NCBI GenBank assembly: GCA_026708685.1
Contig: JAPOUL010000114.1
Span: 1 to 46,958 of the forward strand
DNA from: Bacteroidota bacterium
GTDB lineage: Bacteria; Bacteroidota; Rhodothermia; Rhodothermales; Bin80
DNA: 46,958 nt
Direction: 5' to 3'
A program made the position numbers and the translations under genes. The stretch's first letter is position 1; each line of letters begins with the position of its first letter. Of the stretch, positions 1-46,958 are shown in pieces. The notes beneath the pieces are model-generated. The model worked only from the letters and a program-made list of their open reading frames with translations. It searched no databases and was not told where the DNA came from.

Positions 1-2127
1 CCTGCAACTGGCGATGACTACAGATTAAGCACAAATACGACCTTAACGATCCCTGTGGGGCAAACCAGTAGTACGGGTTTGGTTACGATCACTGCAATAG
101 ATAATGATACTGACGGACCAGAAAGAAAAGAGATTACAGTTTCAGGTATCAGTTCATCCAATGCTGAGGGTCCAGATGATGTCACTCTTATCATTGAAGA
201 TGATGACGAAGAACCAATCCCCCTGATGCTGTCAATTGAACGTGTTGGTACGGCATATGAAGGTGTTTCAACGGGTCAACTTCGTGTGGAGTTAAACCGT
301 CCAGCCGATAGGGTAGTTACTGTACAGTATGCAACATGGGATTCTAGTGCAACTGCCCCCTCTGATTTTGTGGCTTCCCAAGGCTTAGTGATTTTTGATC
401 CAAATGCTACCCGAGGTGTGGTTCAAGTCATGATTGTGGATGATGAGATCACGGAAAATGCAGAGAATTTGATTGTTGAGATTTCCAATCCAATCGGAGC
501 AATCGTCAAAGACGGCGAGGGTGTTGGGATTTTAACGATTGAGGATAATGATACGGCATCAGCGGTAGTCCGTATAGAAGATGAAGTAGGTCTTGAGTCC
601 GATGGGATGATTCGTTTTCGAGTTCATATGTCTGTGCCGAGTTCCGAACCTGTTTCTGTATCCTATCATACCCGAGATGGAACTGCGAAAGCGGGCGAAG
701 ATTATCACGCCGATGCAGGAGTGATTGAGTTTGTCCCTGGAGTTGTAGAGTCCACGATAGACATAGTGCTTCTACGAGATAGCTTGGATTGGGCGGATGA
801 AACCTTTTCGGTTCATTTGGGAAAATCCACTCATGGTCGTATAGAAAAGGATGTGGCTGTCGCAACGATTCAAAAGAAGACCACAGCGGTCCAGGATATC
901 CTTGTTCCTTATGTAGCACGATTTCTACGAACATCGTCCATGCACTTGGTCATGTCTGTGCAGGATCGTGTAGAATCTGAGTCGGGTGCATCGGTATGTG
1001 GTGCAGTCAATCGCACAAATTTGGTTCGTCTGTGGCAGACAGCTTCCGACTGGCAGCCATCAATGGGTGAATTGCTTGCCGGATGTCATGTGAGTACTGC
1101 CCAGGCCGATGGGCGATTTGGAGTATGGGGGCGAGGGGCATACCGACGCTTTAGAGGCCAAGAATCAGATGCACTTCAACTGCGTGGATCCGTGGCAACT
1201 GGACTCCTTGGGGTAGACTATCGATGGAACGGAAGCTGGATGGCAGGTCTGATGCTTGCACACAGTCGCGGCGATGGGAGTTATGAAATCCTTCAGGATA
1301 CTGGGGAGTTAGAAGCAGGATTGACTGGGCTCTATCCATATGTATCTTATCAGCATCGTATGGGAGGTGTCTGGGGGACTGGTGGGTTTGGGCGGGGCCG
1401 AGTGGAAGGACAGGATGCGTCTGGTCGGCTGACATCCACATTCGGGGCGATTGGAGGATGGGGTAAGTTGCTCTCAGTATACCAGTTGCGGTTATCCTAT
1501 CATGGAGATTTGTGGGTGGCCCATGCAGATGTGGCGGATCCAGATCTGAGTGCTCAGGTGTTCCAAACTCGATTAGGGATGCAGGCATCATTGAACCTGG
1601 GGACTTATATTCATCCCTTCATGCAGGCGAATGTGCGTCAGGATGGAGGTGATGCAGAGACGGGATTGGGTTTTGAGTTGGGAGGCGGAGTTCGTGTGTC
1701 TGTTCCTGCTCTGAAACTCAAGGCAGATGTGCGTTCGCAGGGATTGATACTCCATGCCGCAGACGGATACTCAGAGTGGGGAATCTCAGGATCCATGCAG
1801 GTTGGAGAATCAGAAGGGTTGATGGTACGAGTTCGCCCTTCTTGGGGGGCTAGCCAGAGCACATCCCTGCATCATCATCAAACGGTTCTGGATGTGGTGC
1901 CTCAGGGAGATTATCGCACGGAGATGGAAGTAGGATATGGAATTGCCATGGGAGCAACAACTGCACGCACGGTCACCGGGGCTACATTACATCCGAACGG
2001 AACAATGCTCCGACTTGGCGGAGAATTCCGTCCCAAAGATGGGATGACTGTTACTATGCTAGTGCATGCCCCTGCACAGAGACATCCAAACATAGGATTA
2101 AATCTGAGGGGATTACTGCGGTTCTGA
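1..2127 (+). CDS. Calx-beta repeat protein with C-terminal autotransporter-like beta-barrel (5' partial)
   Basis: The reading frame is open from the first base, so this is the 3' part of a longer gene; a GTG at 55 is not a credible start. About 708 codons are visible. The first ~290 codons hold two complete and one partial Calx-beta-type domain, each ending in an acidic strand such as LIIEDDDE or ILTIEDND and carrying the DGTAKAGEDY-type motif. From about codon 358 the protein becomes rich in Gly/aromatic alternating strands (VWGRGAYRRF, LGVDYRWNGSWMAGLMLAHS) and it ends in Phe, as expected for an outer-membrane barrel. This pattern matches autotransporter-like surface proteins whose barrel exports or anchors a beta-rich passenger. 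Calx-beta domains usually bind calcium. The ligand and role are unknown. It is separated from truB by 140 bases and is probably a separate transcription unit. Confidence 0.75.
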   Translation, partial: PATGDDYRLSTNTTLTIPVGQTSSTGLVTITAIDNDTDGPERKEITVSGISSSNAEGPDDVTLIIEDDDEEPIPLMLSIERVGTAYEGVSTGQLRVELNRPADRVVTVQYATWDSSATAPSDFVASQGLVIFDPNATRGVVQVMIVDDEITENAENLIVEISNPIGAIVKDGEGVGILTIEDNDTASAVVRIEDEVGLESDGMIRFRVHMSVPSSEPVSVSYHTRDGTAKAGEDYHADAGVIEFVPGVVESTIDIVLLRDSLDWADETFSVHLGKSTHGRIEKDVAVATIQKKTTAVQDILVPYVARFLRTSSMHLVMSVQDRVESESGASVCGAVNRTNLVRLWQTASDWQPSMGELLAGCHVSTAQADGRFGVWGRGAYRRFRGQESDALQLRGSVATGLLGVDYRWNGSWMAGLMLAHSRGDGSYEILQDTGELEAGLTGLYPYVSYQHRMGGVWGTGGFGRGRVEGQDASGRLTSTFGAIGGWGKLLSVYQLRLSYHGDLWVAHADVADPDLSAQVFQTRLGMQASLNLGTYIHPFMQANVRQDGGDAETGLGFELGGGVRVSVPALKLKADVRSQGLILHAADGYSEWGISGSMQVGESEGLMVRVRPSWGASQSTSLHHHQTVLDVVPQGDYRTEMEVGYGIAMGATTARTVTGATLHPNGTMLRLGGEFRPKDGMTVTMLVHAPAQRHPNIGLNLRGLLRF

Positions 2128-2267
2128 TTGGGAATAAGATTTCGCAATTCCGTGCACCAGCGAATCAATCCATAAAATTCTTTCATCTCCCTGATTCAGA
2201 TGAACAGATTAGTGAGCTTCCCTGTATGTTGATCTCAATTAGAAATAGATTTTGAAATAAAGGATTC

Positions 2268-3017
2268 ATGAATGGACAGACAACTCAGAAAAATGACTCA
2301 ATACATGTACACGTCATCCATCGCATCAGCTGTGAAAAGATCGGCGCAATACAGGAGATCTTAGGTTCAGCTCTGTTGCTAGACAAACCAAGTGGGTGGA
2401 CTTCCTATGACTGCATTCGCAGAATCAAACGGTATTTCCCAAAATCAACAAAAATAGGTCATGCAGGTACGCTGGATCCTATGGCAACGGGCTTACTCAT
2501 TCTCCTGTTTGGAAAAGCAACCAAATCACAGCAAACATTTTTAACACTCACCAAACAATACGATGGTGCAATGCGGCTTGGACAAACAACAGCCTCCATG
2601 GATTCTGAAACAGAGATCATCTCAACACAGAGCATTGATCATCTTACCAGCCAACAAATTCACACCGCTTTTGCACATCAAACGGGAGCGGTAGAGCAGA
2701 TTCCTCCCATGTATTCGGCTGTCAAGGTGAAAGGTGAACGCCTGTACAAAAAGGCAAGGCGAGGAGAGGTCGTAACCCGTCAGCCAAACACCATTACCAT
2801 TTATTCAAATGAAATCCTCAATATTAATGGGGGAGATGTACATTTTCGCGTGGAATGCAGTAAAGGCACCTATATCAGAGTGTTCGCACACGATATTGGT
2901 CAGCATCTACATGTTGGTGCCCATCTGATTGAGCTGCGACGTACATCCATTGGAGAGTATGACGTTGAACAGGCATTGACCATGCAACAGATGATACACG
3001 TTTTGGAAAAGATATGA
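2268..3017 (+). CDS. truB: tRNA pseudouridine(55) synthase TruB
   Basis: TruB converts U55 in the T loop of tRNAs to pseudouridine in the cytoplasm. The 249-residue product carries the family signature KIGHAGTLDPMATG, in which Asp is the catalytic nucleophile. It also has the substrate-binding stretches QIPPMYSAVKVKGERLY and CSKGTYIRVFAHDIG. The family usually begins just before LLLDKPSGWTSYD, so the first ~35 residues from the ATG at 2268 form an unusual extension. The true start could be internal, but no better-placed ATG is obvious. The stop overlaps the ribF start (ATGA, 4 bases), so the two are probably translationally coupled. The truB-ribF-rpsO-pnp order is a classical arrangement. Confidence 0.95.
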   Translation: MNGQTTQKNDSIHVHVIHRISCEKIGAIQEILGSALLLDKPSGWTSYDCIRRIKRYFPKSTKIGHAGTLDPMATGLLILLFGKATKSQQTFLTLTKQYDGAMRLGQTTASMDSETEIISTQSIDHLTSQQIHTAFAHQTGAVEQIPPMYSAVKVKGERLYKKARRGEVVTRQPNTITIYSNEILNINGGDVHFRVECSKGTYIRVFAHDIGQHLHVGAHLIELRRTSIGEYDVEQALTMQQMIHVLEKI

Positions 3018-3979
3018 TCTTGGAGCAGGGACTCTCTGCGGTGACTCAAAGAACGGAGAGCATCGTAACGGTGGGCACATTTGATGGCATTCATCTGGGC
3101 CACAGGAAAATTGTCAGTGATCTGATTCAAAGGGCACAGTCTGAAAATGGACTCAGCACTCTCATTACGTTTGATCCACACCCACGCGAAGTTTTACTGC
3201 AACAGCCCATGTTAAAATTAACGACCATCCAGGAGCGGGCATCTATCTTGGATTCCCTGGGTCTTGGTCGCATGGTCGTGATTCCATTCACGAAGAAATT
3301 CTCACATCTTAGTGCAGAAGAATTTGTGACGGATATTCTTGTCAGGCACATTGGACTGCAAACGATTGTGGTAGGGGAGGACCATCGATTTGGGCGAGAT
3401 CGTAAAGGAGACGTAGATCTGCTGGTTTCACTGGGTCGCCTATATCAATTTGATATAGATGTGATTCCGCAGCATGTCGTTGATGATGTAGTAGTTTCCT
3501 CGCGTAAAATTCGATCTCTTCTTCAGAAAGATGGCAATGTCGCATCTGCTCAGAATCTGTTAAACTATCCATACTCCTTCACAGCAACGGTGATTCCAGG
3601 AGATGGTCGTGGCCGTGGCATGGGTTATCCAACCGCGAATCTATCGTTGGATGATGCAAGCAAAATCATTCCGGCTCACGGAATATATGTTGTGCGGGTG
3701 GAGGGGCTAGGCGACATGAAGGGGGGGATGTTGAGTATCGGCGTACGACCAACTATTGAGGGCAGTCAAGGCGTACATATTGAGGTTCATCTGTTTGATT
3801 TTTCACGTTCAATTTATGGTCAGAAAGTTACGGTGCATTTTGTTGATCGGATTCGGGGAGAAAAAAAGTTTGATTCACTACAAGAGCTTCAGGAGGCAAT
3901 GGGCCACGATGAAATCATCTCTCGGAAGATTTTGGAACAACATCCATTGTCTCACGTAAAATCCGACAATTCATCTTAG
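3014..3979 (+). CDS. ribF: Bifunctional riboflavin kinase/FAD synthetase
   Basis: RibF phosphorylates riboflavin to FMN and adenylates FMN to FAD. The 321-residue product has the usual two domains. The N-terminal adenylyltransferase domain shows VGTFDGIHLGH, with the nucleotidyltransferase HxGH motif, and ends near residue 170. The C-terminal flavokinase domain starts around residue 185 and shows GDGRGRGMGYPTANL, the conserved GxPTAN loop. Length and order match the family. It starts inside the truB stop codon (ATGA overlap) and is followed by rpsO after a hairpin-containing spacer. No FMN riboswitch is visible upstream, in keeping with its place as an internal gene of a housekeeping operon. 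Confidence 0.95.
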   Translation: MILEQGLSAVTQRTESIVTVGTFDGIHLGHRKIVSDLIQRAQSENGLSTLITFDPHPREVLLQQPMLKLTTIQERASILDSLGLGRMVVIPFTKKFSHLSAEEFVTDILVRHIGLQTIVVGEDHRFGRDRKGDVDLLVSLGRLYQFDIDVIPQHVVDDVVVSSRKIRSLLQKDGNVASAQNLLNYPYSFTATVIPGDGRGRGMGYPTANLSLDDASKIIPAHGIYVVRVEGLGDMKGGMLSIGVRPTIEGSQGVHIEVHLFDFSRSIYGQKVTVHFVDRIRGEKKFDSLQELQEAMGHDEIISRKILEQHPLSHVKSDNSS

Positions 3980-4006
3980 TCGGCCAATCTTTGATACACC
4001 GTGAAC

Positions 4007-4060
4007 GGCCTTGCATGGTGGGCATTCGGCTGGGATGTAATGGTAGACAAGGCCATTTTT
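4007..4060 (+). promoter_or_regulatory. Hairpin in the rpsO 5' leader followed by T-run
   Basis: GGCCTTG at 4007-4013 is perfectly complementary to CAAGGCC at 4048-4054, and the stem is followed directly by ATTTTT. It lies between the ribF stop and the rpsO ATG at 4070. It may be a weak terminator, or an S15-binding leader: rpsO leaders with unrelated structures autoregulate in several phyla. Nothing in the sequence decides between these. Confidence 0.4.
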
Positions 4061-4069
4061 CATTCACTT

Positions 4070-4336
4070 ATGATTTCCAAAGAACAGACACAACACTTTG
4101 CTGAAAAATATGGCAAAGGCCCGCATGATTCGGGCACTGCCGAAGTACAGATTGCGATCTTCTCAGAACGCATTCGTCACCTCACTCAGCATCTCAAGAA
4201 GAACAAGAAAGATCACGCCACGCGACGCGGGCTCTTGAAACTTGTTGGAAAGCGTCGCAGAATGCTCAACTATCTGATGAATAAAGATATTGAGCGTTAT
4301 CGGAATATCACCAAAGCGTTAGGATTACGCAAATAA
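4070..4336 (+). CDS. rpsO: 30S ribosomal protein S15
   Basis: S15 binds the central domain of 16S rRNA and is a primary assembly protein. The ATG at 4070 gives an 88-residue protein starting MISKEQTQ. It contains the hallmark stretches [30 protein letters not shown] and [11 protein letters not shown], all at the usual distances. An upstream in-frame GTG at 4001 would add 23 residues unlike any S15 and is rejected. It is followed by a strong terminator-like hairpin and then pnp, the usual rpsO-pnp pairing. Confidence 0.97.
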
Positions 4337-4385
4337 GTGATGATCACTGAATCTCAACCGATGATTCAGTGTCACTTTAATTTTA
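4335..4385 (+). terminator. Rho-independent terminator-like hairpin after rpsO
   Basis: An outer AAGTGA/TCACTT pairing encloses a perfect 9-bp inner stem, CACTGAATC/GATTCAGTG (4345-4353 with 4363-4371), followed by TAATTTTA. The structure begins on the last bases of the rpsO stop codon. In other bacteria the rpsO-pnp spacer also carries an RNase III processing hairpin, so partial read-through into pnp is plausible. Confidence 0.7.
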
Positions 4386-4392
4386 CAACTAG

Positions 4393-6642
4393 ATGAAACC
4401 CACAGCTATTACGGCGCAGGTAGACTATGCGCCGGGCAAAACAATATCCATGGAAACCGGTCGGCTCGCCAAGCAAGCGGGAGGTGCAGTCATCGTCCGG
4501 TGTGGAGATACCATGGTCATGGCAACAGCCGTGATCAACGATTCAGCCCGTGCAGGACAAAATTTCTTCCCACTTACTGTTGATTATAGAGAAAAATTTT
4601 CTTCAGGTGGAAAAATTCCAGGAGGATTTATCAAACGGGAAGGACGGCTCAACGATAAAGAGATCCTTACATCTCGTCTTGTAGACCGTGCGATTCGCCC
4701 GCTCTTTCCAGATGGATACCGCAATGATGTTCAGCTCATCGGATCGGTGATTTCAGCTGACAACGAGCATGATGGAGATATGCTCTTCGGACTTGGAGCT
4801 TCTGCCGCCCTAATGCTCTCTGGATCGCCTTTTGATGGCCCCATTGCCGAAGTTCGTATAGGGCGAATAGATGGCATGTTTGTGGTTAACCCTACCATTG
4901 AACAGGTAAAATCCAGTGACATTAACCTAGTGGTTGCTGGCAAAATGGATGCTATCATGATGGTGGAGGGGGAGATGGATGAATGTTCTGAACAGGATGT
5001 GGTTCATGCATTGGCAACGGCTCATGAGGTGATCAAAAAAATCTGTCAGGCTCAGATAGACCTTATCGCTGAGTATGAATCTCTTCATGGTACGATAGAG
5101 CCCCAACAGTATGAAGTTGAATCTCCTGATCCTGAAATGGTCAGCCGAGTTCGCGATCTGTTACACAAGAAGGTGGATGCCCATATTCGTGCTCCATATG
5201 AGAAAAATAGATTCTATGGAGGACTTTCAGATCTAGTGGACGAAGCTGTAGAAACCCTTACAGCCAATGAATCCGAGTCTGATCCATCCATGGAAGATCA
5301 GATTCGGTTGGCAGCAGCGGTCGTTTCGCGTGATGTAATGCGTGAAATGGTCTTAGCAGATCAGAAGCGTATTGATGGCAGAGATCCAGAATCGGTGCGT
5401 GCCATCTGGTGTGAAGCTGGCTATCTTCCTCGAGTACACGGATCATCCATCTTTACAAGAGGAGAAACTCAAGTCTTGGCATCGGTTACGCTGGGCACGA
5501 CGCGCGATCAGCAACCCGTGGATCAAATTTTTGATCAGCAGGATAAGCATTTCTTTTTGCATTATGAATTTCCGCCCTTTTCCACGGGCGAGGTCAAGTT
5601 TTTGCGCGGTGCCAGCCGGCGTGAAATTGGTCATGGATACTTGGCCGAGCGTGCCCTTCAGGGGATGATTCCTGATCAAGAAGAATTCCCTTATACCGTC
5701 CGTATTAATGCGGATGTTTTGGAGTCGAATGGATCCTCCTCCATGGCAAGCGTGTGTTCGGGAAGTCTTGCTCTGATGGACGCTGGCGTGCCCGTTCGCA
5801 AAGCTGTTGCAGGAGTCGCCATGGGGATGGTTGCTGATGAAACCAGACATGTTGTCTTGACGGACATTTTGGGAACGGAAGATCACTTGGGAGATATGGA
5901 TTTCAAGGTCACTGGGACACGTGATGGAATCACTGCATGTCAGATGGATATCAAGATCAGTGGATTATCGCAGGAGTTGATGCTTCAGGCATTAATGCAG
6001 GCTCGTGAGGCAAGGTTACATATCCTCAACATCATGGATCAAACACTCGCCGCACCTCGTGAGCATATGTCCCCCCATGCCCCACGATTGACCCAAATTA
6101 CCATTGACAGCGAACTGATTGGAGCAGTGATTGGTCCAGGTGGAAAAACAGTTCGAGGAATCCAGGCGGATACGGGTGTCGTGATTGAGATTGAAGAACG
6201 AGATAATCTAGGGTATGTGACCATTGCTGGTTCAGACGAAAGTTCGGTGAATGAGGCGATTGAGATTATTCGTTCATTGGTTGTAATGCCCGTGATAGGT
6301 GAGGAGTATGAAGGAACTGTTCGAAGTATCACTGATATTGGTGTAATTGTAGAAATTCTTCCTGGGAAGGAAGGCATGGTTCACAAGAGTGAACTTTCAT
6401 GGGAATGGGTTGATCATCCGCGTGATTTTGTTCAGGTTGGAGATAAACTGAGAGTCAGACTCATGGAGATTCGTGATCGCGGTCGTCTCCGACTCAGTCA
6501 CAAAGTCACGGTTCCTCGCCCAGCACATACCAGACAAGGTGGTGATCGTCCTTCAAGACCAGGCCGGCATCCTCAACATCGTGGTGGGAGAGGTGGTGGC
6601 AGAGGAGGTGGAAGGAATCGTGGATCTCGTCGATCGTATTGA
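4393..6642 (+). CDS. pnp: Polyribonucleotide nucleotidyltransferase (PNPase)
   Basis: PNPase degrades RNA 3' to 5' by phosphorolysis and works as a homotrimer. The 749-residue product has the full domain order: first RNase PH-like domain (about 1-210, with DYREKFSSGGKIPGGF), an alpha-helical linker, a second catalytic RNase PH domain (about 325-550, with SSSMASVCSGSLALMDAG), a KH domain near 565-620 (IGAVIGPGGKTVRGI), and an S1 domain near 630-700 (DIGVIVEILPGKEGMVH). The last ~45 residues are an unusual basic tail rich in Arg and Gly (GGRGGGRGGGRNRG), probably an extra RNA-binding element. The ATG at 4393 precedes the normal N-terminus closely. It follows rpsO and precedes an M16 peptidase by 12 bases. 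Confidence 0.97.
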   Translation: MKPTAITAQVDYAPGKTISMETGRLAKQAGGAVIVRCGDTMVMATAVINDSARAGQNFFPLTVDYREKFSSGGKIPGGFIKREGRLNDKEILTSRLVDRAIRPLFPDGYRNDVQLIGSVISADNEHDGDMLFGLGASAALMLSGSPFDGPIAEVRIGRIDGMFVVNPTIEQVKSSDINLVVAGKMDAIMMVEGEMDECSEQDVVHALATAHEVIKKICQAQIDLIAEYESLHGTIEPQQYEVESPDPEMVSRVRDLLHKKVDAHIRAPYEKNRFYGGLSDLVDEAVETLTANESESDPSMEDQIRLAAAVVSRDVMREMVLADQKRIDGRDPESVRAIWCEAGYLPRVHGSSIFTRGETQVLASVTLGTTRDQQPVDQIFDQQDKHFFLHYEFPPFSTGEVKFLRGASRREIGHGYLAERALQGMIPDQEEFPYTVRINADVLESNGSSSMASVCSGSLALMDAGVPVRKAVAGVAMGMVADETRHVVLTDILGTEDHLGDMDFKVTGTRDGITACQMDIKISGLSQELMLQALMQAREARLHILNIMDQTLAAPREHMSPHAPRLTQITIDSELIGAVIGPGGKTVRGIQADTGVVIEIEERDNLGYVTIAGSDESSVNEAIEIIRSLVVMPVIGEEYEGTVRSITDIGVIVEILPGKEGMVHKSELSWEWVDHPRDFVQVGDKLRVRLMEIRDRGRLRLSHKVTVPRPAHTRQGGDRPSRPGRHPQHRGGRGGGRGGGRNRGSRRSY

Positions 6643-6654
6643 TTAGTCATAGCT

Positions 6655-7887
6655 GTGATCAACAAAACGACACTACCCAGTGGTGTACGTATTCTCAGTG
6701 AATTGATTCCTACGGTTAGGTCAGTAGCTGTTGGAGTTTGGGTTGACTCTGGTAGTCGTAATGATCCAGAGCATATGGCTGGAATCAGTCACTTGGTAGA
6801 GCACGCGGTGTTCAAAGGCACCAAAAAGCGTAGAATGCATCAGATCGCTAACCGTATGGAATCGGTCGGTGGCTATATCAATGCATTTACATCCAAAGAG
6901 CATACATGCTATTTTGCACGATCACTGGATCGTCATTTAACCAGAGGAGTTGACTCCACCTGTGATTTAGTGACATCCCCCATCTTTCCTGTTCACGAAA
7001 TTGAGAAAGAAAAAAGCGTTGTTCTTGAGGAGATGAAGATGTACGAAGACACCCCGGAGGAGTATATTGTAGATGAGTTTGAATCCATTATTTACCCATA
7101 TCAGAGTATTGGTCGTCCGATCATTGGTTATCCAGATACCGTCTCAAAGATTCAACAGGACGATCTTTTTGAATATGTTTCAAAGCAATACATTCCGAAT
7201 CAGATCGTGGTCACAGCGTCTGGAAATATCCAACATAAGGTATTGGTCAAAAGTGTAGAAAAAGCATTCAAAGAATTGAGGCCATCTAACGTGAATAGTG
7301 CTCATGATGCTAAATCATGTTCTTATCGTCCCCAAGAAGTATCCTTGACTCGTCCGATTCAGCAGGCCCATCTCATCTTAGGACGATTAGGAATTTCGAT
7401 TCATTCCAAGCGGCGGGCTGTTCTTGAGTTGATGAATCTCATTTTGGGTGGAGGAAGTTCAAGCCGACTAAACCAAAAAATTCGCGAACGATATGGGTTT
7501 TGCTACAATATCTATTCCTTCGTGAATATGCATTCAGACTGTGGAGATTTTGGAGTCTACTTAGGGTTAGCATCATCAAAAATTCAGCACTCTATTCGGT
7601 TGATATTTCGGGAGTTTGAGCGTTTAGCTCAACAGCCGGTAACCCAACGAGTTTTAGCACGAGCCAAGGAGCAAGCACGAGGAGGGATTATACTTGGGTT
7701 AGAGAGTATGTCCAATCGAATGATGCGCCTTGGTAAGCAGGAGTTATATTTTGGACGAGTGATATCCATTGAGGACACTCTTGAAGAGTTAGAGTTGGTG
7801 ACTGCAGAAGATCTTCAGGACTTTGCATCACAGTTTCTTCAACCTGATCTATTTTCTCGGGTGATTCTTACCCCCTCTCCTAAATAG
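6655..7887 (+). CDS. M16 family zinc metallopeptidase (processing-peptidase-like)
   Basis: The protein starts at GTG 6655, 12 bases after pnp, giving 410 residues, the normal size for single-unit bacterial M16B enzymes. The inverted zinc-binding motif HxxEH is intact as HLVEH (H46, E49, H50). The downstream acidic ligand region EKSVVLEEMKMYEDTP is also intact. The C-terminal half carries the second M16 fold (LGGGSSSRLNQKIRERYGFCYNI). Bacterial relatives of mitochondrial processing peptidase beside pnp are a recurrent arrangement. Its substrate is unknown, and it is likely cytoplasmic because no signal peptide is visible. The 273 bases that follow show no gene I can support. Confidence 0.9.
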   Translation: MINKTTLPSGVRILSELIPTVRSVAVGVWVDSGSRNDPEHMAGISHLVEHAVFKGTKKRRMHQIANRMESVGGYINAFTSKEHTCYFARSLDRHLTRGVDSTCDLVTSPIFPVHEIEKEKSVVLEEMKMYEDTPEEYIVDEFESIIYPYQSIGRPIIGYPDTVSKIQQDDLFEYVSKQYIPNQIVVTASGNIQHKVLVKSVEKAFKELRPSNVNSAHDAKSCSYRPQEVSLTRPIQQAHLILGRLGISIHSKRRAVLELMNLILGGGSSSRLNQKIRERYGFCYNIYSFVNMHSDCGDFGVYLGLASSKIQHSIRLIFREFERLAQQPVTQRVLARAKEQARGGIILGLESMSNRMMRLGKQELYFGRVISIEDTLEELELVTAEDLQDFASQFLQPDLFSRVILTPSPK

Positions 7888-8160
7888 TTCGTATCCGTAT
7901 GACCACCATCCATGTCTTTGAATACGACTATCATTGTTACGTTAACACTATTCATAAAGCAGTAGAGACAAAATCTAATGTTTTACCGGTACAGACCTTT
8001 TTCAGATGATTTCGTTATCAAAATGCTTGATAGGTATAGGTATGTTCACTTGGTCATTAGGTGATCACTTCTCAGAAGATAAATGAGAGTATTTGGATAT
8101 GAAAAAAAGCCAAGAAATCTCCTATCTCTTGATGCTATTGGAGCATAGCACCTTATCCTG

Positions 8161-9093
8161 ATGGATCATCGGATCGTATCACTGATTGCCAGTGCAACCG
8201 AAATTGTATGTGCACTTGGCTATAAGGAATGTCTTGTTGGCAGATCACATGAATGTGATTTTCCAGAGACCATTCAGAACATTCCTGTATGCTCATCTTC
8301 AAAAGTAGTGACCCATTCTTCAAGTCTTCAGATTGATCTGCAGGTCAAAGAGATTGTAGGAGAAGGATTATCGGTCTATAATGTTGATTCAGACCTGCTT
8401 GATCAACTTTCACCAAGCATCATTATTACCCAAACGCAGTGTGAAGTTTGTGCGGTGAGTCTCAAAGATGTAGAAGAGGCCGTATGTAAATTAGTATCTT
8501 CAGCCCCCGCAATTGTTTCCCTTGAACCCATGTCTCTTGAAGATGTATGGGCTGATATTCAAAGCGTTTCAAATGCATTAGGATCAACTGAACGAGGGAT
8601 TTCGTTAGTGAGGACGCTTAAAGATAGACTCACATCATTACGGGCTCAAACCAGCTCTATCAGCTATAAGCCATCAGTCGCATGTATTGAATGGACGGAT
8701 CCACTCATGATTGCCGCTAACTGGGTGCCTACTCTCGTGGAATATGCCGGTGGTGAGAATCTCATAAGTCAGCCAGGAAAGCATTCAGGCTACACTACAA
8801 TGGAGGACTTGGTGATGGCGAAGCCTGATGTGATTGCTGTTATGCCATGTGGTTTTGATATTGATCGTTGTCTAAACGAAATGGAACCGATCACCTCCCA
8901 TCCGAAGTGGAAAGATTTACCGGCCGTAAAAAATAACCGAGTCTATATTACCGATGGGAATCAGTACTTCAACCGCCCAGGTCCAAGAGTCGTTGAATCT
9001 GCAGAAATCATCGCTGAATGTCTACATCCTGATGTATGTGATTATGGACATCATCCAAAAGGTTGGATTCAATGGGATTTTTTACAAAATTAG
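8161..9093 (+). CDS. Cobalamin-type (BtuF/TroA-like) substrate-binding protein
   Basis: This 310-residue protein has the helical-backbone metal/corrinoid binding fold of the BtuF family. It opens with IVSLIASATEIVCALG and has SHECDFP, TQTQCEVCAVS, the KPDVIAVMPCGFD strand and a final ITDGNQYFNRPGPRVVES segment. It lacks any signal peptide or lipobox from the ATG at 8161, so unlike classical periplasmic BtuF it may be cytosolic. Such leaderless homologues are widely annotated as cobalamin-binding proteins. No permease or ATPase genes are adjacent and I see no cobalamin riboswitch upstream. The family is clear but the ligand is inference. Confidence 0.75.
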   Translation: MDHRIVSLIASATEIVCALGYKECLVGRSHECDFPETIQNIPVCSSSKVVTHSSSLQIDLQVKEIVGEGLSVYNVDSDLLDQLSPSIIITQTQCEVCAVSLKDVEEAVCKLVSSAPAIVSLEPMSLEDVWADIQSVSNALGSTERGISLVRTLKDRLTSLRAQTSSISYKPSVACIEWTDPLMIAANWVPTLVEYAGGENLISQPGKHSGYTTMEDLVMAKPDVIAVMPCGFDIDRCLNEMEPITSHPKWKDLPAVKNNRVYITDGNQYFNRPGPRVVESAEIIAECLHPDVCDYGHHPKGWIQWDFLQN

Positions 9094-9450
9094 CAGGTTT
9101 TGCTGGATTTTCTGATTACATTTTAATTCGGAGGGGTGGAATAAAATCCAATAATCATTTTTCTATCATCATTGGCAAATGATATTATGAACTCGATTAC
9201 TGGAAGTGGACAGATCAAAATTTGCATTGGATACTTCACAGGCATATCTTCTCCAAAATAGTATGCCCAGTCTTGTACCGATTGGGAGGCATCAAATCAT
9301 AGATCTATTTGAGAAGTCATGCGAAGCAATACGGCTGCATCAAAACGCCGTTCAGGTTTTAATCCAAGATGACCCGAATTCAAAATCAATTGGTTGAGGA
9401 CATCACGGAAACATTTGGACGACGGATCCTTTCGTGACGAATAAAATTTC
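9094..9450 (+). other. Gap with one doubtful 63-codon ORF
   Basis: This 357-base stretch separates the binding protein from the restriction endonuclease, which converges on it from the other strand. A frame from a GTG at 9206 to 9397 encodes 63 residues (begins MDRSKFALDTSQAY) that I do not recognise. It has no ATG start and no ribosome binding site. It may be a remnant. No RNA structure is evident. Confidence 0.3.
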
Positions 9451-10401
9451 TCAGAGTACGACCAGAAACTGAAAAGATTTGCTTGTTTGAAGGCCCAATG
9501 TCATCTCCTTGTAGATTAAACTGTAGTTATAATCTTCTTTCGTGAGAATATCATACAATGCTCTAACATTCCGAGCAACCTCTCTTAAGCTTCTTGATAC
9601 TTTACTTATGATACGAGATGATTTTAAAAGTTCCAAAGGAATCATCATTACAGATACATCAGACCACACGAAAATATCAAAACATTGTTCACTAAGGGTG
9701 AGACTTTGTCCTGCGGTTTTCCAGATTGGCTGGATCAAAAAGGGATTCTGGATTTGTTCAGCACATAGCAATGCCTTTTCCAATGAGTGGCTGAGTTGAT
9801 TAGAATTGTTAATTATCTCTGCGGTATTGTTCCAGTCTGTAATAGACTCGTAGCCAGATTTGAGTGCTGATACAATATCATTTCTAATTGATTGGTGCTC
9901 TTCTTTTATCACATGGTGAGCTACATTCATCATAGCATGAGCGGAGGTAACAGGTCGGATGACCATTTCAGGTCCCCAGAGATTTTCAGGGTCTGAGACA
10001 GTACTACTATCTGGTATCACCGTCAACTTCACCTCCAAAGGGAAAGACGCTCCCCCCTTGCATTGTACTACGATATCAATTTTTTTCGTATAAGTAACAT
10101 CGGTATAAAATGTTAAGAAATCATCCAGTGATTTCTCGAAATGATAATATGCGTCTTCAGAGCCAATCACTTGATTCATGTCCCAGTGTTGATCATTCGA
10201 AGAAATTCTTCCATCAGAGCAAATGATTGAAACAGGATTAACCGACTTATCTCTCATGTATAGACATAGAGAAAGAGGAAACGTAGTATTAAATTGATTT
10301 TTCCCCCATAAATCAATCCCGCTTCTGCTTGAATTGGCACTTGATAGTCCATACAGTTGGGGAGAATCAGACGGAGCTAGCATTAACGATTCCCTTGCCA
10401 A
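9451..10401 (-). CDS. Type II restriction endonuclease, HindVP family
   Basis: The 316-residue product resembles HindVP-type endonucleases. The N-terminal signature PQLYGL followed by LWGKNQFNTTFPLSLCLYM is characteristic. A PD-(D/E)XK core is visible as IDIVV (D109) and PLEVKLTVIPD (E123, K125). It should cleave double-stranded DNA at a short palindromic site protected by the adjacent methyltransferase. HindVP itself recognises GRCGYC; whether this enzyme does is inference. The start at 10401 overlaps the end of the methyltransferase beta ORF by 35 bases, so it is the last gene of a minus-strand operon. An internal ATG at 10383 is an alternative start. No frameshift is seen, so the nuclease looks intact. 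Confidence 0.8.
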   Translation of the reverse strand: MARESLMLAPSDSPQLYGLSSANSSRSGIDLWGKNQFNTTFPLSLCLYMRDKSVNPVSIICSDGRISSNDQHWDMNQVIGSEDAYYHFEKSLDDFLTFYTDVTYTKKIDIVVQCKGGASFPLEVKLTVIPDSSTVSDPENLWGPEMVIRPVTSAHAMMNVAHHVIKEEHQSIRNDIVSALKSGYESITDWNNTAEIINNSNQLSHSLEKALLCAEQIQNPFLIQPIWKTAGQSLTLSEQCFDIFVWSDVSVMMIPLELLKSSRIISKVSRSLREVARNVRALYDILTKEDYNYSLIYKEMTLGLQTSKSFQFLVVL

Positions 10402-10726
10402 TGATTGTAGCCAATTTTACTGGAACAGCATTTCCAATTAACATCTCAACTTTGGAATTGCGATCTCTAATGTTACTCCCCCAGTTCCAAGTGGCAGGAA
10501 ATGTTTGAATTCTACTGCGTTCAAATGAGGTTAGTGGTCGCACCGAAGTAGGTGATGTACTATCTAAATGATTTTGTTGATAATTAGGTGGAACCGGTCG
10601 ATTCACGCCGCGGACTGTTGGTGATGGTTCGTAGACTGTAAAGATTGCACGACGCGAATAATTACGAGCGTGGCGGTAATAATGCTCAATATCAATTTCG
10701 TCACCCAAATATTCTTTTACGGTCAT
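10367..10726 (-). CDS. C5 cytosine methyltransferase, C-terminal part (TRD, motifs IX-X)
   Basis: This 119-residue ORF carries the second half of a C5-cytosine methyltransferase. It begins with the target-recognition region, followed by motif IX (RPLTSFERSRIQTFP) and motif X (MLIGNAVPVKLA). It cannot act alone because motifs I-VIII lie in the upstream ORF. Its ATG overlaps the stop of the upstream ORF (ATGA), immediately after a run of ten A on the coding strand. It may be a genuine separate subunit, as in the two-polypeptide enzyme M.AquI, which is split at the same place. Alternatively it may be the product of slippage, or one half of a gene broken by a homopolymer error. Confidence 0.8.
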   Translation of the reverse strand: MTVKEYLGDEIDIEHYYRHARNYSRRAIFTVYEPSPTVRGVNRPVPPNYQQNHLDSTSPTSVRPLTSFERSRIQTFPATWNWGSNIRDRNSKVEMLIGNAVPVKLATIIGKGIVNASSV

Positions 10727-11274
10727 TTTTTTTTTGGAGAAGAATTCTGAGACAGGTAATTCAAAAATGTTTCAGGTGCTTTGTCATTGTTCAACCAAGC
10801 AACCATAATAAAACGTTTTCGACTTTGAGGGATCCGAAAATAACTAGCATCAAGTACCAATTCAGCAAATCTATAGCCACATTTTTCAAGAATACTTTTT
10901 GCTATGCGGTAGGTGTTGCTAAGTCTAACCTGTGGCACATTTTCCATGAGTACGATTGCGGGTAGACATATAGATACAATTTGAGCAAATGAGATCGTTA
11001 AATTAGCCCTTTCACCTTCCTTACGTTTGCCAGCAGTAGAAAAATCTTGGCACGGGGGAGATCCAGCAATGAGATCGGGGCTGTGAGCAGAGATATGTTC
11101 TACAGTGGATTCAATATCGGAAATATCTAACACCTCAGCATTTTCACCTAAATTTGTTCGATAGGTTTTAATTGCGGGTAACCAGTTATCGTACGCTTCA
11201 ACTACATTAATATCTGCAAGTTTTAACCCCGCACTCAGTCCCCCGGCTCCACAAAACAAATCAACCGATTTCAT
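10723..11274 (-). CDS. C5 cytosine methyltransferase, N-terminal part (motifs I-VIII)
   Basis: This 183-residue ORF holds the SAM-binding and catalytic half of a type II C5-cytosine methyltransferase. Motif I is DLFCGAGGLSAG, motif IV is GSPPCQDFS with the catalytic Cys in PPC, motif VI is ENVP and motif VIII is QSRKRFI. It stops with PKKK right after motif VIII, within an A10 tract (10726-10735 on the plus strand). One extra A would fuse it to the downstream ORF and give a normal-length enzyme of about 300 residues. Together with the HindVP-like nuclease it forms an R-M module. A small perfect dyad precedes its start codon. Confidence 0.85.
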   Translation of the reverse strand: MKSVDLFCGAGGLSAGLKLADINVVEAYDNWLPAIKTYRTNLGENAEVLDISDIESTVEHISAHSPDLIAGSPPCQDFSTAGKRKEGERANLTISFAQIVSICLPAIVLMENVPQVRLSNTYRIAKSILEKCGYRFAELVLDASYFRIPQSRKRFIMVAWLNNDKAPETFLNYLSQNSSPKKK

Positions 11275-11284
11275 GATATCGCTC

Positions 11285-11307
11285 TATTGAAACCTGATAT
11301 TTCAATA
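11285..11307 (-). promoter_or_regulatory. Dyad upstream of the R-M operon
   Basis: TATTGAAA and TTTCAATA (11285-11292 and 11300-11307) form a perfect 8-bp inverted repeat with a 7-base spacer, ending 11 bases from the methyltransferase start codon. It is a candidate operator or leader hairpin for control of the R-M genes. No controller (C-protein) gene is present, so self-binding by the methyltransferase would be the simplest idea. This is inference from position only. Confidence 0.35.
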
Positions 11308-11381
11308 CAGGGAAAAAGCAGGAAACTGGTGGATAGATTCGCTGGCAAGACATCAGTATTGATCAATAGAGTGGAGTAAGA

Positions 11382-12374
11382 TTAATCTTGTACTAGGTGA
11401 ATATGAGGGAATGGGATCTCAATACCAGCTTTGTCTAGGGCATCCTTGATCGCTTCCGTGTAATAGTAAATGATCTGACGCTCTTCTTTGGGATCGGCAA
11501 CATAGACCCATAGACTTAAATCAACACTACTATCATTTAAGGCTACAACAATGACCCGAGGAGTTGGGTTGGTCAGTAGTCGTGGATCATCTTTGGTCAA
11601 TTCTAGAACGACTTCTCGTGCCTTTTGGGGATGCTCTTTATAGGCTATGGAAAAGGGAATTTCAATTCTCAAATCTCCCCCAATCGTGTGATTGAGAATT
11701 CTCTCATTTGCCATCTGCTGATTCGGGATGACCAGGACTTCATTCTTGGGTGTTCGTAAACGTGTGGTCCGTAAAGTGATGTTTTCAACGACACAATAGG
11801 TGCCCGAAACAATGAGAGTATCCCCAATTCGGAATGCCTTGTCGGTTAAAATACTCACTCCAGACAGGATGTTTTCAACAGTATCACGTGCAGCAAATCC
11901 AAAGGCAATACCAGCTACTCCAATTCCTGCAATAAGACCAGCGAGGTTAATCCCAAGCGTCTGCATAATTGTAATAGCAATCAAGAAAAACGATAGTAGC
12001 CGAAATGATTGCATGACTAAGGTTTGCAATCCAGATTGTATTGCATTACTACGTTTAATGATTCGGTGCAACACATTGAAGATGATCCGATATGCCATGT
12101 AAAAGATGATGAACACGACGATTGCTGCGACAATTTTTGGTGCCAACCCAGCAATGCCAGAGGCAATATCTATGGAAACAGCAGACCATGCATCCGAAAA
12201 CCGTCCCTGATACACAAGAGTGCCTGCATCTAGGAACGCCTGCGGAAGCGTCACTGTCTCAGATGAAACAGTATCCGATGGACTAAGGAGGGCTAGCGAG
12301 TCGCTTGCTGTGGATGCAGGATCTGCGACCTGAGTCGTATCAGCAACTTGAGTTTCTTGCGGTGCAACTTGCAT
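11382..12374 (-). CDS. Small-conductance mechanosensitive channel (MscS family)
   Basis: The product has 330 residues. The N-terminal ~75 residues are Ser/Thr/Ala-rich and probably exposed. They are followed by hydrophobic segments around 76-100 and 120-145, and by the pore-lining helix LAGLIAGIGVAGIAFGFAA, rich in small residues as in MscS TM3. The beta domain follows (ENILSGVSILTDKAFRIGDTL) and then the C-terminal alpha/beta vestibule. These channels release solutes on hypo-osmotic shock. The start codon overlaps the folD stop by one base (TAATG), indicating translational coupling with folD. The channel type is clear; ion preference is unknown. Confidence 0.92.
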   Translation of the reverse strand: MQVAPQETQVADTTQVADPASTASDSLALLSPSDTVSSETVTLPQAFLDAGTLVYQGRFSDAWSAVSIDIASGIAGLAPKIVAAIVVFIIFYMAYRIIFNVLHRIIKRSNAIQSGLQTLVMQSFRLLSFFLIAITIMQTLGINLAGLIAGIGVAGIAFGFAARDTVENILSGVSILTDKAFRIGDTLIVSGTYCVVENITLRTTRLRTPKNEVLVIPNQQMANERILNHTIGGDLRIEIPFSIAYKEHPQKAREVVLELTKDDPRLLTNPTPRVIVVALNDSSVDLSLWVYVADPKEERQIIYYYTEAIKDALDKAGIEIPFPHIHLVQD

Positions 12375-13246
12375 TATTTTTGTTGCTTAGTAGCCATCAA
12401 TGTATTTTTTAAGAGCATTGCAATCGTCATTGGACCTACCCCACCGGGGACGGGAGTAATATAACCAGCAACCTCTGTGGCAGCTTGATAGTCCACATCA
12501 CCAGTCAGATAATATCCGCGAGCAGTGGAAGGATCATCAACTCGGTTGATGCCTACATCTATGACAGTAGCACCGGGTTTGATCATATCCCTTGTCACGA
12601 ATTCAGCAAGACCAATGGCAGCAACAAGAATGTCGGCTTGACGGCAGATGTCTGGTAGATTCTGCGTACGACTGTGGCAAATGGTAACGGTAGCGTTATT
12701 GACCTTCTGCAAGAGAAGGTTGCCCAATGGTCGACCTACAAGGTTTGAGCGTCCGATAATGACGGCATGTTTCCCTTGAGTGGGAATCTTTGATCGATGC
12801 AAAAGTTCAATAATTCCAGCAGGAGTACATGGGACAAATCCTGTCTGGTCTGTGGCTAGTCGGCCTGCATTGACGGTGTGGAGTCCATCTACATCCTTAT
12901 TTGGATCCATTGCTTCAATCACACAAGATGCATTGATATGATTTGGGAGGGGTAATTGGACCAGAATTCCATTCACTTTGGGGCTGGAATTGAGATCTTC
13001 AATGACCTCCAGAAGCTTCTCTTCAGAAATCATAGCATCAAAGGTCAACGTATCCCCAGCAATTCCTACATTTTGACTGGCTTTAATTTTCCCACGAACA
13101 TACGATGCGGATGCAGGGTTATCTCCTACTAAGACGACTGCAAGATAGGGAGGGGCGTTTCCAAGTGCTACCCATTGATCAACATCTTCACGTATCTCTG
13201 CCCGCACTTCGGAAGCAATGGCTTTGCCATCAATGATTATAGCCAC
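12374..13246 (-). CDS. folD: Bifunctional methylenetetrahydrofolate dehydrogenase/cyclohydrolase
   Basis: FolD interconverts 5,10-methylene-THF and 10-formyl-THF in one-carbon metabolism, using NADP. The 290-residue product shows the catalytic-lysine region SYVRGKIKASQNVGI, QLPLPNHI, DVDGLHTVNAGRL and PCTPAGIIELL. It also has the Rossmann segment VIIGRSNLVGRPLG and the C-terminal PVPGGVGPMTIAMLL. Length and motif order are standard. It is the first gene of a coupled pair with mscS, with no evident functional link. The 217 bases upstream, to the phosphatase gene, show nothing recognisable. Confidence 0.97.
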   Translation of the reverse strand: MAIIIDGKAIASEVRAEIREDVDQWVALGNAPPYLAVVLVGDNPASASYVRGKIKASQNVGIAGDTLTFDAMISEEKLLEVIEDLNSSPKVNGILVQLPLPNHINASCVIEAMDPNKDVDGLHTVNAGRLATDQTGFVPCTPAGIIELLHRSKIPTQGKHAVIIGRSNLVGRPLGNLLLQKVNNATVTICHSRTQNLPDICRQADILVAAIGLAEFVTRDMIKPGATVIDVGINRVDDPSTARGYYLTGDVDYQAATEVAGYITPVPGGVGPMTIAMLLKNTLMATKQQK

Positions 13247-13463
13247 AACAAATCATAAATAGGATAGTGAAACGCTTTGAACGCACAAAGATGAATTTAG
13301 ATACAGAATCATCAAAATGTGTGATATCCAATGTAACATCGTTGGCGTTTCGGAATCATGGGTAACATCAAACAGAAATGAAAATTTGACAAGCCCACCT
13401 GCATTCGTAATCGGATCAATGGGTTCACCATGAATACCGCTATCAATCGCAGTGATGACTCTC

Positions 13464-14483
13464 TCAAGAGACAGCCTTACGCTGTAAAACCAGCAGGGTC
13501 ACATCATCTTTCAAGGGGCGTTCAGCTCGCCATGCAATTCCTCCTTTTCGGATATGAGCAATGATTTCACTGGGGGATTGATTGGCAGCTTCAGTGAAGA
13601 ATTGCCTCACTCGTTCCAACTGGAGCCTTTCTCCACATGGACTCAAGAGATCTAACAGTCCATCGCTCATGAAAAAAACCGTATCCCCTGGAGCAAACGG
13701 AACTTCTACTTTTTCATAAGGATATTCGGTATAGCTCCCAAGGGGCATTCCCTTGAGTACGATATCTTCAACGGTTTGCGTCGTATCTCGATACATCAGT
13801 AGGGGAGGCATTCCTGCTCCAACCAATCTGAGTACCCCAGCATCATAGCGTGCCAAAGTCAGATGCATAAAGGTACTCGGAAGATTGACGCTCTTAATGG
13901 TTTTTGACATCGTACGGATCAAACCGATGAGATCGCAATCATTGGCTGACCCTTGAAAGAGAGCTTTGGTGGCTGCCACCATCATGCCAGCTGTGGTTCC
14001 ATGGCCAGTAGCATCACCTATGGCAAGCGTGAGAACTCCATCGTTTGAAAGGAAGAAATCGTAGTAGTCTCCACTAAGTTCAGTAGCTGTTTTGAGAAAA
14101 GCATCAATATTGAGTTCTGGATGTTCGGGGATGGTAGCAGAAAGCATCTCCTGCTGGGCAACCCGAGCGGTATCCAGTTCATTACTTTTTCTGAGGTAAT
14201 CAGACTTCACTTGATCGGGGGTGGCATTATCTTCAATAAATCCATCGGGACCTAACTCGTTATAGCGGATGATGATCTTCCGGATCACATTAACGCTGTA
14301 TCCAGTGACCTCAGATATATCTTTAGATTGTTTGTCATGGCTTTTGAGGTAGATGATTTGCCAATGCGTTCTAGCAGCATCACCAATCGTTTGGCGGTAG
14401 CGATCAAAAATCTCCTGACGAGAGAGATGATCAACAAGGGGAATGCCCATCTCAAAAACGGGATCAAGAACTGTATCAGTCAT
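13464..14483 (-). CDS. PP2C/SpoIIE-type phosphatase with N-terminal transposase-like HTH
   Basis: The 339-residue protein joins two parts. Residues ~24-85 form a helix-turn-helix of the IS630/Tc1 transposase or winged-HTH type (YLKSHDKQSKDISEVTGYS, then IIIRYNELGPDGF). Residues ~110-335 form a PPM/SpoIIE phosphatase domain with metal-binding acids in LSGDYYDFF, AIGDATGHG, FFMSDGLLD and LKDDVTLLVL. SpoIIE-like enzymes dephosphorylate anti-sigma-factor antagonists in partner-switching pathways. Here the HTH could tie the enzyme to DNA or to a protein partner. No anti-sigma kinase or antagonist gene is adjacent. The domain calls are firm; the regulatory target is unknown. Confidence 0.85.
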   Translation of the reverse strand: MTDTVLDPVFEMGIPLVDHLSRQEIFDRYRQTIGDAARTHWQIIYLKSHDKQSKDISEVTGYSVNVIRKIIIRYNELGPDGFIEDNATPDQVKSDYLRKSNELDTARVAQQEMLSATIPEHPELNIDAFLKTATELSGDYYDFFLSNDGVLTLAIGDATGHGTTAGMMVAATKALFQGSANDCDLIGLIRTMSKTIKSVNLPSTFMHLTLARYDAGVLRLVGAGMPPLLMYRDTTQTVEDIVLKGMPLGSYTEYPYEKVEVPFAPGDTVFFMSDGLLDLLSPCGERLQLERVRQFFTEAANQSPSEIIAHIRKGGIAWRAERPLKDDVTLLVLQRKAVS

Positions 14484-14755
14484 TTATGCAGATCATAATA
14501 AGCCCCGTATACACACAACCTGCCTTAAGTATGCAATTCGTAAATGAATCGTAGAACTACTGAGCCAGTAGAGAGGCCATAAAATGGTTAGACCACGAGA
14601 ATGTCAGAAGGAGAAAGGGGGAGTATACATCACAAGTAGGAGTTGATAGGCGAATGAATATTTGAAAGATTACAAAAAATTCCTCTTGAACCCCAGAGAC
14701 AGTTACAGCACATTCAATGTACCAGCGTATGGCAGGTGAATGACTAAACACAAAG
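14484..14755. other. Non-coding spacer
   Basis: Between the phosphatase start and the terminator of the porin gene I find no supported gene. A minus-strand frame from 14793 to 14557 has no similarity I recognise and overlaps the terminator hairpin, so it is not called. The promoter of the phosphatase gene should lie here, but no clear box is visible. Confidence 0.5.
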
Positions 14756-14789
14756 AAGGTGTGCAGAGCGGAGTTTGTCTGCACACCTT
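14756..14789 (-). terminator. Strong hairpin terminator downstream of the porin gene
   Basis: A perfect 12-bp inverted repeat, AAGGTGTGCAGA at 14756-14767 and its complement at 14778-14789, has a 10-base loop. Read on the minus strand it lies 28 bases beyond the porin stop and is followed by CTTTGTGTTT, a moderately T-rich tail. Confidence 0.7.
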
Positions 14790-14816
14790 CCAATCATTTG
14801 ACACAAAAAAGAATGA

Positions 14817-15521
14817 TCAGAGGGAGAACCCAAAGACCAAGTGTGATTTATCTGTGGCTGGATTAATGATATACCCAGCGAATAGCGGCAATGCGAAGGA
14901 TTCTGTGATTTGGATTTCTTTGCCGGCAGAAATACCCAAATTGACTAAATGAGTCCCCGTCACGCCATAAAAATCGCTTTTACCAGCAACCAGGCCCAAC
15001 GTCAATCCCATCTCTACATCAGCAACGGAGAACGGTACAGATCCCTCAACATAGAGCGAATTATCGGGATCATTATGTACCATGAAGGCGGCGGCCAAGG
15101 TTAAAGGGAACGATTCTGGGAGCGTAACCGATCCCATGAGCTCAATCCAGTGTGCTCCTTCTCCGTCACTATCAAAATTACTCCAATCCCCGCCGTTAGG
15201 GAAATAGTAATCCGTCACTATAAGATCAATACTACCAGAATTAGGCAATCCAATACTATAGGAAGCATACAGGTCATGCTCATCAGCAGAACCTCCATCT
15301 GCACTAATTGAATAAGATGCCCAAGATCCGATAGAGAATCCACCAGAACTGAAAGACAAATCAGGTTGGACACTGAATGAATTCCCAAAATCATAACCAC
15401 GCCAGACATAGCGGTTGACAAAGTCGGCCCCCAAACTAACTGACTGAGCCTGACTCAGCATAGGTATGAGGAAAAGCGGAGCAAGCACTGCAATGCGATA
15501 AAAAAAGAAACGATTTAACAT
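14817..15521 (-). CDS. TorF/Gcw_chp-type putative outer-membrane porin
   Basis: The start at 15521 gives 234 residues with a clear signal peptide: MLNRFFFYRIAVLAPLFLI, then cleavage after SQAQ. An upstream ATG at 15602 would place 27 extra residues in front of it and is less likely. The mature part begins VSLGADFVNRYVWRGYDFGN and continues as alternating short beta strands with many Gly, Ser and aromatic residues. It ends in VFGFSL, typical of small outer-membrane barrels of the TorF/Gcw_chp family. Members are often found near nitrogen-assimilation genes (glnB, amt), and here it is divergent from gltB-gltD. The substrate is unknown; a role in uptake of a nitrogen compound is inference. Confidence 0.7.
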   Translation of the reverse strand: MLNRFFFYRIAVLAPLFLIPMLSQAQSVSLGADFVNRYVWRGYDFGNSFSVQPDLSFSSGGFSIGSWASYSISADGGSADEHDLYASYSIGLPNSGSIDLIVTDYYFPNGGDWSNFDSDGEGAHWIELMGSVTLPESFPLTLAAAFMVHNDPDNSLYVEGSVPFSVADVEMGLTLGLVAGKSDFYGVTGTHLVNLGISAGKEIQITESFALPLFAGYIINPATDKSHLVFGFSL

Positions 15522-15908
15522 AAAAAACGAAGAAAGTAAGTTAGTGAAAAGTAATTTCGGTAGAATGAGTGGATTCAACATCAAAAACAAACAAAAACGC
15601 ACTAAATAGTGTCATTTTGAACAAAGATAAGAAAAATCCAATCATTTTACGCAATTAAGTTACAAAAAAATTTGTTAAAAATCTGTTAAGATGAAAATTA
15701 ACAAGTTTAATTTTTACGGGTATATAAAAGTATATCTGTAAAAATTAAGGTGTAATTATATAAAAATAGCAATAATTAAACTAATTAGCCAAATTTTCGT
15801 TTAAGGATTAATTTTGCACTAAATAATGTTTATGAAATTGGACAAAAAATTGCTTATTATAGTAAGATAGAATCTTCACCTTTTTCAAGGTGATAGAGGG
15901 TTCTTCAT
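15522..15908. promoter_or_regulatory. AT-rich divergent promoter region with perfect dyad at 15707-15748
   Basis: This 387-base region separates the porin from gltB and must hold both promoters. It is strikingly AT-rich. TTAATTTTTAC at 15707-15717 is repeated as its exact reverse complement at 15738-15748, around a 20-base core containing TATAT and ATATC. That is a good shape for an operator bound by a dimeric regulator controlling both genes. A second AT-rich motif, GTTAAAAATCTGTTAAGATG, lies just to its left (from 15674). Confidence 0.55.
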
Positions 15909-15923
15909 TTGAACGAACGAAAG

Positions 15924-18900
15924 ATGATTAGATCTGAAGGCTTGTATGATCCTGCATTTGAGCACGATGCCTGCGGTGTCGGCCTGTACTGCCGTGTGGA
16001 TGGAACACCATCGCACGGAGTCATCAAAAAAGGATTGCAAATACTGGAAGAACTCAACCATAGAGGTGCTTGCAGTTGTGATGAATCAACGGGCGATGGT
16101 GCTGGAATTCTAATCCAGTTACCCCATGAGTTCTTTGAACGGGAGGTTTCACACCTTCCCGACCTTGGTGACTATGGGGCTGGGACACTCTTCGTTCCCG
16201 CAAAATATGAATCTCAATGCAAGACACTGCTTGAAGAGATCGTTGCATCTTTTGGAACCCAGATCTTTGCATGGCGGCAAGTTCCTGTGGATTCCAACGC
16301 GATCGGACCAAGTGCCAAAGAAACAGAGCCGCATATCTGGCAATGTTTCATCCATCGCCACAATACTCTTACCACCCAAGCATTTGAACGCCAACTCTAT
16401 GTGATTCGAAAAATCTTCCAGAAAAATGTAATTACCCATCACCTTGATGGGGCCTATGTAGCAAGTCTTTCGGGCTATACCATGGTCTACAAGGGAATGC
16501 TGATGCCGACCCAAATCACTCAATACTTTCCTGACTTTGGTTCCGCACGCTTTAAAAGTGCCCTCGCAATGGTCCACTCTCGTTTTAGTACCAATACATT
16601 TCCAGAGTGGTCATTGGCACAGCCATTTCGTTTTCTATGTCACAATGGTGAAATCAATACCCTGCGGGGTAACATCAATCAAATGCATGCCGCGGAGGTG
16701 ATGTTCAGAAGTGAAGACTTTGGAGAAGATGTTAAGAAACTTGTCCCCGTCATTCGTGAGGGAGGAAGTGATTCTATGGCCCTAGATAATGCTCTAGAGC
16801 TGTTGTATCATACTGGACGATCTTTACCACATGCTATGATGATGCTCATTCCTGAAGCATGGGAGCGTGCAGAACACATGTCTGACGACAAGCGTGCGTT
16901 CTATCAGTATCACAGCAACTTGATGGATCCATGGGATGGTCCCGCTGATGTACTCTTCACCGATGGCCGCTTCGCGGGTGCATTGTTGGATCGTAATGGG
17001 TTACGCCCCTCCCGCTATACCGTCACCAAGGATGGATATGTCATTCTAGCTTCGGAAACCGGCGTAGGTGACATCGCTGAGTCCAATGTCCTACAGAAAG
17101 GTCGACTCAAGCCAGGGCGCATGTTTCTCATTGATTTGGAGGAGAGGCGACTGATTGATGACGAGGAAATCAAGGATCAAATTTCAACCCGGGCTCCCTA
17201 TCGAGTTTGGCTCAATGACCATCAAACTACGCTGGATTCCCTTCCTCCATGCGAACCAAGAGCTTCGCAGTACTCGTTGATCCAGTATCAGCAGATGTAT
17301 GGATATACTCTAGAAGATTTACGTTTGCTGATTGCTCCTATGGGGCAACAAGGAAAAGAGCCGCTGGGAGCAATGGGTAATGACACCCCTCTTGCTGTTC
17401 TTTCTGATCGCCCAAGACTCCTTTACGACTACTTTAAGCAGTTGTTTGCCCAGGTGACGAATCCACCCCTAGATGCCATCCGAGAGTATATGGTGACCTC
17501 TCTTGCGATGAATTTGGGTAGCAGTGGGAATCTCTTCAATGAAGGTCCACGCCACTGTTCAAAGTTGCGACTTGAACAACCCATCCTCACCGAAACAGAT
17601 CTTGCCAGCATTGATGCTGGTATTCCAGGAGTGGCTACTTTGGACATGTCTTTTCGAGCAGGACAACTTTCTATGGCATTGGAACGACTTCAGGAGGAAG
17701 CAGCACAGGCCATCAGTCAAGGTTGCCATCTGGTGGTGCTATCTGATCGGAGTGCTGGGGTGGATGATCTTCCTATTCCTGCGTTATTGGGCACAAGTGC
17801 AGTCCATCATTACCTGATCAAAAAAGGACTTCGTCTGCGATGCGGATTGATCATTGATAGCGGAGAACCCAGAGAGGTCCATCATTTTGCCATGTTGATT
17901 GGTTACGGAGCTGAAGCGATTTGTCCTTATGTCGCATTGGATACGGTTCGTGATTTGGTCTGCAAGCAGAGGATCATGGACATATCTGAATCCGAGGCTG
18001 TTGACCGATATATCTATTCCATAGGATATGGCTTGCTGAAAGTGATGTCCAAGATGGGGATCTCAACGTTGCAGAGCTATCGGGGCGCACAGATTTTTGA
18101 GGCCTTAGGAATTGGAGAGGATCTTGTGAACGAGTATTTCTGTGGAACTTCATCAAGAATCGGAGGTGTTGGACTTGATATCATATCTCAGGAAGTCCAA
18201 CTGCGTCACGAGCAGGCTTTTCCTAAAAAACAAATTTCTGGAATCTATCCTTTGGATGTTGGTGGACAATATCAGTGGCGCAGGGGAGGGGAGCGTCATG
18301 CTTTTTCTCCTAGTGCCATAGCGAATATGCAGGAGGCTGCACGATCCAAGTCCCATCATTCCTATCAAGCTTTTTCTGATGAGATCAACAAGGGCGATGT
18401 CAATACCCTCAGAGGGCTTTTGACCTTTGACTATAAAAATACAGAGTCTATTGATCTTGATGAGGTCATGCCCTGGACTGAAATTGTGAAGTTGTTCAAG
18501 ACGGGTGCCATGTCTAATGGCTCTATTAGCGGTGAAACCCATGAGGCGCTTGCCATTGCGATGAATCAGATCGGTGGTAAGAGTAATACGGGTGAAGGAG
18601 GAGAGGGCCCAGAGCGATATGGCCGAGACAATCCGAGGCGCAGTAGAATTAAGCAGGTCGCATCGGGCAGGTTCGGAGTCACCATTGATTATCTTGAAAG
18701 TGCTGATGAAATTCAAATTAAGATTGCACAGGGTGCAAAACCGGGCGAAGGGGGGCAACTACCAGGCAACAAGGTATATCCCTGGATTGCTCGACTCCGG
18801 CACTCAACTCCGTACGTAGGACTGATTTCTCCACCTCCTCATCACGATATCTACTCGATTGAAGATTTGGCACAACTGATTCATGACTTGAAAAATGCCA

Positions 18901-20381
18901 ATTCAAGTGCACGGATTAGTGTAAAACTCGTTTCTGAAGTGGGGGTGGGGACGGTTGCAGCTGGTGTCGCCAAGGGAAAAGCGGATGTGGTACTGATCAG
19001 TGGGACCGATGGTGGTACGGGTGCCTCTCCCAAGACATCTATCATGCACGCGGGGCTTCCATGGGAGCTGGGATTATCTGAGACCCATCAGACTCTGGTC
19101 AACCACGGACTGCGTAGCCGTATTGTTGTGGAATGTGATGGTCAAATGAAAACCGGCAGGGATGTTGCTATTGCCGCACTATTGGGAGCGGACGAATTTG
19201 GATTTGCAACCGCCCCACTGGTGGCATTAGGATGTATTATGATGCGAAAATGTCATCTCAATACATGCCCCGTCGGGATTGCAACTCAGGACCCAGAACT
19301 TCGCAAAAAATTTGCAGGGGAGCCAGAGCATGTGGTGAACTACTTGCATTTTGTTGCCGAAGAGCTTCGGCAGATTATGGCGAAGCTTGGATTCAGGACC
19401 CTCAAGGAAATGTGTGGGCGGGTAGATCTCCTGAAACCACGGCGCAATATAACGCACTGGAAGGCACGTCACCTGAATCTATCTAAAATCCTTGTCCACC
19501 CGAAGGTGCCCAAGATCCTCCAGAAGTTTAGCACCACTGTACAGGATCATGGACTTGATGGTGCACTGGATCATGAGCTCATCCAACTCGCCAAACCTGC
19601 ATTGAATCACAGAAAACATGTTTTGGCCGACATTGAGATAAGAAACACCAATCGAACCGTTGGTGCCATGCTAAGTCACGAAATATCCAAGCGTTTTCGT
19701 GATCATCCACTCAGTGATGACACCATTACGTTTAATTGTACTGGCTCAGGAGGTCAAAGCTTTGCAGCGTTCGCAACAAGGGGGATCACGTTCAATATTC
19801 TTGGGGATGCAAACGATTATTTTGGAAAGGGACTCTCGGGTGCAAAACTCATCATTTCTCCTCCCCCTCAAGCCACATACACACCCCATCGAAATATCAC
19901 GGTTGGCAATGTAGCATTCTATGGGGCTACGAGTGGAGAAGCCTATATTCATGGGGGGGCTGGTGAACGGTTCTGTGTCAGAAATAGTGGAGTTCTTGCT
20001 GTTGTGGAGGCCGTCGGGGACCATGGATGTGAGTATATGACGGGGGGGCGTGTTGTTGTTCTTGGAGAAACGGGCAGAAACTTTGCCGCGGGTATGAGTG
20101 GAGGAATTGCTTATGTTGTTGATGGCACAAAAGAATTCAGAAATGGACGCTGCAATATGGAATCGGTGGAGTTGTTGCCTGTAGATCAACCTGAGAATAT
20201 CCGCGAGTTGAAGATCATGATCGAAAATCACTTGCAATTGACTGGAAGTGTTGCCGCCCAGTGGACCCTAGAGAACTGGGAGAGCATCTTAGAAGATTTT
20301 GTAATGGTCATGCCGATAGAATATCGAAACGCATTAGAGCGTCTCTCCAAAGAAAATAGTCAGGTGGCCATTGCTGCATAA
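15924..20381 (+). CDS. gltB: Glutamate synthase large (alpha) subunit
   Basis: GltB hydrolyses glutamine and transfers the ammonia to 2-oxoglutarate at an FMN site, giving glutamate. I prefer the ATG at 15924; an in-frame TTG at 15909 would add five residues. The domains follow the standard order. A class II glutamine amidotransferase domain has its nucleophile in HDACGVG. The central domain is followed by the FMN-binding synthase domain (KLVSEVGVGTVAAGVAKG, then ISGTDGGTGASP). The cluster Cys lie in CIMMRKCHLNTCPVGIATQ. The C-terminal GXGXG beta-helix has repeats such as YGATSGEAYIHGGAGERF. About 1485 residues is normal size. gltD follows after five bases, so the two form an operon. Confidence 0.97.
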   Translation: MIRSEGLYDPAFEHDACGVGLYCRVDGTPSHGVIKKGLQILEELNHRGACSCDESTGDGAGILIQLPHEFFEREVSHLPDLGDYGAGTLFVPAKYESQCKTLLEEIVASFGTQIFAWRQVPVDSNAIGPSAKETEPHIWQCFIHRHNTLTTQAFERQLYVIRKIFQKNVITHHLDGAYVASLSGYTMVYKGMLMPTQITQYFPDFGSARFKSALAMVHSRFSTNTFPEWSLAQPFRFLCHNGEINTLRGNINQMHAAEVMFRSEDFGEDVKKLVPVIREGGSDSMALDNALELLYHTGRSLPHAMMMLIPEAWERAEHMSDDKRAFYQYHSNLMDPWDGPADVLFTDGRFAGALLDRNGLRPSRYTVTKDGYVILASETGVGDIAESNVLQKGRLKPGRMFLIDLEERRLIDDEEIKDQISTRAPYRVWLNDHQTTLDSLPPCEPRASQYSLIQYQQMYGYTLEDLRLLIAPMGQQGKEPLGAMGNDTPLAVLSDRPRLLYDYFKQLFAQVTNPPLDAIREYMVTSLAMNLGSSGNLFNEGPRHCSKLRLEQPILTETDLASIDAGIPGVATLDMSFRAGQLSMALERLQEEAAQAISQGCHLVVLSDRSAGVDDLPIPALLGTSAVHHYLIKKGLRLRCGLIIDSGEPREVHHFAMLIGYGAEAICPYVALDTVRDLVCKQRIMDISESEAVDRYIYSIGYGLLKVMSKMGISTLQSYRGAQIFEALGIGEDLVNEYFCGTSSRIGGVGLDIISQEVQLRHEQAFPKKQISGIYPLDVGGQYQWRRGGERHAFSPSAIANMQEAARSKSHHSYQAFSDEINKGDVNTLRGLLTFDYKNTESIDLDEVMPWTEIVKLFKTGAMSNGSISGETHEALAIAMNQIGGKSNTGEGGEGPERYGRDNPRRSRIKQVASGRFGVTIDYLESADEIQIKIAQGAKPGEGGQLPGNKVYPWIARLRHSTPYVGLISPPPHHDIYSIEDLAQLIHDLKNANSSARISVKLVSEVGVGTVAAGVAKGKADVVLISGTDGGTGASPKTSIMHAGLPWELGLSETHQTLVNHGLRSRIVVECDGQMKTGRDVAIAALLGADEFGFATAPLVALGCIMMRKCHLNTCPVGIATQDPELRKKFAGEPEHVVNYLHFVAEELRQIMAKLGFRTLKEMCGRVDLLKPRRNITHWKARHLNLSKILVHPKVPKILQKFSTTVQDHGLDGALDHELIQLAKPALNHRKHVLADIEIRNTNRTVGAMLSHEISKRFRDHPLSDDTITFNCTGSGGQSFAAFATRGITFNILGDANDYFGKGLSGAKLIISPPPQATYTPHRNITVGNVAFYGATSGEAYIHGGAGERFCVRNSGVLAVVEAVGDHGCEYMTGGRVVVLGETGRNFAAGMSGGIAYVVDGTKEFRNGRCNMESVELLPVDQPENIRELKIMIENHLQLTGSVAAQWTLENWESILEDFVMVMPIEYRNALERLSKENSQVAIAA

Positions 20382-20386
20382 CCATC

Positions 20387-21841
20387 ATGGGAAAAACGAC
20401 CGGATTTATTGAGTATCAGCGGGAGCTGCCTGCTTATCGATCTGTCGGGGATCGACTTCAGGACTGGCGTGAGGTGTATGAACCATTTGCGGAAGAGAGT
20501 CTGCGTCATCAGGCTGCCAGATGTATGGATTGCGGGATTCCATTTTGTCAATCTGGCTGTCCGCTCGGGAATGTCATTCCCGACTGGAATGATCTTGTTT
20601 ATCAAGGAGATTGGAAAGCAGCTTATCAACGACTCACGGCTACCAATAATTTTCCAGAATTTACCGGTCGAATTTGCCCCGCCCCCTGTGAAACTGCATG
20701 TGTGCTTGGCATCATTGACGATCCTGTGACGATTGAGCAGATTGAGCAGGAAATTATTGAGTATGCATTTCGTGAGGGATGGGTAAAGCCTCAACAGCCT
20801 GCTCGGCGGACTGGGAAGCAGGTCGCGGTCATCGGTTCAGGTCCTGCGGGGCTCGCGGCTGCTGATCAGATGAATCAAGCGGGTCATCGCGTCACCGTAT
20901 TAGAACGGGATGACAGAATTGGAGGGCTCCTCCGCTATGGGATTCCTGACTTTAAGTTAGAGAAATGGGTCTTGGATCGTCGTTTGGATCTTTTGAAAAA
21001 AAGCGGGATTCAGTTTATCACCCGTGCCAATGTAGGCGGTTCTTATGCATGTTCACGCCTTCAGGAGTTTGATGCTGTGATCATTTGTACAGGTGCCACC
21101 AAGCCTCGAAATCTACCCGTACGAGGACGAAAATTAACGGGAATTCACTATGCATTTGATTATCTGCGTCAACAGAATAAGCTTAATCTAGGTGATGATC
21201 TGTGCCGGGAGAATATTCATCAGATCAATGCAGCTGGAAAACATGTCATCGTCATCGGTGGAGGGGATACTGGTAGCGACTGTGTAGGGACGGCAAATCG
21301 ACAGGGTGCCAAGTCTGTAACGCAGTTTGAACTCCTGCCTACTCCTCCTGATGAGCGTCCAGATCATCAACCTTGGCCTTATTACCCGATGGTTCTTCGA
21401 ACCAGTTCCTCGCATCAGGAAGGCGGTGATCGTCACTGGAGTATCATGACCAAGGAATTTATGGGCAAACATGGTCAAGTGAAAAGTTTGAAAACGGTTC
21501 GGACCGAGTTCAAGGGGCAGAAAATTATTGAACATCCAGATACCCATCAAGACTGGCCAGCTGATTTGGTTCTTCTTGCCATTGGATACAGCGGACCCGA
21601 GTCAGATGGTATCGCGGATCCTCTTGGGATTAAACTTGACCGACGCAGTAATTTTAAGACGGATCATCAGTATCAGACGAATATGCCCGGAATTTTTGCT
21701 GCGGGGGATGCTCGTAGAGGACAGTCCTTAGTGGTATGGGCAATCAGTGAAGGCCGTGAAGCGGCACGACACGCCGATGCTTACTTATCAGGATTTATTG
21801 CTTTACCAACGAAGGGAGTGGGGGATTTGCCCCGCAGGTGA
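20387..21841 (+). CDS. gltD: Glutamate synthase small (beta) subunit
   Basis: GltD passes electrons from NADPH through FAD and iron-sulfur clusters to GltB. The 484-residue product shows the N-terminal cluster cysteines (RCMDCGIPFCQSGCPLGN and CPAPCETACVLG), the FAD-binding GSGPAGLAAADQM and the NADPH-binding GGGDTGSDC. The C-terminal FAD segment is GIFAAGDARRGQSLVVWAI. All key residues are present. It starts five bases after gltB. The 443 bases downstream carry no clear terminator. Confidence 0.97.
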   Translation: MGKTTGFIEYQRELPAYRSVGDRLQDWREVYEPFAEESLRHQAARCMDCGIPFCQSGCPLGNVIPDWNDLVYQGDWKAAYQRLTATNNFPEFTGRICPAPCETACVLGIIDDPVTIEQIEQEIIEYAFREGWVKPQQPARRTGKQVAVIGSGPAGLAAADQMNQAGHRVTVLERDDRIGGLLRYGIPDFKLEKWVLDRRLDLLKKSGIQFITRANVGGSYACSRLQEFDAVIICTGATKPRNLPVRGRKLTGIHYAFDYLRQQNKLNLGDDLCRENIHQINAAGKHVIVIGGGDTGSDCVGTANRQGAKSVTQFELLPTPPDERPDHQPWPYYPMVLRTSSSHQEGGDRHWSIMTKEFMGKHGQVKSLKTVRTEFKGQKIIEHPDTHQDWPADLVLLAIGYSGPESDGIADPLGIKLDRRSNFKTDHQYQTNMPGIFAAGDARRGQSLVVWAISEGREAARHADAYLSGFIALPTKGVGDLPRR

Positions 21842-22284
21842 GCGAACCAGAAGGACTCCACATACTGCATCACGCATTTGATTGGACTCATTCCGAGATC
21901 TTTGATTAGCATGAAAATAGCATCGCGTACTTGAGATGTAGCATCATTTCGTATTTTGATAGGAACTTGATTCGCATGGATATTCTCCCGATACAGAGAA
22001 AGGTTGTAGGTTGTTCATAGTACAAAAAGGTTAAAGTTAAGTGGAGGACTGTTTGTGTTGTCCTTGGATAGCTCAGGAGTATCAACTTGAAGACTAATGT
22101 CCATCAACTGCACTATATCGTTTTGATTGGTGTAACTAATTTCTTCTCGCATTACGAAATGTTCGGATATACAAACCTGTGTAGAAAAGATGAATTGGCG
22201 GTCGAAAGAATTAATTAAGAATTGTTTCTAAGTGAAAAAATGGGCAAAACCTTGCATTGATAGTTATAGACCGCAACACATCAT
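21842..22284. other. Gap with one doubtful small ORF, probably decayed sequence
   Basis: No gene here can be supported firmly. On the minus strand an ATG at 22152 opens a 45-codon frame ending at 22015 (begins MREEISYTNQ), and the frame stays open upstream of that ATG. It could be the tail of a lost gene. Another minus-strand stretch near 21840-21980 reads like a short helical fragment (DAIFMLIKDLGMSP) without a start. Neither is recognisable. The region sits between gltD and a damaged toxin gene, so it may be an eroded accessory segment. Confidence 0.3.
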
Positions 22285-22703
22285 TCAAGATGGACTATTC
22301 AGTAAGATTTTGAATTCTTCGGGAGTTACCGTTGAGATAGAAGGGAAATGAGTTTGATTCAGTTCTTTGAAATGCTTATCGTAGGTTACTATACAGTCAG
22401 CTCTTCCGGCAACTGCACAATCCGTAAACTTGTTATCATCTGGATCAGATTTTATCATGTTCCATTGATAGTGTTTAGAGATAAGCAATACGTTAGAAAG
22501 ACATTCAAGGGCTTCAATCACATCTGAGGCTGTGCTTTGTCCCATTTTTTGCCCAATTACTTCTTCGTATTCAAGAGCAATCTGCGTACTAATAATAGGG
22601 AATAGAAACCCTTATGTAGCCCATCATAAATCCAATGATAAGGTGATTTGTCCGAAATTGAGACTAGAAGAATGTTCGTATCAATTACGGATCGGAGGCA
22701 CAT
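22285..22703 (-). pseudogene. PIN-domain toxin with one frameshift
   Basis: Read from ATG at 22703, the minus strand begins VIDTNILLVSISDKSPYHW. It breaks near 22616 and resumes in a second frame as PIISTQIALEYEEVI, through DPDDNKFTDCAVAGRAD and YDKHFKEL to the stop at 22285. Joined, the two parts give a complete ~138-residue PIN_3-type RNase toxin with the expected acids (D in VIDTN, E in EYEEV, D in DPDDNKFTD, D in YDKHF). One extra T in the coding strand at the GGTTTC run would repair the frame. It lies three bases after the antitoxin gene. It could be a true inactivated toxin or a sequencing error. Confidence 0.75.
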
Positions 22704-22706
22704 TGT

Positions 22707-22940
22707 TCAAGGACGGTAAGGAGTACGCATGTGCGTATGTACAAGACGGTGAAAATCATCTTCAGTCCAGGCTTCTTTATCTACAACTTGATTGGCTTTC
22801 AATGTTGCTCGTTGGGCAAAGAATTTACCCACGATGTTAGATAATTCAATCCACACTTCGTCAGATACTTCTACATCTTGAAGTGCAGCAAGAAGTTCCA
22901 CCTTGGTTTTGCAGACTTTCTCAACATCTTGAGGTATCAT
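22707..22940 (-). CDS. Predicted antitoxin of the PIN-toxin module
   Basis: This 77-residue ORF (MIPQDVEKVCKTKVELLAAL) ends three bases before the PIN toxin start. It has the size and position of the antitoxin in PIN-family toxin-antitoxin pairs. The sequence is charged and helical with no motif I can name. Its start codon lies inside a perfect 15-base palindrome, as expected if the protein or complex represses its own promoter. The antitoxin call rests on context more than on sequence similarity. The reading frame is intact. Confidence 0.6.
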   Translation of the reverse strand: MIPQDVEKVCKTKVELLAALQDVEVSDEVWIELSNIVGKFFAQRATLKANQVVDKEAWTEDDFHRLVHTHMRTPYRP

Positions 22941-22952
22941 GAAAATTTCATG
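22938..22952 (-). promoter_or_regulatory. Palindrome over the antitoxin start codon
   Basis: CATGAAA and TTTCATG flank a single central base, giving a perfect 15-base palindrome that includes the antitoxin ATG. Toxin-antitoxin operons are commonly autoregulated through such a site. The next 274 bases, to the decayed nuclease, hold no gene. Confidence 0.45.
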
Positions 22953-23226
22953 TTTAAGATTCTTAACATGCGTGCTACTACGTAATGTTGAACTGGTTCA
23001 AACTTTCATCAATTCAAAGTCTAATGCACTTCGTGGAACTATCTGCTGTTCCATCTAACGGGGGTTTAGAGTCACGATGTCGGCACGATTCTAATGTCCT
23101 ACGGGTACTCGATTTCGTTGATCAACCCCCCATTGGTAGACTTCATAAGTCGTTTCCTACCTCTGCTAGTCAAACCACCCTATACGATGATGAGGGACAC
23201 TTTTTTCTCGAAAATAGTGACGTGCT

Positions 23227-24262
23227 TTAAATTTTAGAAGACTCATGATCGTTATCTCCAACACAGTACCATTCAATTCCTAAGGAATTAGCCACTTTGA
23301 CGAGCATTTCTACTCCACCAGATTGTTGAAATTCAACGAATAGGATGCCTGCTTGATGGAGATCAATGTTACAAGTTTGAGCGGCTGCTTCATAAATCCA
23401 TACTTCAGTTTGCCCTTCTACTAATAACCAGCAACGTGCGAACAACAATTCTCCTCTACTTCTTCTAATATGGTGATTGAATTTCAAGGTTTTCTCGTCA
23501 GATAAATGATCATTAGATATTTGAAATGCCTGAATTCCATCGGAGGTTCGGGATAGATGTCTAATATCACCATTTCTGCACCTGAAATGAGTTCACCGCT
23601 GTGGGTTGAAATTATTCGTTGATGTGCAAAATCTTGAATGAGCATCCATAAAATTCGGGTTGCTGATAGATGTAGATGAGCTTCTGGTTCCTCCAATGCT
23701 AAAATTGAAGTATTTTTCGGATGACTTTTCAGAAAAGCGAAAATAGCATCAAAACTGCAAGGCTTTGAGTACCTTCTCCATGTCTGGAGAGTGGAATTTT
23801 AGCGCCAGTAAAAGTGCCGACCTGAACTTCTGCTTTAGAGACAATCTCAAAAGCAGGAGTTGGGACAGCCTCAATGGAAATAGAATCTTCATCTGACAAA
23901 AGGACAAGAGATTGCAGATGACGCAATTGAGATTTTACTTGGTTAAAACTGGCATGGGATGACACAATGAGATCATTCACATCTTTGAGAACGGATTCAA
24001 TTTCCATTTTCATTGATGGGGTAAGCTCAGAATCTTTGAGAAAAGGCCTCCAAATTGAGCCATGAGCCGCTAAATGTAGGCTAACATCACGAAGAACATT
24101 GAGAGAGTAATATTGGATCTCGTATTCCCAATACTTGAATGCCATCATTGCATGTGCCGGTAGTTTTTCACCGTGTTTATCAAGAAAAGACCAGTGATGC
24201 GCAAGTTCTTTTTTCCTGATGATACGAACACATGACTTGAAGATTAATGTGGCTTTCCTCAT
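23227..24262 (-). pseudogene. Decayed OLD-type ATP-dependent nuclease (AAA ATPase + TOPRIM)
   Basis: Three minus-strand frames join into one protein. The first (24262 to ~23740) gives a coiled central region and PLSRHGEGTQSLAVLML. The second gives AIFAFLKSHPKNTSI, then the Walker B/D-loop LEEPEAHLHLSA and the switch ISTHSGELISGAEMV. The third gives DIRHLSRTSDGIQAFQ and a TOPRIM start with LLVEGQTEVWIYEAAAQ and CVGDND. Frameshifts lie near 23735-23765 and near 23567-23572. The Walker A region is missing at the 5' end, and the protein stops soon after the TOPRIM acids. Intact OLD-family nucleases act in phage defence or DNA repair. This copy cannot be functional. Confidence 0.85.
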
Positions 24263-24514
24263 TTTCGTTGACTTGCAGTATTTTCGGACGAATTAGTCTT
24301 GTGACTAAATCGTTCCCCCATTTTTTGAATAGTTTTAATCTATTACAGATCATAGAGATACACGTAACACAAGTCGCAGAAGGGGTTATCTTAGACCTTA
24401 GCTATTTCCCCGGGTCATAAATATGACAACAAATCGACACTATTTTCACAAAATTTTCACAAAAATGCAACTTTTATTAATTTTTGTTGTATATTAGATA
24501 TGCGTGAAAACGCA

Positions 24515-26107
<1,593 letters not shown>

Positions 26108-26122
26108 CGAAGGATCACTAAA

Positions 26123-26148
26123 GCGGCGTACCCACTTGGGTACGCCGC
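26123..26148 (+). promoter_or_regulatory. Perfect hairpin in the metY-metX spacer
   Basis: GCGGCGTACCC (26123-26133) and its exact complement (26138-26148) form an 11-bp stem with a four-base ACTT loop, 11 bases before the metX ATG. There is no T-tract, so it is more likely an RNA processing, stabilising or translation-limiting element than a terminator. Confidence 0.5.
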
Positions 26149-26159
26149 CATTGACTCTG

Positions 26160-27236
26160 ATGCCAAGAATTTCTATCATACCATCCTTTGAGTTGGAGAG
26201 TGGGGATGTCCTCAATAACATCACCGTTGGATATGAGCGTTGGGGGACCCTTAATGACACCGGTGACAATGTCATTGTTGTCGGACACTCTTTGACGAGC
26301 TCGCCGAATGCTCAATCATGGTGGTCCGGGTGTGTTGGCCCAGGCAAGGCACTGGATACCGATAAGTATTTTGTCGTGTGTGCCAATGTGATTGGGTCTC
26401 CCTATGGGACAGTATCTCCCATTTCCGTTAACCCATCTACAGGAAAGGCCTACGGTCTTTCTTTGCCCCAGGCGACAATTCGAGATACGGTAAGGCTTCA
26501 TAAAGTACTCTTGGATCGTTTGGGAGTCCAAAAAATCGCATTTGCGATTGGTGGAAGCATGGGAGGGATGCAGGTTCTGGAATGGGCTCAATACGGATCA
26601 GATTATATTCGTGGCATGGTACCGATTGCCGTTGGAGCACGTCATTCATCATGGTGCATCGGTTGGAGTGAAGCTCAGCGACAGGCGATTTATGCAGATC
26701 CCGACTGGAACGATGGAATGTACGATTTGAATGCTCCCCCTACGAGTGGTTTAGCCGCCGCCAGAATGATGGCCATGGTGTCCTATCGTTCCTTTGAATC
26801 CTTTGAAGCGAAATTTGGGCGGGACAAAAACCAGCATGGCTCATTCCAAACAGCCACCTGGCTTCAGCATCATGGTGATAAACTTGTGAACAGGTTTGAT
26901 CCATCTTGCTATGTATATCTTACTCGCTTGATGGATACCCATGATATTTCGCATGATGGGTTCACCTATCAAGAAGTCCTTGCATCTCTGGATCAACATG
27001 CACTGGTTATTGGAATTCGTTCCGACATCTTATATCCACTGCAGGAGCAGGAAGAACTATATAGTACATTGCCTCAAGCGAATCTTGAGATTTTGGAAGG
27101 TCCCCACGGGCATGATTCTTTTTTGATTGATCAAGATGAACTCAATGATCTAGTGTTGCACTGGCGACAGCAGCAGATTGATCCATTGATAGATTCATCA
27201 CTGGAACATGAATTGGATTGTTGTGCATGCACATGA
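26160..27236 (+). CDS. metX: Homoserine O-acetyltransferase
   Basis: MetX acetylates homoserine using acetyl-CoA, giving the substrate of MetY. The ATG at 26160 yields 358 residues. A longer frame from TTG at 26100 would read through the hairpin and is unlikely. The alpha/beta-hydrolase signature is intact: nucleophile Ser in GGSMGGMQ, Asp in IGIRSDILYP and His in GPHGHDSF. The N-terminal ITVGYERWGTLN and CANVIGSPYGTVSP are characteristic of MetX rather than serine or other acyltransferases. A homoserine succinyltransferase role is possible in some members and cannot be excluded. It is probably co-transcribed with metY under the SAM-I riboswitch. Confidence 0.93.
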   Translation: MPRISIIPSFELESGDVLNNITVGYERWGTLNDTGDNVIVVGHSLTSSPNAQSWWSGCVGPGKALDTDKYFVVCANVIGSPYGTVSPISVNPSTGKAYGLSLPQATIRDTVRLHKVLLDRLGVQKIAFAIGGSMGGMQVLEWAQYGSDYIRGMVPIAVGARHSSWCIGWSEAQRQAIYADPDWNDGMYDLNAPPTSGLAAARMMAMVSYRSFESFEAKFGRDKNQHGSFQTATWLQHHGDKLVNRFDPSCYVYLTRLMDTHDISHDGFTYQEVLASLDQHALVIGIRSDILYPLQEQEELYSTLPQANLEILEGPHGHDSFLIDQDELNDLVLHWRQQQIDPLIDSSLEHELDCCACT

Positions 27237-27849
27237 TCATTCGGTGTTTTGGGATCATCATTGCATCAACGTTTTGAACCTCTTTACTTAAAATTGATCC
27301 ATCCTTCCATCTGGAATCCTATGTCGCGTTGTTCTCCAATACCATGACCCTTGACGACTGGGAGGAGTTCTTGATTTACAATAGAAATCATTCAGTTCTA
27401 CAGCAATTTCAATCCCCGAGTAAGTTCACATCTTACTTTGTATGCTTGATTGCTTTTATTGAGTTGTTTCAAACCCTTGATGATCAAACTATCAGCAATC
27501 ATCCTTGCATGATGCAATCGCCCCAATTATATCAGATTGATGGCCAGTAACTCCAAGTCGAAGTAGTAAAAGGATAGGGTGGAGCACGATTGTCTGGTTG
27601 CCTTACGAAGGAATATATTTTGGTGTGCTTCAGTTTTCTATGGTTTTGCGTTTTTTGAAGTTCTTCTCTATACGTATTATGATATAAGGGCATAGATCTA
27701 TTTCTTGAGCCTCTATCCAGAGAGTTTTCGCGTGGAGAATATGCCTCACTACCCTCTGTGAAATAAAAGCCTCCGTCACACCATTGATTTGGATGATATA
27801 TATCTCAGACAGGTATCTATGTTGTTTTGAACCTTATCATTGATGATAA
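27237..27849. other. Apparently non-coding stretch, possible eroded 5' part of the asd copy
   Basis: I see no supported gene in these ~610 bases. The decayed asd copy that follows would, if full length, begin near 27385. I could not align this stretch convincingly to the 5' part of the intact asd. A 73-codon plus-strand frame at 27329-27550 has no recognisable similarity. Confidence 0.4.
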
Positions 27850-28396
27850 GTTGAACTCCCCAACATTTCTAAAAGCGTATTTGGTGTTAAGGCTGTGCGT
27901 GTGACAACATTGCAGGTTCTTAGTGCTAGGTATTCTGATGTCTCATCTCTATATGAGTTGGGAATGTTTCTGCTGTTTATTCGTGGAGTCGAAGACCTTC
28001 CCCTTGATGCATCTGACTCACTGTGGGAATCCTTGGTTATCAGTCAATTTGAAAAGGATTCTGCCTTCTTCCCCTCTCCCCATTATGATGATTCCCCCGG
28101 ATAGAGCACCGCACATCCATCTTTATTCTGGTGGACTCCCATTCAACCCTCCTTGGAGTCTGCGAACCTATTGAATATTTTCTGAATCTCATTATAGATC
28201 GTGGTTTATCATCTAAGCCTGCGAATGATCTGAATATTTGGATGATGAGTTCTCCTTCCACCCAGAGTCCACTAGGATTTTGTAGGGGGATCATCGTGTG
28301 CACTCAAAATTCGCACATGTTCATTTTTGGGCTATCAGTTCTTCACCTTGTCCTACTGTGCAATCTTCAAAGATCTGTGCAGGACAATCTTAATTA
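27850..28396 (+). pseudogene. Decayed second copy of asd (aspartate-semialdehyde dehydrogenase)
   Basis: The DNA aligns by eye with the intact asd at 33385-34449. The frame FGVKAVRVTTLQVLSARYSD (from about 27880) matches FGVKAVHVTTMQALSGAGYP in the intact gene. Near 28190-28250, ATTATAGATCGTGGTTTATC and CTGAATATTTGGATGATGAG match ATTGCAGATCTTGATTTACC and CTGAATATTTTTGATGAAG. Near 28340-28395, CTTCACCTTGTCC and GGACAATCTTAA match the 3' part. Stops, frameshifts and deletions are scattered throughout, so it cannot encode a working enzyme. It lies upstream of a large FN3 gene remnant, mirroring the order intact asd - FN3 tail further right. Confidence 0.8.
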
Positions 28397-29093
28397 GAAT
28401 TTTTGTATGAAAAGTAGTATGCCTTGACTTGAGATCGCTTCATAAGTACGTCAGGGTAAAAATAAATTGTTGTAGGAGTTGAAAGTAAAAAATTCAACTG
28501 ATCTATTTGGTACTTCATTGATTTTCTTTGTTTTTGTTCATTTAGACTCATGGTGATGTTTTTTTCTTTGTCCTATCATCTCTTTTCGGTGAAGTTATTA
28601 CGACAGAGTATGATTTCGTTGGTACATATTTGATGGTCTACTCCTAGAACAGTCATGTTTAGGAACATCCTGAACCTACGTTGAAGCGGTATATTTTTTC
28701 TGAGGATCAACCAGAGATATCCGATGATTTAAGATCATCTGCGACTTCTCAAAACACATCATCCTTACAAAGGATGGGTACTACTGCCAAGAGTGCTGAG
28801 TCTGTGGATCACATAATCCTTCATCCTCAGCATAGAATTTTCACAGAGAAATTGATAGTACAAGAAGTTTTTTCAAATGACGATGATGAACATGAGTATG
28901 AAGATTCCCATCGCATGGTTGTGCATTATGATGGAGGTTTGTCAGGAGTCACATCAGTAGAACAGCGCTCTGCTCCATCAGTTTTTTCTTCTCCGATTGC
29001 ATACATGGTAGATAGGGCAATATGGGACATCCATTTTATTTTGAATCTGATGAAACTTTGTTACAAATTCATCAATCGATCATCTTGAACATT
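28397..29093 (+). other. Spacer with an unrecognised ORF fragment
   Basis: Bases 28397-28680 are AT-rich with no gene. A frame from TTG 28681 to 29088 encodes 135 residues, polar and acidic (EVFSNDDDEHEYEDSH), with no signal peptide and no family I recognise. It may be the 5' remnant of the FN3 gene that follows, because FN3-like sequence begins directly after it in another frame. Confidence 0.35.
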
Positions 29094-32000
29094 ACGTTGC
29101 ACTCATGTGCTATTGATGTCTATACTTTATTGATTAAATGGAGCTTTCCAGATGCTCAAATACCAAGTAGAGGGATTCATCTTGAAGTTAAAACAGGTAA
29201 TTCATCATGGTCAAGAATCTCTACTGGTGGATCTCTTACACACATTCTATACTGTTCCTTGAAGTACACCGGGAACGGTATTTCGGTTTCGTGCCCAATC
29301 TTTGGGTCCTGGTGGCTTTCATTCATCATGGTCTGAATCAGGCTCATTCAGAACGTTTAATATTCCAGATGCGACGACGAGATTGAAGGCTCAGGCATCA
29401 GGTGAAAATACGATTAATCTTTCGTGGAGTGCACCGACCGATAATGGAGGTGTTGAAATTAATGGGTACAGAATTGATGTTTCTCCAAATGGAAGATCAG
29501 ACTGGGAGATTCGAAGAGAATTTTCTAGTTCTACGACGTATTCCGATAAGTTTCTTTCTCCTGAAGTGACCCGTTACTATCGCGTAAGTGCAGTGAGTGA
29601 TTGGTACTGGTGAAGCATCCAATATCGCGAAGGCAACGACTTCTCGGCCGCTTATGGCTCCAGCAGCTCTTACCGACCTGTCTGCAACTCCCATCAGTGG
29701 TAATTAGATCAAACTTTCTTGGAATCCACCATCAGATGATGGGGGAGCGGAAATCACCGGATACAGGATAGAAACCTCACGCCATAATATAGTGTGGTCA
29801 CCACTGGATGTCAATACCGAAAACACTGAGACTACATACACTCACAGTAATCTGAAACTAGGGTCAACTCATTACTACCGTGTTAGCGTTATCAAAACTT
29901 AAGGGAGCAGGTACAAAATCAAAGGTAGTCAAAGCGACTACTTATTCCCTTCCTGATGCACCGACTAATCTAAAAACATCCGCCTCGGGTAGTACGATGA
30001 TTGATCTTTCTTGGCAAGCGCCATCAAATACTGGGGGAGCAGCGATCACTGCCTATCAGATTGAAGCCTTAAAATCTGGATCTGATTGGTATGCTGTGGA
30101 ACAGGACATTCGTTCAGATACCACTGGTTATACTCACAAGAATTTAAAGCTCTCAACATTTCTCTACTATAGGGTGAGCGCGATCAATTCGATTGGTACA
30201 GGAAGACCTTCCCTGTCCGTATATGGGAGGAGTGATCCGGCGGATGAAGAGACGGTAAGCGTCCCTGATGCACCCACTGGATTAACCGCTACGGCTTCTG
30301 GGAGTAGAACGGTTGATCTTTCATGGGGGCACCATCTGATAATGGAGGCGCATCCATTACAGGCTACCAGATTGAAGTATCTCCAAATGGAACATCTGGG
30401 TGGAAGAATTTAGTGTCCAATGCGGATTCAGATGCCACCCAATACTCCCACCGTAATCTCTCTCCGAACACGACCCGTCACTATACGTGTACGGGCTATC
30501 AATTCCGCTGGTTCGGGTGCATCATCAAATGTGGTCAGTGCAACCACTGCTCCCGCAGTTACGGTCACCGTCCCAGACGCACCCATTTCACTATCTGCTG
30601 CACCTTCGGGAAGTACGACCATCAACCTATCGTGGAACGCACCATCCAATAACGGAGGTGCATCCATTACCGGTTACCAGATTGAAGTTTCTTCTAATGT
30701 AAGGACAGGGTGGATCGATTTGGAGTCCAATACGAATTCAGGTGTCACTGGATACTCTCATACCAATCTTTCTCCGAATACGACTCACCACTATCGTGTC
30801 AGTGCAATCAACACGGCTGGTTCGGGTGTCTCTTCAAATGTCGTTTCTGCAACCACTGGGTCCAGCACGGAAGCCCTTCCAAGTGCACCTATCCAAATAT
30901 CTGAGACCGCTTCGGGCAGTACGACCATTGTTCTTTCATGGAGCTCCCCATCTGATGATGGAGGAGCAGAGATTCGCGGATATCGGATAGAAGGGTCTCC
31001 AAATGGATCTTCTGAGTGGACGAATATAGTGGCGGACACGGGTTCAAAAACCACCACTTATTCTGACACGAATCTTTCGCCAAATACCACTCGTTACTAC
31101 CGAGTGAGTGCCATCAATTCTGTGGGCACTGGTGATGCTTCCAGTGTAGTCAATGCGACCACAGGACCAGCCACTACGATTCCTGATGCTCCCACTGGAT
31201 TAACTGCGACAGCTTCTGGGAGTAGGACGATTGATCTATCATGGGATGAACCATCTGATGATGGAGGCACGGCGATTACCGGTTATTGGATTGAGGTGTC
31301 TCCAGATGGATCATCTGGATGGACGAATTTAGTGGATGACACGGGTTCTAGGGCGACCAGATATTCTGAGACAAATCTTTCTCCAAATTCGACTCGTTAC
31401 TATCGTGTCAGTGCTGTTAACTCTGAGGGTTCAGGTGCCTCTTCTAATGTGGTGAGTGCAACGACTGAACCATTATCGGAAGCACTTCCAAGTGTGCCAA
31501 CAGATGTATCAGCAATCGCTTCGGGAAGTGAATAGATCAATCTTTCCTAGAATGCTCCATCCGATTATGGAGATGCACCAATAACAGGTTAGTGGATTGA
31601 AGTGTCTCCCTCGGGAACGTTTGGATGGACGGATTTGGAGTCCAATACGGGTTCTACGATCACTTCATATTCAGACAGTCCTTTGCGGCCGAATACCGTT
31701 CGCCACTATCGTGTCAGTCCCCTCAACGCTACAGGTGCAGGGGCAGTTTCAGATGTGGTCAATGCTACTACAGAGTCCGACGATATCGTCACGGTTCCTG
31801 ATGCACCCACCGGGTTAACGGCGACGGCTACTGGAACGACGAGGATCAGTCTTTCGTGGATTGCACCTCTTGCTGATGGAGGAGCAGAGATCACCGGTTA
31901 CCGGATTGAAGGTTCTTTTGATGGAATCTCTGGATGGATATAGAATCCAATATCAGATCTGCGGTAACCTCCTACGATCATACAAATCTTCCGCCGAATA

Positions 32001-32941
32001 CGACTCATTACTATCGGGTCAGTGCCATCAATTCTGAAGGGGCAAGTGTTTCATCACCGATCAGGAATGCGACGACGAATGCAGTCGTATCATTTAGCCA
32101 CTACTATAGAAAATCAATTCTATCCTGTAGGAATTGTACTTTCAGAGTGGAGCCTACCTGCATCAAATGGGGGAGTGATGCCTTATGACTATACGTTGAC
32201 ACCAACACTTCCCAAGGGATTAACTTTAAATGAGTCTACTCGTACGATCAGCGGAACTCCTTCAAACATCACCCCAGAGACCTTGTATACATGGGCAGTA
32301 GAGGATGCTACGGGTATGGTGGCCAGTCTGAAGTTCAATCTTGAAGTGTACGCACTATCCTTTAGTGAGAGCATTGATGATCAATCCTATTCAAGAGGGC
32401 AGGCGATTCCTCCGCTTATTTTACCTGAGGTGACCGGTGGGAGGACTCCAATCCAATACACACTGAATCTTTTTGATCTTCCAATAGGGTTGATGTTTGA
32501 TGTTTCAGCGAGGATTATCAGTGGTACCCCCATGGTCATTAGTCCGCCCGTGCCGTTTACCTATATGGCAGTGGATACCAAAGGTGTGCAGGATAGCTTG
32601 AACTGTACCATTGAAGTGGTTTCTCCAGTAATACGCAAGAGCAAGCACATTTGGTGGAAGAATTTGTGGTGCGCTCCAATTACCCATACCCATTTGTGCA
32701 TTCAACCCAGTTGGTGTTTGATCTGCCGAGATCCGCTCAAATACAGGTAGAGGTGTTAGACATTACGGGCCGGCGTGTGCATGAAAAGTCTCCAGTCAGC
32801 ATGAGTGCAGGAACAGGTCTTGAATTAGAACTAGATGATCTGAAGCTTCCGTCAGGATCGTATGTATATCGGATGATGGCTACATCTCACGACAGTGGTT
32901 CTGCAGAGGTTTATGTCGGTCATTTTACGAGTATTCGATGA
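29094..32941 (+). pseudogene. Broken secreted FN3-repeat protein with Ig-like domains and T9SS-type tail
   Basis: Reading across frames gives at least nine fibronectin type III domains, each with LSWxAPSDNGG...ITGYxIEVSPNG and NTTxYYRVSAINSxGxG. These are followed by two putative Ig (He_PIG-like) domains (TYTWAVED- and GLMFDVSARIISGTP-type strands, 32160-32610). The tail is like a type IX secretion signal (NYPYPF, FDLPRSAQIQVEVLDITGRRV, LPSGSYVYRM; 32680-32941). The product would have been exported and surface-attached or released. Lesions include stops at 29705-29707, 29900-29902 and three between 31533 and 31600. Frame changes occur near 29600, 30325, 30484, 31935, 32095 and 32650. This many lesions argues for real decay rather than single sequencing errors. 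Confidence 0.85.
29400..31965 (+). repeat. Array of nine ~300-bp FN3-coding repeats
   Basis: Repeat units recur at about 29418, 29706, 30000, 30310, 30622, 30930, 31230, 31537 and 31847, a period of 288-312 bases. Each encodes one FN3 domain. Units differ by scattered substitutions, so the array is old enough to have diverged, but near-identical stretches remain, for example ATTACCGGTTA followed by GATTGAAG. Confidence 0.8.
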
Positions 32942-33384
32942 TAGATGTAGGTATAAAGATCTATTACTTCATGCGTGGAACGAGTTCCACTCCAGTCCAT
33001 GAATAAGACACGATGGGTAGGTATGGACTCCATCGTTACAACACTTGTCAAGGTCAAGAAAAGAATGATCTAAATTTGTAATCCTATAGTTTTGTGTGGA
33101 TCGTTCAATGAATGAGAGATGGGCGATTATTTTCACGGATTTTATTTTCAAGGTTTAGATTTTTTGGTTCTTTGTAGGATGGTTTTGCTTTCTTGACATC
33201 AATCAGATATTCATGATGAAAATGGATTCGTTCTGTCGTAAAAAGTGATTTGGAATGTTTCCTCCCCCGATTCTATGAGTGGCAATGATGGATTAAGATG
33301 AGCATCAAATTCAATTTCTTCGGTTAAGCTTGTTACAAAGAGTGCCCAATATCGTAAAATGCGGTCAATTCATTCACTTGTAAG
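32942..33384. other. Intergenic region upstream of asd
   Basis: These 443 bases hold no supported gene. A minus-strand 60-codon frame at 33151-32969 has no similarity. The asd promoter should lie here; TTCTTGACATCAATCAGATA at about 33191 has a TTGACA-like box but no clear partner. I see no riboswitch. Confidence 0.4.
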
Positions 33385-34449
33385 ATGATGATGCGTGAGC
33401 TTCGGGCTGGAATTCTCGGTGCCACTGGAGCAGTTGGCCAAAAGTTTATAGAACTTCTGGCGGATCATCCCTGGTTTAAGGTGACGGCTCTGGTTGCATC
33501 TGAGCGATCTGCAGGATGTCGATATAGTGAAGCGGTCAACTGGATTGGGACTGCAGATATTCCAGCGTCTATGGCATCCATGGAAGTATTGCCTTTGGGT
33601 GGCGATTTACCTTGTGATTTTGTGTTTTCAGGACTTCATGCTTCCGTTGCCGATCATGCGGAGCCACATCTTGCTAAAGCCGGTTATCCTGTGATTTCCA
33701 ATGCGAAGAGTTATCGGATGGACGAGCGTGTTCCGCTACTCATCCCCGAGGTCAACCCTGATCACATCGCTCTTATTCACCAACAGGATTGGCAGAGTAA
33801 TGGATACATTGTAACGAACCCCAATTGTTCAACGGTCGGTTTAACATGTGCATTAAAGCCTCTCCATGACTGCTTCGGTGTCAAGGCTGTGCATGTAACT
33901 ACGATGCAGGCTCTTTCTGGTGCGGGATATCCAGGGGTCTCTTCTCTAGATGCATTGGGAAATGTGGTCCCATTTATTGGTGGAGAAGAGGATAAACTAG
34001 TTCATGAACCCAATAAACTGCTTGGATTTCTGGATGGAAATCAATTGCAGAAGGCTTCCATTGCCATCAGTGCTCAATGCAATCGTGTACCTGTTTTGGA
34101 AGGGCATCTGGAATGCGTTTCGGTGCAGTTGGACTCTAATACGACCCCTGCTGGAATTCATCAGGCGATGGAATCGTATTCAAGTCCTATTGCAGATCTT
34201 GATTTACCTTCAATGCCAGCGAAATTTCTGAATATTTTTGATGAAGAACGTTTCCCTCAGCCACGAAGACATTTGGATCTTGGACAAGGAATGACCGTGA
34301 GTATCGGCAGAATTCGTCCATGCGAAGTGTTAGATTATAAGTTTGTTGTCTTGTCCCACAACACGGTTAGAGGAGCCGCGGGCGGTGCAATCTTAAATGC
34401 CGAATTGCTCATAAAAAAAGGTTTTCTTCATCCAAGAGGTAACTTCTAG
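33385..34449 (+). CDS. asd: Aspartate-semialdehyde dehydrogenase (archaeal/fungal-type)
   Basis: Asd reduces aspartyl phosphate to aspartate semialdehyde, the branch point to lysine, threonine and methionine. The 354-residue product has the N-terminal NADP-binding GILGATGAVGQKFI and the catalytic Cys in TNPNCSTVGL (C148). It also has TTMQALSGAGYPGV and the His region VLEGHLECVSV. Spacing and length fit the class found in archaea, fungi and several bacteria rather than the E. coli type. Three ATG codons in a row start at 33385; the first is used here. It is intact and flanked on both sides by copies of an FN3-protein tail, and a decayed asd lies 5 kb to the left. With metX and metY it links to methionine synthesis. 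Confidence 0.95.
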   Translation: MMMRELRAGILGATGAVGQKFIELLADHPWFKVTALVASERSAGCRYSEAVNWIGTADIPASMASMEVLPLGGDLPCDFVFSGLHASVADHAEPHLAKAGYPVISNAKSYRMDERVPLLIPEVNPDHIALIHQQDWQSNGYIVTNPNCSTVGLTCALKPLHDCFGVKAVHVTTMQALSGAGYPGVSSLDALGNVVPFIGGEEDKLVHEPNKLLGFLDGNQLQKASIAISAQCNRVPVLEGHLECVSVQLDSNTTPAGIHQAMESYSSPIADLDLPSMPAKFLNIFDEERFPQPRRHLDLGQGMTVSIGRIRPCEVLDYKFVVLSHNTVRGAAGGAILNAELLIKKGFLHPRGNF

Positions 34450-34507
34450 TTCGTAGAGATTCAAAAAACGGAAGCCCCAAAAAAAGAAGTAACTTGGGCA
34501 AGCCCCT

Positions 34508-34985
34508 AACCCAATATATTCTGAATCTTTTTGAACTACCATTGGGATTGATGTTTCAACCAGAAGCATCAATGAACCCCTCTGGCTACAGTCCTCCAGT
34601 GCCGTTTACCTTCAAGGCAGTGGAATGAATGGAGGACAGGATATCCTAAAATTTACCATTGAATAGTTTCCCCTGTCAATACGAGGAAGAACCGGATTTG
34701 GCTGAGGACTTTATGGTACCTCTAATTCCCCAAATCCATTTTTGTCTTCAACTCAGCTGGCTTTTGATCTTTTATGGTCTGCAGATGTCCACATGAAGTG
34801 TTGACATAACGGGAAGGAGAGTGTATGAGAAGCCTCCCCTTCAAATGAGTAGGGAGCAGGGCTTCAATTAGAACTAAACAACTTGAAGCTTCCATCAGGT
34901 TCGTAGGTTTTTCGGATGATAGCCAAATTTCACGACAGTGGCGCTACGGAGGTGCATGTGGGTCATTTTATGAGTATTCGATGAT
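34508..34985 (+). pseudogene. Degenerate copy of the FN3-protein C-terminal tail
   Basis: This stretch repeats 32449-32943 in the same orientation. CTGAATCTTTTTGA, GTGCCGTTTACC, GAAGCTTCC and GAGTATTCGATGATA occur in both at matching spacing, as do CACGACAGTGG and GGTCATTTTA. The copy has stops and deletions and no upstream FN3 repeats. With the decayed asd on the left, it shows that an asd-plus-FN3 block was once duplicated in tandem. The 220 bases after it, to the tRNA, hold nothing recognisable. Confidence 0.85.
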
Positions 34986-35208
34986 ACGTGCAAAAAGAAT
35001 GATTTGAAATGATCCGAGCGTTTGTACGGGTAGCCAATCGTTTCAATGGTGCCTCTGTGTACATAGGAGTAGATCTCGGTTCAACCACAAAATTGATTGT
35101 ATCAGATTGATGTGATAGCACGATCATGTTGTTTATGTTTAAGGATTGTGATGTTGTGATGCCACGGTTGGAACCATGGTTGTGATTTAGCGTGTAACCT
35201 GTCCAACA

Positions 35209-35281
35209 GCGGGAATAGCTCAGTTGGTAGAGCATCTGCTTGCCATGCAGAAGGTCGCGAGTTCAAGTCTCGTTTCCCGCT
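35209..35281 (+). tRNA. tRNA-Gly (GCC)
   Basis: A full cloverleaf can be drawn. The acceptor stem is GCGGGAA/TTCCCGC, the D stem GCTC/GAGC, and the anticodon stem TCTGC/GCAGA with loop TTGCCAT (anticodon GCC at 35242-35244). The T arm is GCGAG-TTCAAGT-CTCGT. The discriminator base is T and CCA is not encoded. It decodes GGC/GGU glycine codons. Confidence 0.95.
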
Positions 35282-35300
35282 CATTTAGGTACATATGTGA

Positions 35301-35323
35301 ACGCTGATCTCATCATTCAGCGT
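35301..35323 (+). terminator. Possible hairpin downstream of tRNA-Gly
   Basis: ACGCTGA and TCAGCGT form a perfect 7-bp stem 20 bases after the tRNA. No T-tract follows, so terminator function is weakly supported. The remaining ~235 bases to lptC are empty of genes. Confidence 0.3.
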
Positions 35324-35558
35324 GCGAAAGAATGACTTACAATAGACAGTGCACAAGGTGATGGGGTAGCAATACACACTTGTATTGCATTCTCGAAAAA
35401 TACTGAGCGATAGTGATGACCTCTTAAATCCTCTGGATGATCATATCTGATTAATTCCATGGTTCTGATTAAAAGAGAGTTTGATGAATTTCCGCCTTTT
35501 CATTTCTCATCCGTTGATTTGTTGTCAATATCTTCCTTTATCAAGTGGTTCACCCGAG

Positions 35559-36149
35559 ATGACTGTACATTGGCAGGCGGTTCGTCTTTCCGCAAGTGTG
35601 ATTCATTTGTTTTTCTTTGCCGTACTTCTAACTTCATGTACGCAGCAGGAAGTATCAGGCGTGTATGGATCTTCTTTTGACAGTCCCTCCAAAGAGAGTT
35701 GGAATGTCCATATTGTCATGTCGCAAGCGGCTTCGGATGCTGATGAGAGTTTTCCAAGAGTACGTATTTCTGCAGATCATGTCCAGTGGATAGGGCGGGG
35801 GGATTCTACGATTCAGTATCTTTATGGAGTTGATCGGAAAGTAGAGATTGAAATTTTTGATTCCACTGGTGTACAATCAGCATTCTTGGAGGCAGATCGT
35901 GTAACTTATCACGAAAAGGAAGAGTATTTTACTGCTGAGGGCAATGTTCGAATTGAAACGACGGATCAGCGGATGCTCACAACGGATTGGCTTGAGTGGT
36001 GGGAAAGTGATCATCGATTACGGACGCACAGTTTTGTGACGATTCGTACACCTGATGAAGTTGTTTCGGGCGTTGGACTTGAGGCAACCGAAGATTTGGG
36101 TTCGTATCAGATTGGCAGGTTTCAGGCAAAGATCATTCCTGATTCATGA
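35559..36149 (+). CDS. lptC: LPS export lipoprotein LptC
   Basis: The ATG at 35559 gives 196 residues beginning with a lipoprotein signal (hydrophobic VIHLFFFAVLLTSC; lipobox Cys 27). Frames opening earlier at 35481 add a segment unlike a signal peptide. The rest is the LptC/OstA-type beta-jellyroll, with repeated strands such as SAFLEADRVTYHEKEEYFTA and EGNVRIETTDQRMLTTDWLEW. LptC links the inner-membrane LptBFG extractor to periplasmic LptA. Its stop overlaps the next gene (ATGA), and the following genes encode an LptA-like protein and LptB, which strongly supports the call. The lipid anchor, as opposed to a membrane helix, is common in Bacteroidota-like bacteria. Confidence 0.85.
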   Translation: MTVHWQAVRLSASVIHLFFFAVLLTSCTQQEVSGVYGSSFDSPSKESWNVHIVMSQAASDADESFPRVRISADHVQWIGRGDSTIQYLYGVDRKVEIEIFDSTGVQSAFLEADRVTYHEKEEYFTAEGNVRIETTDQRMLTTDWLEWWESDHRLRTHSFVTIRTPDEVVSGVGLEATEDLGSYQIGRFQAKIIPDS

Positions 36150-37546
36150 AAGCAGTTATATTATGGTTCATTGTTGTATTGCTGATGCCGAAGGGAAATC
36201 CTCCAGAGATAGTGACGGGGTATTATGCATATGCTGATACGGACTCGGTATTCGTTCAGGGCGACTCATTGGTTGGTCAGCAGAATCAAGATGAATTTCT
36301 GCAGTTCATCAACGGAAATGTACGCGTCAACTACGGATCTACCGAAATCACCTCTGATCAAGCCATTCGTAATGTAACTCGGAGTCAGACATCATTTACG
36401 GGCAATTCTGTATTAATTGATCAAGGAGATACCCTTGAGGCAGATGCTCTAGATTATAATGAAGATCTGGAAATTGGACGGGCAGTAGGGAATGTCCGAC
36501 TGACCGATGGCGAGGTTGTAACCACTTCCCCAAAAGGAGTCTATTATGTTGAAGAACGACGAGTAGAGTTTCCAGAAGGGCTTGTGCTGATTGATTCATT
36601 GACCACATTGGTTGGAGATTCAGGATTCTATTGGACAGATACGAAGATTGCGGATATGTCGGGAGATGTGATGATGGAGTCAGAGGATGCTCGGCTCTTT
36701 GCTGATTCACTCCTGCATTATCGCGAGCATTCTATCTCATTAGCCCAAGGGTCCGTACGCTATCTCAGAACCACCCTCAATGACTCGCTCTGGATTGCAG
36801 GAGAACGATTTGAGTATAATGCGAATGATTCACTGGCGATTGTTGAGGGGGATCCAATCTTCATCAACATAGAATATGATTCTCTCTCCGTTGATACCTT
36901 AATCATTCGTGCAGATATGATGCATTTTCAGGATCGCATGAATACATCTCGGCTTGATGCAACAAGAAATGTACGAATCTGGAACAGCTCTCTTTCTGCA
37001 ACAGCTGATTCGGTAGCCTATCAACGTTTAGGTCATGGATCAAATGAAGAGATATGGCTCTATGGGCTCCCATTTGTATGGATGAATCAAACTCAACTGT
37101 CTGGAGATACAATGAAGGTCATTATCCATGACGGGAACGTCGATTCTTTGATGATTTGGGGAAATGCATTTGTAGCAGAGGAAGACAGCTTGATTCAACG
37201 AATCAATCAGGTGAAGGGACATACATTAGTGAGTAGAACGATGCACGATTCGGTGCGAGTGATCATAATCGGCCCAAATGCAGAGGCTATCTATTTCAAT
37301 GCAGACGAAGAGGGGCTTCCAGATGGTGCGATTGAAGCGTCTTCGGATGAAATTCGTATGATGTTTGAAGGAGATTCTCTGAGGACACTGTCGTTTAGTA
37401 CGGATGTGAAAGGGATCCGACACCCACAAAAATCTGTAACAGACGATTTAAAACTTGAAGGCTTACAATGGAATGTGATGCAAAAGCCTTCTAAATACCA
37501 ACTTCTGGGAGATTTTGTACACTGGATGCAAAGATGGGAGAATTGA
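36146..37546 (+). CDS. LptA/OstA-like periplasmic LPS transport protein
   Basis: This 466-residue protein starts with a short signal peptide (MKAVILWFIVVLLMPKG). It continues as many repeats of the OstA jellyroll pattern: INGNVRVNYGSTEITSDQA, GNSVLIDQGDTLEADALDY, VGNVRLTDGEVV and GDVMMESEDARLFADS. It is about twice the size of E. coli LptA and resembles the large OstA-like proteins of the FCB group. It should form part of the periplasmic bridge carrying LPS to LptD. It overlaps lptC by four bases and lptB by thirteen, so all three are translationally coupled. The symbol lptA is not assigned because of the length difference. Confidence 0.8.
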   Translation: MKAVILWFIVVLLMPKGNPPEIVTGYYAYADTDSVFVQGDSLVGQQNQDEFLQFINGNVRVNYGSTEITSDQAIRNVTRSQTSFTGNSVLIDQGDTLEADALDYNEDLEIGRAVGNVRLTDGEVVTTSPKGVYYVEERRVEFPEGLVLIDSLTTLVGDSGFYWTDTKIADMSGDVMMESEDARLFADSLLHYREHSISLAQGSVRYLRTTLNDSLWIAGERFEYNANDSLAIVEGDPIFINIEYDSLSVDTLIIRADMMHFQDRMNTSRLDATRNVRIWNSSLSATADSVAYQRLGHGSNEEIWLYGLPFVWMNQTQLSGDTMKVIIHDGNVDSLMIWGNAFVAEEDSLIQRINQVKGHTLVSRTMHDSVRVIIIGPNAEAIYFNADEEGLPDGAIEASSDEIRMMFEGDSLRTLSFSTDVKGIRHPQKSVTDDLKLEGLQWNVMQKPSKYQLLGDFVHWMQRWEN

Positions 37547-38274
37547 CATTACGTGCCGAAAAATTGACGAAAAAATTCAAGAAGAGGACCGTTGTCAAGG
37601 ATGTTTCCCTACAGGTCCAAAGTGGTGAAGTCGTTGGGTTACTTGGTCCCAATGGAGCGGGAAAGACCACTTCTTTTCATATGATCGTGGGGCTTGAATC
37701 TCCGAATCAGGGCAGAATTTTTCTTGCTGACAGGGAGATTACCGGTTTGCCCATGTATCAGCGTGCTCGGCGTGGATTAGGGTATCTAGCTCAGGAGACC
37801 AGTGTTTTTCAGCAGCTAACCGTAGAACAAAATCTCCATGCGGTGTTAGAATTTCAGAAGCTATCCAGGCAGGATCGGAATGAGCGAGTAGACACGTTAA
37901 TCACTCAATTTGGACTGGATACTGTGCGTACTTCCAAGGCCTATACCCTCTCTGGCGGGGAACGAAGACGAACCGAAATTGCACGGTCAATGGCTCTTGA
38001 ACCCAAATTTTTTCTGCTTGATGAACCATTTGCGGGCGTGGATCCGATCACGGTTGAACATATTCAGGAGATCATTTGTGAGCTAGCTAATCTCGGGATT
38101 GGAATTTTGATTACGGATCACAATGTACATGAAACCTTAGCCATTACAGATCGTGCCTATCTTTTGTTTGATGGACATATCATGAAATCAGGTACAGCCG
38201 AACAACTAGCATCGGATCCCGAGGTTCGTCAACACTATCTTGGAAAAAACTTTGCACTGGATCGTTACCGTTGA
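37534..38274 (+). CDS. lptB: LPS export ABC transporter ATP-binding protein LptB
   Basis: LptB powers LPS extraction from the inner membrane together with LptF/LptG, which are not in this window. The 246-residue protein has Walker A GPNGAGKTTSF, the Q-loop region LAQETSVFQQLTVEQNL, the signature YTLSGGERRRTEIARS, Walker B FFLLDEPFAGVDP and the switch His in ILITDHNV. These LptB-specific stretches separate it from other ABC ATPases. Its start lies inside the 3' end of the LptA-like gene. It ends 49 bases before a decayed DAHP synthase gene. Confidence 0.95.
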   Translation: MGELTLRAEKLTKKFKKRTVVKDVSLQVQSGEVVGLLGPNGAGKTTSFHMIVGLESPNQGRIFLADREITGLPMYQRARRGLGYLAQETSVFQQLTVEQNLHAVLEFQKLSRQDRNERVDTLITQFGLDTVRTSKAYTLSGGERRRTEIARSMALEPKFFLLDEPFAGVDPITVEHIQEIICELANLGIGILITDHNVHETLAITDRAYLLFDGHIMKSGTAEQLASDPEVRQHYLGKNFALDRYR

Positions 38275-38322
38275 CGTGAAACTACTGACACCCTAACATC
38301 TCCGCAATCAAACGTAGCTGCC

Positions 38323-39334
38323 ATGGTTGTTATCGTGAAAAATCATGCTTCGGAAGAAGAAGTTGAAGCCGTTATCACCAACTTAAATGCCTTTGGGTTT
38401 GATTACATTGTTCCAGTGGAGTCAGCCAAACGTACTAAGGATTAATATGGTTTGGCCTGGATTTGATTACAGAATCATTAACAATGTTCGTGGTGTTGCT
38501 GAGGTGCAACGCGTTACCGAACTCTAAAAACTAGCCAGTCGTGCTGGCCGCTCCAATTCATCCATTATTGATGTGGATGGATTTCAGACTGGGGTGGGGG
38601 AATATAGTCATTTTGATGGGAGCATTATCAGGTATTGAATGTACAGAGTAATTTCAAAAGATAGTTACTCAGATAGTCTTATTAAGTGTCTCTGTGATTT
38701 CGTGCAAGTGCGGTCAAGCCTCGTACATCGTTCTATGAGTATCAACAGATCCAGAGGAAGCGTTGAAATGGAGTGTCAGGTAGCTACTGAATGTGAGTTA
38801 AACTGATCTTAGAAGTTGATTCCACCGAGTCCATGGATCAATTTGGTAATGATGCGAGTACTTTACAAGTGGGAACTCGTTATATCAGAATTTTGAGATC
38901 TTGCGTGCATTGGTAGAAATTATCGGACAGAGTTACTTTAATATGGTTTGGCTACGACTATACAAGAGTGAATCATGTCAGGAGAGTACATCATGAAATC
39001 AGGTAATTCGCAAGCCATTTTGTGTGAGAGAGGGATTCGTACCTTTGAGGTTGCCACACGGCATACTCTTGATCTTTCTGGATCATCGGTTGACAAAGCC
39101 AAAAGTCATCTGTCTGTAATTGTATACCCCTCTCAAGGAGTAGGCATTCGGGATTACGTCGTTCCATTGTCATCTAGGGCCGTTGCGGCTGGTGTGATCA
39201 TAGATGGACATGATAACTTGCTAAGTGCATCTGAAAGGGGATTGCAGGCTCTGAGGCTTGATCAGTTTTCTGACTTATTTGTTCAAGCTCAGCAAGTTGC
39301 TCATGCTGTTGGACGAGATTTTGTTGAAGTTTGA
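38323..39334 (+). pseudogene. Decayed DAHP synthase (3-deoxy-7-phosphoheptulonate synthase)
   Basis: The segment is close to full length but split by stops and frameshifts. The first frame reads MVVIVKNHASEEEVEAVITN, the ferredoxin-like N-terminal domain, and stops at 38443. Next come VAEVQRVTEL, a stop where Tyr is expected, then KLASRAGRSNSSIIDVDGF (38490-38585). After that come SAVKPRTSFYEYQQ (from 38707), LQVGTR and QNFEILRALVEI (38886-38920). The final open frame (38975-39334) reads EYIMKSGNSQAILCERGIRT, HLSVIVYPSQGVG and PLSSRAVAAG, matching the C-terminal half of the enzyme. Intact relatives start the shikimate pathway. The last part, 119 codons, looks like a separate gene but is only the tail. 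Confidence 0.88.
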
Positions 39335-39386
39335 AATAAGCAGAGAAACAATATTATTGCTTCACACCATACACATTCATTGATCC

Positions 39387-40088
39387 ATGACCATTCTGAT
39401 TGACTATGATAACTTGGGAAGACTAAAAGAAATGAGACTCATTAACATTATAGAACAAATATTGGAAAGATCTCCAGTCACAAGTTCTAACTCACAGGTT
39501 TCAAACTGCAGATTATATGGAGGATGGTTATATAGAGGATACAAGTTGACGGACTTGGCATCAAAGTTATCTGCTCAAATAAGGAGAGATTTTCCACAAG
39601 TGGTTCAAGTATTGGGTCAAAAAATAAAAATTAATCGGCCCGAATTGGCTACATCTCTAATATGTGATGAAGGAAATCATTTTCCAAATACATTTAGAAC
39701 TCGATCAAACCTGCCACCTCTAAGATTAGAAAGTTTTCCTTTCGCACACTGCGTTGATAAGGGTCAATGCTATCTCTCAGGGGTACATTCATTTTTTCGT
39801 AGAAAAATCTGTGGTCATGATCAATGTAGTGTAACACCAGATGACACTTTTTACAGGACTGAACAGAAACTTGTGGATTCAATGATCGTTACAGATTTAG
39901 TTCATTTGTCCATGTTTACAAAAGAACCTGTTGTTTTGGTATCTGGAGATGATGATATGTGGCCTGGCATTCGATATGCACTTATCAATCATGTTGAATT
40001 AATCCACTTCATCCCCAAATCTATTAGGAGGCGAGGCAATCCTTTCAGAAAACTTCGTAGTGAGCACTATTCCCTAAAAAGATTGTAA
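39387..40088 (+). CDS. NYN-domain (PIN-like) predicted nuclease, partner of the STAND gene
   Basis: The 233-residue product has the NYN/PIN-like nuclease layout. N-terminal TILIDYDNL provides D6 and D8; KLVDSMIVTDLVHL provides D164 and D170; and LVSGDDDMWPGIRYAL provides the D188-D190 cluster. These are the acids that bind metal in NYN ribonucleases. A cysteine-rich insert (C122, C128, C142, C147; CX5C...CX4C) lies between them and could bind zinc or recognise RNA. The C-terminus is strongly basic (KSIRRRGNPFRKLR). The gene is only 11 bases upstream of a large NTPase gene, so the two are one operon. The family level is well supported; the substrate and the precise system are unknown. Base composition is more AT-rich than the neighbouring housekeeping genes. 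Confidence 0.75.
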   Translation: MTILIDYDNLGRLKEMRLINIIEQILERSPVTSSNSQVSNCRLYGGWLYRGYKLTDLASKLSAQIRRDFPQVVQVLGQKIKINRPELATSLICDEGNHFPNTFRTRSNLPPLRLESFPFAHCVDKGQCYLSGVHSFFRRKICGHDQCSVTPDDTFYRTEQKLVDSMIVTDLVHLSMFTKEPVVLVSGDDDMWPGIRYALINHVELIHFIPKSIRRRGNPFRKLRSEHYSLKRL

Positions 40089-40099
40089 ATATCAGTCAG

Positions 40100-42403
40100 A
40101 TGCAATTCCAAGATTTTAGACGTATTGTTACCACATTTGCAGACCAAGAAAACGAGATGGTTGTTGACGAAGGCAACCTACTCATGTTTATTCGAGGTAA
40201 ACCAGTTGAAGCTGAGATCAAAAACGATCCTCAGCATGGTGTGATTGTCATTCATAATGGAGTTGAGGGCTATGCAAGATCTTGGATCTTCTCATATTTG
40301 GCGAAGATAGATATGCTTGCACAGCGTATTATTGACTATATTCAACCCCCGGAAAATTATGTGTCCCCAAATGTTAACCTACTTGATTGGAAAAATGAGC
40401 CTGTGAAAACAGATCAGTCAATTGATTCTATTGCTCATTTGCGAAAGCGTTTGACGAATTTTCACGCTGGTATGACATTAATTAATTTTCTCACTTCTGA
40501 TGCGGGAGAAGGCAAAACATCCTTGATTGAAAAAATTTCTATTGAACAGGCCCTTGCATTCAAGAACAAAAAAACCAGTACATTAATTCTCCCAGTTGCT
40601 CTTGGTGGTAGATCTTTCCTGCGCTTTGATGATGTTGTGATTGCCTCTTTGATGAATCGGCTACGATTTCCATACTTATACTATGATTCATTTATTGAAC
40701 TCATAAAAATGAATGCAATTATTCCAGCATTTGATGGGTTTGAAGAAGTGCTTGTAGATGTGAGTTCTACTGAAGCAGTCTCTGCTCTTGGGCATCTTGT
40801 AGATCAGTTGTCCTCATCTGGCACGCTACTCATTGCAGCTCGAAAAGCATATTTCGATCAATCGCTAAATTCTCAAGCAAAATTACTTGAATCTATTGGA
40901 TCTGATCATGATGTAAAAATTCAGAGATTCGTTCTCAACAGATGGGATCGTCAAGTTTTTTCAAAATATGCATCACTTCGCGGTGTACCCAGCCCAAATC
41001 AGCTTTACGAACGTGTAAAAAAAAGACTCAACAATACAAAACATCCAGTTCTCACAAGAGCCGTTCTCGTTCGTAGACTCATTGATGTAGCTAATGAAGA
41101 TGATGATTTAGAAAAATTCTTGGAAAAACTTGGTCAGACGCAGGTTGATTACTTTTTCGAGTTTATTGAAGTCATAGTTAAGCGTGAGGCGCAAGATAAA
41201 TGGATTGATCGTTCAGGGATTGATCACTCTCCGCTCCTTACAATTGACCAACATCACAAATTGCTCTCACAGATTGCTTCTGAAATGTGGGTCAATGCAG
41301 TGGATGCCCTACGGTTTGATATAATAGAGTTGATTATAGAGTTTTTTACTGCTGAGATGGGTCTCAACTCCAATGCTGAAAGGCAGATAGGTAGACGAAT
41401 CAAAGATCATTCACTCCTTCGGGAGGATAAATCGCAGGGCCCTACGCGACAATCTAGAATTCGCTTTGATCATGAGGATTTTCTGGAATTTTATTTAGGA
41501 CAAGCTCTTGGTCGGTCACTGATTAAATCTGAAAAATCAGACGCAAGGTTAATTTTAAATGCTAATGCTCTGAGCAAGTCCGTCATCCTTGAAGCAACCC
41601 GTTTTCTGACAAATAATCAAGACACAATCACAATTGATAACATTCTCACAGATCTAGAACATTTATCTCAAGAAAAGCCGAGGGTATCTTACTTTAGAGA
41701 AAATTGTGGAACACTCATACTAGAATTATTAAGACATGCAACAAATCCACATAAAATCTCTGAAACGAATTTCCCCCCGAACTCTCTACAGCAACGCGAG
41801 ATTCGTGGGCTTAGCGTACATGACTCTCTGTTTGGCTCAACAAGTTTAGATGATTCCATCTTTATTGACAGTCAGTTCCATGACTGTCGTTTTACAGAGC
41901 TCATATTTGATGATCGTTCAAGACCTAGATTTGACGGCACAGTTTTCGAAAATTGTATTTTTGATTCAGTATCGGTTGGCAATGGTGAGGAAGAAGATCA
42001 CCAAAAAATTTTCAATCCAACTCATGTGCGTGCGGTCTTAAGGAATAAAGGTATTGATATCAGGTTTAAAACACCTCAGGATGAGGTCCTTGAATCACCC
42101 ACGGAATTTAACATTGATCCTGATGTGAAAACAACATTGCGTTTTATTCGGATGTTCAATCGGTCAACCACAATAAATCGCAATGACATTACTCTTCGAT
42201 TAGGTAGTCAGTCAAGCCATTTTATAAACAAAATTCTCCCGAAATTAGAAAAGATACATCTTGTGGAATCTGTCGATCATTCCAACCCTAAATATCGTTT
42301 AAAGCTTTCTCTGTCTGAAATAGACAAACTTGTTGATAATTCGGGGAGTACACTTCAGCAATTTATTTCTGAGGCATCCAGTCTCCAGTCACTAACATCT
42401 TAA
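40100..42403 (+). CDS. STAND/NACHT-like P-loop NTPase with pentapeptide-like and winged-helix C-terminus
   Basis: The 767-residue protein has a ~110-residue N-terminal region of unknown fold. An NTPase core follows, with Walker A SDAGEGKTSL (133-142) and Walker B ending IPAFDGFEE (208-216), the NACHT-type D-G-x-E-E pattern. Next come a helical region with RFDHEDFLEFYLGQALG (the STAND C-terminal helical signature) and a beta-helix-like stretch of pentapeptide repeats near 575-624 (FGSTSLDDSIFIDSQFHDCRF). A winged-helix-like domain lies near the end (TLRFIRMFN to RLKLSLSEIDKL). STAND proteins act as sensors that oligomerise on ligand binding and unleash an effector, and the adjacent NYN protein is the obvious effector. 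Codon and base use are AT-richer than the flanks. No such pair is known to me. Confidence 0.75.
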   Translation: MQFQDFRRIVTTFADQENEMVVDEGNLLMFIRGKPVEAEIKNDPQHGVIVIHNGVEGYARSWIFSYLAKIDMLAQRIIDYIQPPENYVSPNVNLLDWKNEPVKTDQSIDSIAHLRKRLTNFHAGMTLINFLTSDAGEGKTSLIEKISIEQALAFKNKKTSTLILPVALGGRSFLRFDDVVIASLMNRLRFPYLYYDSFIELIKMNAIIPAFDGFEEVLVDVSSTEAVSALGHLVDQLSSSGTLLIAARKAYFDQSLNSQAKLLESIGSDHDVKIQRFVLNRWDRQVFSKYASLRGVPSPNQLYERVKKRLNNTKHPVLTRAVLVRRLIDVANEDDDLEKFLEKLGQTQVDYFFEFIEVIVKREAQDKWIDRSGIDHSPLLTIDQHHKLLSQIASEMWVNAVDALRFDIIELIIEFFTAEMGLNSNAERQIGRRIKDHSLLREDKSQGPTRQSRIRFDHEDFLEFYLGQALGRSLIKSEKSDARLILNANALSKSVILEATRFLTNNQDTITIDNILTDLEHLSQEKPRVSYFRENCGTLILELLRHATNPHKISETNFPPNSLQQREIRGLSVHDSLFGSTSLDDSIFIDSQFHDCRFTELIFDDRSRPRFDGTVFENCIFDSVSVGNGEEEDHQKIFNPTHVRAVLRNKGIDIRFKTPQDEVLESPTEFNIDPDVKTTLRFIRMFNRSTTINRNDITLRLGSQSSHFINKILPKLEKIHLVESVDHSNPKYRLKLSLSEIDKLVDNSGSTLQQFISEASSLQSLTS

Positions 42404-42580
42404 TTGTCGTGTGAGTGATTACAGAGACAGGTAAATTGATCCGTATTAAGCAATTGAATACTAATTCTCCAAATTTTGTAGATGCTTGGATGGGCATTAC
42501 AAACGATCTCACTTTATCAGTGATGATCATCGCTTGATGCTGAACCTATCTGAGAAAGAAGATCATACGGTCGCTGTTAA

Positions 42581-43660
42581 ATGTTAGACTTAGAAAAACT
42601 TAATGAGGTCAAGGAGAGGTTCTCTGAGGTCAATCAGCTCATTTCGGACCCCGCGATTGCCGCAGATCCTCATCAAATGGCCACCCTAGGGCCAGAGCAT
42701 CGTGAGCTGTCTGAAGTCGTTGTAGCGGTTGATCAGTATCAAGATCTTCTTAGAGATACGGAAGAAATGAAGGTGTTGATCAGGAATGAAGAGGACGAAG
42801 AATTGGTGATCATGGCACGAGAGGAGTTGACAGCTCTTACTGCTAAATTACCTCAGATGGAAGCGGATCTCCAGATTGCATTGACTCCCAAAGATCCTGC
42901 TGATGCCCGTGATGCAATCATGGAAATACGGGCTGGTACAGGTGGCAGTGAAGCTGCGTTGTTTGTTGCCGATTTATATCGTCTCTATGAACGCTATATT
43001 TCACGCAATGGATGGAAACTGACCAAGATCAATAGTTCGGCAGGTAGTGTTGGCGGCTTCAAAGAGGTGGTATTTGGGGTTTCAGGAAAAAACGTCTTTG
43101 GTAACCTAAAGTATGAAAATGGAGTGCATCGGGTTCAACGTGTACCCCAAACCGAATCTAGTGGTCGGTTACACACCTCTGCGGCTAGTGTTGCCGTGCT
43201 TCCAGAAGCCACGGATGTAGAGATAGACATAGCTATTAGTGATCTTAAGATTGATGTATACCGCTCCAGCGGTCCTGGAGGGCAGAGTGTGAATACTACA
43301 GACTCAGCAGTTCGAATCACGCATCTTCCCACAGGATTGGTTGTCACCTGTCAGGATGAAAAAAGCCAGCACAAAAACAAAGATAAGGCCATGAGGGTGC
43401 TACGGTCCAGACTGTACGAGAAAAAGATGAGCGAGATCAATGCAGAACGGGATGAGGTTCGACGACAGGCTGTCGGATCCGGTGATCGTTCCGTCAAAAT
43501 TCGAACCTACAATTTTCCTCAGGATCGAGTCACTGATCATCGGTTGGAGGGAGATATGAAAAACTACCCCCTTCGCAAGATCATTGAAGGTGAACTGGAC
43601 GAATTACTGAATGCTCTTCAGACTGCCGATCATGCTGATCGGTTGGCCCACACATCATAA
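42581..43660 (+). CDS. prfA: Peptide chain release factor 1
   Basis: RF1 reads UAA and UAG and triggers release of the finished peptide. The 359-residue product has the GGQ loop ([17 protein letters not shown]) and the PxT recognition tripeptide region ([17 protein letters not shown]) in place of the RF2 SPF motif. It also has the domain 1 segment [17 protein letters not shown]. All family regions are present and the length is normal. It lies 177 bases after the STAND gene and heads toward a ribosomal cluster, which starts 107 bases later. Confidence 0.96.
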
Positions 43661-43705
43661 GGGAACCTCGCTACGGCTGTAACATATAACGAATTTTCTT
43701 GCCCT

Positions 43706-43726
43706 GCCCCTGTGAAATACAGGGGC
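43706..43726 (+). promoter_or_regulatory. Hairpin in the rpsF leader
   Basis: GCCCCTGT (43706-43713) pairs perfectly with ACAGGGGC (43719-43726) around a GAAAT loop, 41 bases before the rpsF ATG. It may end prfA transcription, or form a leader for S6:S18 autoregulation as seen in other bacteria. No T-run follows, which favours the leader idea. Confidence 0.4.
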
Positions 43727-43767
43727 ATGACCAATCACTCATAACCAGTCATTCCGAAGGGATAAGT

Positions 43768-44139
43768 ATGGCCATGAACCGTAAGATGTACGAATTAACG
43801 TACATCCTCACTCCTGTACTCTCCGCTGAGCAGACCGCTGAGGTGGTTGCTCGCATCAACGTCATCATTCAAGGTGCTGGTGGCACTGTCATCCATGTTG
43901 ATGAATGGGGAACTCAAAAACTCGCGTATCCGGTTGACAAGAAACGAAATGGTTACTATGTGAACCTGTATTTCGAGGGACCAGGTACGATGATACCACG
44001 TATTGAACGTGCTCTCACCATTGATGATAATGTGCTTCGATCTCTGATTCTGGCAATGGATAAAAGTATGATCGCCCATTATCATGCCACCAAGGATAAA
44101 AAGAAATCTGCTCCTGTATCACAAAATCAAGAGGACTAA
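43768..44139 (+). CDS. rpsF: 30S ribosomal protein S6
   Basis: S6 binds 16S rRNA with S18 on the platform. The ATG at 43768 gives 123 residues beginning [15 protein letters not shown] start at 43699 is rejected because it adds residues unlike S6. GAAGGG is placed 8 bases upstream, an unusually clear ribosome binding site for this window. Typical S6 features are visible: the [17 protein letters not shown] start, [18 protein letters not shown], and a charged disordered C-terminal tail. It is followed by rpsR with one base between the genes, then rplI, the standard order. Confidence 0.96.
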
Positions 44140-44140
44140 A

Positions 44141-44326
44141 ATGACTCCCAACTATATTGACTATAAAGATGTGGAGTACTTACAGCGCTTTATTAACGAG
44201 CAAGGTAAGATGCTTCCACGGCGTGTATTGGATATACCTGCCAAAAAACAACGTTTAATTGCCCGTGCAATCAAGCGTGCTCGGCATTTGGCATTACTGC
44301 CTTATGTTGCTGATTCGGTCCGTTAA
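44141..44326 (+). CDS. rpsR: 30S ribosomal protein S18
   Basis: The ATG at 44141, one base after the rpsF stop, gives 61 residues, shorter than the usual ~75. The core [24 protein letters not shown] and [15 protein letters not shown] is intact. The missing part is the N-terminal basic/cysteine region, so this is the cysteine-free, zinc-independent form of S18. S18 forms a heterodimer with S6, matching the tight gene order. An earlier in-frame start at 44084 overlaps rpsF and is less likely. Confidence 0.95.
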
Positions 44327-44347
44327 TTGAATCCAGTTTGATTACCC

Positions 44348-44803
44348 ATGAAAGTAATTTTATTGACTGATGTCCATAATCTCGGTAACGAGGGAGATAT
44401 CATTAACGTAAAAAATGGCTACGGTCGCAATTGGCTCATCCCACAAGGGCTTGCTCAGCTGGCAACCCCTGGTACGACTCGTGCTTTTGAAGATCAAATG
44501 CGTCAGCAGGCACGGCGGCGAGCTCATGAGAAAAATAACGCTGATGAGATCAAGGGACAACTCGAAAATACCATCGTAAAAATTGAGGCGAAGGTAGGAG
44601 CGGAGAATCGCATCTTTGGAGCCATCACTGCCCAGCAGGTTTCTCTTGCTTTAGCTTTACAGGGGTTCAAAATAGATCGTCGCATCATCACCATCAATGA
44701 AGAAATCAAGATTCTTGGTGAGTATACAGCCACCGTCAAGCTTCATGCCGATGTTCATGCACAACTTGCTGTCCATGTTGTCCCGGCCGATAGTCACGCC
44801 TAA
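44348..44803 (+). CDS. rplI: 50S ribosomal protein L9
   Basis: L9 binds 23S rRNA domain V near the L1 stalk and helps hold reading frame. The 151-residue protein begins MKVILLTDVHNLGNEGDIIN and has the N-terminal rRNA-binding GYGRNWLIPQGLA. A long charged connecting helix (QARRRAHEKNNADEIK) follows, then the C-terminal domain (FGAITAQQVSLAL, VKLHADVHAQLAVHVV). It is the last gene of rpsF-rpsR-rplI. Its end overlaps the preferred dsbD start by 29 bases, so translational coupling is possible. Confidence 0.96.
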   Translation: MKVILLTDVHNLGNEGDIINVKNGYGRNWLIPQGLAQLATPGTTRAFEDQMRQQARRRAHEKNNADEIKGQLENTIVKIEAKVGAENRIFGAITAQQVSLALALQGFKIDRRIITINEEIKILGEYTATVKLHADVHAQLAVHVVPADSHA

Positions 44804-46700
44804 TCGGAATGTCTTGTTCTTCATCGGAATTACGCTATCCGTAGTTCACAGTGGTTCCACTTTTGCTCAATCATCCGTCTCTTGGGATGTAAGGGCAGAA
44901 TACTTTTTTGATTCCGCCCGCATTGTTCTTGAAGGCGTTCTGCCTAAGAACGATCCCAATGGAGGGCCATGGCGTATGTACGCCCTTGATTCTCCACCTC
45001 CAAGTCGTGCTCTTAATGTCCGACTTCATACGATTCCAGATAGATTGACATCCAGCCAAGAGTCTTTTAGACAGCTAGATGTTCGATCGGGATTTGATCC
45101 GTATTTTGACAAGGTCGTCACCTATTTTCATCAACGGGCTGTCATATGGGGAGATTATTCTGTTGATGAGAATTTTATGGGTGGTGAAATTAGCGGAGTG
45201 ATTGAATTCATGATTTGTAACCAGTTGATCTGTCTCCCTCCTGATTCTACCACTATCCAAGCCACATTTACCGAGGTATCTTCACCGCTACCTGATACTC
45301 CTGTCGTTTCTGCACTGCCCTTGGAAATAACAAGCCTCAATCGTCCTCTTGAGCTAGAAAATTTGCCTCCTTCGGACGTACCAATCAATTCATCTGGTGG
45401 GTTATGGGGATTTATCTTATTGGCGATTGGTGCTGGTATGGGTGCTCTACTGATGCCTTGTATTTACCCAATGATTCCGATGACGGTATCATTTTTTGGC
45501 AATCATGCCTTGAAAGCACCCATTCGGATGGCTTTGCTTTATGGCTTTGCTATTGTAGTCACATTTACAGGGCTGGGTGTAGGCTTGTCCATACTCTTGG
45601 GGAGTGCAGGTGCTTACATTGTTTCCTCAAATCCATGGGTGAATGTTGGAATTGGTATTGCTTTCCTTGTGTTTGGATTATCTTTATTAGGTGCATTTAA
45701 CCTCAGGCTTCCACCTAAGATCGCCAACTGGTTTGATCGAAAAGGATCGGAGCGACAGGACTATATTGGTATCTTGTTTCTGGGGCTTGCACTGACCCTT
45801 GTTTCATTTACTTGCACCGTACCATTTGTTGGCTTACTCCTTCCGAGTATGGTTGAAGGAGACTGGTTTTATGGCATTTTGGGGATGGCTGTATTTAGTA
45901 GTACATTTGCACTTCCATTCGTTGCATTTGCATGTTTTCCCAAGGCTCTCAAGAAATTACCCGGTAGTGGAAGGTGGATGAGAGAGATTGCCGTTGTGTT
46001 TGGTTTTATTGAGATTGCAGCGGCGATTAAATTTTTTTCCAATGCAGATCTGGTATGGGGTCTGGGTTTCATTGATCGATCGCTTGCAATCGCTCTTTGG
46101 ATTGTGCTCTCCGCTCTGACTGGACTGTACTTGATTGGACACTTGCCATTATTGCTGAAATCTGACTCACAACCGATTGGAGCCTTAAGACTGATGTGTG
46201 GTGTTTTGTTTTTTGGGCTTTCGGTTTACCTACTTCCCGGACTTTTTGGGGGACGACTTGGCTGGGTTGATTCCTATCTGCCTCCACGAGAACAAGACAC
46301 AGTTAGTTTTTTTGAATCAGATGTAGAGCATCAATGGATTACGGATGATTTACCTGGAGCGTTCTCTGAATCTGTCCTCCGACAGCAACCCCTGTTCATT
46401 GACTTTTCTGGCTACACATGCACGAATTGCAGGGGGATGGAAGTGAATGTGATTGAATGGGGGGAGGTTCGTCATCTTTTAGCGGATCATTTTGTTCTGA
46501 GCCGACTGTATACAGATGGACCTCAGAGTCGCGAGTTTCAATCCATTCAGCAACAGTTAACGGGCACACTGGCATTACCAACCTATGCCATCATGGATGG
46601 CTCGGCAAGGGATCGCCCTCTTGCCCAATTAAGTGGTGTAGTTTCTTCTGAGCAGTTCAGAGATTTTCTCCACGATGGGTTAGCGAAGTATGGTGATTAG
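44775..46700 (+). CDS. dsbD: Thiol:disulfide interchange protein DsbD-like (cytosol-to-periplasm reductant transfer)
   Basis: DsbD carries electrons from cytosolic thioredoxin across the inner membrane to periplasmic thiol enzymes. The ATG at 44775 gives 641 residues, starting with a signal peptide (NVLFFIGITLSVVHSGSTFA). The N-terminal periplasmic domain (about 33-200) is followed by a membrane domain of about eight helices. Its redox cysteines are visible in ALLMPCIYPMIPM and SFTCTVPFVGLL. The C-terminal thioredoxin-like domain has a CxxC (YTCTNCRGME). Longer starts at 44697 read through rplI and are rejected. The small overlap with rplI is unusual. Partner proteins are not in this window. 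Confidence 0.9.
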   Translation: MLSRPIVTPNRNVLFFIGITLSVVHSGSTFAQSSVSWDVRAEYFFDSARIVLEGVLPKNDPNGGPWRMYALDSPPPSRALNVRLHTIPDRLTSSQESFRQLDVRSGFDPYFDKVVTYFHQRAVIWGDYSVDENFMGGEISGVIEFMICNQLICLPPDSTTIQATFTEVSSPLPDTPVVSALPLEITSLNRPLELENLPPSDVPINSSGGLWGFILLAIGAGMGALLMPCIYPMIPMTVSFFGNHALKAPIRMALLYGFAIVVTFTGLGVGLSILLGSAGAYIVSSNPWVNVGIGIAFLVFGLSLLGAFNLRLPPKIANWFDRKGSERQDYIGILFLGLALTLVSFTCTVPFVGLLLPSMVEGDWFYGILGMAVFSSTFALPFVAFACFPKALKKLPGSGRWMREIAVVFGFIEIAAAIKFFSNADLVWGLGFIDRSLAIALWIVLSALTGLYLIGHLPLLLKSDSQPIGALRLMCGVLFFGLSVYLLPGLFGGRLGWVDSYLPPREQDTVSFFESDVEHQWITDDLPGAFSESVLRQQPLFIDFSGYTCTNCRGMEVNVIEWGEVRHLLADHFVLSRLYTDGPQSREFQSIQQQLTGTLALPTYAIMDGSARDRPLAQLSGVVSSEQFRDFLHDGLAKYGD

Positions 46701-46958
46701 TCTTGTTTGTTCTTTCACAGTACTAAGCTGCAAGGTCACTATTGTAGGTCAACCGACCTTAGAATATCTATTGAATGTAGGAAAGATGACAAATACGAAA
46801 TAACTTGCACTGTATAGTACTGAATTGAAGATTTTTTCTCTATTGAGCCTCTATTATTTGACGATGTTGGTTGAACGTCGGGGTCGGTGACAGCACCGCC
46901 TCGATTGGTCTGGCAGGATGCCTTGAAAGCTGGATCGTCCTTGACGCGGTTGGACTGG
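46701..46958. other. Non-coding right edge
   Basis: No gene is supported in these 258 bases. The first ~150 bases are AT-rich, whereas from about 46862 the sequence turns GC-rich. There, open frames on both strands (for example SNRVKDDPAFKASCQTNRGG on the minus strand) run off the edge and could be the end of a neighbouring gene. Confidence 0.35.

Follow-up and report, generated by a model that had tools for sequence, protein, structure and literature searches.

A block duplication of asd, comprising at least its 3' half, together with the FN3 gene beside it, followed by asynchronous decay, is the probable origin of the asd region described here. The window is the entire contig C39 (46,958 nt) of a draft genome of 3.83 Mb in 170 contigs. 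The initial annotation had proposed the order asd'-FN3-asd-FN3 tail in direct orientation, which was confirmed far above chance: asd and asd' are 62% identical over 492 nt (E = 2e-30; direct orientation, offset 5994 nt), tail and tail' are 72% identical over 504 nt (E = 2e-80; direct orientation, offset 2043–2058 nt), and the two sample motifs named earlier fall within these alignments.

Results

Layout of the duplicated locus

The window contains the following features, where C57 denotes the contig with an intact FN3 paralog.

26100–27236 (+): metX-like acyltransferase (Pfam Abhydrolase_1; synteny), the left neighbor of asd kept in all congeners read
27237–27834 (+): stretch from metX to asd', with no recognizable asd 5' half and no second copy in the genome
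27835–28396 (+): asd', decayed 3' part of asd, codons about 150–345 (62% nucleotide identity, E = 2e-30; UFBoot 99; AU test)
28500–32941 (+): FN3 pseudogene, left copy (Pfam fn3 and He_PIG; frames and stops compared to intact paralogs)
32942–33384 (+): FN3 3' flank remnant, then asd upstream region (weak match to the C57 3' flank at equal offset)
33385–34449 (+): intact asd, aspartate-semialdehyde dehydrogenase (Pfam Semialdhyde_dh and Semialdhyde_dhC; own-genome search)
34497–34985 (+): tail', degenerate 3' end of the second FN3 copy (72% nucleotide identity to 32439–32941, E = 2e-80; six in-frame stops)
35209–35282 (+): tRNA-Gly(GCC), ancestral right neighbor of asd (ARAGORN)
35481–36149 (+): lptC-like gene, conserved right flank (synteny)

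The asd at 33385–34449 is intact as annotated and is the only intact copy found by own-genome search; both asd domains, NAD-binding and dimerization, scored above Pfam cut-offs across 33385–34446 (PF01118, E = 1.1e-29; PF02774, E = 2.6e-33). Other boundaries required revision. The decayed asd placed at 27850–28396 is real, but it is confined to the gene's 3' half, with similarity from near 27835 (about asd codon 150). The left FN3 gene is likewise real, but it starts near 28.5 kb rather than at 29094, as residue 27 of the protein encoded on contig C139 of the congener G005 aligns at 28558. Its description as a remnant was correct, as the gene is itself a pseudogene with reading frames in the order 3-1-2-1 and several internal stops. 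It contains FN3 repeats, two He_PIG domains and a C-terminal sorting-like tail, with matches above Pfam cut-offs to PF00041 (E = 3.6e-37, three stretches) and PF05345 (E = 3.1e-20); the 96-aa tail is sorting-domain-like by eye and has no Pfam match. The second tail, annotated at 34508–34985, is indeed a degenerate 3' end, although homology extends further left, to 34497, which is 48 nt past the asd stop.

The ancestral arrangement has a single asd and no FN3 gene

By its asd, the genome has Rhodothermales metagenome-assembled genomes as relatives, which, like the bacterium itself, are probably sponge-associated as judged from isolate names. The order OAHS-metX-asd-lptC-ostA-lptB with one asd recurs wherever flanks were read, in eight congeners and one additional member of the family, and no FN3 match was found in the asd stretch read in any of them. 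In these relatives, tRNA-Gly(GCC) separates asd from lptC; in the congeners it follows asd by about 60–80 nt. A search for single or double copies returned a single asd match in all nine congeners (9/9). Because the congeners share this single-asd, FN3-free order, the 8-kb stretch in the window is derived. Further upstream, the interval between gltD and the OAHS gene (21841–24737) is long and contains short ORFs only; the gap in L045 is only about 0.4 kb.

asd' groups with the resident asd

The best match of asd' over 512 aligned nt is the window's asd, at 57% identity; no other asd exceeds 50%. It carries 21 of the 49 window-private bases, compared to 12 of the 141 private bases of nine other species, and keeps 61% of the sites invariant across ten species. 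The maximum likelihood tree pairs asd' with the asd of the window (UFBoot 99), and the AU test rejected five other placements (p 0.004–0.042). Given this sister relation, asd was duplicated on the window's lineage.

The extent of asd' bears on how the duplication took place. Global alignment of asd' to asd gave z = 61 for the 3' half and z = −0.1 for the 5' half, and the similarity starts sharply near asd position 33830–33840. The asd 5' half was looked for between metX and about 27835 and was not found, and the stretch 27237–27860 yielded only 20-nt chance matches elsewhere in the genome. In a decay simulation, a full asd' eroding like its 3' half would usually be detected, although slightly faster 5' erosion would hide the 5' half. 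Because this half is undetectable, a clean tandem duplication needs its later loss; alternatively, the left asd may have been 5'-truncated from the outset, and hence have come by duplicative insertion of an asd 3'-FN3 segment.

The FN3 copies belong to one narrow subfamily

The window's genome contains 43 matches to the tail region of the intact FN3 paralog on C57. At 73–78% DNA identity, only four copies were found: the window left copy, the window right copy, C57 and the homolog on C139 of G005. Both window tails fall in one narrow subfamily (73–78% nucleotide identity) among many related genes per genome, yet each resembles C57 and C139 as much as it resembles the other. Site patterns among the four tails are 13/10/10; the grouping of tail with tail' received a bootstrap of 61, and the AU test (0.67/0.42/0.20, few replicates) did not reject the other two topologies. 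The earlier claim of tandem duplication is thus supported in part: the tree, private bases and synteny give good support for duplication of asd in direct order, but tail and tail' do not emerge as clear sisters (61% bootstrap). Duplication of FN3 in the same event as asd is nevertheless likely, as it is the simplest reading of the gene order.

Ahead of the intact asd (32942–33384), a metX remnant was looked for and not found, so the duplication junction was not located. This stretch has only a weak FN3 3' flank match, and neutral sequence of such age may be unrecognizable. No flanking repeats were found at the C57 FN3 locus.

asd' and the FN3 copies decayed at different times

Divergence between asd and asd' at codon positions 1/2/3 is 0.41/0.39/0.50, as expected of a long-dead gene. 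The corresponding values are 0.21/0.17/0.41 for tail and tail' and 0.19/0.12/0.36 for the intact pair C57/C139 (OAHS and metX rows were left out as out of frame). Third-position divergence is thus similar for asd/asd' (0.50) and tail/tail' (0.41), whereas positions 1 and 2 are unlike. The closeness of the tail values to those of the intact pair indicates that constraint on the FN3 copies outlasted that on asd' by far; the tails were under coding constraint until recently, and asd' has long been unconstrained. The reciprocal decay proposed in the initial annotation describes the end state, but it was not simultaneous: both FN3 genes are now inactive, and the decay of asd' long preceded that of the two tails.

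A related FN3-tRNA fragment in a congener

Contig C139 of G005 (L133) carries an intact FN3 homolog followed by a copy of tRNA-Gly. It aligns continuously with window positions 34512–35522, starting in tail', crossing tRNA-Gly and ending just inside lptC. Taken separately, its flank past the tRNA is still homologous (score 33, compared to a best of 21 from 300 shuffles). At G005's own asd locus, the match to the window is confined to the tRNA. The FN3-tRNA-lptC linkage therefore existed, as present in C139, and the alignment supports a single-copy FN3-tRNA intermediate. The C139 tRNA-Gly(GCC) is a damaged relic (L133 3270–3343, − strand) with a disturbed predicted fold. It carries a base otherwise found only in the window's tRNA-Gly, does not have the two bases private to the tRNA-Gly of G005 itself, and shows three further changes. 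An asd remnant was looked for upstream of the C139 FN3 gene, with no significant result, and regarding an FN3 gene near fadB in G005, contig C6 is absent among the FN3 matches listed.

Four-fold-site identity between the window's genome and G005 is 0.31–0.33 for four core genes and 0.51–0.67 for the best FN3 pairs; the excess of FN3 pairs over core genes at synonymous sites agrees with transfer. A piece of the locus has likely moved between species, as judged from the four core genes and one tRNA base. Across the FN3/T9SS-like genes compared in G000 and G005 (L007–L010, L125, L133 and L135–L137), the identities suggest exchange of surface genes between species.

The C139 FN3 gene is flanked by direct copies of a bPH2-like gene pair (L133 1059–3017 and 8247–10204), 99.6% identical over 1959 nt with the right one 5'-truncated; a strain chimera in the assembly is possible. 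The epimerase-like gene of the left C139 flank is ancestral in congeners. One speculative and rather unlikely generalization is that this FN3 subfamily is a mobile surface-protein unit in the genus, which would carry stretches of flanking chromosome along as it moves from locus to locus and from species to species (in G005, a tRNA-Gly copy and the start of lptC) and end between direct duplications of a neighbor gene (asd here, the bPH2 genes in G005) with no recognized transposase.

Discussion

We infer one event for asd and FN3, by ordinary illegitimate or unequal recombination. The ancestor would have had a large FN3/He_PIG surface gene between asd and tRNA-Gly (metX-asd-FN3-tRNA-lptC), and direct duplication of at least the 3' half of asd with FN3 would have produced asd'-FN3-asd-FN3. 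The redundant left asd would have decayed first, with the complete right asd keeping function, and both FN3 genes would have stayed under coding constraint much longer. Later, the right FN3 gene would have lost about 3.9 kb to become a stub, and the left one would have gained frameshifts and stops. As intact FN3 relatives are present elsewhere (C57), FN3 function need not have been lost.

The main rival, which we consider possible but unlikely, is that a chromosome already carrying asd-FN3-tRNA acquired, in its metX-asd gap, a fragment made up of the asd 3' half and FN3, copied from itself or from a sister strain; the left asd would then have been incomplete at its 5' end from the beginning. 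The sharp start of similarity and missing 5' half of asd' fit this origin, as does the ectopic insertion in G005 of a comparable fragment (FN3-tRNA-lptC start), but insertion right beside the source is an extra assumption and the simulation is compatible with a full asd' eroding faster at its 5' end. Neither this insertion nor block duplication requires a new mechanism. Independent insertion of two members of a mobile FN3 family, one to the left and one to the right of an asd duplicated on its own, is improbable. The equidistance of both tails from C57 and C139 (73–78%; 13/10/10) makes two arrivals possible and counts against one event, and the closest family members lie at different sites in different species; however, three events would be needed, the observed order is that predicted by one duplication, and both tails fall within the same small subfamily. 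Chance similarity or assembly artefact is very improbable even for a draft genome of 170 contigs, as the alignments refute chance (E = 2e-30 and 2e-80), copies 57–74% identical are too divergent for repeat-driven misassembly, and the genes on either side are undamaged and keep their conserved order.

Under block duplication, the order of events remains readable: constraint was lost early in the housekeeping copy and far later in the surface genes. The relic tRNA-Gly of G005 is also a marker, of a kind seldom available, of which way a putative attachment gene would have passed between related bacteria. The locus is a case of ordinary genome evolution, with a mobility aspect of interest. It shares with tandem duplication and loss of redundant copies, as in ordinary bacterial gene amplification and decay, the direct order, the early decay of a redundant biosynthetic copy and the retention of one intact copy; it differs in that the left asd lacks a 5' half and that both FN3 copies are dead, having died later than asd'. 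Enrichment of fibronectin III (FN3-domain) genes in bacteria associated with sponges has been reported, and such genes for attachment proteins figure among those laterally transferred in sponge symbionts (PMC8163846). Compared to those proteins, the FN3 gene described here has He_PIG domains and a sorting-like tail, adjoins asd and tRNA-Gly, and seems to have taken a copy of the tRNA along into another species.
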